Origin: Oscillospiraceae bacterium
GTDB lineage: Bacteria > Bacillota > Clostridia > Oscillospirales > Acutalibacteraceae
DNA: 45,265 bases
Direction of reading: 5' to 3'
Assembly: GCA_009779995.1 (NCBI GenBank)
Contig: WRDW01000014.1
Location: 1-45,265, forward strand
Of this stretch, positions 1-45,265 are shown piece after piece (the stretch's first letter is position 1; each line of letters starts with the position of its first letter). A model generated the notes under the pieces. That model saw nothing but the letters and a program-made list of their open reading frames with translations. It made no database searches and was not told the origin of the DNA. The translations under genes and the position numbers were made by a program.

Positions 1-1
1 A

Positions 2-787
2 CGGAACATACTCTGGGCAAATGACAACTATATAGAATTCGGCATGGATTCCTATGCGGCAAAGGCTCAAATGCGCCCGGAACTGATTACGGGCAATCGG
101 GGCACGCTGATTATGCCCCGTGCATTGAAGGCCGCCGAACTGCAAAAGCAACGCACAAAAATAAAAGCCGAGGTGTTCACCCCGACTTGGATTGTCAAAA
201 AGCAAAATGACGCCGTGGACGCCGATTATATGGCTGACGACCTGGAGACGTACACCCGCCGGAAATGGCTCGAAATCACCTGCGGTGAAGCGCCCTACAT
301 GGCGACCCGCTATGATATGGAAACCGGCGAGGCGATTGCGCTTTCCGGGCGCGTGGGGCTCGTTGACCGCAAACTCGCCCGAATCAACGCCGAGGTGATC
401 GACAAAGCCGAATGGCAGCGGTTTGCCGAACTCGCCTACAAAGCAAGCTATGGCTTTGAATGGAACGGGGATTCGCTCCTCCTCGCGCGTGAAAATCTAT
501 TATATACATATCGTGACTACTACGTTGAAAAGTGGGGCGAGCCGCCGTCTTTCGCTGCGTTTGAGGAGATTGCCAAAATCGTCAGCTACAATATCTTTCA
601 GATGGACGGGCTGACCTATACCATCCCGCTGTCGGAAAGCAAGGAAAAAGTCGAGCATCGATTCTCTCTATTCAACTTGGAAGAAGAGAAAGAGGAATGG
701 CGAACCATCCCCGGCAAGCGCGTCAGGATCATGAACTGGGATACCAATCAAATGGAATTCTTCGATAAAAGGATTAAAAGGCCATGA
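2..787 (+). CDS. Restriction-modification DNA methyltransferase subunit (5' end outside window)
   Basis: The reading frame is open from the first full codon of the window, so the start lies upstream; about 261 residues are visible. The segment VFTPTWIVKKQNDAVD followed by WLEITCGEAPYMATRYD and SYGFEWNGDSLLLARENLL resembles the class of Firmicute 'restriction endonuclease subunit M' proteins that precede an Eco57I-like NPPY methylase, in which the CGEAPY region is part of the AdoMet-binding side. The role would be adenine methylation of host DNA together with the NPPY protein at 1071. The stop overlaps the next start (ATGA at 784-787), so the genes are translationally coupled. Family assignment is from memory of the motif pattern; the exact restriction-modification type cannot be settled from this piece. 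Confidence 0.7.
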   Translation, partial: RNILWANDNYIEFGMDSYAAKAQMRPELITGNRGTLIMPRALKAAELQKQRTKIKAEVFTPTWIVKKQNDAVDADYMADDLETYTRRKWLEITCGEAPYMATRYDMETGEAIALSGRVGLVDRKLARINAEVIDKAEWQRFAELAYKASYGFEWNGDSLLLARENLLYTYRDYYVEKWGEPPSFAAFEEIAKIVSYNIFQMDGLTYTIPLSESKEKVEHRFSLFNLEEEKEEWRTIPGKRVRIMNWDTNQMEFFDKRIKRP

Positions 788-1070
788 GCGAAAACACAAG
801 CATCAAAACAATGAGGACAGTTTACCCTCAGGTGTACGCTTTTGTTACCTCCGGATATGAGCGAAACGAGGGCTGGGTTAAAATCGGCTATACCGAACGC
901 CGAAACGTGGACGAGCGCATTCGCCAGCAGACAGGTACGGCTTTGCGCCCAGCGAGATCATCTACAACATTGCACGCAACTATGTCTATGGCGGCTTTCC
1001 CGGCATAGACAGTTCAAACTTGCAGTGCCGCAATTTAACCGAAACAGCGAAAGCAGGAGGGAACTTGGAA
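784..1070 (+). pseudogene. Remnant of nuclease/helicase gene of the restriction system
   Basis: The first 50 codons (MSENTSIKTMRTVYPQVYAF, then GWVKIGYTERRNVDERIRQQ) look like the start of a T5orf172/GIY-YIG type nuclease domain, which in related loci heads a large DEAD/DEAH helicase protein. After codon 51 the frame runs into unrelated residues and stops at 1008. From about position 933 a second frame is open and reads GFAPSEIIYNIARNYVYGGF, then continues without a stop into the methylase at 1071. A full-length nuclease-helicase would need many hundreds of residues, so the simplest reading is a large internal deletion plus frame change that left only both ends. The domain names are recalled, the frame break is directly visible. 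Confidence 0.6.
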
Positions 1071-2102
1071 ATGAGATTTGATTGCGTGGTGGGCAATCCG
1101 CCGTATCAGGAGGAAACAAAGGACACGAGTGATCTCCCAATTTATCATCACTTTTATAATCTAGCTGAAAGCTTAGCTAGTGTCTATTGCATAATATCGC
1201 CTGCAAAATTTTTGTTCAATGCTGGAAAGACTCCTGCGGTATGGAACAAAAAAATGTTAGGCGACAAATACCTTAAGGTGCTTAGTTATTGGAAAGATGC
1301 GGGCCAGGTGTTTCCGAACATTACATTCGAAGGCGGAGTGGCGATAACATATCGAGATGTTAATGTAATCAATGGCCCTATAGGACAATTCAACGCATTT
1401 TCTGAGTTGGATACAATTACGCGCAAGGTTTTCTCCATTGCGAACGAATCGTTAAACATTATTATGTATCTACAAAACAAGTTTGATTTAGATGCGCTGT
1501 ACAACGATTACCCTGCACTACGATCAGTAATTGGGAGTGGTGGCAGAGAAAAAAGGCTCACAACATCCATTTTCGACACACTGGGAGATGTTTTTAATGA
1601 AGAGCAACAGTCAGTTACTGATATAAGAATATTGGGAGTACAAAACGCATCAAGAATAATTCGGTATATAAATCGAAAATATCTTGTGCCGTCAGAGAAT
1701 GTAAATATGTACAAGGTTCTGATTTCAAAATCGAATGGAGCATCGGGCACTCTTGGTGAAGAATCTGCTCGGATAATAAGCACACCAGAAATCGGAACGC
1801 CCAATCAAGGATTTACCCAGTCCTTTATAAGCGTTGGCGCATTTGACTCGGAGTATGAAGTTAATGCTGCATTCAAGTATATAAAATCAAGGTTTTCAAG
1901 AGTGCTTCTTGGCGTGATGAAAGTGACCCAGGACAATTCGCCTGACAAGTGGCAATGCGTCCCCCTCCAGGACTTTACCCCGCACAGCGACATCGACTGG
2001 ACGCAGGCTATTGCGGATATCGACCGCCAGCTTTATGCGAAATATGGCCTGGACGAGATGGAGATTGCGTTTATCGAGGGGAAGGTCAAAGCGATGGAGT
2101 GA
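1071..2102 (+). CDS. Eco57I-like N6-adenine DNA methyltransferase / specificity protein
   Basis: A 343-residue protein with the adenine methylase motif NPPY at residues 9-12 (MRFDCVVGNPPYQEE). The start at 1071 is chosen because AGGAGG lies at 1055-1060, although the frame is open further upstream. The C-terminal end (DIDWTQAIADIDRQLYAKYG, then IAFIEGKVK) is typical of the second protein of such restriction-modification loci. It would methylate adenine and carry target recognition. Bases 1130-1920 are clearly AT-rich, while both ends of the gene are GC-rich like the rest of the window, which suggests that the central recognition part was exchanged. With the nuclease gene broken, the system may now only methylate, or be inactive. 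Confidence 0.75.
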   Translation: MRFDCVVGNPPYQEETKDTSDLPIYHHFYNLAESLASVYCIISPAKFLFNAGKTPAVWNKKMLGDKYLKVLSYWKDAGQVFPNITFEGGVAITYRDVNVINGPIGQFNAFSELDTITRKVFSIANESLNIIMYLQNKFDLDALYNDYPALRSVIGSGGREKRLTTSIFDTLGDVFNEEQQSVTDIRILGVQNASRIIRYINRKYLVPSENVNMYKVLISKSNGASGTLGEESARIISTPEIGTPNQGFTQSFISVGAFDSEYEVNAAFKYIKSRFSRVLLGVMKVTQDNSPDKWQCVPLQDFTPHSDIDWTQAIADIDRQLYAKYGLDEMEIAFIEGKVKAME

Positions 2103-2286
2103 ACTGAGCCATGAAACAAAGAGGCGGGGTTTGGAGGCCAGGTTTTATCACTGCGTTTAGTAGTGTGGGTTCGGAATGTCGGAGAGCAGATTCACATAGC
2201 CAAAAATGAGTGGAATCAGGCGGTTTTAGGGCAAGGCATTGAACCTGGATCACCGAGAGCCGGAGCCGCCGGGCGACGACGCGCCG
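2103..2286. other. Gap without recognisable gene
   Basis: I see no coding sequence here. It separates the restriction remnant from the truncated ECF-transporter fragment and probably contains the junction between them. No terminator with a clear T-run follows the methylase stop. Confidence 0.5.
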
Positions 2287-2417
2287 GACGAGGACGTCGC
2301 CGAAATGCACGTAGCCGCCGATGCCGGGCATGGGGATGTGCAAAACATACGCGACACCGTGATGAGCGCCGCGAACAGCGCGGCCGCGAGCATGGTCCGC
2401 AGCGATTTTCGCTTCAC
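2287..2417 (-). pseudogene. N-terminal fragment of ECF transporter substrate-binding (S) component
   Basis: On the minus strand a GTG start at 2417 follows an AAAGGAGC ribosome binding site (2422-2429) and reads MKRKSLRTMLAAALFAALIT. After a one-base frame change near 2351 the reading becomes AYVLHIPMPGIGGYVHFGDV. The combined sequence is the typical first half of transmembrane helix 1 and loop of an ECF-type vitamin/riboflavin family S component, where HIPMPGxGGYxHxGD is a familiar pattern. Similarity ends at about 2287, after some 43 codons of a protein that is normally about 170-200 residues. So the gene is both frameshifted and cut off, with its own ribosome binding site still intact. Confidence 0.6.
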
Positions 2418-2431
2418 AATAGCTCCTTTAT

Positions 2432-2641
2432 GTGCAGCTCGAAGGGCACGCCCGCTGCGCCAGCATCGCGGCGGCGTCGATTATCGCGATGGTCTCGCGG
2501 GACCGCGCGATGGTCAAGCTGGACGAGCAGTACCCCGGCTACGGCTTCGCCCAGCACAAGGGCTACGGCACGAAGGCGCACTACGAGGCCCTGGAGAAGC
2601 TCGGGCCGTGCTATGTGCACATGCTGAGCTTTTTGCATTAG
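2432..2641 (+). pseudogene. rnhB: C-terminal fragment of ribonuclease HII
   Basis: The reading frame encodes [20 protein letters not shown], then [20 protein letters not shown] and a terminal FLH. This is the C-terminal third of RNase HII, the enzyme that nicks RNA in RNA-DNA hybrids. Only about 65 residues of the usual 200-260 are present; the N-terminal catalytic DEAGRG part is missing, so the fragment cannot be active. The fragment starts right where the ribosome binding site of the opposite-strand ECF fragment ends (2430), placing a rearrangement junction at about 2431. The stop and a strong terminator downstream are preserved, as expected for the native 3' end. Confidence 0.75.
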
Positions 2642-2662
2642 CAATTCGAAGTGTCAATATAT

Positions 2663-2695
2663 GCGGAGGCGCACGGCCGTGCGTCTCCGCTTTTT
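2663..2695 (+). terminator. Rho-independent terminator after rnhB fragment
   Basis: A 13-bp stem (2663-2675 with 2678-2690, one G-T pair) is followed by TTTTT at 2691-2695. It lies 21 bases after the rnhB stop and is probably the original terminator of that gene. Confidence 0.8.
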
Positions 2696-2777
2696 GCGGC
2701 GGGCAAGCTGTCCCTCCCGCGCATACAATGCAATGGCCGGGCTAATCGGCCAAGAGATCGAAAGAGGAGGAATTCCA

Positions 2778-3410
2778 ATGCCCTTCAATACAAACTGCAA
2801 CCTGTTCTGCTGCTGCCAGAATTCCTGCGGCAGGCCAAATAACTGTTGCCCTCGCTGCCGGCAAAACCGGTGCTGCTGCCCTCCAAGGCCCTTCGGGCCT
2901 GTCTTCGGGGCGGGGCTGTTTTTTGACGGGGACGAGCCGTATTTCACCCGCGCCATCACCCTGGGCGACCTGCCTGTGACGGACGTGACCGTGCCGCTCA
3001 ACGTGTTCAACCCGCTGCTGGGGATGTCCGTCACCGGCAATTCCCTCGTGGTGACGCAGGGCGGGCTGTATGACCTGCGCTGCTATATCGGTACGCAGTT
3101 CCTTTCCCTGTTCCCATACGAGGTGTTCGTGGCGAAGAGCCTGGGCGGCGTGCTCACGCCCATCGCCGAGACGCTGGAGCAGACGCTCTGCGACGACGTA
3201 TCCATTCTGCCCGCCGAAGCGCCCCTGGAGCGGGCCCCGCTGCTGCCGCTGCTGCCCCGGTATATCGCCAAGACCACGCAGGCCTGCCTGGACCCCGGAA
3301 CCCAACTTTCCCTCGTCGTGCGCCTGAGGAGTATAGGCGTGCTGTATATCATGCCAGGCGCCCTCCTGACCGCCCAGCGCATAGGGGCCTGCAAGGGGCT
3401 GCCGATATAA
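2778..3410 (+). CDS. Cysteine-rich N-terminus protein, possible spore-surface protein
   Basis: This 210-residue protein begins at ATG 2778, 7 bases after AGGAGG (2765-2770). The first 36 residues are very rich in Cys, Asn, Pro and Arg (CCCQNSCGRPNNCCPRCRQN, then CCCPP). The rest is a hydrophobic, strand-rich domain with no signal peptide (GLFFDGDEPYFTRAITLGD, SVTGNSLVVTQGGLYDLRCY) and a C-terminal LVVRLRSIGVLYIMPGALL. The layout, a short Cys-rich tail plus a jelly-roll-like domain, recalls exosporium or spore-coat surface proteins of the BclA C-terminal type; this is inference, I do not recognise the family. It stands alone between two terminators, so it is a single-gene transcript. Confidence 0.6.
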   Translation: MPFNTNCNLFCCCQNSCGRPNNCCPRCRQNRCCCPPRPFGPVFGAGLFFDGDEPYFTRAITLGDLPVTDVTVPLNVFNPLLGMSVTGNSLVVTQGGLYDLRCYIGTQFLSLFPYEVFVAKSLGGVLTPIAETLEQTLCDDVSILPAEAPLERAPLLPLLPRYIAKTTQACLDPGTQLSLVVRLRSIGVLYIMPGALLTAQRIGACKGLPI

Positions 3411-3430
3411 AGCGTGTGCTTTTTATTCCG

Positions 3431-3462
3431 GAGACGCAGATGCCCTGCGTCTCTGCTTTTTT
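3431..3462 (+). terminator. Rho-independent terminator
   Basis: A perfect 9-bp stem GAGACGCAG/CTGCGTCTC (3431-3439, 3445-3453) is followed by a T-run ending at 3462. It ends the transcript of the Cys-rich protein gene and separates it from the convergent XRE regulator gene. Confidence 0.85.
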
Positions 3463-3465
3463 GCC

Positions 3466-4587
3466 TCACCCCGCCAACGCCAGCAATTCCGCAAAGCGCG
3501 GGTCGGCCTTGAAGGCCTCGGGCCAGGGGTTTATGGACGCATGGGTGTGCTCCTCGCAGCGGAGGGATTTGCGCACCTGGTTCATGTTGAGCCATGGGAA
3601 GCCGCTTTTATCAAAAACATGCCCCCGCAGCATGGGCGAGGTGTGTACGCTCGTTTGCGGCAGTTCCTCGAAGCGGCGGGCGATTTCGATGCATTGACCT
3701 ATGGCTGCAAAGGCCGCGTCGCAGTTACCCGCGTGGGCGGCCCCAAGCGCGATGGCTTCCCACAGGTTAAACACGTTTGGGCCGATTGCGCCGTAGTCGC
3801 CGTCCGGGCATACCGCGTTGAATATGTCCAGCAGGGCGTATTCGATCGGCAGGTGTTCCTCCTTGTCCATCGTGTTCCCCAGATGTACCATCATGCCGTT
3901 GAGCACGCGCAGCATCTGCAAGATTGCCTCGTGGCAGATTCTTCGGTTCTCCTCGCGGGAATGGGGCAGCAGATGGAAGGTGCCCATATACTCCCTGGTC
4001 TGCCACAGGCCGGGGAATTCGCCGATGATACGCCTGAGCTCTTTCAGCTCCGCCGCGCTTTTCTCGGGCTCTTTTTTCACGAGGACGCCATAATAGAGGC
4101 ATAGGCAGCTCTTGGCCTCCAGCCGTATAGCGTCATTCGTGCAGTTTTCGAGAATGTTGCTATAGACACTCCTGATCTCCGGCAGCCGCGCGCGCATTCG
4201 CTCGCCTTCCCCCGCGTCATGCCAGCCAATCGCCGTCAGCCTGTTAAAGTATGCGCCCCATAGCCGGTATTCCATGGGAAACTCCTTCAGCGCCTCTCTG
4301 GCCGCCTGCAGGGTCTGTTCCCAATTGCGCCCGTCTGTCCCAAGCAAATCGAGTATCTCCTGTATGCGCCGCTCGTTCTCCGCTTGATCAATGCCCAGCA
4401 GGTCGTCCGTACGCACGCCGAAGAAGCGCGCCAGCACGGGCAGCATGGAGAGGTCGGGCCAGTTTTCGTCGCGCTCCCAGTTGCTGATGGTCTGATAGGA
4501 CACGTTTAAGCGAGCGGCCAGCTGCTCCTGGGTGAGGCCCTTTTCGCGGCGCAAACGCCGCAGGGATTCGCCGAATAGAATTTGCAT
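3466..4587 (-). CDS. XRE-family transcriptional regulator with helical C-terminal domain
   Basis: A 373-residue protein on the minus strand. Residues 5-60 form an XRE/Cro helix-turn-helix (LRREKGLTQEQLAARLNVSY, QTISNWERDENWPDL). The remaining 300 residues are predicted mainly helical, with a pattern suggestive of TPR-like pairs (ALKEFPMEYRLWGAYFNRL), and may sense a ligand or partner. The start is supported by AAGGAGGGAA at 4592-4601. The gene is transcribed away from the amidase gene at 4739, sharing a 150-base divergent intergenic space, so it may control itself and that gene. The target is unknown. Confidence 0.8.
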   Translation of the reverse strand: MQILFGESLRRLRREKGLTQEQLAARLNVSYQTISNWERDENWPDLSMLPVLARFFGVRTDDLLGIDQAENERRIQEILDLLGTDGRNWEQTLQAAREALKEFPMEYRLWGAYFNRLTAIGWHDAGEGERMRARLPEIRSVYSNILENCTNDAIRLEAKSCLCLYYGVLVKKEPEKSAAELKELRRIIGEFPGLWQTREYMGTFHLLPHSREENRRICHEAILQMLRVLNGMMVHLGNTMDKEEHLPIEYALLDIFNAVCPDGDYGAIGPNVFNLWEAIALGAAHAGNCDAAFAAIGQCIEIARRFEELPQTSVHTSPMLRGHVFDKSGFPWLNMNQVRKSLRCEEHTHASINPWPEAFKADPRFAELLALAG

Positions 4588-4738
4588 GGGGTTCCCTCCT
4601 TCCCTGTACCCCCATATTACCCCATTTTCATCGCCAATGCAACATCAAAATGCTGGAGAGTTTCTCCCGAGTACCGGGAGTGCCATCGAAACGCGCTTTC
4701 CGCATATACTGGAGCAGAACCCGAAAGGAGCCCTGCGC

Positions 4739-5236
4739 ATGACAATCATACCTTATAACCGGCCCGCCGCCGTCGCCTACGCCCACGAGTGGGCCATGGG
4801 CCGCAACCCGAGGTACGGGGATTTCTCGAATATCGGCGGTGATTGTTCGAATTTCATCAGCCAGTGCCTCGTGGCCGGGGGGGCGGTGATGAACGAGACC
4901 CGCGGCACGGGCTGGTTCTACCACTCCATGAACAGCCGCGCCGCCGGGTGGAGCGCCGTGCCCTACCTATACAAATTCCTGGTGAATAACCGGGGGCGCG
5001 GGCCCTTCGGCCATGAAGTCCCCCTGGAGGAGCTCGAATTGGGGGACATCATACAGCTGAAGTTCGCGGGGATGGCGGATTACTCGCATTCGCTGCTGGT
5101 GGTGTCAATAGAAGAGCCGCCCACGCCTGTAAACATACGCATCGCCGCGCACAGCTATGACTGCGACGACAGGCCGCTGAGCACCTACAGCTACGTCAGC
5201 GCCCGGGGTATACGCATCGACGGGATAAGAAAATAG
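4739..5236 (+). CDS. Putative amidase-domain (CHAP/NlpC-like) protein
   Basis: A 165-residue protein. The motif GDCSNFISQCLVAGG (residues 33-47) carries the likely nucleophile Cys, and later YSHSLLVV supplies the likely catalytic His; both fit the 'putative amidase domain' family found in Firmicutes, whose members are papain-like peptidases/amidases thought to act on peptidoglycan. A WFYHSMN segment is also typical. No signal peptide or membrane segment is visible, so export is uncertain. ATG 4739 is used because AAAGGAG lies at 4724-4730; the frame is open upstream but without a ribosome binding site. It is divergent from the XRE regulator gene. Confidence 0.75.
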   Translation: MTIIPYNRPAAVAYAHEWAMGRNPRYGDFSNIGGDCSNFISQCLVAGGAVMNETRGTGWFYHSMNSRAAGWSAVPYLYKFLVNNRGRGPFGHEVPLEELELGDIIQLKFAGMADYSHSLLVVSIEEPPTPVNIRIAAHSYDCDDRPLSTYSYVSARGIRIDGIRK

Positions 5237-5277
5237 CCCATATACAAAAATTTCAGTGATTTTTCACGCAAAACCCC

Positions 5278-5307
5278 TTCCCAAAGCTCCGCAAAGTATG
5301 TTATAAT
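5278..5307 (+). promoter_or_regulatory. Possible promoter of hom
   Basis: TATAAT at 5302-5307 has a weak -35 match TTCCCA at 5278-5283 (18-base spacer). A second TATAAT at 5312-5317 is close. It is the only promoter-like sequence between the amidase gene and hom. Confidence 0.4.
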
Positions 5308-5376
5308 ACAATATAATGTGTAAAGCGTCTCTTTTGGGCGGATGACCGGGGAGACGCATGTGGGAGGTTTTTGCGG

Positions 5377-6612
5377 ATGGATGTCGCGATACTGGGCTAC
5401 GGCGTGGTGGGCTCGGGCACGGCGCGGCTGCTGGAGAAAATCAGCGGCGATGCCGCCCTGCGCGCCCTGCCGCTGCGGCTGAAATATATCCTGGACATAC
5501 GGGATTTCCCCGGCGACCCCCTGGAGCGACTGGTGACCCATAATTTCAACGCCATCCTGGGCGACCCGGACGTGCGCGTGGTGGCAGAGACCATGGGCGG
5601 GCTGCACCCGGCCTTCGAATATGTGCTGGCCTGCCTGCGCGCGGGCAAGAGCGTGGTGACCTCGAACAAAGAGCTCGTCGCGGCGAAGGGCTATGCGCTG
5701 CTGCAGGCCGCCAGGGAGAACAACGCCAACTTCCTCTTCGAGGGCAGCGTGGGCGGGGGCATCCCCATTATACGCCCGCTTTCCCAGTGCCTGTGCGCCA
5801 ACGAGATCGCCGAGGTGGCGGGCATCCTCAACGGCACCACGAATTTCATCCTGACCCGTATGCTCGGCGACGCCATGCCCTTCGGCCGGGCGCTGCAAAT
5901 GGCCCAGGAGAACGGCTACGCCGAGCGCGACCCCAGCGCCGACATCGGCGGGGCGGACGCCTGCCGCAAGATATGCATCCTGGCCACCCTCGCCTTCGGG
6001 CGGCATGTCTACCCCGAACAGGTGCGCACCGAGGGCATAGAGGGCATCACCCCGGAGGACGCCGCCTACGCCGACAGGCTCGATTGCAGCATCAAGCTGC
6101 TGGCGCGCGCGAAGCGCCTGCCCGACGGGAGAATCACGGCTTGCGTAGCCCCCATGCTCGTCCCCCGGGAGGGCAGCCTCCTCGCCTGCGTGAGCGACGT
6201 CAACAACGCGATTTTAATCCGGGGCGACGCCGTGGGGGACGTGATCTTCTACGGCCGGGGTGCGGGGCCGGAGCCCACGGCCAGCGCCGTTGTGGCGGAC
6301 ATCCTCGACTGCGCCAGGCATATTGACCGCCGCCGCCACTTCGAGTGGGAGGACGGCGCGCCGGATTACGTCGCCCCCGCTGAAGATGACATCGCGAAAT
6401 TCTACGCCCGCGTCTCCTGCGATGATGAGCCCTCCGCCCGAAAACAGGTGCTGCAAGCCTTCCCCGGCGCGTCGTTCATCGAGATCGACGGCGCAAGGCC
6501 GGGCGATCTGGCCTTCGTCATCCTCCCAACAAAAGACGGCCAAATGCGGGCGGCGCTGGCCGGGCTGGCGGGCGTGAAGGCCGAAATGGTGATGCGGGTA
6601 GCGGGGTTTTGA
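5377..6612 (+). CDS. hom: Homoserine dehydrogenase
   Basis: This 411-residue enzyme reduces aspartate semialdehyde to homoserine with NAD(P)H, the branch point to threonine and methionine. The Rossmann motif GYGVVGSG is at residues 7-14. The catalytic domain shows GILNGTTNFILTRM and the DPSADIGGADACRKICILAT stretch typical of the family. The last about 75 residues (FYARVSCDDEPSARKQVL onward) form an ACT domain, so feedback control by threonine is likely. ATG 5377 follows GGGAGG at 5362-5367; a TTG six bases earlier is less well placed. lysC, the first enzyme of the same pathway, lies 770 bases downstream on the same strand, separated by a palindromic element and a lipoprotein gene. Confidence 0.93.
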   Translation: MDVAILGYGVVGSGTARLLEKISGDAALRALPLRLKYILDIRDFPGDPLERLVTHNFNAILGDPDVRVVAETMGGLHPAFEYVLACLRAGKSVVTSNKELVAAKGYALLQAARENNANFLFEGSVGGGIPIIRPLSQCLCANEIAEVAGILNGTTNFILTRMLGDAMPFGRALQMAQENGYAERDPSADIGGADACRKICILATLAFGRHVYPEQVRTEGIEGITPEDAAYADRLDCSIKLLARAKRLPDGRITACVAPMLVPREGSLLACVSDVNNAILIRGDAVGDVIFYGRGAGPEPTASAVVADILDCARHIDRRRHFEWEDGAPDYVAPAEDDIAKFYARVSCDDEPSARKQVLQAFPGASFIEIDGARPGDLAFVILPTKDGQMRAALAGLAGVKAEMVMRVAGF

Positions 6613-6633
6613 CTTGAGCGCAAAGCGGTCAGC

Positions 6634-6787
6634 CGCTCCGCGGTGCTCCCTCACCCGCCCGAGGCGGGAGCTCCCTCACGAGCGAGCCAGGGGGTTTTTC
6701 CTGCGGCTTTCGTAAATTTTCGGAGACAAGCCCCCGGCTCCCTCGTGAGGGAGCTCCGCCGCAGCGGTGAGGGAGTATCGCGGAGCG
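6634..6787. repeat. Large imperfect palindrome (MITE/REP-like)
   Basis: Two arms of about 55-60 bases (6634-6694 and 6731-6787) are nearly inverted copies of each other: outer GCTCCGCG/CGCGGAGC, middle CTCCCTCACC/GGTGAGGGAG, inner GAGCTCCCTCACGAG/CTCGTGAGGGAGCTC and CCAGGGGG/CCCCCGG. The loop is 36 bases. No gene is present. The size and symmetry resemble miniature inverted-repeat elements; no second copy occurs in this window. Confidence 0.65.
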
Positions 6788-6837
6788 ACGTACCTCGTTC
6801 GGTACCCACAAGTTTTCAAAGAAGAAAGGAGCCCCCC

Positions 6838-7257
6838 ATGAAGCGTATCGCAATGGCACTCGCGGCGGCAATGCTGTTGGGTCTCTGCGCCTGCGGGCAG
6901 GAGGCAGCGCCCGTGACGCTGAGCGTTGTTCGACAGGATTGGACAGGAAGGCCAGTTCAACAGATGGAGCCAATATCTCTTGGCGCATACGCCTTAAAAA
7001 AGCGCAGCGTTGCAGAGTCTGAGACTTGGGACGGCAACGCAAAAATTACTTTGAAAAAGTTTGACGACAATACAGTCACAGTGCGTTTTCAGACAAAAAA
7101 CATGGTGGAAAGAAATCCAAACGGAACAATTAACCTGATGTCCGATGAACACGACTGGGTTGCTGTGATTCCCTACGAAGAGCCATATGAAATCATTACA
7201 CAGACAATGGATGCTGGCACCTCATTTATTTATACCTTTAGTAAAAACAACTTTTGA
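6838..7257 (+). CDS. Small lipoprotein of unknown function
   Basis: A 139-residue protein with a Lys/Arg start, a hydrophobic segment and a lipobox LCAC at residues 16-19 (LLGLCACGQE), so it should be lipid-anchored on the outer face of the membrane. The mature part (VTLSVVRQDWTGRPVQ, ITLKKFDDNTVTVRFQTKNM) looks strand-rich and matches no family I recognise. ATG follows AAAGGA at 6825-6830. The coding sequence after residue 30 is clearly more AT-rich than the flanking hom and lysC genes, which together with the adjacent palindrome hints at a later insertion between two pathway genes. Confidence 0.65.
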   Translation: MKRIAMALAAAMLLGLCACGQEAAPVTLSVVRQDWTGRPVQQMEPISLGAYALKKRSVAESETWDGNAKITLKKFDDNTVTVRFQTKNMVERNPNGTINLMSDEHDWVAVIPYEEPYEIITQTMDAGTSFIYTFSKNNF

Positions 7258-7380
7258 TTTCAATCACAAACCCCACCCACAAAAGGAGGCCTTATATGTA
7301 TCACCGCCAAAGCTCGACCGCCGGGGGCTATCGCAAGTCTATCCCCCGCGCAAAATTAAATTCACACTGGAGGTAATAGC

Positions 7381-8589
7381 ATGGCACTCATCGTGCAAAA
7401 ATACGGCGGCACTTCCGTGGCCGACGCGGACTGCCTGCGCAACGTGGCGCGGATCATCGCGGACACCTATAAAAAGGGCGACGACGTGGTGGTGGTGGTC
7501 TCCGCCCAGGGGGATACCACCGATGACCTCATCGCCAAGGCGAAGGAGATCACGGGGAGCCCGCAAAAGCGCGAGCTGGACGTCCTGCTCTCCGCCGGGG
7601 AGACCATGTCCAGCGCCCTGCTGGCCATGGCCGTGCAGGCGCTCGGCTGCCCGGCGGTGTCGCTCCAAGGCTGGCAGGCGGGCTTCCAGACGAGCTCCGC
7701 CTACGGCAGCGCCCGCATCAAAACGATTCAGACCGAGCGCCTGAAAGTCGAGCTGGGCCGCAAGAACGTGGTGATCGTGGCTGGCTTCCAGGGCATCTGC
7801 AGGTACGACGACATCACGACGTTTGGGCGCGGCGGCAGTGACACGACGGCCGTGGCGCTTGCGGCGGCATTACATGCCGACAGATGCCAGTTCTACAAAG
7901 ATGTCGAGGGCGTCTACACCTGCGACCCCAGGAAGGTGAAGGGCGCGCAGAGGCTCAGCGAGATCACCTACGACGAGATGCTGGAGCTGGCGACGCTGGG
8001 CGCGCAGGTGCTCAACAACCGGGCCGTGGAGATGGCCAAAAAGTACAATGTAGAACTGGAAGTTCTCTCGAGTTATGCGCGCAATCCCGGAACGATCGTC
8101 AAGGAGGTAACAACCATGGAAAAAATGCTAGTGCGCGGGGTGACGAAGGACACCGATACGGCGCGCATCTCCGTCGTGGGCGTGGCGGACATCCCCGGCG
8201 TGGCCTTCAAAATCTTCAGCAAGCTGGCCGCGAAGGACATCAACGTGGACATCATCCTGCAATCTGTCGGCCGCGACAACACGAAGGACATCTCCTTCAC
8301 CGTGTCCCGCGCCCATGCCGGCGAGGCCGTGGGTATCCTGGAGGCCATGGACCTCACCGCTGGGCTGCCCCTGGTGTGCGACACGCAGGTCGCGAAAATC
8401 TCCGTGGTCGGCGCGGGGATGGAGACGCACCCCGGCACGGCCTCGAAGATGTTCGAGGCACTCTACGGCGCGGACATCAACATCCAGATGATCTCCACCA
8501 GCGAGATCAAAATCTCCGTGCTCATCGAGCAGGCCCAGGCGGACAGGGCCGTGGCGGCGGTGCACAACGCCTTTTTCCCCGAAGGGTAA
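7381..8589 (+). CDS. lysC: Aspartate kinase (alpha subunit)
   Basis: A 402-residue aspartokinase that phosphorylates aspartate at the head of the lysine, threonine and methionine pathways. The kinase motif KYGGTSVAD is at residues 7-15, and TTFGRGGSDTTAVALAAAL with YKDVEGVYTCDPR follow at about 143-185. Two ACT domains occupy residues 255-400 (RISVVGVADIPGVAFKIFSK; AKISVVGAGMETHPGTAS), as in lysine- or threonine-regulated enzymes of Firmicutes. ATG lies 7 bases after GGAGG (7369-7373). The gene carries a second, internal translation start at 8116 (see next entry). Its neighbour hom acts in the same pathway. Confidence 0.94.
   Translation: MALIVQKYGGTSVADADCLRNVARIIADTYKKGDDVVVVVSAQGDTTDDLIAKAKEITGSPQKRELDVLLSAGETMSSALLAMAVQALGCPAVSLQGWQAGFQTSSAYGSARIKTIQTERLKVELGRKNVVIVAGFQGICRYDDITTFGRGGSDTTAVALAAALHADRCQFYKDVEGVYTCDPRKVKGAQRLSEITYDEMLELATLGAQVLNNRAVEMAKKYNVELEVLSSYARNPGTIVKEVTTMEKMLVRGVTKDTDTARISVVGVADIPGVAFKIFSKLAAKDINVDIILQSVGRDNTKDISFTVSRAHAGEAVGILEAMDLTAGLPLVCDTQVAKISVVGAGMETHPGTASKMFEALYGADINIQMISTSEIKISVLIEQAQADRAVAAVHNAFFPEG
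8116..8589 (+). CDS. Internal in-frame start: aspartate kinase beta subunit
   Basis: Codon 246 of lysC is an ATG preceded by a perfect AAGGAGGT at 8101-8108 with 7 bases between. Translation from here gives a 157-residue protein beginning MEKMLVRGVTKDTDTARISV, that is, exactly both ACT domains. In Bacillus subtilis aspartokinase II and in Corynebacterium lysC, a beta subunit of about 160-170 residues is made in the same way and joins the alpha chain in an alpha2beta2 enzyme. The position, length and ribosome binding site here fit that arrangement, so a separate regulatory subunit is very likely. Confidence 0.75.
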   Translation: MEKMLVRGVTKDTDTARISVVGVADIPGVAFKIFSKLAAKDINVDIILQSVGRDNTKDISFTVSRAHAGEAVGILEAMDLTAGLPLVCDTQVAKISVVGAGMETHPGTASKMFEALYGADINIQMISTSEIKISVLIEQAQADRAVAAVHNAFFPEG

Positions 8590-8663
8590 AAAAGGAGTAA
8601 GGCGTTGGCTCTCTTGTCCTGAGCCTGCGGCGCGGGCGTCTGCGGCGCGAGCGAAAATTTTTC

Positions 8664-8691
8664 TTGACATTTCCCCGTATTTTGGTATAAT
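8664..8691 (+). promoter_or_regulatory. Consensus sigma-A promoter for small membrane protein gene
   Basis: TTGACA at 8664-8669 and TATAAT at 8686-8691 are both perfect consensus boxes with a 16-base spacer. It points to the 40-codon gene at 8727. Confidence 0.85.
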
Positions 8692-8726
8692 GGAGAAAAA
8701 TCAGAATAGGGGGTGCGAAAACCATA

Positions 8727-8849
8727 ATGGTCATTCTTCCGTTCGTAATCTCGGCGATTTCCCTACTGATCGGCCTGGTCAACATCGTCGTTATGTGGCC
8801 CGCCATCATCAACTCGGTCTATGAATTCATCGCGAGAATCTTCCTGTAA
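8727..8849 (+). CDS. 40-residue hydrophobic membrane peptide
   Basis: A short gene with its own consensus promoter. It encodes MVILPFVISAISLLIGLVNI followed by VVMWPAIINSVYEFIARIFL, a single long hydrophobic helix with almost no charged residues. A GGGGG-type ribosome binding site (8709-8713) lies 13 bases before the ATG, rather far. A hairpin follows at 8860. Strong promoter, tiny single-helix product and isolated position resemble type I toxin peptides or small membrane-protein regulators, but I recognise no family. The other possible meaning is a non-coding RNA with a chance open frame. Confidence 0.55.
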   Translation: MVILPFVISAISLLIGLVNIVVMWPAIINSVYEFIARIFL

Positions 8850-8859
8850 AGCGTAAAAA

Positions 8860-8899
8860 CCAACCGCCGCCCTGCGCGCAAACGCGGGGCGGGCGTTGG
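8860..8899 (-). terminator. Terminator of degV, probably bidirectional
   Basis: A 17-bp GC-rich stem (8860-8876 with 8883-8899, a few mismatches) lies between the small peptide gene and the convergent degV gene. On the minus strand it is followed by TTTTT (plus 8855-8859), a good terminator for degV; on the plus strand the T-run is weak (GCTTTT). Confidence 0.7.
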
Positions 8900-8908
8900 C
8901 ATTGCTTT

Positions 8909-9775
8909 TCACTTTTCCATCCCCACCAGGCCGAAGCAGCCGCCGCCGCAGTGCGCCGTGGTGGTTCCGCCCACGCGGCCCTCCAGCTCCAGGCGGCCCA
9001 CGTAGGGCTGCAGCAGCTCCAGGGCCAGGGCGTACATGCGCTCGCGCGCCTCGGGCGCAATATCGGCCGTGTGCACCAGGTAGCACTCGGCGCTGTCGCA
9101 TTCCCCCAGGAAGCGCCGCGCGGTATCCCGCAGCCAGGCCCCGGCGGGGTCCTTGCCGCGGTACTTCTTGCCTATGGTCTGCCCGCCCGTATCGCCGTGG
9201 AACTGCACGGCGGGGTGGAGCCCCAGCAGGTTGGCCCCCAGGGCCAGCACCCCCGGGCAGCGCCCGCTTTTTGAGATAAAATCCAGGGCGTCCAGGTAGT
9301 AGACGCCCCAGACCTTCTCCCGCAGCCGCGTGAGCCGCGCGGCGATCTGCTGTGCCGCCAGGCCCTCCTCCCGCAGCCGGTGGGCGTGCAGGCAAAGCAG
9401 GCCCTGGGAGACGCTGAAGTTCAGGCTGTCCACCACGTGGACCTCCCCTTCGGCCTCCCGCGCGCCCAGCACGGCGTTTTGGTGGCAGGCGGAGTATTTG
9501 TGGTTGATCGTGACGTGCACGACGGCCTCTCCCCGCCGCGTAAATCCCTCGAAGAAAGATTTAAAGGCCTCGGGCGGCGGCGCGGCCGTCATGGGGATGG
9601 CGCGGCGCAGCCGGTGGGCCTCCAGGATGTCCTCCGGGGCGATGTCCACGCCGTCCAGGCAGGTCTTCCCCTCCAGCAGGATGCGCATGGGCACGGTCTC
9701 CAACCCAACCTGCGCGCGTAAGCGCGGCGGCAGGTCGGCGGTGCTGTCGCCCGTGATGGCGATCTGTTTGGTCAT
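8909..9775 (-). CDS. DegV family fatty-acid-binding protein
   Basis: A 288-residue DegV protein. The N-terminal ITGDSTADLPP (residues 7-17) and the PMTAAPPPEAF segment are the family hallmarks that bind the fatty-acid carboxylate. SACHQNAVLGA and DFISKSGRCPGVLALGANLL match later conserved parts. DegV/FakB proteins present fatty acids to the kinase FakA for phosphorylation before entry into phospholipids; whether this copy serves FakA cannot be seen here, and no fakA is in the window. The start is supported by AAGGGGAC upstream on the minus strand (9781-9788). Convergent with the small membrane peptide gene. Confidence 0.88.
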   Translation of the reverse strand: MTKQIAITGDSTADLPPRLRAQVGLETVPMRILLEGKTCLDGVDIAPEDILEAHRLRRAIPMTAAPPPEAFKSFFEGFTRRGEAVVHVTINHKYSACHQNAVLGAREAEGEVHVVDSLNFSVSQGLLCLHAHRLREEGLAAQQIAARLTRLREKVWGVYYLDALDFISKSGRCPGVLALGANLLGLHPAVQFHGDTGGQTIGKKYRGKDPAGAWLRDTARRFLGECDSAECYLVHTADIAPEARERMYALALELLQPYVGRLELEGRVGGTTTAHCGGGCFGLVGMEK

Positions 9776-9878
9776 ATCATAGTCCCCTTATTGTCTTCCA
9801 ATGGAGTCCCCTTCTTAGATTTGTCGCCCGCCAGATAAAAATTCCTGCGCGCGGAGAAAATTTTTTGTCAAAAAAAAC

Positions 9879-9907
9879 TTGTTTCCCTTCGCCGCTTATG
9901 ATATAAT
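9879..9907 (+). promoter_or_regulatory. Promoter for zinc-ribbon membrane protein gene
   Basis: TTGTTT at 9879-9884 and TATAAT at 9902-9907 with a 17-base spacer; the gene starts 31 bases further on. Confidence 0.7.
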
Positions 9908-9938
9908 GTGTTTAATCTAGCAAAAAGGAGCGATACGT

Positions 9939-10781
9939 ATGGCGGCACACTGCCCCAACCCGGCTTGCAACTATAAGCTGAAACTCACCGACTGGAAGCC
10001 CAACTGCCCCGATTGCGGCACGAACATCCTCTATTACAAGATGGAGGAGCGCCTGCTGGCCGAGGCCGACCAGGTGGAGCTGGCCAACGCCGCCTTCCAG
10101 AAGAAGACTGACCGCGCCAAGGCCGCGGTGGTGGGCAACAACTGGGCCATTGCCCGCCTGGTGCTTCTGGTAGTGCCCCTGCTCACCCTGCTGCTGCCCC
10201 TGGGCAAGGTTGCGATACACGGCCCCTTCGTGGAGAAGACCGCGAGCCTCGGCGTCATCGGCCTGGTGGACGTGGTGGGGAGCCTGAACACCGACGTGCT
10301 GCTGGCCATGGTGGGCGATTCCGTGATGCAGCCGGCTTTCATTTGGTGCGTACTGGCCATCCTCGGCCTGGTGCTGGTGGTGCTGGCGATTCTGGGCGGC
10401 CTTGCCACCTGCTGGCTGGCGCGCAGCCCCGCCGGGTTCAAGCGCACGATCCTCTTCTTCGTTTTGGGCTTCGGCGGCGCGGTGCTGGCCCCCGTGGCCC
10501 TGCTCCAGTTCGGCAATAAGCTCGCCGCCATCCTGCCAGGCGCCATGACCGTGCAGGTGCAGTGGGGCGTATTCGTGGTGATGCTGTCCTTCCTGCTGAT
10601 CCTCGGCATCAATATCTACATCAAGGCCACCGGGGACATCCCCGTGGTGAACAAGCAGTGCTGGATCAGCGGCTTCCCCGAGGAGGAGGTGCTGGAGAAG
10701 CTGGCACAGGGCCTCACCCTGGAGGACATGCGCAGGGAAAGGGACGAGAGGGAGAAGGCGGAAGCGGCCGAAGCTGAATAG
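9939..10781 (+). CDS. Zinc-ribbon membrane protein, unknown function
   Basis: A 280-residue protein. An N-terminal zinc ribbon is formed by CPNPAC and CPDC (residues 5-27). Four hydrophobic segments follow, at about residues 70-90, 126-150, 166-188 and 207-228, and a charged C-terminal tail (EDMRRERDEREKAEAAEAE) suggests a coiled helix in the cytoplasm. ATG 9939 follows AAAAGGAG (9924-9931). It may sense metal or bind nucleic acid or protein at the membrane, but I recognise no family. A smaller protein of similar plan (zinc ribbon plus membrane helices) is encoded at 16156. Confidence 0.65.
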   Translation: MAAHCPNPACNYKLKLTDWKPNCPDCGTNILYYKMEERLLAEADQVELANAAFQKKTDRAKAAVVGNNWAIARLVLLVVPLLTLLLPLGKVAIHGPFVEKTASLGVIGLVDVVGSLNTDVLLAMVGDSVMQPAFIWCVLAILGLVLVVLAILGGLATCWLARSPAGFKRTILFFVLGFGGAVLAPVALLQFGNKLAAILPGAMTVQVQWGVFVVMLSFLLILGINIYIKATGDIPVVNKQCWISGFPEEEVLEKLAQGLTLEDMRRERDEREKAEAAEAE

Positions 10782-10802
10782 ACACCCCGGCGCTGCGCGC
10801 CA

Positions 10803-10821
10803 CCCCCCTCTAAGAGGGGGG
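10803..10821 (+). terminator. Hairpin, possible terminator
   Basis: CCCCCCTC (10803-10810) pairs with GAGGGGGG (10814-10821) around a TAA loop; the downstream sequence has only a short pyrimidine run (CTTCCTGT), so termination strength is uncertain. Confidence 0.45.
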
Positions 10822-10879
10822 CTTCCTGTGCGCTTATCAGGGTGTTCTGGCAACACTACATTAATATAGGGAGGGCACT

Positions 10880-11437
10880 ATGAGAAAAGCAATCGCGGCG
10901 TTTCTGGCAACCATCTTGGGGGTCTTCGGCATTGCTGTCGTGGACAAGGCGCTTGAGGATCGCGTGTCTGCGCTGGAGGCGGAGGTATCATCACTGGCCG
11001 CTATACACAATACTGAGCCGCCAACAACTGTTGTGTATACCACAGACACCACGACGCCCACCACGACCACGACGCCCACCACGACGACGATTGGCACCAC
11101 GACTACAATTGATATGTACGCATGGAGGGATTATGCGCCCGCTGGAGCTCCCTATTTTAGATTTGTTGGCCCCATACGACTGCACATTACAGAATACAAG
11201 TGGAGAGTAACTTCTTTCATTCCAAAAAGCGATGACCCACAAACCCCTGATGAGCTTTATGATAGGTACGAGTATGAATTTTCCGTAAAAGGAACGGCAC
11301 CCATTTCGTGTGCCGGGTTAACTCTATACTATTCAGGGCCGAACGGAAGCACTGTTATTGAGGCTGATGGTAGCTTCGCCATCGAATACGAAGCAAACGG
11401 TAGCCTAACGCCTATTATCTTCAGTAAAATCGAGTAA
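10880..11437 (+). CDS. Membrane-anchored surface protein with Thr-rich linker
   Basis: A 185-residue protein. A signal/anchor helix at residues 4-22 is followed by a short heptad-like segment (ALEDRVSALEAEVSSLAAI) and a low-complexity Thr/Pro linker at residues 48-78, encoded by imperfect tandem copies of ACGACGCCCACC (11048-11101). The C-terminal 105 residues form a strand-rich domain (RFVGPIRLHITEYKWRVTSF, SCAGLTLYYSGPNGS) of unknown type. The base composition of the last 300 bases is AT-richer than the neighbours. The layout is that of a cell-surface domain on a stalk. ATG follows GGGAGGG at 10870-10876. Confidence 0.6.
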   Translation: MRKAIAAFLATILGVFGIAVVDKALEDRVSALEAEVSSLAAIHNTEPPTTVVYTTDTTTPTTTTTPTTTTIGTTTTIDMYAWRDYAPAGAPYFRFVGPIRLHITEYKWRVTSFIPKSDDPQTPDELYDRYEYEFSVKGTAPISCAGLTLYYSGPNGSTVIEADGSFAIEYEANGSLTPIIFSKIE

Positions 11438-11464
11438 ATAAGTCGAAGTGAAAGGCGGCGCAGT

Positions 11465-12375
11465 ATGCCTGACAAGAAAGACGCGCTGAAGCTGTTTGAC
11501 GACGCATCGCCCGTGCGGGCGGTGTGGGATGAGGACGCCGAAAAGTGGTGGTTCTCGGTCGTAGACATCTGCGCCGTGCTGACTGACAGCGACTATCAGA
11601 GGGCCCGCAACTACTGGAAGTGGCTGAAGGGAAAACTGACGCAAGAGGGGAGTCAGTTGGTTAGCGACACTAACCAACTGGACGGTAAGTCGGTATCAGG
11701 TTGTTACCATCTGAAAATGCAATCCGCAGACGGAAAATACTACATGACCGACGTAATGGATACCGAACAGGTGTTGCGCCTGATCCAGTCCATACCTTCG
11801 CCAAAGGCGGAGCCGTTCAAGCTGTGGCTGGCGAAGGTCGGCAATGAGCGCATTGACGAAACCATCGACCCGGAGCTCTCTATCGACAGGGCCGTCCGGG
11901 ACTACAAGCGCCTGGGCTACAGCGAGAGCTGGATCAACCAACGCATCAAGTCCATAGAGGTGCGCAAGGCCATGACCGACGAATGGGACAGGAGCGGGGT
12001 GCAGGGCCAGGAATACGCCTCGCTGACCGACCTGATGTCGCGCACATGGAGCGGGATGACCACCGGCCAATACAAGCGCTTCAAGGACCTGACGAAAGAA
12101 AACCTCCGGGACCACATGACCAATACAGAGCTGGTTCTGAACATGCTTGCGGAGGTGGCGGCGACGATATTTCAGTTGTGAAAAATCCGGAGGGGTATCA
12201 GGAGAGCGCGGAGGTCGCCCGCGAGGGAGCGGAAACGGCGAAGGCGGCAAGACTGCGCCTGGAGCAAAGCACCGGCAAACCGGTCGTCAATCCCGCGAAC
12301 GCAAAAGGGCTTCAACAGGCCGCGCAGCAAAAGAAGATTGATTCGCAGCCCGAAAGAGATATTGGACAACATTAG
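11465..12375 (+). pseudogene. BRO-family phage antirepressor, frameshifted
   Basis: The first frame (from ATG 11465) has the Bro-N pattern VRAVWDEDAEKWWFSVVDIC, then MTDVMDTEQVLRLIQSIPSP and LAKVGNERIDETIDPE, the usual order in BRO/antirepressor proteins of phages and integrated elements. It stops at 12181 after NMLAEVAATIFQL. The normal continuation is present in another frame from about 12169: ISVVKNPEGYQESAEVAREG through KPVVNPANAKGLQQAA, ending at 12375. One missing base near 12167 (ACGATATT, perhaps from ACGGATATT) explains it. So the 300-residue protein is broken, or the base is a sequencing error. The isolated gene is likely a relic of a mobile element. Confidence 0.75.
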
Positions 12376-12387
12376 CATAAAAAACCT

Positions 12388-12421
12388 CCCTCCCCCGCAA
12401 ACTAGCGGGGGAGGGACTTTT
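12388..12421 (+). terminator. Terminator whose 3' arm holds the next gene's Shine-Dalgarno
   Basis: A perfect 11-bp stem CCCTCCCCCGC/GCGGGGGAGGG (12388-12398, 12405-12415) is followed by ACTTTTTA. The right arm GGGGGAGGG also sits 7 bases before ATG 12423, where a ribosome binding site is expected. Confidence 0.75.
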
Positions 12422-12422
12422 T

Positions 12423-13841
12423 ATGTCCAATTTATTCAGCAAGGACTTCGAGAAGAACAGAAAAGCCATGCGCGCGCTGCTGCGGGTGGACAGCAGCTTC
12501 GACATCCTCACCCGCGCGGTGCTCATGGAGGGCAAGCGCGCGGAGATCTATTTCGTGGACGGCATGGTGCGCAGCGAGAGCCTGGAGAAAATCCTCGGCC
12601 TGCTGCTGCAGCTGCCCGCCGGGGCCCTGGAGAAGGGCACGGCGGAGGACTTCGCCGCCCGCGCCGTGCCCTACGGCGAGACCGACGCGGTGGCCGACCC
12701 GGCGGCCTTCGCCGCCTTCGTGCTCTCGGGCTGCGTGGGGCTGCTGCTGGAGGGCTACGACCGGGCCGTGCTCATCGACGTGCGCGAGTACCCCACCCGG
12801 CCCGTGATGGAGCCCGAGAACGACCGCGTGCTGCGCGGCCCCCGGGAGGGCTTCGTGGAATCCCTGCTGGTGAACACCGCCATGGTGCGCCGCCATATCC
12901 GCGACCCCAGGCTCACCATGGAGCTCATACAGGCGGGCGGGCGCTCCCACACCGATGTCGTCCTGTGCTACCTGGAGGACAGGGCGGATCAGAAAATTCT
13001 CGGGCGCCTGCGCAAAAAGCTGCGCGAAATTCATGTCAATACCCTCACCATGGGGTTGCAGAGCCTGACGGAATGCATGACGCGCGGGCAGTGGTGGAAC
13101 CCCTTCCCCCGGGCGCGCTATACCGAGCGCCCCGACACCGCCGCCGCCAGCGTGGCCGAGGGGCAGATTCTCCTGCTGATGGACAACACGCCCGCCGGGA
13201 TGATCCTCCCCACGGGCATACTGGATTTTTTGCAGGACACGAATGACTACTGCTTCCTGCCCGTCACGGGGACCTACCTGCGCTGGCTGCGCCTGCTGGT
13301 CTCTGTTGCCGGTACGCTCCTCACCCCGCTGTGGTATCTGGCCGTGACCCATCCGGAATCCCTGCCCGAGGGGCTCAATATTCTCAAAATACACGAGCAG
13401 ATCGGCGTGCCGGTGCTGCTCCAGCTGCTGCTGATTGAGGCCGTGGTGGGCACGCTCAAGCTCGCCTCCCTCAACACGCCGCCCGCCCTGAGCGGCTCCT
13501 TCGCGGTGATAGGCGCTTTGGTGCTGGGGGAGTTCGCCGTGCGCAGCGAGCTGCTGGTGCCTGAGGCCGTGCTGCTCATGGCCTTCGTGGCCGTAGCCAA
13601 CTTCGCCCAGCCCAGCTACGAGCTCGGCTACGCGCTGATGTTCGCCCGCATCGCGATTCTGCTCTGTTCGGCGCTGCTGGGCTGGTGGGGCCTGCTGGCC
13701 GGGGGCGCGCTGCTGCTGGCGACCGTCAGCTGCACGAAGACCATCGCCGGTACGAGCTACTGGTACCCCCTGATCCCTTTCAACGGCAGGGCGCTGTCGC
13801 GGCTGCTGTTCCGCAGGGCGATCAACAGGGACAATTCGTAA
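12423..13841 (+). CDS. GerA/SpoVAF-type spore germination protein
   Basis: A 472-residue membrane protein of the GerA A-subunit family. The hydrophilic N-terminal half includes LRGPREGFVESLLVNTAMVR (residues 139-158), the best-known family signature, and NTPAGMILP at residue 258. The C-terminal half has about five membrane segments (residues 295-460). Members are either germinant receptor A subunits (with B and C partners) or SpoVAF, linked to dipicolinate release in spores. No B or C gene lies next to it, which favours an orphan or SpoVAF-like role. The N-terminal MSNLFSKDFEKNRKAMRALL also fits SpoVAF-type proteins. It shows that the organism forms spores or descends from spore formers. Confidence 0.85.
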   Translation: MSNLFSKDFEKNRKAMRALLRVDSSFDILTRAVLMEGKRAEIYFVDGMVRSESLEKILGLLLQLPAGALEKGTAEDFAARAVPYGETDAVADPAAFAAFVLSGCVGLLLEGYDRAVLIDVREYPTRPVMEPENDRVLRGPREGFVESLLVNTAMVRRHIRDPRLTMELIQAGGRSHTDVVLCYLEDRADQKILGRLRKKLREIHVNTLTMGLQSLTECMTRGQWWNPFPRARYTERPDTAAASVAEGQILLLMDNTPAGMILPTGILDFLQDTNDYCFLPVTGTYLRWLRLLVSVAGTLLTPLWYLAVTHPESLPEGLNILKIHEQIGVPVLLQLLLIEAVVGTLKLASLNTPPALSGSFAVIGALVLGEFAVRSELLVPEAVLLMAFVAVANFAQPSYELGYALMFARIAILLCSALLGWWGLLAGGALLLATVSCTKTIAGTSYWYPLIPFNGRALSRLLFRRAINRDNS

Positions 13842-13848
13842 AATTCCC

Positions 13849-13877
13849 TTGACATCCTCCCCCATTCACGCTAAAAT
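13849..13877 (+). promoter_or_regulatory. Sigma-A promoter
   Basis: TTGACA at 13849-13854 and TAAAAT at 13872-13877, spacer 17 bases, upstream of the secreted protein gene at 13908. Confidence 0.8.
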
Positions 13878-13907
13878 AGAGGCACAATTATAATGGAGGG
13901 ATGCCAC

Positions 13908-14726
13908 ATGAAAAAGACCTTTTGCATTCTGCTCGCACTGCTCATGTTGTGCGGGGCCTTTGCGCTCGGCACGGCGGCGCAGGAGCAATTTGACCCACTC
14001 AGCAATAAGTTCGGCCTGCTCGATGAGGACTACGACCTCTTCGCTGAGGACTTCGGCCTGTTCGATGCCGAAGCTTTTGCCGAAGCCGACGACGGCTTCG
14101 ACGAGGAGCTCTACGCGCGCGGCGAGGCGCTGCTGCGCGGGACGCTCGACGTGCTCACCGGCGATGGATGGACGATTCACTATGGCGCCGACTCCGTCAT
14201 CTCCTACAACGGCACGCTGTTCGCCACCACCTGGGGCATACAGCGCGGAATCCGGCTGTTTAACGCGGACGTGTACTATGCGTCCTACCTGGATTACCGC
14301 ATGTATTTTGACCTCACGCCCACGGAACCCAGCACATACACCCGGCAGCTTATAACTCTGGTCAACCTTGAGATGGATGCGCTGGAGTTCAGCGTAAGGG
14401 AGGGCAGCAACGGCCTGGTCACGGTTTCCGTAGATGCGGGCGCAGGGTATACTTACACGCTTTCCTTCAGAAACGACGCGCTGAGCGGCTTAGCGATGCG
14501 CACACAAACTGAATGGGGCGGCGACAATAATTCTATTTCGTCCATAAGACATCTTCTCCCGACGGCGCAGAGTAACCTGTTCAACCTGCGCTGGATGATC
14601 AAAATGCCCGGCTCTTGGTTTGACCCAATCAGGATTTTGTTTTTCCCCTTCAATATGTTCCGCATGTGGGTCAGGACGATAGCGAGTTTGTTTGGCTTCG
14701 ACTGGTGGACGCCCGATTATCCATAA
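13908..14726 (+). CDS. Secreted acidic protein, unknown function
   Basis: A 272-residue protein with a clear signal peptide (MKKTFCILLALLMLCGAFAL GTAA, cleavage near residue 24). Residues 26-70 are strongly acidic and repetitive (FGLLDEDYDLFAEDFGLFDA). A central strand-rich region follows (GDGWTIHYGADSVISYNGTL, YYASYLDYRMYFDLTP). The last 35 residues are aromatic and hydrophobic (DPIRILFFPFNMFRMWVRTI), perhaps a membrane-associating end. ATG follows GGAGGG at 13895-13900. I recognise no family. It has its own promoter and lies directly before glyS. Confidence 0.6.
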   Translation: MKKTFCILLALLMLCGAFALGTAAQEQFDPLSNKFGLLDEDYDLFAEDFGLFDAEAFAEADDGFDEELYARGEALLRGTLDVLTGDGWTIHYGADSVISYNGTLFATTWGIQRGIRLFNADVYYASYLDYRMYFDLTPTEPSTYTRQLITLVNLEMDALEFSVREGSNGLVTVSVDAGAGYTYTLSFRNDALSGLAMRTQTEWGGDNNSISSIRHLLPTAQSNLFNLRWMIKMPGSWFDPIRILFFPFNMFRMWVRTIASLFGFDWWTPDYP

Positions 14727-14747
14727 AATGCTTTGGAGGTACATAAC

Positions 14748-16145
14748 TTGAACCACGCAGACAAAACCATGGACAAAATCGTCGCCCTTTGCAAGGGGCG
14801 CGGCTTCGTCTACCCCGGCAGCGAAATTTATGGCGGGCTGGCCAACGCCTGGGACTACGGGCCGCTGGGCGCGGCGCTCAAGCGCAACGTGAAGGAGGCC
14901 TGGTGGAAGAAGTTCGTGCAGGAGAGCCCCTACAACGTGGGCGTGGACTGCGCGATCCTGATGAACACCGAGGTCTGGAAGGCCTCGGGCCACGTGGTGA
15001 ATTTTAATGACCCGTTGATCGATTGCAAGTCCTGCAAGATGCGCCATAGGGCTGATAATCTTGTAGATGACTACAATAAAGAGCACGGCATAGAGATGAA
15101 CGCCGACGGCCTGCCGAACGAGGTGCTCACGGCGTACATAAAAGATAACAACATCGCCTGCCCCAACTGCGGCAAAACAGATTTTACTGATATCCGCAAG
15201 TTCAACATGATGTTCAAGACAAAGCAGGGCGCCACCGACGACAGCGCCGCCGAGATTTATCTTAGGCCGGAAACAGCGCAGGGCATGTTCGTGAATTTCA
15301 AGAACGTGCAGCGCACCACGCGGCGCAAGCTGCCCTTCGGCATCGCCCAGATCGGCCCGAGCTTCCGCAACGAGATCACGCCGGGGAATTTTATTTTCCG
15401 GACAAGGGAGTTCGAGCAGATGGAGCTGGAGTTCTTCTGCCAGCCCGGCACGGAGCTCGAATGGTTCGACTACTGGCGGGCCTTCTGTAAAAACTGGCTG
15501 CTGTCGCTGGGCATCAAGGAAGAGAATCTCAGGCTGCGCGACCACGAAAAAGAAAAACTTAGCCATTACAGCAACGCGACGACTGACATAGAATATCTCT
15601 TTCCCTTCGGCTGGGGGGAGCTGTGGGGCGTCGCCAGCCGCACGGATTTCGACCTCAAGGCGCACCAGGCGGCCTCCGGGCAGGACATGACCTACTTTGA
15701 TCAAGAAAAAAACGAGCACTACGTCCCCTGCTGCGTGGAGCCCGCCCTGGGCGCGAACCGCACGTTTTTGATCGCCCTCATCGACGCCTACGACGAGGAG
15801 CTCGTCGACGCCGAAAAGAACGACACGCGCGTGGTGCTGCGCCTGCACCCCTTCCTCGCGCCGGTGAAGGCCGCGATACTGCCGCTCTCCAAGAAGCTCG
15901 CAGAGCCCGCGCAGGCCCTGTATACGCAGCTGTGCAAACGCTTCCCCTGCGAATACGACGACACGGGCTCCATAGGCAAGCGCTACCGCCGCCAGGACGA
16001 AATTGGCACCCCGTTCTGCCTCACCTGGGATTTTGAGAGCGCGAACGACGGCTGCGTCACCGTAAGAGACAGGGATTCCATGGAACAAGTGCGCCTGCCC
16101 GTGGGGGCGCTGGTGGGGTATATACAGGAAAAAATAGAATTTTAG
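14748..16145 (+). CDS. glyS: Glycyl-tRNA synthetase (single-chain, homodimeric type)
   Basis: A 465-residue class II synthetase that charges tRNA-Gly. The opening [20 protein letters not shown] and [19 protein letters not shown] are characteristic of the bacterial/eukaryotic-type dimeric enzyme (also called glyQS). Motif 2 is seen in [16 protein letters not shown] (about residue 201) and motif 3 in [16 protein letters not shown]. The C-terminal anticodon-binding domain begins near [24 protein letters not shown] start at 14748 is chosen because GGAGGT (14735-14740) stands 7 bases before it; ATG 14769 is possible but has no such site. Zinc-binding Cys pairs (CKSC, CPNC) are present. Confidence 0.93.
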
Positions 16146-16155
16146 GAGATAGATC

Positions 16156-16623
16156 ATGACCTGCCCCAACTGCAAATCCACCCTGGACGAGCGCTCCAAC
16201 TACTGCAACAACTGCGGCGCGGCGCAGCTTGCGCCCGAGCAGGCCCCGCCAAACGCGCAGTCCTTCGGCGACAGCCCCATGGGTGGCAGCGCCGCGGACG
16301 GCGAGCCGTATCGCCGCTACTTCCAGCCGCCCACCGGCGACGCCGACCCGCAGTCCCCCGGCTTCGGCGGCGGGGACGGCAAGGGCGGCATCTCCTTCCT
16401 CGGCCCCAAGACCTACCTCATCCTCTCGATCTGCTGCTTCGGCTGGGCGGCCCTGATCGGCCTTTCCAGGGCGGTCAACCTGCTGAATATGCTCTCCTAC
16501 TGGAGCTTTTTCTCCTGGGGATTGGTCACCGGCGTAATCAACGTGGCGATCCACTTCGTGCTCCCCCTCGTGGGCGGCTTCGTGCTGCTGAACATGCACA
16601 AGCGGAATTTAAATGAGAAATGA
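16156..16623 (+). CDS. Zinc-ribbon protein with two membrane segments
   Basis: A 155-residue protein starting 10 bases after glyS, so probably co-transcribed. CPNC and CNNC (residues 3-21) form a zinc ribbon. A flexible Gly/Pro/Asp-rich linker runs to residue 78, and two hydrophobic helices lie at about 82-105 and 112-142. The plan matches the many small 'zinc ribbon domain' membrane proteins of Clostridia with unknown function. The ribosome binding site is AGGAG at 16144-16148, overlapping the glyS stop. Confidence 0.65.
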   Translation: MTCPNCKSTLDERSNYCNNCGAAQLAPEQAPPNAQSFGDSPMGGSAADGEPYRRYFQPPTGDADPQSPGFGGGDGKGGISFLGPKTYLILSICCFGWAALIGLSRAVNLLNMLSYWSFFSWGLVTGVINVAIHFVLPLVGGFVLLNMHKRNLNEK

Positions 16624-16893
16624 GAATGCGGAACGCAGAAATATTTAATGCTATTCCCCCCCACGGAAATCAATTTTGCCCAAGCAAGGCAAAATAGCGT
16701 TTTGATCCAGCAAGCAGTCAAGCATGATTTTGGAAATGGGCCGCTAAACGCTTAAGGCTGGAGCATGTGCAAGGTTTTTCGGGGGCGTCCCCGGTTGCCC
16801 TGTGACATCGCAGTACCCTTGTCCGCACAGCACGAATATAATGCAGAGGACTGGAAAAATCACAGGCCACAAAAAACCGGGAGGTAAAAAACG
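16624..16893. other. Gene-free stretch with short repeat remnant
   Basis: No coding sequence is visible. Bases 16617-16645 (GAGAAATGAGAATGCGGAAC and on) resemble the decayed GCAGAAT-type repeats found after other genes in this window. A TATAAT at 16837-16842 lacks a correctly spaced -35 box. The hisH-like gene begins at 16894 after GGGAGG. Confidence 0.4.
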
Positions 16894-17544
16894 TTGATCG
16901 CTGTCATCGATTGCGGCGTGGGGGACCCGCGCGGCGTGCGGGAGGCCCTGCGGTTCGTCGGCGCGCCCTGCGAGATCACCGCCAGCGCGCGCAGAATAGC
17001 CACGGCTTCGGGGGTCGTACTCCCGGGGCCGGGGACGTTTCGCGGCTGCATGGCCAACCTGCACGTGCGCGGCCTGGCGGGCCCCGTGCGCGCGGCCGCC
17101 CTGGAGGCCCTCCTGGGCAGGCGGCCTTTTTTGGGGATAGGGCCGGGGATGCACGTGCTGTTCGGGGCCTCGGAGGAATGCCCCGGCGGGCCTGACATGC
17201 CCGGCGAGCCGGGGTTGGGGCTCTTGCCTGGCCGCGTGGAGGAGTTGCGCCCCGTGCCCGGCGAGCCGCATTTGAAATTCCCGCACATGGGCTGGAATTC
17301 CGTCTCCCTGCGCAAGCGCTGCGGGATATTTTCGGGTATCCCCGAGGGGGCGTTCTTCTATTTTGTGCACTCGTTTTTTGTGCGCGCAGAAGAACCGGGA
17401 GATGTGGCCGCCCGCACGGCGTACGGTGCGGCCTTCGACGCGGCGGTGACGCGGGCCCTGCTCTCGGGCACGCAGTTCCAACCGGAGAAAAGCGGGGAAA
17501 CGGGGCTGCTTTTGCTGAAGAATTTTATGGAATTGTCCAAATAA
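16894..17544 (+). CDS. HisH-like class I glutamine amidotransferase, catalytically dead
   Basis: A 216-residue protein with the full-length fold of HisH, the glutaminase partner of HisF in histidine synthesis: MIAVIDCGVGDPRGVREAL at the start, VVLPGPGTFRGCM, and FPHMGWNSV in the middle. The nucleophile Cys of the usual FLGICLGM motif is missing: residues 79-85 read FLGIGPG, Gly83 in place of Cys. The triad His is also lost: TQFQPEKS has Gln196 where His is expected, while Glu198 is kept. It therefore should not hydrolyse glutamine. No hisF or other his gene is near. A new binding or regulatory role is possible, but unknown. TTG start at 16894 is preceded by GGGAGG. Confidence 0.75.
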   Translation: MIAVIDCGVGDPRGVREALRFVGAPCEITASARRIATASGVVLPGPGTFRGCMANLHVRGLAGPVRAAALEALLGRRPFLGIGPGMHVLFGASEECPGGPDMPGEPGLGLLPGRVEELRPVPGEPHLKFPHMGWNSVSLRKRCGIFSGIPEGAFFYFVHSFFVRAEEPGDVAARTAYGAAFDAAVTRALLSGTQFQPEKSGETGLLLLKNFMELSK

Positions 17545-17557
17545 TTGCAATAAATAC

Positions 17558-17586
17558 TTGTGTTCCCGCGCGAGGTGTGCTACAAT
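17558..17586 (+). promoter_or_regulatory. Promoter of rlmB
   Basis: TTGTGT at 17558-17563 and TACAAT at 17581-17586 with a 17-base spacer, 43 bases before the rlmB start. Confidence 0.65.
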
Positions 17587-17628
17587 ATGTTGTAGGCTTG
17601 GGTTCCAATTTGTCGCAGCGGGGTGAAT

Positions 17629-18366
17629 ATGTCGTTATCGGAGGAGTGCGTGGCGGGGCGCAACGCCGTGACCGAGGCGCTGCGCGGCGGCCGCCCGGCG
17701 GATGCCCTGTTCGTGGCGCGGGAGGGCGCCGCGGGCGGCTCGCTTCGGGCGATTGTCGCGCTGGCGAAGGCGCGGGGGGTCGTCGTCAAGGACGCGAAGC
17801 GCGAAAAGCTTGCGCAGCTGTGCGGAACAGACCATCACCAGGGGGTCGTGCTCACGGTCGCCGCGCGGGCCTACGTCGAATTGGAAGATATACTGGATAT
17901 TGCGCAGGAAAAGAATGAGACGCCCTTCCTGGTGCTGTGCGACGGGATAGAGGACCCGCACAATCTGGGTGCGGTCATCCGCACGGCGGAGGCCGCCGGG
18001 GCCCACGGCGTGGTGATGCCGCAGCGCCGCAGCGCGCCGCTGAGCCAGGCGGTGGCCAGGGCCTCCGCCGGGGCCGTGGAATATATCCCGGTGGCCAGAG
18101 TGGCAAACTTATGCGCCGCGATGGAAGAGCTCAAGAGCCGTGGCCTGTGGTTCTACGGCGCGGACATGGCGGGCGAGCCCTACGACGCGAAGCCAATCAC
18201 AGGGGCCATTGCCCTGGTGATAGGCGCAGAGGGCCGGGGCCTCGGCCGCCTGGTGAAGGAGCGCTGCGACGCCCTGCTGGCCCTGCCCATGCGCGGGCAG
18301 GTGAATTCCCTGAACGCTTCGGTGGCGGCGGGGATATTGCTGTATGAGATGGCGAAGTATAGATAA
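17629..18366 (+). CDS. rlmB: 23S rRNA (guanosine-2'-O-)-methyltransferase, TrmH/RlmB type
   Basis: A 245-residue SPOUT methyltransferase. The N-terminal substrate-binding domain (CVAGRNAVTEAL) is followed by the three SPOUT motifs: LCDGIEDPHNLGAVIRTAEA, VIGAEGRGLGRLV and LPMRGQVNSLNASVAAGILL. These belong to enzymes that methylate the ribose of a guanosine in 23S rRNA (RlmB) or related tRNA/rRNA sites, using AdoMet in a trefoil knot. The RlmB assignment is favoured by length and by HHQGVVLTV. ATG 17629 follows GGGG at 17619-17622; a GTG two codons upstream is possible. Confidence 0.88.
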   Translation: MSLSEECVAGRNAVTEALRGGRPADALFVAREGAAGGSLRAIVALAKARGVVVKDAKREKLAQLCGTDHHQGVVLTVAARAYVELEDILDIAQEKNETPFLVLCDGIEDPHNLGAVIRTAEAAGAHGVVMPQRRSAPLSQAVARASAGAVEYIPVARVANLCAAMEELKSRGLWFYGADMAGEPYDAKPITGAIALVIGAEGRGLGRLVKERCDALLALPMRGQVNSLNASVAAGILLYEMAKYR

Positions 18367-18467
18367 TGCTTAATTCTGAATGCTTAATGCTTAATTGCCT
18401 TATCGCGCAGTTGCATTGCATCAAATCATTAAGCATTAAGCATTAAGCATTCAGAATTAAGCATTGG
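18367..18467. repeat. Palindromic array of TTAATGC/GCATTAA heptamers
   Basis: The space after rlmB begins with GCTTAATTCTGAATGC and ends with the inverse GCATTCAGAATTAAGC, with runs of TTAATGC on one side and repeated AAGCATT on the other. The arms (about 18363-18395 and 18428-18465) form a long imperfect hairpin. No T-run follows, so this is more likely a repeat element than a terminator. Confidence 0.6.
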
Positions 18468-18485
18468 ATGAAGAGGTGGGAACAT

Positions 18486-21086
18486 ATGCCGGAGGAGCAA
18501 ATCAGCGGCCTGCCGCCGCGCCTGCGCGAGCGCCTGGACGAGGCCATTCCCATCCCCAGGGGTTCTGAGGAGGAAGTGAAACGGCAGTGGTCGCTTTCGG
18601 ATATCGACAGGCTGCTCTCGGAGGTGGGCGAAATCGCCGCGGGGCTGCCGGCGGCAGAGAACGCGGCGTTCGCGGGGCTGGGTTTGGCGGACGCGGCGTT
18701 CGGCATGGCGGAAGGTTCGGGCGGCAAGGTGGAAGAGGCAGGTGGCAAGAATGCCACCCCTACAGATATTGCGCCGCCGATCAAATTGCTTGAACCGCAA
18801 CCTGTAGGGGCGGCATTTATGCCGCCCGAGGTGAAGCCCGCGCCGAAACCCATCCCCGAACCGCCGCCGCCCGCGCCCGACCCCCCGCCGCCCACCATCA
18901 CCATCCGCGCGGCGGAGGTGAGCGAGCCCGCCCCGGAACCCGAGCCGCTGCGCTTCGATCTGTTCCGGACCGGGCCGCTGGAAAAACCCTCGTCGCCGCA
19001 GCCCACCAGGCCCATATGGTCCGGGCCCATCGAAAAACCGGGGGTGCTGCTGCGCCGCGTGGATATGCAGATGACCTCGGACCTCTCGCCCGTGCCGAAG
19101 GTGGTGCCGGCGGAGGACATGATTGTACGCGCGCAGAAGGTGCCGGAGGAGGACATCCCGGAGGGGCAGCAGCGCTTCGCGGACTTCGAGGAGGAGGCCC
19201 CGCCCCACAGCGTGGAGGAGGCGGAGATGCTCGCCCGGCTGGAGAAGGGCAAGAAGGAGCGCACCGCCCAGTTCCAGACCCTGCGTTCCTTAAGCGCGCG
19301 GCTGGAGAAGGACGGGGAAACCGGGGAGCCGCCCCCCGCCCCGGAGAGCGGCGCGCCGGAATACCGAAAAGCCGAGCAGCGCGACTCCATCTTCCAGCTG
19401 CTGGTGAAATCGCGCGGCCGCCGGGCCGGCGCGGCGCTGGCGCTGGGGGGCTGCGCGCTGCTGGCAGCGGGCCTGCAGGGGATCGCCCTGTTCAACCACG
19501 CCTTCAACATGGGGCCGCCGCACCTGGCCGCCTTGGCCCTGCTGCTGGCAGCAGGCCTGGTGATCTGTGCCGGGGATCTCTCGCAGGGGCTGAAAGCGCT
19601 CATACAGCGGCGACCCAACGCGAACTCCATTCTGCTCCTCGCGGCCCTGGCCAGCGCGGCGCAGACGGTGTTGCTGTTCGTCTTCATGGAGGCGGTGGGC
19701 GCCGACCTGCCCGCCGACAACCCCTACCGGGTGGCGGCCTGCGTGCCGCTGTTCCTGTTCACGGCGGCGCTGTGCGCGGCGGCGCGCTGGCAGCAGGCCA
19801 GGCAGCGCTGCGACAACTTCCGCTTTTGCGCCTACACGGCGGCGGAGGGGCTCTACGCCGTGACGCCCATGGACGGCAGGAACGCCGCCATGACGGCCCG
19901 CCAGCGCGCCCTGCCCGGCAGGGCGAAGACTGTGCTGCCCGTGCCCATCGCCTTCCCGGCGGGCTTCATCCAGCAATCGATGGAGGAGAGCGCCGCCGAC
20001 CGGGACGCCCGGCGCCTGCTGCCCGTGGCGGCGGCACTGGCCGTGCTGGCGGCCCTGTGCTCCTACCTGCTGCAGGGCAAGGCCGTGGCGGTGGTCTCCG
20101 CTGCCGCCGTGGTGCTCTGCCTGTGCGTGCCCTGCGCCTCCCTGTGGCTGCTGGCCAATATGATCCGGGGCCTCACCAGGGCCCCCCGTGAGAACGGCCT
20201 GGCCATCCTGAACACCGAGGCCGCCGAGGAATGCAGCCGGGCGGGGGCCTTCGTGCTGGATTCCGCCGACCTCTACCTGCCCGAGCGCGGGCGTATGCAC
20301 GGCTGGCGGGAGTTCCGCCAGGTGCGCGCCGACGAGGTGCTGCTCTACGCCGCCGGGATCGCCATCGCCGCCGGGGGGCCGCTGCAGGCCGTGTTCGAGG
20401 GCGTGGTGGAGGGCGACTACGCCGTGCTGCCGGACGTGAAAGACCTGACCTACGAGGACAGGATGGGCCTGAGCTGCTGGATCCACAATCAGAAAGTCTT
20501 CTTTGGAAATAGAAATCTATTGGAAAACCACGGCATATCTGTTATACTGAGCGAGAAGGATGAGAAAAAGTACGAGCACGACGGGCGGAAGATCATCTAT
20601 CTCGCCGTTGAGAAGAAGCTCAGCGCGTTCTTCGTGGTGAGCTACTGCCCCGACGCCGCCGTGGCCCCGGCCTTCCAATTGCTGGAGCGCGAGGACATGG
20701 AGGCCCTGATCACCAACAGCGACCCCTGCGTGAGCGCGGAGGTGCTGGGCGGGGCCTTCGGCCTGCAGGAGCGGGCCCTGAGCCTGCTGCGCACCCTGCC
20801 GGGCGAGGCCTGCCGGGGGCAGATGCGCACCCCGCGCTCCAATCTGGCCGCCGGGGTGTACCACGCGGGCAACGCCCGGGCCTTCCTGCGGGCGCTCTCG
20901 GCCTGTGTGACCCTGCGCGCCGGCATCCGCCGCCTGCGGCTGTTCCAGCTGGTGGGCAGCGTGACGGCCTGCGTGATCCTGCTGCTGTTCGTGTTCATGG
21001 GCCAGCTCCACGTGGCCGACAGCCTGCTCTTCATCGCCTGGGGGCTGATCTGGGCGGCGGTGATGCAGGCGGCGGTGCGGAATTAA
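18486..21086 (+). CDS. Degenerate P-type ATPase-like membrane protein
   Basis: An 866-residue protein. Residues 1-300 are soluble, Pro/Glu-rich and low in complexity; the rest has about eight hydrophobic segments. The C-terminal half resembles a heavy-metal P-type ATPase: a VPCAS motif (20127-20141) stands where the ion-binding CPC should be, then GLTRAPRENGLAILNTEAAE and VLDSADLYLP (Asp codon at 20259) where VFDKTGTLT is expected. The A-domain TGE loop, KTGT, TGD and GDGxND motifs are absent. So ATP-driven transport by the usual phosphoenzyme route seems impossible. ATG 18486 is favoured by GAGGTGGG at 18473-18480; ATG 18468 is the alternative. A palindromic repeat is inserted in frame at 18741-18827. 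Function unknown; the family reading rests on order and spacing of motifs. Confidence 0.6.
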   Translation: MPEEQISGLPPRLRERLDEAIPIPRGSEEEVKRQWSLSDIDRLLSEVGEIAAGLPAAENAAFAGLGLADAAFGMAEGSGGKVEEAGGKNATPTDIAPPIKLLEPQPVGAAFMPPEVKPAPKPIPEPPPPAPDPPPPTITIRAAEVSEPAPEPEPLRFDLFRTGPLEKPSSPQPTRPIWSGPIEKPGVLLRRVDMQMTSDLSPVPKVVPAEDMIVRAQKVPEEDIPEGQQRFADFEEEAPPHSVEEAEMLARLEKGKKERTAQFQTLRSLSARLEKDGETGEPPPAPESGAPEYRKAEQRDSIFQLLVKSRGRRAGAALALGGCALLAAGLQGIALFNHAFNMGPPHLAALALLLAAGLVICAGDLSQGLKALIQRRPNANSILLLAALASAAQTVLLFVFMEAVGADLPADNPYRVAACVPLFLFTAALCAAARWQQARQRCDNFRFCAYTAAEGLYAVTPMDGRNAAMTARQRALPGRAKTVLPVPIAFPAGFIQQSMEESAADRDARRLLPVAAALAVLAALCSYLLQGKAVAVVSAAAVVLCLCVPCASLWLLANMIRGLTRAPRENGLAILNTEAAEECSRAGAFVLDSADLYLPERGRMHGWREFRQVRADEVLLYAAGIAIAAGGPLQAVFEGVVEGDYAVLPDVKDLTYEDRMGLSCWIHNQKVFFGNRNLLENHGISVILSEKDEKKYEHDGRKIIYLAVEKKLSAFFVVSYCPDAAVAPAFQLLEREDMEALITNSDPCVSAEVLGGAFGLQERALSLLRTLPGEACRGQMRTPRSNLAAGVYHAGNARAFLRALSACVTLRAGIRRLRLFQLVGSVTACVILLLFVFMGQLHVADSLLFIAWGLIWAAVMQAAVRN
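18741..18827. repeat. REP-like palindromic element inside a coding region
   Basis: Left hairpin GGTGGCA/TGCCACC (18741-18758), then CCCTACAG (18758-18765); the mirror part CTGTAGGG (18802-18809) and right hairpin GGGCGGCA/TGCCGCCC (18808-18827). The whole unit is translated in frame as NATPTDIA to QPVGAAFMPPEV within the Pro-rich N-terminal part of the P-type ATPase-like protein. Confidence 0.65.
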
Positions 21087-21162
21087 TGCTGAATTCTTAA
21101 TGCTGAATACGGCCCCTATGGCCTTTTGGGCCGTTGCTGAATTAGCGCTGCGCGAGTTTTAC

Positions 21163-21267
21163 GGCGTGGCAATGCCGCGCCCTACGAGAGTTTCGCCAAT
21201 GGCGAATATCGCGCTGGGCCCAATCCCGCCACGGGCGGAACCCTCGTAGGGCGAGCCATTGGCCCGC
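21163..21267. repeat. Second REP-like palindromic element, intergenic
   Basis: Same design as the element at 18741: outward hairpin GGCGTGGCA/TGCCGCGCC (21163-21181), CCCTACGAG (21180-21188), then the mirror CTCGTAGGG (21243-21251) and hairpin GGCGAGCC/GGCCCGCC (21250-21267). Inner small hairpins (TTCGCCAATGGCGAA) lie between. It fills the space between the P-type ATPase-like gene and the MORN gene. Before it, 21087-21118 carry TTAATGC-type repeats and a GC stem without T-run. Confidence 0.6.
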
Positions 21268-21296
21268 CGCGATGAGTAGTATTACAAGGTGACGCC

Positions 21297-22052
21297 ATGA
21301 AAATCTTCGCCTTTGAATATATGGACAGGGATGTGCTGCGCGGCAAACGGCGCGGGACGTCTTTGGCGGCGCTTTGCGCGGGCATCGTGGCGGCGCTGGC
21401 CATGTTCGCCCTGCTGCCCGGCGAGGGGATGCCCCGCAGGGTCAGCGATAAACCTTATGACGAGGGGGCCTTCGCCTACACGGGGCTGCTGCGCGACGGG
21501 CGCTTCAGCGGGCAGGGGCGCATAGATTTCGCCGGGGGCGGGTACTACGAAGGCGGCTTCGCCGAGGGGCGCTTCGAGGGGCCTGGCCTGTTCGCATCGG
21601 CGGATGGCTGGGCCTTCGAGGGCACGTTCAGCGAGGGCAAGCCCCTGCACGGGGTCTTCCATACGCAGGAGGGCGACATCGAGGCCGATCCCGAGAGCGG
21701 CATCTACGCCGCGGAGGGCAACTGGCGCTACATGGGCCTGCTGGGCGTGCAGGGCCCGCGCGGCCAGGGGGTGTTTCAATTTGCTGACGGCTCCGAGTAC
21801 CGAGGCGAGTTTCAGAATGGGCTGCCCGGCGGGGAAGGGACATTTACAGACGCCAAAGGCAAAATAATATACGCAGGCGAGTGGCAGGCCGGGCTGTTCG
21901 AGGGCGAGGGGGGATACCATGCCCCGGACGGCGCGTTCACGTACACCGGCAGCTTCGCCGGGGGGCGCTTCCACGGAAAGGGCACGCTGACCCAGGCGGA
22001 CGGCACGGTCTTTGAGGGCACGTGGAAGGGCGGGTGGAGGACGAGGCGATGA
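21297..22052 (+). CDS. Membrane-anchored MORN-repeat protein
   Basis: A 251-residue protein with an N-terminal cytoplasmic stretch, one membrane helix (residues 23-41) and then at least seven MORN-type repeats facing outward, such as YTGLLRDGRFSGQGRIDF, YYEGGFAEGRFEGPGLF, YRGEFQNGLPGGEGTF, YAGEWQAGLFEGEGGY, YTGSFAGGRFHGKGTL. MORN repeats build a flat strand surface that binds proteins, lipid or glycan. The stop overlaps the start of the acyltransferase gene (ATGA at 22049-22052), so both are coupled and may act together at the cell envelope. AAGGTG at 21285-21290 is the ribosome binding site. Confidence 0.85.
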   Translation: MKIFAFEYMDRDVLRGKRRGTSLAALCAGIVAALAMFALLPGEGMPRRVSDKPYDEGAFAYTGLLRDGRFSGQGRIDFAGGGYYEGGFAEGRFEGPGLFASADGWAFEGTFSEGKPLHGVFHTQEGDIEADPESGIYAAEGNWRYMGLLGVQGPRGQGVFQFADGSEYRGEFQNGLPGGEGTFTDAKGKIIYAGEWQAGLFEGEGGYHAPDGAFTYTGSFAGGRFHGKGTLTQADGTVFEGTWKGGWRTRR

Positions 22053-23977
22053 GAATCAAATGGCTGGGCCTCGCGCGCGTGCTGGGGCTGGCGATGGTGC
22101 TCGTTTATCACTTCTACCGCGGGCTGCTGCCCGGCGGCTTCTTCGGCGTGGATCTGTTCTTCACGCTCTCCGGCTACCTGACAACGGCGCTGTTCCTGGA
22201 GGAGTTCAAAAAAAGCGGCGGGATCGACTGGATCGGCTTCTGCAAGCGCAGGTTTATGCGTATATTTCCGCCATTGTTTTTATCGGTGATCCTCACGCTG
22301 CCCTTCGCGCTGCTGGTCGCGCCGGATTTCACCGGGGGGATCGCGCGGCAGGCGGCGGGGGCCCTGGGCTTTGTGACCAACTACCTGGAGATCCTCGTCG
22401 GCGGCTCCTACGAGGCGCAGCTGCTGCCGCATCTCTACATCCACACCTGGAGCCTGGCGCTGGAGATGCACTATTACATTCTGTGGGGGCTGGCCTGCTT
22501 CGGCGCGGCGGCGCTGATGCGTAAGCTTGTGAAAGACGAAACACGCCGCGCGCGTGTTTTAAAGCTTGCGCTTGCGGCATCGGCGATCTTTCTCGCCGGG
22601 CTGTACTGGTGGAACATGCGGCGGCTCTTCGCGGCGAGCCCCGAGAACCCCACGCGGGCCTACTTCGAAAGCCTCTCCCACGCGCTGCCGTTTTTCGTGG
22701 GCTCGGCGGCGGGGGCGCTGTTCGGGATTGGGCTCAAAGAGAAAATCAAACAGTGTTTGAATAATTCGATCGCCAAATGGGCTTCTATTGCAGCCATATC
22801 TCTGGCTGCGGGCGGGTTGATTGCCATGGGGGCGCTGTTCGGCTTCAACGAAGCGCGCACCTATCAATACGGCTTCGTCCTGGCGGCGCTGCTGGCGGTG
22901 ACGCTCCTGTGCGGGGCGCGGGTCCTGCACGAGGCCACGCCCCAAATCGAGCGCGACCCAAAAGCGCTGGGCTTTTTCGCCGATACCTCCTATGCGGTGT
23001 ACCTCTTCCACTGGCCGCTGTATATCGTGTTCAGCCACGCGCTCCCGTGGCACTGGCTGGCGTGCCTGCTCACGATTGGGCTCTCCCTGGGCTTTGCTGC
23101 GGTGACCTTCTATATCATTGAGCCCCTGGTGCGCGTCAAAACCAGGTGGCAAATGCGAAAACTCTGGGAAAAAAATAAACGCATGAAAATAATTTATCCG
23201 GCCATCGCCATGGCCTGCCTGCTGGGGGTGGCGCTCAGCGCGCAGGTGTTCGCCCGCGCGCCGGTGGTCACCGAGCTGGAGATGCCCATCCTGGTGGGGA
23301 ACATCCACCAGGACGCCCAGAGCGCCGCCGCCCTGCGCGGTCGCGTCGCGGCCATCCCCGCCGCGCCGGTGATCGACCACGGCAGGCCCCCCTTCTGGGC
23401 CGACGCCATCGACGACCCGTCCCTCGCCGACAACGGCTGGGTGCCCGCCGTGCACCTCACCTCCATCCCCGGCGGCGTGAGCTTCATGGGGGATTCCGTG
23501 GCCTTGGGCGCGGTGCGTATGCTGCGGGAGACCATCCCCAACAGCGTCATCGATACGCAGATCTCACGTACGATGCGCATGGGCCGCGCGCTGCTGCTGG
23601 AGTGGCGGGAGGACGGCTCCCTGCGGGAATACGTGGTGATCGCCCTGGGCTCCAACGGCTACGGGGACTGGCGGGCGCAGATCGATTTCATGCTCGAGGA
23701 GCTGCCGGAGGGCCGCCGCGTGGTGTTCGTGACGCCCTACCTCGGCATCCCCGACCCGGAGACCTTCGACGTGGAGATAGCGGCCTATTACCGCGAGCTC
23801 GCTTTGGAACTGCCCTATGTCACCGTGGCCGACTGGGCGCAGGCTGCCGCCGAGCGCCCGGAGCTCCTGGCGGCGGACGGCACGCACATCCGCGGCAACA
23901 CAGGCGCGCAGCTCTTCGCGGACGTTGTGCTCAAGGGGATTGACGAGGCGGGGAAGGGAGAGGGGAAGGCAGAATAA
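22049..23977 (+). CDS. OatA-like acyltransferase 3 with C-terminal SGNH domain
   Basis: A 642-residue protein. Residues 1-370 form the acyltransferase-3 membrane domain, with the early His in VLVYHFYRG and GVDLFFTLSGYL and HTWSLALEMHYYILW typical of OatA-type enzymes. After a linker, the outer SGNH domain shows GDSVALGAVR (Ser), ALGSNGYGDW (Asn) and ADGTHIRGN (Asp/His). Such proteins carry acetyl groups across the membrane and place them on peptidoglycan MurNAc (O-acetylation, lysozyme resistance) or on other wall polymers. The start ATG 22049 overlaps the MORN stop and follows GGTGGAGG (22033-22040). A peptidoglycan target is inferred, not shown. Confidence 0.85.
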   Translation: MRIKWLGLARVLGLAMVLVYHFYRGLLPGGFFGVDLFFTLSGYLTTALFLEEFKKSGGIDWIGFCKRRFMRIFPPLFLSVILTLPFALLVAPDFTGGIARQAAGALGFVTNYLEILVGGSYEAQLLPHLYIHTWSLALEMHYYILWGLACFGAAALMRKLVKDETRRARVLKLALAASAIFLAGLYWWNMRRLFAASPENPTRAYFESLSHALPFFVGSAAGALFGIGLKEKIKQCLNNSIAKWASIAAISLAAGGLIAMGALFGFNEARTYQYGFVLAALLAVTLLCGARVLHEATPQIERDPKALGFFADTSYAVYLFHWPLYIVFSHALPWHWLACLLTIGLSLGFAAVTFYIIEPLVRVKTRWQMRKLWEKNKRMKIIYPAIAMACLLGVALSAQVFARAPVVTELEMPILVGNIHQDAQSAAALRGRVAAIPAAPVIDHGRPPFWADAIDDPSLADNGWVPAVHLTSIPGGVSFMGDSVALGAVRMLRETIPNSVIDTQISRTMRMGRALLLEWREDGSLREYVVIALGSNGYGDWRAQIDFMLEELPEGRRVVFVTPYLGIPDPETFDVEIAAYYRELALELPYVTVADWAQAAAERPELLAADGTHIRGNTGAQLFADVVLKGIDEAGKGEGKAE

Positions 23978-24155
23978 GCGGTGGTTGCAGTGCACTGCGG
24001 CGAGTATCACTCGTCGCAGCCTAATCACAAGAGCGCCGCACCCCACGAAATAGTCCCCCGGCAATTTCTGGCCCCCGCTTCGCCCAACAGCGCTTTAAAT
24101 TCCCAACTACTTTGGCGAAACGACAAAACACCACGCAAAATTCACGCATTTCCCC
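23978..24155. other. Gene-free stretch with one hairpin
   Basis: A hairpin GCGGCGAGT/ACTCGTCGC (23997-24005, 24009-24017) lies 20 bases after the acyltransferase stop without a T-run. No gene is visible. Confidence 0.4.
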
Positions 24156-24184
24156 TTGACAAGCCCGCCTCGCCGCTTTATGAT
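24156..24184 (+). promoter_or_regulatory. Sigma-A promoter of deacetylase gene
   Basis: TTGACA at 24156-24161 and TATGAT at 24179-24184, spacer 17 bases. Confidence 0.8.
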
Positions 24185-24223
24185 AGATAGGGATTGACAG
24201 GTTTCGATAGAAGGTGGATGATT

Positions 24224-25639
24224 ATGCCCAAAAAGCGCGATACGCGCAAAAAAAATACGAACGCGGCGGCCAAGGCCAAGCTGCGCAAGAAGCGCATCGC
24301 GCTGGAAATCCTCGCGGTGGGCGTGGGCCTTGCCGTGCTGGCCCTGGCCTGGGCGTATTCCAGGCAGATGCCCACTCCGCCGGCCATCCCGGCGGCCTCG
24401 GTGCTGGCCATCGAGGACGTGGGCCTCGAGCTGATCGCGCAGCGGGACACGTCCTACATCACAGTGTATTACCCGAAGACGAACAGCGCGCAGGTGAACC
24501 GGGTGGTGAAGCTCTTCGTGGACGAGCAGCTCGCGCATTTTCGCGCCGGGGTGCAGCCCCGGGCGCGCTTCACCCTGCCGCACCAGCGCGGCTACGACGA
24601 GTTCACCCTGGGCGTGGAGGCCACGCGCTTCGACGACGACATCGTCAGCTTCGTCTTCCGCGGCTTCACCCGCTACGCCGGGGAGGAGGCCGGGCGCGGC
24701 AGCCTGGACACCATGACCTTCGATCTCTCCACGGGGACGCAGTACGCCCTGGAGGCGCTGTTCCTCAAGCCGGAGACGGACGGGCATCTGAAAACGCTCA
24801 CCACGCTGGCCTTCGGGGGGCCGGAGGAGACGGCCCTCGCCCCGGAGAGCTTCGCCCGCTTCGCCCTGGACGGCGACACGCTGCGGCTGTTCCTCCCGCC
24901 CCCCGCGCAGGGCGTGGGCATCCCCCTGGCCCCGCTGCGGCAGCTGCTGGCCCGGCGCCTGCGGGCCCCCATACGCGGCGGCGTGCTCGACCCCGCCTAC
25001 GCGCTGCCGCCCGAGCCGGACGTCAGCGGCCTGGAGGGCAAGAAGCTCGTCGCCCTCACCTTCGACGACGGCCCGCATGGAACCCTCACCCCGCGCCTGC
25101 TGGACTTCCTGAAAGAACAGGGTGTGCACGCCACCTTCTTCGTGGTGGGCAGCAGCGCCGCGCTGTACCCGGACATCGTGCGCCGCGCCGCCGCCGAGGG
25201 CCACCAGGTGGGCAGCCACAGCTACACGCATAAGGACCTCACCAAGGTGAGCGCACAGACGCGCGGCGAGGAGATAGAGCGCAGCGCCGCGCTGCTGGAG
25301 GAGCTCATCGGCTACCGCCCCACCGTTATGCGGCCCCCCTACGGCGCGCAGAACGCGGCCGTGCAAAACGCCTCGGACGTGCCGCTGATCCTCTGGTCAA
25401 TCGACCCCAGGGACTGGGAGACCCGCAACGCGGACAAGACCTATACCCGCGTGATGGCCAACGCCCGGGACGGCGACATCGTCCTCATGCACGACATCCA
25501 CGCCCAGACCATCGACGCGGCGATGCGGGTCGTCCCCGCGCTGAAGGCCGAGGGCTACACCTTCGTCACGATAGACCAGCTCATCGCCGCCCGCGGCGGC
25601 GCGCAGGCCGGGGATGTGATTTATAACAGGCCGGCGTGA
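24224..25639 (+). CDS. PdaC-like polysaccharide (peptidoglycan) deacetylase
   Basis: A 471-residue membrane-anchored enzyme. A Lys-rich N-terminus (MPKKRDTRKKNTNAAAKAKL) precedes one membrane helix (residues 29-45). Residues 60-255 resemble the RsiV/DUF3298 domain that precedes the catalytic part in PdaC. The NodB domain runs from about 275 to 465: ALTFDDGPHG (metal-binding Asp), HSYTHKDL (two metal His), RPPYGAQN, and LMHDIHAQT. It removes acetyl groups from peptidoglycan sugars outside the membrane, which lowers lysozyme sensitivity, the same outcome as the OatA-like enzyme encoded just upstream. ATG 24224 follows AAGGTGG (24211-24217). Confidence 0.9.
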   Translation: MPKKRDTRKKNTNAAAKAKLRKKRIALEILAVGVGLAVLALAWAYSRQMPTPPAIPAASVLAIEDVGLELIAQRDTSYITVYYPKTNSAQVNRVVKLFVDEQLAHFRAGVQPRARFTLPHQRGYDEFTLGVEATRFDDDIVSFVFRGFTRYAGEEAGRGSLDTMTFDLSTGTQYALEALFLKPETDGHLKTLTTLAFGGPEETALAPESFARFALDGDTLRLFLPPPAQGVGIPLAPLRQLLARRLRAPIRGGVLDPAYALPPEPDVSGLEGKKLVALTFDDGPHGTLTPRLLDFLKEQGVHATFFVVGSSAALYPDIVRRAAAEGHQVGSHSYTHKDLTKVSAQTRGEEIERSAALLEELIGYRPTVMRPPYGAQNAAVQNASDVPLILWSIDPRDWETRNADKTYTRVMANARDGDIVLMHDIHAQTIDAAMRVVPALKAEGYTFVTIDQLIAARGGAQAGDVIYNRPA

Positions 25640-25653
25640 TTTTTGAAAAACGC

Positions 25654-25681
25654 TTGCATTTCGGAAAATACCTGCTATAAT
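25654..25681 (+). promoter_or_regulatory. Promoter of putative small RNA upstream of glnA
   Basis: TTGCAT at 25654-25659 and TATAAT at 25676-25681, spacer 16 bases. Confidence 0.7.
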
Positions 25682-25687
25682 AGTATA

Positions 25688-25760
25688 AGATAGTGGCAGA
25701 CAGTCTTCGGACTATGCCTGAGGCGGGACGGATTCATTCCGGCCCGTTTCATTTTTTGCC
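25688..25760 (+). ncRNA. Short structured transcript with terminator, upstream of glnA
   Basis: From the expected start near 25688 the sequence folds as a hairpin GGCA..AGTC-TTCG-GACT..TGCC (25695-25718) and then a second stem CGGGACGG/CCGGCCCG (25724-25746, one bulged pair) followed by TTTTTT (25752-25757). No start codon with a ribosome binding site lies inside. This is a complete promoter-RNA-terminator unit of about 70 bases. It ends before the separate glnA promoter, so it is a free small RNA or a relic of a terminator-controlled leader. It does not match the glutamine riboswitch consensus that I remember. Confidence 0.55.
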
Positions 25761-25796
25761 TGTCGCCCGGCGCGTTGAAGCCCCCAAAAATTTTTC

Positions 25797-25825
25797 TTGC
25801 ATTCCCCCCTATTTTTTGCTAAAAT
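25797..25825 (+). promoter_or_regulatory. Promoter of glnA
   Basis: TTGCAT at 25797-25802 and TAAAAT at 25820-25825, spacer 17 bases, 31 bases before the glnA start. Confidence 0.75.
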
Positions 25826-25856
25826 AAAGCTTATTCAAAAGCGAAGGAGCATGTGT

Positions 25857-27302
25857 ATGTGCAAAAGCTTTGAGGACTTCCTGGACCTGGTGAATGAGCA
25901 CGGCATCCGGATGGTGGACTTCAAGGAGGTTGACCTGGAGGGGCGCTGGCACCACCTCTCCATCCCCGTGGAGCGCTTCACCCCCGCGCTGCTGGAAAAG
26001 GGCATAGGCTTCGACGGCTCCAGCTACGGCTTCCTCGCCGTGGAGAAGTCCGACATGGTGTTCATCCCCGATCTCAGCAGCGCGTTTATCGACCCTGTGA
26101 TCGAGATCCCCACGATCACCATGATAGGGGATATTTTCAGGATCACGGACGATGGCTATGTGCGCTTTGAGAGCGACCCGAGAAATGTGGCCGAGAAGGC
26201 CGAGCGGTTCATGCGGGACGCCGGTATCTCGGATAGATGCCTCTTCGGGCCGGAGTTCGAGTTCTATGTGCTGGACAACGTGGAATATCGAAATGAGATC
26301 AACCATATCGAGGTGCACCTGGACAGCGCCCAGGCAGCCTGGAACAGCATTGACAGCCCCTACGACCCCGTGGACAGGAATCCGGGCTACAAGGTGCGCG
26401 GCCACGGCGGCTACCACGCCGATTTGCCCTTCGATGTGAGCTTTGACCTGCGCAATACGATGGTGCGCGCCCTGGAGGGCTGCGGCGTCCCGGTGAAGTA
26501 CCACCACGCCGAGAACGGCGGGCCCGGCCAGGTGGAGATAGAAGTCGAGTTCGCGACATTGAAAGAAATCGCCGACAGGACGCAGAAGCTCAAGTACCTG
26601 GTGAAGAACCTCGCCATACAAAATAAAAAGACAGTCACATTTATGCCCAAGCCCTTCTATGGAGAGTGCGGCAGCGGGATGCACGTGCATTTCCAGATGT
26701 TCAATGAAAATAAGCCAATTTTCTATGAAGAGAACGGCTACTCCCAGCTCAGCGACATCGCTCTGTGGGCCATCAGCGGCATCCTGGAGCACGCGCCCGC
26801 GCTCACGGCCCTGTGCTGCCCCTCCACCAACAGCTACAAGCGCCTGGTGCCCGGCTGGGAGGCCCCCGTCACCGTGTGCTTCGCCACCTCGAATCGAAGC
26901 GCCGTCATCCGCGTGCCGGGCTATGCCCGCGCGCCGGAGGACAAGCGCTTCGAGTTCCGCCCCGCCGACGCCACGGCAAATCCCTATCTCTGCTACGCCG
27001 CCATCGCTATGGCCGCCGTAGACGGGATACAGAAAAAATCCGACCCCAGGGCCAAGGGCTTCGGGCCCTACGATAAAAACATGTACTACCTCACCGAGGA
27101 GGAGAAAAAAATCGTCGGCCACCTGCCGAAATCCCTGGAGGAGGCCGCCGACGCCCTGGAGCGCGACCACGCATTTTTGCTCAATGGGGATGTGTTCAGC
27201 GCGGAGCTGATTGCCAGCCATCTGAAGAAGCTGCGCAAGGACGCGCAGGAGCTCAGCCTCGTGCCGCATCCGCTGGAGTTTGTCAAGTATTATGATTTAT
27301 GA
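25857..27302 (+). CDS. glnA: Glutamine synthetase, type I
   Basis: A 481-residue enzyme making glutamine from glutamate, ammonia and ATP. Seen are the N-terminal beta-grasp part (GIRMVDFKEVDLEGRWHHL), IGFDGSSYGF, the metal and substrate segments GPEFEFYVLD and GGYHADLP, HHAENGGPGQVEIE, and PFYGECGSGMHVHFQM. The substrate-loop sequence PSTNSYKRLVPGWEAPV and RFEFRPADATANPYL complete the active site. A Tyr stands in KNMYYLTEEE at the place of the adenylylation Tyr of enteric enzymes. ATG 25857 is 7 bases after AAGGAG (25844-25849); ATG 25851 is too close. The gene overlaps mnmA by 11 bases. Confidence 0.95.
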   Translation: MCKSFEDFLDLVNEHGIRMVDFKEVDLEGRWHHLSIPVERFTPALLEKGIGFDGSSYGFLAVEKSDMVFIPDLSSAFIDPVIEIPTITMIGDIFRITDDGYVRFESDPRNVAEKAERFMRDAGISDRCLFGPEFEFYVLDNVEYRNEINHIEVHLDSAQAAWNSIDSPYDPVDRNPGYKVRGHGGYHADLPFDVSFDLRNTMVRALEGCGVPVKYHHAENGGPGQVEIEVEFATLKEIADRTQKLKYLVKNLAIQNKKTVTFMPKPFYGECGSGMHVHFQMFNENKPIFYEENGYSQLSDIALWAISGILEHAPALTALCCPSTNSYKRLVPGWEAPVTVCFATSNRSAVIRVPGYARAPEDKRFEFRPADATANPYLCYAAIAMAAVDGIQKKSDPRAKGFGPYDKNMYYLTEEEKKIVGHLPKSLEEAADALERDHAFLLNGDVFSAELIASHLKKLRKDAQELSLVPHPLEFVKYYDL

Positions 27303-28329
27303 CGAAAAAATTCTTGTCGCCCTGAGCGGCGGCGTGGACAGCTCCGTCGCGGCTTCCCTGCTCCTGGAACAGGGTTTTACATGTGTTGCCGCGCATTTGG
27401 CTCTGTTTGATGGCGCAAGCGAGGCCGAGAGCGCATGTCTGGCCGCGCAGCGATTGCATATGCCATTTCATGTGTTCGATATGCACGGGCAGTTCAAACA
27501 AAAAGTGATTGAACATTTTGTGAAAAGCTACCTGCGCGGGGAGACCCCCAACCCCTGCGTGGAGTGCAATAAGCATATCAAGTTCGGCGCGCTGCTGGAA
27601 AAAGCCACAGAGCTGGGCTGTGATAAAATCGCTACGGGCCACTACGCCCGCGTGGAATTCGTGAACAATCGCTGGCTAATAAAAAAAGCCCTGGACGGGA
27701 GCAAGGACCAGAGCTATGTGCTCTATACGCTCACGCAGGCGCAGCTGGCGTGTGTAAATTTCCCCCTGGGGGACATGACAAAGAAACAAGTGCGCGAATA
27801 CGCGCTTGAGAAAAACTTCCCCAACGCCGGAAAGAGCGAGAGCCAGGACATCTGCTTTGTGCCGGATGGGGACTACGGCGCGTTTCTGGAGCGTTACACC
27901 GGGCAGGAGCTATGTCCGGGGGATTTCGTCGACCCGCAGGGCCATGTGCTGGGCAGGCACAGGGGCACGGCCTGCTACACCCTGGGGCAGCGCAAGGGCC
28001 TGGGGCTGGCCCTGCCGCAGCCGGGCTATGTCTGCGGGATCGACCCTGCCCGTAATACAGTTACAGTAGGGGAGGAGGCGCTGCTGTTCGGCAAAACCCT
28101 CCACGCGAGGGACGTGAACCTCATCGCCTTCGATACCCTGGAAAGCCCCCTGCGCTGCAAGGCCAAAATTCGTTATAGACAGGCAGAGCAATGGGCTTTT
28201 GCAGAACAGACTGACGCCGACACCCTGCGCGTGACCTTCGACGCCCCCCAGCGCGCCATCACCCCCGGCCAGGCCGTCGTGCTGTACGACGGGGAGGCTG
28301 TGGTTGGGGGCGGGACGATTTTTAAATGA
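27292..28329 (+). CDS. mnmA: tRNA-specific 2-thiouridylase
   Basis: A 345-residue enzyme that puts sulfur on U34 of tRNA-Lys, Glu and Gln. The P-loop SGGVDSSVA is at residues 12-20, the catalytic Cys92 in NPCVECNKHIKFG and Cys188 in SQDICFVPDG. GHYARVE, LDGSKDQSYVLYTL, and the C-terminal barrel (RGTACYTLGQRKGLGLALP) fit the family. The segment after the P-loop is shortened compared with longer MnmA proteins. It starts within the last codons of glnA, and no clear ribosome binding site stands at the right distance from ATG 27292, so coupling to glnA translation is likely; glutamine and tRNA-Gln biology link the pair loosely. Confidence 0.92.
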   Translation: MIYDEKILVALSGGVDSSVAASLLLEQGFTCVAAHLALFDGASEAESACLAAQRLHMPFHVFDMHGQFKQKVIEHFVKSYLRGETPNPCVECNKHIKFGALLEKATELGCDKIATGHYARVEFVNNRWLIKKALDGSKDQSYVLYTLTQAQLACVNFPLGDMTKKQVREYALEKNFPNAGKSESQDICFVPDGDYGAFLERYTGQELCPGDFVDPQGHVLGRHRGTACYTLGQRKGLGLALPQPGYVCGIDPARNTVTVGEEALLFGKTLHARDVNLIAFDTLESPLRCKAKIRYRQAEQWAFAEQTDADTLRVTFDAPQRAITPGQAVVLYDGEAVVGGGTIFK

Positions 28330-28370
28330 GAAATTAGAATACAGAATGCAGAATGCAGAATGCAGAAATA
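28330..28370 (+). repeat. GCAGAAT heptamer repeat after mnmA
   Basis: AGAATACAGAATGCAGAATG and following bases form at least four direct copies of GCAGAAT/ACAGAAT (28336-28366). Similar repeats lie after the genes ending at 16623, 18366 and 21086. Confidence 0.6.
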
Positions 28371-28441
28371 AATGCGACAGCTCATGGGAGAGCGCCCTAA
28401 CGCGGAGCAGTCCCGAACACTTCAATACGAGGAGGGCAACC

Positions 28442-28657
28442 ATGTCAAGCAGGTACGATAAGCTATTCGCACTGCTCAAAGAAAAGGGCTGTTCCACCTA
28501 CCGCATACGGCAAGAGAACATCGTATCCCAGGCGGCGCTTACGAAGATGAAAAATGGAACCGGGGACATCGATACCCGCACCATAGAGCGTCTATGCGCT
28601 GTGCGTGGGTGCCAGCCCGGCGACATCATGGAGTATGTGGAGGAGGAGGCCCAATGA
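28442..28657 (+). CDS. Small Cro/XRE-type HTH protein
   Basis: A 71-residue protein: MSSRYDKLFALLKEKGCSTY, then QAALTKMKNGTGDIDTRTIE and LCAVRGCQPGDIMEYVEEEA, the usual form of a short Cro-like helix-turn-helix repressor. ATG is 5 bases after GGAGGG (28431-28436). Its stop overlaps the start of the Fic gene (ATGA at 28654-28657), so both are coupled. Such pairs often act as toxin-antitoxin or autoregulated modules, with the HTH protein controlling the pair. Confidence 0.8.
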   Translation: MSSRYDKLFALLKEKGCSTYRIRQENIVSQAALTKMKNGTGDIDTRTIERLCAVRGCQPGDIMEYVEEEAQ

Positions 28658-29322
28658 CCGACAAATACCGCATGACCCAAGAGCAAAACGCCTTCGTTGC
28701 CAAACGCAACATCATCGACTACATCTGGAAGAGCGCGAAGCTGGAGGGCCTGGGCGTAACCTACCCGGACACGGAGGCCATTTTCAACGGCATGGCCGTG
28801 CCCGGCGTGAAGGTATCGGAGATCGTGGCCGTGAACAACCTGAAACACGCCTGGCAGTTCCTGCTCGATACCCTGGACGTGCCTTTCGACTACGCCTATC
28901 TCTGCAAGCTCAATCAGCTGGTGGGCGGGGACCTGATTATCGAAGCGGGGTATCTGCGCAAGCTCCCGGTGAGCATCGGCGGCACCACCTGGAAGCCGGA
29001 TATGCCGGATGACCTGGAAATCCGGCGGCGGCTGCGTGAGCTCCAGGGGATAGAGGGCGCTACCGAGCGGGCGATCACCCTGATGCTGTATATCATACGT
29101 GGGCAGTTCTTCCTCGATGGCAACAAGCGCACCGCTATGCTGGCCGCAAACCAAGTGATGATCAGCGGCGGCGCGGGCGTGATCGCCGTGCCTATCGAGC
29201 AGCAGCGGGATTTTACCCGCCTGCTGGCGGAGTATTATGAGAGCAACAACCCGGACGCCATGATGCAATTCGTCTATGCGTATTGCATCGACGGGATCGC
29301 GTTTGAGAATGGCGCGCTCTAG
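28654..29322 (+). CDS. Fic-family protein with altered motif
   Basis: A 222-residue Fic/DOC-fold protein. The core motif reads QFFLDGNKRTAML (residues 151-163), against HPFxDGNxR in AMP-transferring Fic enzymes: Asp155, Gly156, Asn157 and Arg159 are kept but the catalytic His is Gln151. An upstream helix region GIEGATERAITLMLYIIRG fits the fold. Active Fic proteins transfer AMP or phosphate groups to target proteins. The missing base makes normal activity doubtful, although the whole QFFxDGNKR form seems to be a stable subfamily rather than a random mutation (from memory). It is coupled to the small HTH gene. Confidence 0.8.
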   Translation: MTDKYRMTQEQNAFVAKRNIIDYIWKSAKLEGLGVTYPDTEAIFNGMAVPGVKVSEIVAVNNLKHAWQFLLDTLDVPFDYAYLCKLNQLVGGDLIIEAGYLRKLPVSIGGTTWKPDMPDDLEIRRRLRELQGIEGATERAITLMLYIIRGQFFLDGNKRTAMLAANQVMISGGAGVIAVPIEQQRDFTRLLAEYYESNNPDAMMQFVYAYCIDGIAFENGAL

Positions 29323-29576
29323 CACAAATAGTTAGAAGAAAGTTAGAACACTTCGGCGTTACACATAATTACATCAGTGTTAGAACAATATTCCGAGAGG
29401 TCTATTCGGCAACCTTCGGCGAACCTTTTTCGATTCTAACCTTGTTTCGCTTTGCCCTGTCAAAGCATTGAATGACACAATCCTCAGAATTCACCAAAAA
29501 TTCTTACCAAAGCTCTCAGAATTTTCAATTCCTCCAACAAACCCGGCGCCAGTGGGCAGGGGACAGTGTTGAACTA

Positions 29577-29605
29577 TTGACAACTGCCCAAGAATGGTGT
29601 AATAA
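29577..29605 (+). promoter_or_regulatory. Promoter of the SipW/sortase locus
   Basis: TTGACA at 29577-29582 and TAATAA at 29600-29605, spacer 17 bases. The bases 29323-29576 before it hold no gene that I can support. Confidence 0.7.
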
Positions 29606-29611
29606 TACACT

Positions 29612-29763
29612 TGGAAGCGGACAGCGGGACACCCAAAAACCCGCAGATATAAAAGCAAAGACGTTGAAAAAAGGAAGGGCTCCATGATGATGACGCAAGC
29701 TTGTGACCGAGGCGCTGTGACTGCCGGCAGGCGGACATAGCTTCGCATGGGCTTGCATTTTTT
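29612..29763 (+). promoter_or_regulatory. Structured leader with terminator hairpin (possible riboswitch or attenuator)
   Basis: About 180 bases separate the promoter from the first gene. Near the end a rod-like hairpin forms: outer GCAAGC/GCTTGC (29695-29700, 29751-29756), inner GCTGTG/CATAGC (29714-29719, 29736-29741) and CTGCC/GGCGG closed by a GGCA tetraloop, then TTTTTT (29758-29763). It ends about 27 bases before the gene start, so transcription must read through to express the locus. The GACGCAAGC sequence recalls the core of cyclic-di-GMP-I riboswitches, which often precede adhesin and pilus genes, but the 5' half does not match well. The ligand is therefore unknown. Confidence 0.5.
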
Positions 29764-29790
29764 ATTATGCGTTGAAGTAAGGAGAACGCA

Positions 29791-30801
29791 ATGGAATACA
29801 CACTGCAGCACATGGGTTACGCACCGCAGCAGCAGGCATACGCGCCGCAGCAGCAGGCGTATGCGCAGCAGCAGGCATACGCGCCGCAGCAGCAGGCATA
29901 CGGGCAGCAGGCATATGCAGATCAATACGCCGGCTTTACGCAATACGCCTATGCAGCGCATATGCCGCAATATACTTACGCGCCGCAATATAGCACATAC
30001 GCACAGCCGCACGATGCGTATGCGCCCCAATACGGCTTCTCCATGCAGTACGCGGCGGCGCCCCGGCAGTCCGGGTTCGCCGTTTGGGACGCCGCCGAGC
30101 TGGACGCCATGAATGACCCGGACACAGAGGAGACAGCGCAGGGCGATGCCAATGACAGTGAACAAAGCACACTGAGCCCCGGCGCCAGGAAGGCGCTGTC
30201 GGTTGCGCAAAACCTCTTCTTCTGGGGACTGTGTCTCGTGCTGGTGGTCGGCTCCGTGCTCTTCGCAGTGAGCACTGACCCCAAGAAGGCCTATCTTGGC
30301 TACCGCATCTACAGCGTCAAGACGGAATCCATGACCCCCAAGGCGGACGGCTCCAGCCCGCCGGGCGGCTTCGGCAGGGGCGCGATGATCGGCGTGAAGA
30401 TGATCAACGATCCTGCGGAAATCCACGTGGGCGACATTATCACCTTCAACCCCTCTGTCAAGGAGACGGACAGCCAGCTGTTCCTGACGCACAGAGTGAC
30501 GCAAATCCTTACGGAGCTGAAAGGCCAGCAGGGCCTCTGGTTCGTCACGAAGGGCGACTTCAACAACAGCGAGGACCCGCCCATCCCTGCGGACATGCTC
30601 ATAGGCAAGAAGGTTTTCGCTATCCCCAAAGCGGGCTCCTTCCTGCAAAAGGTACGCGAGAACTTCATCCTGGCCATCGTAACCATCGTGTGCTTCTTCG
30701 CCACCGTCATCCTGTTCCGCTGGTACTTCGCGAAGCCAAAAGAAACAGCCCTCGAACGGGAAGCCCCCGTACAGAAGCGGCAGGTTTTGCAGATGGCTTA
30801 A
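29791..30801 (+). CDS. sipW: SipW-type signal peptidase I with Gln/Tyr/Ala repeat tail
   Basis: A 336-residue protein. The last 200 residues are an ER/SipW-type signal peptidase: membrane helix at 142-160, catalytic Ser180 in VKTESMTPKA and His234 in LFLTHRVTQI (His where most bacterial type I enzymes have Lys), and a second helix at 292-309. The first 90 residues are cytoplasmic and consist of tandem APQQQAY-type repeats and Tyr/Ala/Gln-rich sequence, unusual for signal peptidases. SipW enzymes cleave the signal peptides of TasA-like matrix proteins in Bacillus and of BsaA in Clostridium perfringens. Two proteins with matching signal peptides are encoded at 30883 and 32989. Confidence 0.85.
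   Translation: MEYTLQHMGYAPQQQAYAPQQQAYAQQQAYAPQQQAYGQQAYADQYAGFTQYAYAAHMPQYTYAPQYSTYAQPHDAYAPQYGFSMQYAAAPRQSGFAVWDAAELDAMNDPDTEETAQGDANDSEQSTLSPGARKALSVAQNLFFWGLCLVLVVGSVLFAVSTDPKKAYLGYRIYSVKTESMTPKADGSSPPGGFGRGAMIGVKMINDPAEIHVGDIITFNPSVKETDSQLFLTHRVTQILTELKGQQGLWFVTKGDFNNSEDPPIPADMLIGKKVFAIPKAGSFLQKVRENFILAIVTIVCFFATVILFRWYFAKPKETALEREAPVQKRQVLQMA
29821..29905 (+). repeat. Tandem coding repeat (APQQQAY units)
   Basis: Four copies of an 18-21-base unit of the type GCGCCGCAGCAGCAGGCATAC, one shortened, inside the signal peptidase gene. Such repeats can change in number by slippage without frame loss. Confidence 0.8.
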
Positions 30802-30841
30802 CCCCCGATACTATCCGCTGTACCGGAAAGCAGCGGTTTGG

Positions 30842-30847
30842 TATAAT
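30842..30847 (+). promoter_or_regulatory. Possible internal promoter and hairpin before matrix-protein gene
   Basis: TATAAT at 30842-30847 has only a poor -35 box. Just before it CCGCTG/CAGCGG (30815-30820, 30831-30836) forms a small hairpin. This could let the matrix gene be expressed more strongly than the peptidase gene. Confidence 0.4.
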
Positions 30848-30882
30848 CAAAAGGAAAAGAATATAAAGAAGGAGTCAAAATC

Positions 30883-32136
30883 ATGCGCAAGAACAAAAAG
30901 CTCATCATGGCAATGGCTATCGTCCTGGCAATCGCCACGGCCGCCGCGGGCACCACCTTTGCGTGGTTCACCTCGAACGACGGCAAGCTCAACCACATGG
31001 AAACCGGCCAGCTGACCAACGGAGACGTGCATATCGTCGAGGTCTTCCCCGACGACGAGCTGCGCCCGGGCGACATCCTCGACAAAGAAGTCAAGACCGT
31101 CAACGGCGGCAGCGTGGACGCCCTGGTGCGCCTGTCTTTCGCCGAAGTGATCCAGATCCTTGCGGACGACGGCGCGCCGCAAAACCGCCCCGCCGTATGG
31201 GTCGGCCCGGTCAGTGCGGACAACCCCGAGATTCCGCAGCTGTTCAGCACAGCGCTGCTCGCCCCGGGCGGCGCCTACGGGGACTGGATTGACGCGCAGG
31301 ACACGGCCAGCGTATTCAAGGTCAACAACCTGCCCGCCGGTGGCAAGGTGCTGTACAAGGAGTTCACCGTGGACAAAGACGGCCCCAACGAGAGGACCAC
31401 GTATACCTTCGTCGTCTACGGCGAGATCACAGCGAACGCCGGCGCGGAAGTCTACGACAAGTATCTGGGCAAGTATCAGTACGCCACCGCCAAAATCGAT
31501 GTCAATCTGGATGACATGGAGCTGGACGTGAGTCAGTTCCAGTTCAAGGTGTTCCAGTATGACGACCTGATCGAGAACAAGTGGGCCCCCCTGCTTGACA
31601 CCTCCGACGGCATTGACGTGACGGGGTTCCAGCAGCTCACCAGCCTCACCACGCCCAAGCTGCCCGTGAACGGCGATTTCCTGCTCACCACCGATGACCT
31701 GGATGCCGCGAAAATGGCCGACCTCAGCATCGGCCTCGCGCTCAAGTCCCCCAGCGACCCCGGCGCTGACGCCCTGCCCGCCGACCGAATCGGCATCGCG
31801 ATGATCGAGCTGTACTTCGGCGCGACGCTGAAGACCACCCTCGACAACACTGTCCAGGACGGCGACTGGTGGTATAACCAGAACGACGGTTACTTCTACT
31901 ACATCGGCAAGCTGGCCCCCGGCCAGGCGACGACCAACCTTCTGGAGAACGTGGGCCTGAATTCCGGCGCGGAAGACAAATACAACAACCTGCTGTACGA
32001 TCTGATCGTCAAGATGGAAGCCATCCAGAACATCGCGGCGGCCATGAGCGCATCCAACGGTTGGGATATGGCCTCCGCAGACGCCGCCGCTCTGGCAGAC
32101 CAGCTGCTCCGCATCGGTGCCCTGGCGTACACCTAA
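30883..32136 (+). CDS. SipW-dependent matrix/fibre protein (TasA/BsaA-like)
   Basis: A 417-residue secreted protein, the probable main subunit of the fibre. The signal peptide (MRKNKKLIMAMAIVLAIATA, then AGTTFAWFTSNDGKLN) ends with the TFAWFT motif typical of SipW substrates such as TasA, CalY and BsaA. The mature part has TasA-like stretches: LRPGDILDKEVKTVNGGSVDAL (about residues 66-88, the rule of an early beta-sandwich strand pair) and ADDGAPQNRPAV. It is longer than TasA (about 260) and BsaA, with about 150 extra C-terminal residues ending in a helical tail. No sorting signal is visible. AAGGAG at 30870-30875 is the ribosome binding site. A stem-loop follows the gene. Confidence 0.8.
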   Translation: MRKNKKLIMAMAIVLAIATAAAGTTFAWFTSNDGKLNHMETGQLTNGDVHIVEVFPDDELRPGDILDKEVKTVNGGSVDALVRLSFAEVIQILADDGAPQNRPAVWVGPVSADNPEIPQLFSTALLAPGGAYGDWIDAQDTASVFKVNNLPAGGKVLYKEFTVDKDGPNERTTYTFVVYGEITANAGAEVYDKYLGKYQYATAKIDVNLDDMELDVSQFQFKVFQYDDLIENKWAPLLDTSDGIDVTGFQQLTSLTTPKLPVNGDFLLTTDDLDAAKMADLSIGLALKSPSDPGADALPADRIGIAMIELYFGATLKTTLDNTVQDGDWWYNQNDGYFYYIGKLAPGQATTNLLENVGLNSGAEDKYNNLLYDLIVKMEAIQNIAAAMSASNGWDMASADAAALADQLLRIGALAYT

Positions 32137-32160
32137 GCGACAAGAGCGCTTAAGCACAAC

Positions 32161-32198
32161 CCTGCCGCCCGAGAGGGCGAGACCTCCCGGGCGGCAGG
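32161..32198 (+). promoter_or_regulatory. mRNA stem-loop after the matrix-protein gene
   Basis: A perfect 11-bp stem CCTGCCGCCCG/CGGGCGGCAGG (32161-32171, 32188-32198) with a 16-base loop and no T-run. It may protect the mRNA end or cause partial termination, leaving more transcript for the main subunit than for downstream genes. Confidence 0.6.
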
Positions 32199-32227
32199 CA
32201 TCCTCTGAATAAAGGGGGAGCATCCAA

Positions 32228-32992
32228 GTGAAACGCACGCCAGTTAAAAGGGGAACTGCCATTACGTTGTTTCTGTGCCTTCTGACTGCCATGTTTTCCG
32301 GCATGGCAGCCAGGGCCGGTGCGGCGGGCGAACCCCCGCAGCCCTCAGAAGAGTCATGGACCACGCGGGAACCGCGAGTGATAGAGTCCCAGCTGCCCGA
32401 GGGTTTCCTCATCGGCGACCAGGACGGCATCAAAGTGGACGGTGACGGGCATTATTACATCGACCTGCGCGGCCTGCTCCCCGGCGACGAATTCCGCAAG
32501 ACCCTCACCATACAGAACCTTTCCCAGAACGACAACACACCCGAAGGCAAGGTTCCCTACACCCTGGTTATGTCGGCGGAGCCGGTAATGACCGAGGGCC
32601 CGATTGACCTGCTGGACAAGGTACACCTGACCATGAAACTCGAGGGCGAGGTCGTTTACGAAGGCCCCACCCGGGGCGACGGCAGCCCCGACATGACCGA
32701 CACCCCGCTGCCCCTGGGCGTCTACGCCATAGGCGACCAAAAGAGCCTGGAGATCACCTTCAAGGTGGCAGCCGACATGGAAATCCACGAGGAACGCAGC
32801 CAGGCCGATTTCCGCTGGCTCTTCTACGCCTACCGCGAAACGGACGTCGAGCCGCCCCGGACAGGCGTATCGGACAATTGCTACTGGTTGATTCCCATCG
32901 GCGGAGTGATGCTGCTGTTCGTCATAATGGTCCCGCTGAAGAAACGGCGGGACGGAAGCTCAAACAGCCGTGGAAGGCAGGAATCCGCATGA
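32228..32992 (+). CDS. Cell-wall-anchored surface protein with PPRTG sorting signal
   Basis: A 254-residue protein with a signal peptide (residues 1-32) and a strand-rich domain with DLRGLLPGDEFRKTLTIQNL, a pattern shared with SipW-locus accessory proteins. Near the C-terminus PPRTG (residues about 212-216) is followed by a hydrophobic helix (WLIPIGGVMLLFVIMVPL) and KKRR, a typical sortase sorting signal in a variant form. This is the only protein of the locus with such a signal and so the likely substrate of the class B sortase encoded at 33731. GTG 32228 is chosen from GGGAG at 32215-32219. It may be the wall anchor or base of the fibre. Confidence 0.8.
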   Translation: MKRTPVKRGTAITLFLCLLTAMFSGMAARAGAAGEPPQPSEESWTTREPRVIESQLPEGFLIGDQDGIKVDGDGHYYIDLRGLLPGDEFRKTLTIQNLSQNDNTPEGKVPYTLVMSAEPVMTEGPIDLLDKVHLTMKLEGEVVYEGPTRGDGSPDMTDTPLPLGVYAIGDQKSLEITFKVAADMEIHEERSQADFRWLFYAYRETDVEPPRTGVSDNCYWLIPIGGVMLLFVIMVPLKKRRDGSSNSRGRQESA

Positions 32993-33714
32993 AAATTTTT
33001 TTGAAAGGTTTGTGGCAGGACAGGGCGCTGCGCTTGAAAAAGTGTAAGCCCTATATCCTGGTGTTCTGCCTGCTGTTTGCCTTGGTGCAGCTGCTTGGCA
33101 GCACCCTCGCCTGGTTTACGGCCGCAGACGGCCGCGTCAACGCAATGGAATCGCCGCCCAACAAGCAGTTCTTCATCCATGGGGTAGACGTGTTCAGCCC
33201 AAATAAGGACGGCGACCTTTGGCATAAGCGCGTGGGCGCGGAGAACCCCTCGGAAAAACCGGGCTTCGTGCGGCTGCTGGTCTCGGCCGTTGTGGAGATA
33301 CCCTCCGCGGTTGCGGGCGTGCCGCCCACGCTGCTGCCCGCCTCCATCGGTGCGTCCGGCTCCGGCGCGCTGGTAATCATGAACGATTTCAATGGAACCG
33401 ACTGGATCGACGCCACCGATCCGGCAGCCGGCGGCGACGGTTATTTCTACTACAAGCATATCCTGGAGCCCGGCGAATCCACCGATGACGGCTTCTCCCT
33501 GGGCAGCGGCAAAAATCTGTTCAACGAGGTGATGCTGGCGTCGCCCCTTCCGCCCGGCTATGAGTATGCCAGATTGGTCATAGAGGTCAAGTGTGAAGCG
33601 GTAGGCATCAAGCCGTCCACGGTATATGTCGACAGCTGGTGGGGCGGCAGTCCGCCGGCGTCCGGCATCCTGCTGGCCGTCTACACGGCCCTGCAAACGG
33701 CGCTCGGACTGTAA
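32989..33714 (+). CDS. Second SipW-type signal peptide protein, minor fibre subunit
   Basis: A 241-residue protein. After a basic start (residues 1-20) the signal helix ends in STLAWFTAADGRVN (about 38-51), the same type of cleavage region as in the matrix protein at 30883. The mature domain has KPGFVRLLVSAVVEIPSAVA and YFYYKHILEPGESTDDGFSL, resembling minor SipW substrates (TapA/BsaB role). ATG 32989 overlaps the preceding stop by four bases, so synthesis is coupled to the PPRTG protein. No sorting signal is present. A role as initiator or tip subunit is inferred from gene order. Confidence 0.75.
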   Translation: MKIFLKGLWQDRALRLKKCKPYILVFCLLFALVQLLGSTLAWFTAADGRVNAMESPPNKQFFIHGVDVFSPNKDGDLWHKRVGAENPSEKPGFVRLLVSAVVEIPSAVAGVPPTLLPASIGASGSGALVIMNDFNGTDWIDATDPAAGGDGYFYYKHILEPGESTDDGFSLGSGKNLFNEVMLASPLPPGYEYARLVIEVKCEAVGIKPSTVYVDSWWGGSPPASGILLAVYTALQTALGL

Positions 33715-33730
33715 GTGTAAGGTGAAACAA

Positions 33731-34483
33731 ATGCGCAATACGCAAAAAACGCGGAAGAAGCCCTCTGGCAGCAGGCCGGGGAAGAAGATATACCTACTGC
33801 TTATGCTCCTGGCCGCGGGCGCGTCGGTCATATCCGGCTGGCAGTTCCGAACGTCGGCACAGGAAAACGGCACCTCAGACGAACAGATCGAAATGAAGCC
33901 CGTGCCCGCAAATGCGCAGGACGAGCCGATGGATTTCGACGGCATGCGGGGCGTTAACCCGGATATCATCGCATGGATCACCATAGAGGCCCTGGGCATC
34001 GACTACCCCATCGTGCAGGGGCGCGACAACGTCTACTACCTGACCCATACGGCGCAGCGCAAGCAAAACCGCATCGGCGCGCTGTTCCTGGATTTTCGCA
34101 GCTGCGGTAATTTTTCGGACTTCAGCTCCGTGATATACGGTCACTACCTGAAGAGCGGCAGGATGTTCCAGCCCCTGCGGCGCATGCGGGACCATGAGAC
34201 CTTCGACCGGGTGACGGAAGGAACGCTCTACATGCCGGGAAAAACCTATCGGCTGGAATTTTTCGCCTCAGTGCTGGCATCATCGACAAGCGAATTGTAT
34301 AACTATATATTTCCGTCCCGGGAGAGCCGCCAGGCGCACCTGACCAGTATCCGCAGGCAGGCGGTGTGCTACCGGGACATCGGCGTGACAGCCGACGACC
34401 GGCTGCTTTTGCTTTCCACCTGCTCCTATGAATACAGCGGCGCCCGGACATTGGTAGCTGCGAAAATCGCGGATTTTGTATAA
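33731..34483 (+). CDS. srtB: Class B sortase
   Basis: A 250-residue transpeptidase with an N-terminal membrane helix (residues 19-36). Catalytic His138 is in VIYGHYLKSGRMF, Cys231 in LLLLSTCSYEYSGARTLVAA and Arg239 eight residues later. NPDIIAWITIEALGIDYPIV and the DFRSCGNFSDF region are typical of class B (SrtB) enzymes. It would join the PPRTG protein to the wall or to fibre subunits. In Clostridium perfringens a sortase is coupled to BsaA and SipW in making polymeric matrix, a close functional parallel. ATG 33731 follows AAGGTG (33719-33724). Confidence 0.9.
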   Translation: MRNTQKTRKKPSGSRPGKKIYLLLMLLAAGASVISGWQFRTSAQENGTSDEQIEMKPVPANAQDEPMDFDGMRGVNPDIIAWITIEALGIDYPIVQGRDNVYYLTHTAQRKQNRIGALFLDFRSCGNFSDFSSVIYGHYLKSGRMFQPLRRMRDHETFDRVTEGTLYMPGKTYRLEFFASVLASSTSELYNYIFPSRESRQAHLTSIRRQAVCYRDIGVTADDRLLLLSTCSYEYSGARTLVAAKIADFV

Positions 34484-34523
34484 ACCAGAAAGCCCGGGAG
34501 GGAGAAAAGGAAGGGATGAAAGG

Positions 34524-37500
34524 ATGAAGGACTTGATACAGCGCCTGCAAAGCAAGAAACGGCCGCTGCGTTGGATGGCCCTCGGCCTGGCCTGTATTCT
34601 GGCGGCCGGGGTCATAGTGCCTGTTGTGCGCGCCACACGGGCCGTGCCGCTGGGCTACCCGGTTATGGGCAATCATCCCTTCGCGCCGCCCAGCCCGCCG
34701 CCGCCCGTCTTCGGGCCGGATATGACCGCCTGGAGCCTGTATCAGGACCATCCGGGCTACGACAGGGCTTTCACAGCCCAAAAATCGCGGGAATATACGG
34801 GCGTCACCTCGCCAAACCACATCTACATCGGCAGCAATACCCTGGTGTTCCAGGGCTATGACGAGGACGCGAACCTGGACTACATCTTTTCGGAGGAATT
34901 CCAGGGGGACGCCCCCGCGCTCGCCGACGGCTTCAAGAACATAGCCTTCTCGCTGCGTCCCATAGACCTGAAATTCCACGCCCTGAGCCAGAGCGGCTTC
35001 CTGTTCAACGGCAGCATCGACGGCGGCCTTTACACCGGCTATATGATCTCCCTGGAGGCCCGCGAGGTCATGGACGCGCTGGGGATAGGCACCGGGGAGC
35101 GTGTCGCCGACTTGCGGCTCTACAGCGTGGCGGACGCCGACCTGCACGATCCGGACGCCTTTATGGACCTTGCTGCCCGTACGCTGGTGAGCACCTATGC
35201 CATCGGCATCTCCGAGGCCAGCAAATGGCCGGTGTATATCCGCGTGGAGCAGGACGCCGCGGGCAGCTACCAGGTTTACATCGACGGCCAGCTGCGCACC
35301 CGCGACCTGCCGCCCGTGACGGATTCCGGTTCCAACGTGAAGCACGGCTTCGGCTTTTTCACCGGCTATGCCCGGCACCTGTGCAATGGCAGCACCTGCA
35401 ATGAGCTCACCAGCGTCGCCTACGCCAACATACGCATCGAGGCCGACTGGCGCAGCGTGAACACCACCGCCACGGTGCGCTTCAAGGACGCCAGCGACGG
35501 CAGCGAGCTGGCCGACCCCCAAATCCTGGGCGGCCAGACCGGCCAAACCTACTATATCAAACCGCCGAGCTTTCCGGGCTACAGCATGATTGAGGCCACG
35601 CAGAAATGCCTCAACCCCATCCACTATTTCGCGGTGAGCAGCCACAACGAAACCACGCTTTACTACGTCAAGAAAACCGTCAGCTACAAGGAAGCCACCT
35701 ATCGCGGCGTGCAGAACAACGGCACGGCGGAAAACCCCGTGCCCGTGGAAGCCGGCGAAGTGATCGACTACAAGATACACGCCGGCGGCGACGGGCAGAA
35801 CAACTGGTACGGCAGCTGGGTGAACACCATTGTCAACCAGGGCCCGATATCCATGGGGGACTTCGAAGGTATCAACAACGGCGGCCGGACCTGGAAAGAA
35901 ATGAACCCAGGCGTTTCCAGCCCGAACAACGGCAACGACGTGGAGATTGGCCTGCAGTCCACCTCGCGCAGCGGAAATATCACCGTCACCTCCAACACGC
36001 CCCTGGTTTCCGGCTTTCTCAGCACCAACCAGGGCGGCACCCTCAACGACGGCGTAATCATAGGCTTTAAGCCGCCCAGCGGAAAACTGTACGTTCAGGG
36101 CAATCCCGGCCTGGCGGCTATGCCCTACATCACGCCCCCGCCCGACGCCCATACCATCAATGACAACTTCAACGCCGCCAACCTGGCCAACAACCGGCCC
36201 CTGATCCGCAACTGCGGCGGCGTGTGCAACGGCGGCCCATGCAGCATCTGCGAGCGCTATATCACCATTACCTTCAACAAGCTGCGCAACGATGCCAGCT
36301 ACCTGATGGACTTTATGATGGGCATGTGGAACAACGCCCAGCCGTGGGACTACATCGTCACCATCAAGGGCAAGGACTTCAACGGGAACCCTGTTACCAT
36401 CGAGATCAACCGCGGCAACTATACCCCCTCAATCAACGGTTGGACGGGCCAAATCACCAATATTACCCAGCCGGCGATCCCCTGGCCCTCCGATTATGTC
36501 GACCCTGTCAACGGCCTGCCCTATGTCTTCCCGGACGGGGGCAAGATCGACGTCACCTTTACCCGCATACACAACACCCGGCACGACCACAACATTCTTA
36601 TCGGCTCCGGCGAAATGCAAAGGCGCTCCAGACAGACCGTGCTGCGCATTGTGGATCTGTTGCCGCTGGGGACAACGTATGTTCCCGGCAGCAGCGGGCA
36701 GCACGAGGGGAACTTGATCATCAACACCCTGCCCAACGGCCAGCAGGAGCTGATATGGGAATTCGGCGCGGTGCCCGCCGAGGGCTACGACATCGAGTTC
36801 CAGGCGAAGATTACCGCCCCCGGACTGTTTATCAACAACGCCTTCATCGATTACAGTTTACCCTGCCCCCTGCCGGATGTCTACACGAACAACACTTACC
36901 ATATGACCGGCATGGCCGCCCTGACCGAGCACTTCCTGGACTACAACAACCATAGCGTAACCCTGAAGCCCGACAGGACCATCGACATGCCCCTGGGCGA
37001 GAATTACACCACCTCCGTGGTGTCCCAGAGCGAGATCATGCACGGCAGCGATACGTACCAGTACATCGGCTACCGCATCGTCCCGGACGGCCAAAGCGTC
37101 GGGAGCGGCCCCGTCATCGAGGAGCCGCCCCCGAACCCAACCATACCCAACATCACCACCCACAGAGAGATCGAGCTGTTCTTTTTCGTCAATCCCACCG
37201 TCACGATAGAGTACCGCAGGCTGACCGACGACGCGGCGCTCAGGGCCCCGGAGACCGTCCCCGTCACCTTCGGCGACCCCTATTTCCTGCCGGACAGCGT
37301 ACGCGACCCCATAGATTTCCCCGCAGGCAGCGGGAATATTTACAACTATGTCGCCTACGCCATGACGGATGGGGGCATCATGCAGCCCATCGTCCACGGC
37401 CTGCCCGACAAGCCGGTCTACAGATCCGTGAAAGAGAATCAGACCATCGTCGTGTACTTCCTGATGCAGCATGCCGTCACTGTGCATTACGTGGAGTACG

Positions 37501-39422
37501 GGAACCCCTCCAACGCGCTGCGGAACAGTGACTACTACCCGGTGAACCCGGCCCCGGACAACGACTTCCCGGTGGCGCCGGTCGCGCCTGCGGCGGTTTC
37601 CGCGGGCGGCAAGAGCTATATGTACGAGGGGTATTCCCTGCCCGGCGGGCCCTTCGTTCCGGGCATGCCTCCCACGTCCACGGTCTTCACCAACATCAAC
37701 GGGAACAAGGTGATCACGCTGTATTACAGCACCACCTATCTCATCACCGTGAAGTGGCACGAGGACCTGCCCTATTACGCCGGCAAAGTGTATGAAGAAC
37801 TCATGCCGCCGCAGACTTTCACCTTTCGGGCGAACGAGCGGGATCCCAACACCGGCCTCCCCCTGAGCTTCAACATGACGGCCGTCACCCAGATTGCTTA
37901 TGGGGGCGCGCTTTACAGCCACACCGGGCAGTTCAAATGGACCAGCGACGCCGAGCAGGCCCGGCCGGATCCCCCGGTCAATCCCGTGACCGTGCATCTC
38001 AATGAGGTCAACGGCGACTACACCATCATATTCCTCTACACGAAGCAGAGCACGCAGCAGATGCACAACGTGATGGTGCTCTTCCGGGAATTCGGCAACA
38101 CGGCCAATGTGCTGGCAGCCGACCGGAACTTCGTCAAGGCCCCGGGCAGCAGCTTCCATTTGGTGAGCGAGCTGCAGTCGCTGGCGCCGCCCATCGATTA
38201 CCCGAACATTGATGCCGATTGGACGTATTACGGCTATACGATCGATGACTCCAAGACGGTCATTCCGGGCCCCCCGCCCCTCAATCCCACGCTCGGGGAT
38301 ATCCAGCAGAACCATGTGATCACCCTGCAGTACGTTCCCAGGGGCACCGTGCTCGAGCGCTTCCGGGCGCTGAACAATATCAACGAGATACTTGCGCCCG
38401 ACCAGACGGTGATACTGGACACCTATGGGCCCGACGCCGGGAAGTACAACCCCAAGGCCTGGATCCCGCCGCAGCGGATCTACGTGGACGAAGGGCACGA
38501 TTGGCTCTACCAGGGCTATCAGATCAACGGCGGGCCTGTGCATGATGTGCCGTATGAGAATATCCCCCGGCCCATGTCGGGCGTACCGGGCATACCAGAT
38601 GTTGTGATGTTTGATACGATCACCTATCTTTATATCAACACCGCGCTGTACATCGTCACGGAGGAGTTCCGCATATGGGAGGATCCCTGGGCGGACCCCG
38701 ATCCCGTGCTGCTGGCGAATGACAAAAAGGTAGAGGTCGTGCCCATGGAGGATTTCGAGCCCGGCGTGACACCCGGGAGCACGATTCCCCTGCCGACGCT
38801 TGTGAAAAACGGCCGCGTCTATTACTACGCAGGCTATGCCCTCAGCACCGGCGAGAAGGATGGCTCCATCATCCGCAGCGCAAAAATTGCCGGCAGCGCG
38901 CCGCAGGTGCCCTACTCCCAGGTGGGCCGCAACGGTTATATTATTACTTACCTTTACAGAACCCTGGACCTGCATGTGCGGCAGGTGATTCTGGTGGACG
39001 GAACGGAAACAGACGTGGAGTGGCCGCTGATGGGCTATCTGAACGTCATGCACGGCAGTGACGTTATGCCCGCGACATGCACCAGCGGCCGGGATGATAC
39101 CAATGTAAAGTACACCGATTACGCGATCCCGTTCGATATTGACGATTTCAATTATTTGGTCAGGCTCACCGTGCCGCAGAACTACACTTTCGAGGGGCAT
39201 AACCTTACCCACACGAATGCCGCTCACGACCCCGCCTTGCGTACTCTTCCTGACGGGCCTTCCGGCATCGCCAACGGCGCAATCTCTATCGACTTCGAAG
39301 ACTCGGGCGAATGGTGGCTGACCCTGTATATTAAGCCTGCCGAGCCGACCGGCGACCACCATTCCAGTTACGCCACCAACATTTTCGGAAGCATGGTGCA
39401 AGCTTTGACGTCGGGGCCTTGA
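34524..39422 (+). CDS. Giant secreted repeat protein with MucBP-like domains
   Basis: A 1632-residue protein, with an N-terminal signal/anchor helix at residues 17-33 (MALGLACILAAGVIVPVV). Residues 40-310 look like a carbohydrate-binding (lectin-like) domain. TATVRFKDASDGSELADP to TLYYVKK is a MucBP domain (35461-35668). A Cys cluster CGGVCNGGPCSIC lies near 36215-36260, and a DUF11-like domain (QTVLRIVDLLPLGTTYVPGS) at 36630-36860. From 36900 to 39190 about eight MucBP-like repeats follow, marked by YxYxGY (37060, 37350, 37620, 37915, 38225, 38505, 38822, 39187), spacing about 280-320 bases. No sorting signal or membrane helix ends the protein, so it would not be sortase-anchored in this form. 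It may be an adhesin on the fibre. Confidence 0.8.
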   Translation: MKDLIQRLQSKKRPLRWMALGLACILAAGVIVPVVRATRAVPLGYPVMGNHPFAPPSPPPPVFGPDMTAWSLYQDHPGYDRAFTAQKSREYTGVTSPNHIYIGSNTLVFQGYDEDANLDYIFSEEFQGDAPALADGFKNIAFSLRPIDLKFHALSQSGFLFNGSIDGGLYTGYMISLEAREVMDALGIGTGERVADLRLYSVADADLHDPDAFMDLAARTLVSTYAIGISEASKWPVYIRVEQDAAGSYQVYIDGQLRTRDLPPVTDSGSNVKHGFGFFTGYARHLCNGSTCNELTSVAYANIRIEADWRSVNTTATVRFKDASDGSELADPQILGGQTGQTYYIKPPSFPGYSMIEATQKCLNPIHYFAVSSHNETTLYYVKKTVSYKEATYRGVQNNGTAENPVPVEAGEVIDYKIHAGGDGQNNWYGSWVNTIVNQGPISMGDFEGINNGGRTWKEMNPGVSSPNNGNDVEIGLQSTSRSGNITVTSNTPLVSGFLSTNQGGTLNDGVIIGFKPPSGKLYVQGNPGLAAMPYITPPPDAHTINDNFNAANLANNRPLIRNCGGVCNGGPCSICERYITITFNKLRNDASYLMDFMMGMWNNAQPWDYIVTIKGKDFNGNPVTIEINRGNYTPSINGWTGQITNITQPAIPWPSDYVDPVNGLPYVFPDGGKIDVTFTRIHNTRHDHNILIGSGEMQRRSRQTVLRIVDLLPLGTTYVPGSSGQHEGNLIINTLPNGQQELIWEFGAVPAEGYDIEFQAKITAPGLFINNAFIDYSLPCPLPDVYTNNTYHMTGMAALTEHFLDYNNHSVTLKPDRTIDMPLGENYTTSVVSQSEIMHGSDTYQYIGYRIVPDGQSVGSGPVIEEPPPNPTIPNITTHREIELFFFVNPTVTIEYRRLTDDAALRAPETVPVTFGDPYFLPDSVRDPIDFPAGSGNIYNYVAYAMTDGGIMQPIVHGLPDKPVYRSVKENQTIVVYFLMQHAVTVHYVEYGNPSNALRNSDYYPVNPAPDNDFPVAPVAPAAVSAGGKSYMYEGYSLPGGPFVPGMPPTSTVFTNINGNKVITLYYSTTYLITVKWHEDLPYYAGKVYEELMPPQTFTFRANERDPNTGLPLSFNMTAVTQIAYGGALYSHTGQFKWTSDAEQARPDPPVNPVTVHLNEVNGDYTIIFLYTKQSTQQMHNVMVLFREFGNTANVLAADRNFVKAPGSSFHLVSELQSLAPPIDYPNIDADWTYYGYTIDDSKTVIPGPPPLNPTLGDIQQNHVITLQYVPRGTVLERFRALNNINEILAPDQTVILDTYGPDAGKYNPKAWIPPQRIYVDEGHDWLYQGYQINGGPVHDVPYENIPRPMSGVPGIPDVVMFDTITYLYINTALYIVTEEFRIWEDPWADPDPVLLANDKKVEVVPMEDFEPGVTPGSTIPLPTLVKNGRVYYYAGYALSTGEKDGSIIRSAKIAGSAPQVPYSQVGRNGYIITYLYRTLDLHVRQVILVDGTETDVEWPLMGYLNVMHGSDVMPATCTSGRDDTNVKYTDYAIPFDIDDFNYLVRLTVPQNYTFEGHNLTHTNAAHDPALRTLPDGPSGIANGAISIDFEDSGEWWLTLYIKPAEPTGDHHSSYATNIFGSMVQALTSGP

Positions 39423-39446
39423 CTGCCGCCGCCCCGCTGCAGGTCG

Positions 39447-39560
39447 TATGGTGTCCACCCCGAAGGGCGGGCGGGTGTCGCTTTCCGCAAGGCCGGAGGT
39501 GAAGACCCTCCCGCCGGAAAGCGTGCAGGTGACATTGCCGTGGTCCATTGCGATTAACAT
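39447..39560 (-). pseudogene. N-terminal fragment of ParM/StbA-type plasmid segregation actin
   Basis: On the minus strand ATG 39560, 8 bases after AAGGAG (39569-39574), reads MLIAMDHGNVTCTLSGGRVF then TSGLAESDTRPPFGVDTI. The start MLIAMDHGN and the FTSGLxESDxxPPFG pattern are those of ParM-like ATPases carried by plasmids and integrative elements of Firmicutes. Similarity stops near 39447, after only 38 codons of about 300. Its promoter and ribosome binding site are intact. It is the cut end of a mobile element's gene, joined to DNA directly after the giant repeat-protein gene (stop at 39422). Confidence 0.6.
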
Positions 39561-39588
39561 TTTATCAACTCCTTTTTGTTTTACATAT

Positions 39589-39617
39589 TCTATACGTTTT
39601 CAACGCGCGGATTTCAA
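39589..39617 (-). promoter_or_regulatory. Promoter of the parM fragment
   Basis: On the minus strand TTGAAA (plus 39612-39617) and TATAGA (plus 39589-39594) with a 17-base spacer. An inverted repeat GGCCTGATC/GATCGGGCC (39629-39655) lies upstream. Confidence 0.6.
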
Positions 39618-39655
39618 CAATAACATCGGCCTGATCTGAAAAAAGATCGGGCCAA

Positions 39656-39974
39656 AAAAATTTCAAAATATTTTTTGAAAAGTGCATCCTTTCTTGAAGA
39701 CATCGTCTCTTTAACTAGTTGCAAGGGCAAACGCCCGGATCGCACCTTGACAAACAGCCGCAACAGCGGCTCATAGCTCCCCGTCGGAGGTTATACAGGT
39801 TTTGCGGACAGTGCGCATAGCGAACTGCGGTTCGCATTAGATACGAGCGCGCCCGCGGATCAAACAGCGCATAGCGCGGCCTGCAAATACGCGGCGACAA
39901 CAAGGCGCAGGAAATGGGCCGGCGGGGAGTGCATTGTTAAAACAGCTAATTTGGGCAAAGAATTTGAAAATGTC
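39656..39974. other. Gene-poor element DNA with small hairpins
   Basis: No supported gene. Small hairpins AGCCGC/GCGGCT (39757-39772) and GCGAAC/GTTCGC (39820-39835) and two copies of GCGCATAGCG (about 39813 and 39867) may be binding sites for excisionase or integrase. A 62-codon minus-strand frame rich in Cys (39715-39903) lacks a convincing ribosome binding site. Confidence 0.4.
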
Positions 39975-40003
39975 TGGCATTTCAGGCTGGAATGCGCTAT
40001 AAT
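39975..40003 (+). promoter_or_regulatory. Promoter of the xis-int operon
   Basis: TATAAT at 39998-40003 and a weak -35 box TGGCAT at 39975-39980 (17-base spacer). Confidence 0.6.
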
Positions 40004-40079
40004 GGTATCGTTCTATTGATTTCGGAGACAAGGAGGTACACAGCGCAATCCCCGATGCCAGGCTATGAAGGAGAACACG

Positions 40080-40277
40080 ATGGAACATGAAATCGTGCAG
40101 CCGGACATAGCCGCCGCCAAGGAAGCGTATTCCGTCGAGGAGATCGCGGAGAAGCTGGGGCTGAAAATCCGCACAGCCTATGAATTCTGTAACAACACGA
40201 CAGATTTCAAGGTAAAGCGTGTAGGCCGCCAGCTTCGGATTCACAAGCAATCCTTCGATGAATGGTGGAATGGGTAG
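40080..40277 (+). CDS. xis: Excisionase-type HTH protein
   Basis: A 65-residue DNA-binding protein with the excisionase (HTH_17) form: AYSVEEIAEKLGLKIRTAYE, then KVKRVGRQLRIHKQSFDEWW. Such proteins steer the integrase towards excision by bending att DNA. It lies 27 bases before the integrase gene on the same strand. ATG 40080 is chosen because AAGGAG stands at 40068-40073; ATG 40065 is in frame but would overlap that site. An AAGGAGGT at 40030-40037 precedes a possible 11-codon leader peptide from 40055. Confidence 0.8.
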   Translation: MEHEIVQPDIAAAKEAYSVEEIAEKLGLKIRTAYEFCNNTTDFKVKRVGRQLRIHKQSFDEWWNG

Positions 40278-40304
40278 GCTGCCAATCTACAGATTGGAGG
40301 CAAA

Positions 40305-41483
40305 ATGGCATCAATCAGAGAAAACAAAACCAAAGTAGGCACATCATTTACGGTACTCTATGACTACGAGGACGGCAACGGCAGGCGAAAGCAAAAAAGC
40401 GCGGGCACATTCGCAAGCCGGAGAGAAGCCGAGGGCGTGCAGTTGGAGATCGAACTGAGCAAAAACCGCAGTAACTTCATTGAGCCCAATGACATCACGG
40501 TGCGGGAATTATTTGATCGCTGGCTGCCCATCCGGGCAAAAACCAAGCGCTGGGAAGCCAGCACATACAGCAGCTCGCTCAATATGATCGAAAAGCATAT
40601 CCTGCCGCGTATCGGCACGAGGCAGGTGCAGGGCATCAACGTGATCCATATTGAGACGCTGTTCGCTGAGTTGGAGAATACCCGGTGCTCAGGGCCGCAG
40701 ACAAAAAATGTGGATGCATATAAGCTCCCGTTCTTGTCCAGTTCCACCATCAGCAGCATTTATATGCTGCTGCGCTGCGCTTTCGAGGCGGCGGTGAAAT
40801 GGAAGCTGATCCACGAAAGCCCAGTCCAAATGGACAAGCCCGTGCGGGTATCGCCTGAAGCGAACTTCTGGACCCAGGATCAGATGTATGCCGCGCTGGA
40901 GCGGATTGAGGATCCGCTGCTGCACCTGTGCGTGCATATGTCACTGGCCTGCACTCTGCGCGAGGGCGAGGTTTCCGGTCTGCGGATGGACCGGGTTGAC
41001 CTAGAGGACGGCACCGTCACCGTGGACGCAACCATGCAGCGCGTGCCGCGCAAAGCGTTCGACCTGCTGCCGCAAAAGGAAATCTACTTTGTCTATCCTC
41101 AGTTCGCCGGGCAATCCGATTCCGTGCTGCTGCTGAAATCGCCCTATCGGGATTTTGGGCTACTGATCTGTCAGGAGGACGGTACGCCGGCGGAGCCGAA
41201 CCTGGTGGGAAAATGGTTTCGACTATGGCAACGGCGCAGCGGTGGAGAACTGCCGTATCTGAAGTACCACGAGCTGCGGCACAGCAGTGCCACGCTGCTC
41301 TATGACCTTTGCCGCAACGCCAAATCCGTGCAGGGCATCACCGGGCACGCCTCTGCCAAGATGGTCCTCGATGTCTATGGCCACAAGCACCAGCAACAGC
41401 AGGTATCTCTGACACGGCAATTGGAATCAACGCTGTACAGTTGCCAAACTGCCCCAAAATCACCTGACGAACGCCCACATTGA
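40305..41483 (+). CDS. int: Tyrosine-type integrase
   Basis: A 392-residue site-specific recombinase. The N-terminal arm-binding domain (SFTVLYDYEDGNGRRKQKSA) and a SAM-like core-binding domain (ITVRELFDRWLPIRAKTKRW) precede the catalytic domain. Catalytic residues: Arg219 in CTLREGEVSGL, His322 and Arg325 in HELRHSSATLL, His348 in GHASAKMVLDVYGH and nucleophile Tyr358. All are present, so it should be active. ATG follows GGAGG at 40295-40299. A tRNA-like attachment core lies 188 bases after its stop, the usual position for elements of this kind. Confidence 0.92.
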   Translation: MASIRENKTKVGTSFTVLYDYEDGNGRRKQKSAGTFASRREAEGVQLEIELSKNRSNFIEPNDITVRELFDRWLPIRAKTKRWEASTYSSSLNMIEKHILPRIGTRQVQGINVIHIETLFAELENTRCSGPQTKNVDAYKLPFLSSSTISSIYMLLRCAFEAAVKWKLIHESPVQMDKPVRVSPEANFWTQDQMYAALERIEDPLLHLCVHMSLACTLREGEVSGLRMDRVDLEDGTVTVDATMQRVPRKAFDLLPQKEIYFVYPQFAGQSDSVLLLKSPYRDFGLLICQEDGTPAEPNLVGKWFRLWQRRSGGELPYLKYHELRHSSATLLYDLCRNAKSVQGITGHASAKMVLDVYGHKHQQQQVSLTRQLESTLYSCQTAPKSPDERPH

Positions 41484-41670
41484 TGTGCTCCTGGACGCAA
41501 TGAAAAAAGACCCTCTGATGCAGCAGAGAGTCCTTTCCGCGCTGCTTGCACGCAGCGCAACATAACGCACGAATTCCGGCATGTTGATTTCCGTTGATTT
41601 TTTTCGGGTTTTTAACGGAGATTCTTGAGATGGCGAAACCCTCAATGCCTTATGCATCAAGGGTTTCACG

Positions 41671-41693
41671 TGGCACGCCGGAAGGGATTCGAA
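41671..41693 (-). other. Attachment core resembling a tRNA 3' end
   Basis: Read on the minus strand the 23 bases contain a T-loop TTCGAAT, the 3' T-stem strand CCCTT, a seven-base acceptor strand CCGGCGT, a discriminator G and CCA. The bases before TTCGAAT do not pair with CCCTT, so only the 3' end of a tRNA is present. Integrative elements that use tyrosine integrases often carry exactly this part of their target tRNA gene next to int. The tRNA identity is not certain; an Arg tRNA is possible. Confidence 0.6.
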
Positions 41694-41808
41694 TTATTCC
41701 GGGCCCGTACAACCCCGTAAAACCGTTTGCAATGGTTTCTCTCGGAGCCCTGATATATAGGCGTTTTCTGCCCCGATAACTTAAGCGTTTGTAACCGAAA
41801 AGAAATCT

Positions 41809-41848
41809 CTAAGGGGTAACTTAAGGGGTAAAACCTCAGTTAAGGGGT
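41809..41848 (+). repeat. Direct repeats TAAGGGGT near the attachment core
   Basis: Three copies of TAAGGGGT at 41810-41817, 41822-41829 and 41841-41848. The position right of the core suggests arm-type binding sites for the N-terminal domain of the integrase. Confidence 0.55.
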
Positions 41849-41892
41849 CAGGCGAAAAATCCAAATGTTCGAGCGGGCGCGACGTTGCCAGG

Positions 41893-42010
41893 AAACAGAA
41901 AACCGCCATCGCTGGCGGTCGAGCAAGCTGGCAGGCGTCCCGGCTCTCCTGCATCTCTTTTACCCAAAGGGTGCGTGGTGCGGACGTATTCTACCACCTC
42001 AGCTTGCTGC
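41893..42010 (-). ncRNA. Cloverleaf-shaped small RNA with own promoter and terminator
   Basis: On the minus strand the transcript expected to start near 42010 opens with AGCAAGCTG (42008-42000), which pairs perfectly with CAGCTTGCT (41930-41922). Inside are three hairpins: GTGGT/ACCAC (41997-41993 with 41979-41975), ACCC/GGGT (41972-41962) and GCAGG/CCTGC (41952-41931), giving a four-way junction. A terminator ACCGCCA-GCGA-TGGCGGT (41919-41902) and TTTTCTGTTT follow at once. Promoter, fold and terminator fit together as a 110-120-base stand-alone RNA. It lacks the TTCG T-loop of tRNA and I do not recognise a family. Confidence 0.6.
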
Positions 42011-42016
42011 ACCAGT

Positions 42017-42044
42017 AGTATACTCCAGGCCAGGGGTTTGTCAA
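42017..42044 (-). promoter_or_regulatory. Promoter of the small RNA
   Basis: On the minus strand TTGACA (plus 42039-42044) and TATACT (plus 42017-42022) with a 16-base spacer. Confidence 0.75.
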
Positions 42045-42114
42045 CCCCGTGGATAATGGGCATGTGCTATCGGCCACACGGCGCGACGCCCCGGACGCTG
42101 CTTCGATCCGCAGG

Positions 42115-42603
42115 TCATGCCGCCGCTGCGGTGCATTGGGTTCGCCCGTCGAGCGCGGCGTCCGCTGGTACTTCGATCAAGCTCAGGCCTTTTGACGCGA
42201 TCCGCTGCACGGTCTTTACACTGCACTCCATATTGTCGGCAATAATCTGCATGGACTGCCCCTGCAAGTATTTCAGGTCAAGCACCTGCCTCACCTGGCC
42301 GACCGGCACAGCATCAATGGCCTGCAAGATTTGCAGCTGAACGGCGCGGGCGTTCTGGATGTTCTCGCGAGTGTACTTCTCGCGATCATAGTCCTTTTGG
42401 GCCAACACAGTGGCCGCGCTGGCAACGTGGTCAATCCCCTGTTTTGAGCGTGGCATGTCGCTGTAGTTGGTGATCAGCCTTGCGCCGTTCGAGACAATCC
42501 AGGCCTCGTATTCATCCCCGGCCAACGTCTTGGCTACGCGCTTCCACCGCTCGATGTCGCTTTGCAGCGCGAGATATTGACTTAAATAATCGTGAGCGGC
42601 CAT
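42115..42603 (-). CDS. Phage/ICE sigma-70 region 4-like regulator
   Basis: A 162-residue protein. The C-terminal part VRQVLDLKYLQGQSMQIIAD, then NMECSVKTVQRIASKGLSL is a sigma-70 region 4 type helix-turn-helix, as in ArpU/DUF1492 proteins that control late or transfer genes of phages and integrative elements. The N-terminal part is helical (DYLSQYLALQSDIERWKRVA). ATG 42603 is preferred over an alternative start 17 codons upstream since the family usually begins close to this helix; the ribosome binding site GGGG is weak. It is on the opposite strand to the integrase. Confidence 0.75.
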   Translation of the reverse strand: MAAHDYLSQYLALQSDIERWKRVAKTLAGDEYEAWIVSNGARLITNYSDMPRSKQGIDHVASAATVLAQKDYDREKYTRENIQNARAVQLQILQAIDAVPVGQVRQVLDLKYLQGQSMQIIADNMECSVKTVQRIASKGLSLIEVPADAALDGRTQCTAAAA

Positions 42604-42648
42604 GCTGCACACCCCGCCGCCTGCTGTGCCCATAACAAACACCGCCCC

Positions 42649-42677
42649 TTGCAATTTTCCGCAGGATATGGTATACT
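42649..42677 (+). promoter_or_regulatory. Promoter of second putative small RNA
   Basis: TTGCAA at 42649-42654 and TATACT at 42672-42677, spacer 17 bases, facing away from the sigma-like gene. Confidence 0.6.
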
Positions 42678-42683
42678 GCGGTT

Positions 42684-42750
42684 GTCACCAATCGCGGGAG
42701 GCGGGCGCTCTGGCCGGGAACCGGCTGGGGTGCTTTGCTTTTTTAGGGGC
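42684..42750 (+). ncRNA. Short transcript ending in a terminator, divergent from sigma-like gene
   Basis: After the promoter at 42649 the only clear element is a hairpin CTGGCCGG-GAA-CCGGCTGG (42711-42729) followed by TGCTTTGCTTTTTT. No open frame with a start fits between them. This gives an RNA of about 65 bases. Confidence 0.45.
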
Positions 42751-43226
42751 TCACATTTCTTACCATGCAGGCCCTTTTTAGGGTGTCAGATTTGTCAGGA
42801 TAGGAGCAGGCGATCCCACGCCGAACCTTAGGGCAATCAGGGCGCATTGCTAAAACCAGAAAGACCCAAACTCGCCCCTGTGTGCCCCTGTGGCGCGTTT
42901 CGCCCCGGGCGCACAGCGTCGCGTTCTGGCCCTCCAGGCCCGTGCAGGCGCACGATACAGCGCGGGAAGCACCCCGGCAATGATAGGATACCCCTGCGGG
43001 GTTCGGGTGAAATAAGCGCCCCTGGGCGCGTTTCCAGTGGCAGTTTGACTGTAAAGGGCTTTGCTTTACGCCCGAGCGGGCGACAAAAAAACAAAGCCAA
43101 CATGGAGGGACGGATTACTCCCCTCATCGCATACTGGGATAGGCTTGACAGCCGTACCATCTCGGCGGTGGTATCCGATTCATCCGCAGTTGCATGTTGG
43201 CCTTGTTTTCGCATGGCTGATGGATC
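42751..43226. other. Stretch without a supported gene
   Basis: Open frames here have no ribosome binding site and no recognisable sequence. Several GC hairpins (for example GGGCGC around 42898-42912 and GCCCGAGCGGGC at 43071-43082) are present. A TTTGCTTTACGCCCGAGCGGGCGACAAAAAA-like hairpin could end a leftward transcript. Confidence 0.4.
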
Positions 43227-43380
43227 GGGAGGTTTTGGCACTAACCCGAAATTACGGTTGGCAGACCACCTTCCCCAACCAACATCAACCCTGCAAAGCT
43301 GAGGTCACAGGGAAGGTTTAGGTACTAATCCCCGTGTTACAGGCTGACAGACACCATACCTCAACCAACCTCAGCCTTGC
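43227..43380 (+). repeat. Two tandem about 70-base direct repeats
   Basis: Unit A (43227-43294) and unit B (43310-43380) share GGGA-GGTTT-GG-ACTAA at the start, TTACGG/TTACAGG with CTGACAGAC in the middle and CAACCAAC-TCA-CC-TGC at the end, roughly 70% identical, period 83 bases. They lie just after the end of the MNT gene operon. Confidence 0.55.
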
Positions 43381-43457
43381 GGTGTTATTATACGCCATGC
43401 GCCCGTAAAAGTCAAGAGCGGGTGAGTTGTCCTCGCCCGCTCGGATTGTCGTTGCCG

Positions 43458-43775
43458 TTACGCAGGCCGCGCGCTCAAAACCTGCCCGGTTCTGAATACC
43501 TCAGCGACAAACCCGCTCTCATCGTGGGATGAATCCAAAAGCACCGGCTCAATGTCCGCGCTGATATTGCGGCGCAACCTGTACAGCTGTTTGGAGGCTT
43601 CGAGGTAGTCCCCGGTGAAGCCGTTCAGTATGACGGCGATGTCGATGTCGCTGTCGGCGTGGGCGGTGCCTTTGGCATGGGAGCCGAACAGGACAACGGC
43701 CTGCGGCTGCAAGTACCGCTCAACCTCGGACGCATACCGCCGCGACATGCTCATAACAGTTGCTTTGTCCAACAT
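43458..43775 (-). CDS. mntA: MNT-domain nucleotidyltransferase (MntA-type antitoxin)
   Basis: A 105-residue minimal nucleotidyltransferase. The active-site motif VVLFGSHAKGTAHADSDIDI (residues 27-46) supplies Gly31-Ser32 and Asp43/Asp45 of the GSx10DxD pattern. In HEPN/MNT pairs such as HepT-MntA the enzyme adds AMP to the HEPN toxin and blocks it. ATG 43775 is 8 bases after GGAGG (plus 43784-43788), and the gene overlaps the end of the HEPN gene by 25 bases. Third gene of a three-gene operon read leftward. Confidence 0.88.
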   Translation of the reverse strand: MLDKATVMSMSRRYASEVERYLQPQAVVLFGSHAKGTAHADSDIDIAVILNGFTGDYLEASKQLYRLRRNISADIEPVLLDSSHDESGFVAEVFRTGQVLSARPA

Positions 43776-44134
43776 AGCAGGGCCTCCGTTTCCGTCAGGA
43801 TGTTCTTGCAGGTTTCCAGCGTCAGCATGGCCGCAAGCTTCGCCTTTTGCTCTGGATAGCGCGCGGCGATGTTCAGCGGGTCGAGCGTGTCCAGCAAGTC
43901 CTTTTGCTCTTCGCTCATCGTGTCGTAAACACCACCGAGCTGCGCCAGCTTCATAAGCCCGTGAATCTTGGGCGGCGCGTCGTCGTTGTTCGCGATTATG
44001 GCCTTTAGCGCCTTTTCCGCTGTTTGGTGGCACATGAAGCCCACGTAGAGCAGGCGCTTTGTCTGAAGCATTGCCCGCGCGGTTTCGATGTCGTAGTCGG
44101 CCAGGTCTAACCAGTATTGCGTTTTGTCGTTCAT
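43751..44134 (-). CDS. hepT: HEPN-domain protein (HepT-type toxin)
   Basis: A 127-residue all-helical HEPN protein: WLDLADYDIETARAMLQTKR, then MCHQTAEKALKAIIANN, the normal start of the family. HEPN toxins usually cut RNA through an R-x4-6-H motif. Here Arg92 in IAARYPEQKAKL is kept but no His follows at the usual spacing, so RNase activity is doubtful or uses other residues. The start overlaps the stop of the RHH gene (ATGA), with GGGAGGT upstream on the minus strand (plus 44141-44147). Paired with the MNT gene downstream. Confidence 0.88.
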   Translation of the reverse strand: MNDKTQYWLDLADYDIETARAMLQTKRLLYVGFMCHQTAEKALKAIIANNDDAPPKIHGLMKLAQLGGVYDTMSEEQKDLLDTLDPLNIAARYPEQKAKLAAMLTLETCKNILTETEALLCWTKQLL

Positions 44135-44331
44135 GCGCTGACCTCCCGCGTGTCGCGGTCCATCTCATGGTCAATGGCGCGGTTGATGAAAGCGTTCACG
44201 CTTTCGCCTTTGTTTTCGGCGTGGGCCTGCACCTGCTCTTTCTTGCCCTTCGGTGTCCGCACCTGGATTTGGTCATAGTTCTTTTGCATGTACTTTGTCA
44301 CAGCCTTTTGCTGTGCCTTTGAAGCTGGCAT
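44131..44331 (-). CDS. Ribbon-helix-helix (Arc-type) regulator heading the HEPN/MNT operon
   Basis: A 66-residue protein: MPASKAQQKAVTKYMQKNYD, then QIQVRTPKGKKEQVQAHAEN and KGESVNAFINRAIDHEMDRD. The strand QIQVRTP followed by two helices with GESVNAFINRAI is the ribbon-helix-helix fold of Arc/MetJ-type repressors and many antitoxins. As the first gene, it probably represses the operon by binding the palindromes at 44413-44506. ATG 44331 is used since it has GGGGCG about 8 bases before; an upstream in-frame start is unlikely. Confidence 0.8.
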   Translation of the reverse strand: MPASKAQQKAVTKYMQKNYDQIQVRTPKGKKEQVQAHAENKGESVNAFINRAIDHEMDRDTREVSA

Positions 44332-44396
44332 TACATCGCCCCTTTCCTGAATATCCGGGAACGGCTCCCGCATTCGGGTTGCTCTCCCATGCTCTT

Positions 44397-44516
44397 ATTA
44401 TACCACAAAATTCTATCGATAGCAATTAGCATGTTGCACAAATATCGCTAGCGATATAACGTAAAAGTTCGTGCAATATTCCGTCTTGATATATCGCTAG
44501 CGATATGCCATAATAT
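44397..44516. promoter_or_regulatory. Divergent promoters with palindromic operators
   Basis: Leftward promoter: TTGCTA (plus 44420-44425) and TATAAT (plus 44397-44402), spacer 17. Rightward promoter: TTGATA (44487-44492) and TAATAT (44511-44516), spacer 18. ATATCGCTAGCGATAT occurs twice as a perfect 16-base palindrome (44442-44457 and 44491-44506, 49 bases apart), and a related CTATCGATAG (44413-44422) overlaps the leftward -35 box. The second palindrome fills the spacer of the rightward promoter. All positions suit repression by the ribbon-helix-helix protein. Confidence 0.8.
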
Positions 44517-44569
44517 AGATGTGGTCAGGGGAAGGAACCCCGCCAACAAACCGACAGGAGGCCGACACC

Positions 44570-44917
44570 ATGAAATACAACCTCTCCAACATCGCCCGCC
44601 GCGCCAACGCCCTTGCCCGTGACATGAGCAAGTCCATCGCCTGGAGGAAAGCCTGGGCAGAGGCGAAGCTGGAGAGCGTGGAGCTGGCCTGGGCCGAAGC
44701 GAAGAACGAGCGCCCGGCCATCTGGATGCCGATCCGCGAAGAGTTGTTCACCGTGAGGGACGCGCTCTACACTGTCAACCGGGAAGCCGAAGCCGCCAGC
44801 CCCGCGATGCAGAGGAAGGCCCTGGAGCACAAGCTGTTCTGCCTGCAAATGGCCGACCGCCCCTCCTACTGGGAGCGCCAAGAGATGAAGGAGCTGGAGC
44901 AGCTGCTGGCCGCCTGA
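44570..44917 (+). CDS. Small element protein, unknown function
   Basis: A 115-residue helical protein: MKYNLSNIARRANALARDMS, then KSIAWRKAWAEAKLESVELA. The NLSNIARRANALAR start with AWRKAWAEAK is found in many short proteins near phage-like and conjugative elements of Clostridia, function unknown. ATG follows AGGAGG at 44556-44561. It is driven by the rightward promoter under the palindromic operator, so it is probably co-regulated with the toxin-antitoxin operon. Confidence 0.65.
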   Translation: MKYNLSNIARRANALARDMSKSIAWRKAWAEAKLESVELAWAEAKNERPAIWMPIREELFTVRDALYTVNREAEAASPAMQRKALEHKLFCLQMADRPSYWERQEMKELEQLLAA

Positions 44918-44951
44918 CCACCACAACACAAACCGAAGGGAGACGCGCACC

Positions 44952-45143
44952 ATGCAAAAGGGAGACACCATCCGCACCCCGCGCTTTCTCACCGTGGAGA
45001 TCAGCACCGTTCTGGGCCGGGCCGAAGCCTGGGAGCAAGGATTCAGGGAGCCCACGCACTACTGCGATGATCCCGCATTCGACGTGTACGGGAAGCACAC
45101 CGGCACCAACCGCATGATCTTCGCCGCCGTGGCGAAAAACTGA
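44952..45143 (+). CDS. Short conserved element protein
   Basis: A 63-residue protein: MQKGDTIRTPRFLTVEISTV, then EAWEQGFREPTHYCDDPAFD and YGKHTGTNRMIFAAVAK. This GxRFxTV ... EPThY ... G.N.MxFAA arrangement occurs in small proteins of mobile elements in Clostridia; the function is not known. ATG follows GGGAG at 44939-44943. It is 34 bases downstream of the preceding gene in the same operon. Confidence 0.65.
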   Translation: MQKGDTIRTPRFLTVEISTVLGRAEAWEQGFREPTHYCDDPAFDVYGKHTGTNRMIFAAVAKN

Positions 45144-45159
45144 GAGGGAGGACACGGAC

Positions 45160-45265
45160 ATGAAGAACGCAGTCAAGAGCAAGGTCATGACCATCGCGAA
45201 CCGCCTGGTATCCCAGGGCTGGAGCAGGGCCAACGCCATGACCCGCGCATGGGTGTGGGTGAAGC
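45160..45265 (+). CDS. Small element protein, cut by window end
   Basis: The first 35 codons are visible: MKNAVKSKVMTIANRLVSQG, then WSRANAMTRAWVWVK. The WSRANAMTRAWVWVK motif is similar in style to the AWRKAWAEAK helix of the gene at 44570, which suggests a related family of short DNA- or protein-binding helices. GGGAGG at 45146-45151 precedes ATG 45160. The stop lies outside the window. Confidence 0.6.
   Translation, partial: MKNAVKSKVMTIANRLVSQGWSRANAMTRAWVWVK

Follow-up and report, generated by a model that had tools for sequence, protein, structure and literature searches.

Here we show that the genes for a SipW-type signal peptidase, a BsaA-family protein, an anchor protein with an LPXTG/PPXTG sorting signal, a second SipW-type substrate and a giant protein make up a five-gene core that is a conserved system and not a chance neighbourhood. 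As judged from sequence comparison, the feature uniting the giants is a new C-terminal domain of about 145 residues (CT). We give roughly even weight to the proposal that the locus codes for a protein fibre that depends on SipW, is anchored to the wall and bears a giant adhesin that can be exchanged.

Fibres of the TasA type are known chiefly as biofilm matrix. If the proposal is true, gut bacteria, among them enterococci from people, would also make such fibres in a wall-anchored form whose adhesive ends can be exchanged. Proteins now called hypothetical would gain a function, CT would serve as a domain for finding such adhesins in genomes, and the manner in which Gram-positive cells attach and terminate a donor-strand fibre would become a testable question.

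Gene content of the cassette

The window, by which we mean the whole stretch of 45,265 nucleotides analysed here, forms a single contig of a metagenome-assembled genome of 1.79 Mb, which is in 64 contigs and is 66% complete. Open reading frames read from the sequence bear out the six-gene order originally predicted, with all six genes present on the forward strand. The signal peptidase (29791..30801; 336 aa) is named SipW-type because it scored above the cut-off of TIGR02228 (55.0 bits, cut-off 51.85) and below that of the Bacillus SipW model NF046067 (48.4 bits, cut-off 190). It is followed by the BsaA-family, SipW-dependent protein (30883..32136; 417 aa), the proposed shaft subunit, which matched TIGR04090 over two stretches at 62.7 bits (cut-off 60; 63.3 bits in the genome search) and PF12389 at 28.0 bits (cut-off 22.5), and whose predicted model has its first 22 residues below pLDDT 50. 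The anchor (32228..32992; 254 aa), proposed as the fibre base, belongs to a family of 49 distinct members, while the second SipW-type substrate (32989..33714; 241 aa), the proposed adaptor, was recognized by alignment with homologues in other genomes; neither protein matched a family above cut-off. Homologues of the second substrate occurred in 10 of 60 genomes, its own included, the others being 8 of 13 further genomes of the genus and one from a different genus. The final gene (34524..39422; 1632 aa) encodes the giant, the proposed terminal adhesin, with one MucBP stretch at 35.0 bits (cut-off 23). The prediction of a single sorting signal in the window cassette, that of the PPRTG protein, with none on the giant, was likewise borne out.

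The sortase lying between the second substrate and the giant (33731..34483; 250 aa) is called class B-type because it scored above the cut-off of PF04203, Sortase (36.3 bits, cut-off 26.6), and just missed that of the class B model TIGR03064 (149.3 bits, 4.5 below the cut-off of 153.75). Its predicted membership of the system did not hold. The class B model found it in 4 of 16 clostridial stretches (the window, L019, L029 and L031) and in none of 47 Lactobacillales stretches, a distribution that, for this model, excludes the sortase as a core component and marks it as a local addition, accessory to the core. A genome-wide search recovered sortases in 16 of the 17 genomes examined, 15 of them over cut-off.

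Distribution and gene order

Nine loci were recovered when the anchor alignment was used to scan named genomes, eight of them in six metagenome-assembled genomes of Bacillota/Oscillospiraceae, which from their isolate names we take to be termite-gut samples, and one in Vagococcus proximus, where the locus is the same cassette. Counts of CT by taxon (8 of 14 genomes in the window's genus, its own included; 12 of 29 in the family of V. proximus; 37 of 395 Lactobacillales; 2 of 398 in a phylum-wide set, including the window's own; and, in the class to which the window belongs, 2 of 391, namely its own and one match at E 9.9e-4) indicate a domain found often in a small number of groups and seldom outside them.

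Gene order was compared using the letters W (signal peptidase), B (BsaA), A (anchor), b (further BsaA-like protein), S (second substrate), G (giant) and R (sortase). The 47 Lactobacillales stretches comprised L041, 24 stretches round CT matches in the Vagococcus family, 20 picked from Lactobacillales CT matches, and two annotated plasmids, of Enterococcus wangshanyuanii and E. raffinosus; L094 and L095 overlap L089 and L077. A complete W-B-A-(b)-S-G run was found in 34 of the 47, and in 27 of these it included b; since most of these stretches, like the 60 CT rows described below, were gathered with the CT model, and a complete run requires a CT match, CT is common to them partly by construction. 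Eight of the remaining 13 are lone giants (L085, L086, L088, L090, L091, L092, L114 and L117). In L076 the giant is separated from b-S, L079 is an edge-cut stretch with two giants, and in L116 the giant is separate and incomplete in frame; the last two are the overlapping stretches L094 and L095. All five core genes are present in 8 of 16 clostridial stretches, in orders that include W-B-A-S-R-G (the window), W-B-A-S-G-R, W-G-B-A-S and B-S-G-W-B-A. Of the eight clostridial stretches lacking the full set, seven stop at a contig edge; L021 does not, and is without an anchor. Two pairs of these contigs, L028 with L029 and L030 with L031, each come from one genome. The original prediction had staked its reading on the genes being conserved together in other genomes, and the recurrence of the five-gene core both within the genus and among the Lactobacillales stretches agrees with it.

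Several related observations concern copy number and mobility. One genome of the V. proximus family (G505; 5.7 Mb, contamination 5) holds ten CT domains and eight anchor matches, and has several parallel cassettes with differing giants (L076-L080, L084, L086, L093 and L095). The E. wangshanyuanii cassette lies on a mobilizable plasmid, and that of E. raffinosus is flanked by integrase and recombinase genes; the annotation of the E. raffinosus plasmid names BsaA-family and TasA-family proteins and calls the giant 'hypothetical'.

Co-occurrence of CT and anchor

Two checks are free of the circularity of CT-based sampling: the loci found through the anchor, and separate genome searches. The four anchor-found loci that had not been found via CT (L041, L042, L124 and L125) each have an adjoining giant, and the CT search was positive at all four. 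For the genome searches, Lactobacillales were searched again with an anchor alignment built from clostridial sequences only; the CT and anchor searches covered 395 genomes each, and were taken as one set as their listed handles agree. Both features were present in 34 genomes spanning 10 genera, CT only in three (G506, G539 and G832), the anchor only in two (G565 and G666) and neither in 356, for a Fisher p of 3e-43, which overstates the evidence because the genomes are related. The two anchor-only matches are weak (E 7e-4 to 1e-3), with chiefly the C-terminal part matched. In the family of V. proximus, for all 29 genomes listed, the corresponding counts were 11, 1, 0 and 17. The eight lone giants belong to six genomes; an anchor is present at another site in five of these (G505, G485, G511, G614 and G629), the exception being G506. 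Partial distance correlations over 42 cassettes, each counted once (L094, the same as L089, being left out), were 0.50 for anchor and BsaA, 0.29 for second substrate and CT, 0.01 for CT and anchor, and -0.02 for CT and BsaA. Taken together, the linkage of the cassette genes is well supported.

The anchor family

Two segments of the anchor stand out, namely a conserved N-terminal segment (LPEGFLIGD...; 32393..32431), a candidate donor strand, and the PPRTG sorting motif visible in the sequence (32852..32866). An LPxGFLIGDxxGI-like segment is present in every one of the 49 distinct anchors, 13 of them clostridial and 36 from Lactobacillales, with the qualification that they were gathered with a profile containing it, and all 49 end in a sorting signal according to a loose pattern. 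The motif is PPxTG in 7 of the 13 clostridial anchors and SVKTG, QVKTG, PAKTG, GPKTG or GPSTG in the remainder; Lactobacillales anchors have LPxTG, LPxTN, FPxTG or YPxTG. The gap between the signal-peptide core and the N-terminal segment has a median of 10 residues, and the gaps of 32 in the window and 53 in L019 would suit a very-N-terminal strand less well. Profile-profile comparison indicated no relation between the anchor and the second substrate (9% probability over 25 columns). Sequence searches of the PDB with the alignments of the anchor, BsaA, the second substrate and CT gave no significant match. TapA was absent from the fold-comparison lists, an absence that carries no evidential weight.

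The giants and their common domain

The MucBP-like repeats of the window giant occupy 36921..38954 (residues 800-1477), with an extra copy at residues 315-386. A model built from five of the repeats found seven stretches at 13.5 bits or more, compared with 3.0 bits for the best of 50 shuffles, and two of the seven (33.8 and 13.5 bits) had no part in building the model. The description of this protein as MucBP-like thus stands insofar as it is repetitive and matches MucBP over cut-off, but what defines it is the common C-terminal domain. MucBP was ruled out as the defining part of the giants as a group, since others have DUF11, an RCC1 propeller or a DWSGSM motif: bodies with DUF11 or an RCC1 propeller were seen in a scan of five giants, and the DWSGSM motif was present in 4 of 10.

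CT, the proposed docking domain, lies at 38955..39419 in the window and was delineated from alignments, AlphaFold prediction and fold comparison. It has no match in Pfam or NCBIfam, and when 22 CT sequences were compared with Pfam at E up to 10, six families appeared, each matched by one CT sequence only, at a best E of 0.0033. Structure prediction suggests that its fold is probably CnaB-like. The alignment of 60 rows, one of which repeats another giant in truncated form (L089 18550-19899 and L094) and another of which is an out-of-frame fragment (L116), has no well-filled column with lysine in at least 40% of rows; the first strand has arginine in 54 of 60 rows and glutamine in all 60. In 50 of these rows CT is no more than 13 residues away from the C-terminal end, and a pattern search found no sorting signal on any of the 60.

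Proposed fibre and alternative readings

The observed part of the fibre model consists of gene order, co-occurrence, sorting signals, and the CT domain with its conservation; from there we infer that strands are exchanged, which proteins serve as base, shaft, adaptor and tip, and that the giant is adhesive at all. The SipW-type peptidase would mature BsaA and the second substrate, and the class B-type sortase would couple the anchor to peptidoglycan via PPRTG. The conserved N-terminal segment of the anchor would be donated to the first BsaA subunit, and BsaA would polymerize by donor-strand exchange, in the manner of TasA, to form the shaft. The second substrate may come after the shaft as an adaptor bearing the giant, whose CT domain would accept the last strand; because the giant would begin with an adhesive body instead of a strand, it would terminate the fibre, like the two-domain tip adhesins of type 1 pili. 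The wall-attached fibre with an adhesin that had been predicted is the best reading of the locus, although an adhesin at the end of the fibre is favoured over one coating it. We further suggest, more tentatively, that the locus could represent an unrecognized class of Gram-positive pilus, with an architecture like that of type 1 pili built from TasA-type parts. A sortase-anchored base would donate the first strand to a self-polymerizing shaft, beyond which would come an adaptor and then a tip adhesin of two domains, and adhesive heads would have been exchanged on the CT tail across Clostridia and Lactobacillales. CT would then be a CnaB-like pilin domain lacking a conserved isopeptide lysine of its own, and may be completed by a strand, or even a lysine, from a partner.

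The co-occurrence and sorting-signal data also bear on other explanations. A loose biofilm matrix of the BsaA type, with polymers mostly released, the PPRTG protein acting as a minor tether and the giant as a separate matrix protein, would agree with the TIGR04090 match, which places the window protein in the BsaA family, and with the available text on C. perfringens, where BsaA is mainly extracellular, polymerizes without its neighbours and does not require srtB (PMC7395162); we nevertheless consider it unlikely, as independent searches found anchor and CT together with very few exceptions and the sorting signal is kept in all 49 anchors collected. Lone CT giants at eight loci, together with the three genomes that have CT and no anchor, are what would be expected if CT itself bound a wall or surface polymer, or served as a module for export or folding, with the giant a surface adhesin that has only its operon in common with the fibre. 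The anchor is present, however, in 34 of 37 CT genomes, and elsewhere in five of the six genomes with lone loci (not G506), so that this reading too appears improbable.

The sorting signals also count against a sortase-assembled pilus, in which subunits would be covalently linked by sortase and the giant would be the tip adhesin. The sortase gene within the window cassette and the predicted resemblance of CT to pilin CnaB domains are consistent with such a pilus, but the only sorting signal in the window cassette is on the anchor, none of the 60 giant rows has one, the class B model (and this model alone was applied) finds no sortase in the 47 Lactobacillales stretches, and, in the accessible part of the C. 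perfringens report, srtB deletion was without effect on BsaA polymers (PMC7395162). We regard this as very improbable, and retain the wall-anchored fibre with a terminal giant as the preferred reading.

Relation to known systems

In C. perfringens, as far as the available text describes it, srtB lies beside sipW-bsaABCRSD, BsaA filaments require SipW, and srtB is dispensable for BsaA polymers and pellicle (PMC7395162). The window resembles that locus in that its sipW-type gene adjoins bsaA with a sortase B-type gene nearby, and differs in that the C. perfringens locus, in the same portion of the source, has a two-component system (PMC7395162). Excerpts on B. subtilis describe TasA fibres that use donor strands, the first N-terminal one of which TapA can give (PMC9674648, PMC10151520). 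The likeness to tapA-sipW-tasA, so far as those excerpts go, would lie in a SipW-matured fibre protein with a strand-giving partner, the window roles being proposed from sequence; TapA is not described there as sortase-anchored, nor is a CT giant (PMC9674648, PMC10151520). The B. cereus TasA-CalY-CapP system, in the part of the report available, has two SipW-processed fibre subunits and the helper CapP and is sortase-independent; it shares with the window the presence of two SipW-type substrates, and differs in that the same text describes neither a wall-anchor gene nor a CT giant (PMC13082335).

Sortase-assembled Gram-positive pili offer a further parallel in wall anchoring by sortase and in the predicted CnaB-like C-terminal adhesin domain, whereas in the window the giant and shaft are without sorting signals and no class C sortase was seen in the cassette. 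Type 1 pili of Gram-negative bacteria have a shaft joined by donor strands, at the end of which sits a tip adhesin of two domains, the C-terminal one being an acceptor. The likeness here is one of proposed logic, strand exchange in the window being itself a proposal; the window is without chaperone or usher, and the proteins differ. No description of the cassette or of CT was found in the open-access PMC literature among the matches listed, subscription papers and preprints lying outside that search. The parts are known, and the five-gene unit, the wall-anchored base and the common domain of the giants appear to be undescribed in the open-access PMC literature.

Leader and neighbouring sequences

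Upstream of the signal peptidase gene, on the same strand, lies a promoter-like site (TTGACA-18-AATAAT; 29577..29606), a strong match identified by consensus alone, with 11 of 12 positions agreeing and TG preceding the second hexamer. In the RNA fold of 29612-29790, a hairpin followed by a U run (29684..29768, forward strand) could possibly act as an attenuator. A structured leader had been predicted; this RNA is only moderately more stable than shuffled sequences (z -2.06, 4 of 200 shuffles being equally good), and it is not conserved upstream of nine other sipW genes: comparison with these sequences, one of which had 168 bases only, gave no counterpart, with matches of 9-13 bases at E 1.1 or worse. 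A known RNA in the leader was dropped from consideration, with no Rfam family at gathering score and MEG8_3 alone, at a chance-level E of 1.2, in a lax search.

Immediately upstream of the cassette (28439-29322) are genes for a Cro/C1-type regulator (HTH_26) and then a Fic/DOC-family protein, which may form a toxin-antitoxin pair, and directly downstream of the giant (40080-41483) is a small gene for a helix-turn-helix protein (HTH_17), together with one for a phage-type integrase. A search for direct repeats of at least 20 bases on either side of the window cassette was negative. Further downstream, a skipping-rope RNA (RF02924) occurs on the minus strand at 41923-42007 (56.8 bits, gathering score 36.7), and a partly palindromic 23-base repeat, ATATCGCTAGCGATAT..., is present at 44442-44513 in two copies with a start-to-start spacing of 49 bases. 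Contig 11 of the same genome (L003 4447-10451) holds a second SipW-type cluster, which encodes a signal peptidase, a camelysin-like protein, an 871-residue beta-helix protein and a 472-residue protein that matches TIGR04090 at 64.6 bits and has a PPKTG sorting signal at its end. Finally, the window signal peptidase begins with about 90 residues rich in Q, Y and A (29791-30060), an N-terminal tail that is encoded by imperfect 21-base repeats and is unusual in signal peptidases; the signal peptidases of several relatives have longer, Q/P/Y/G-rich tails of up to several hundred residues.
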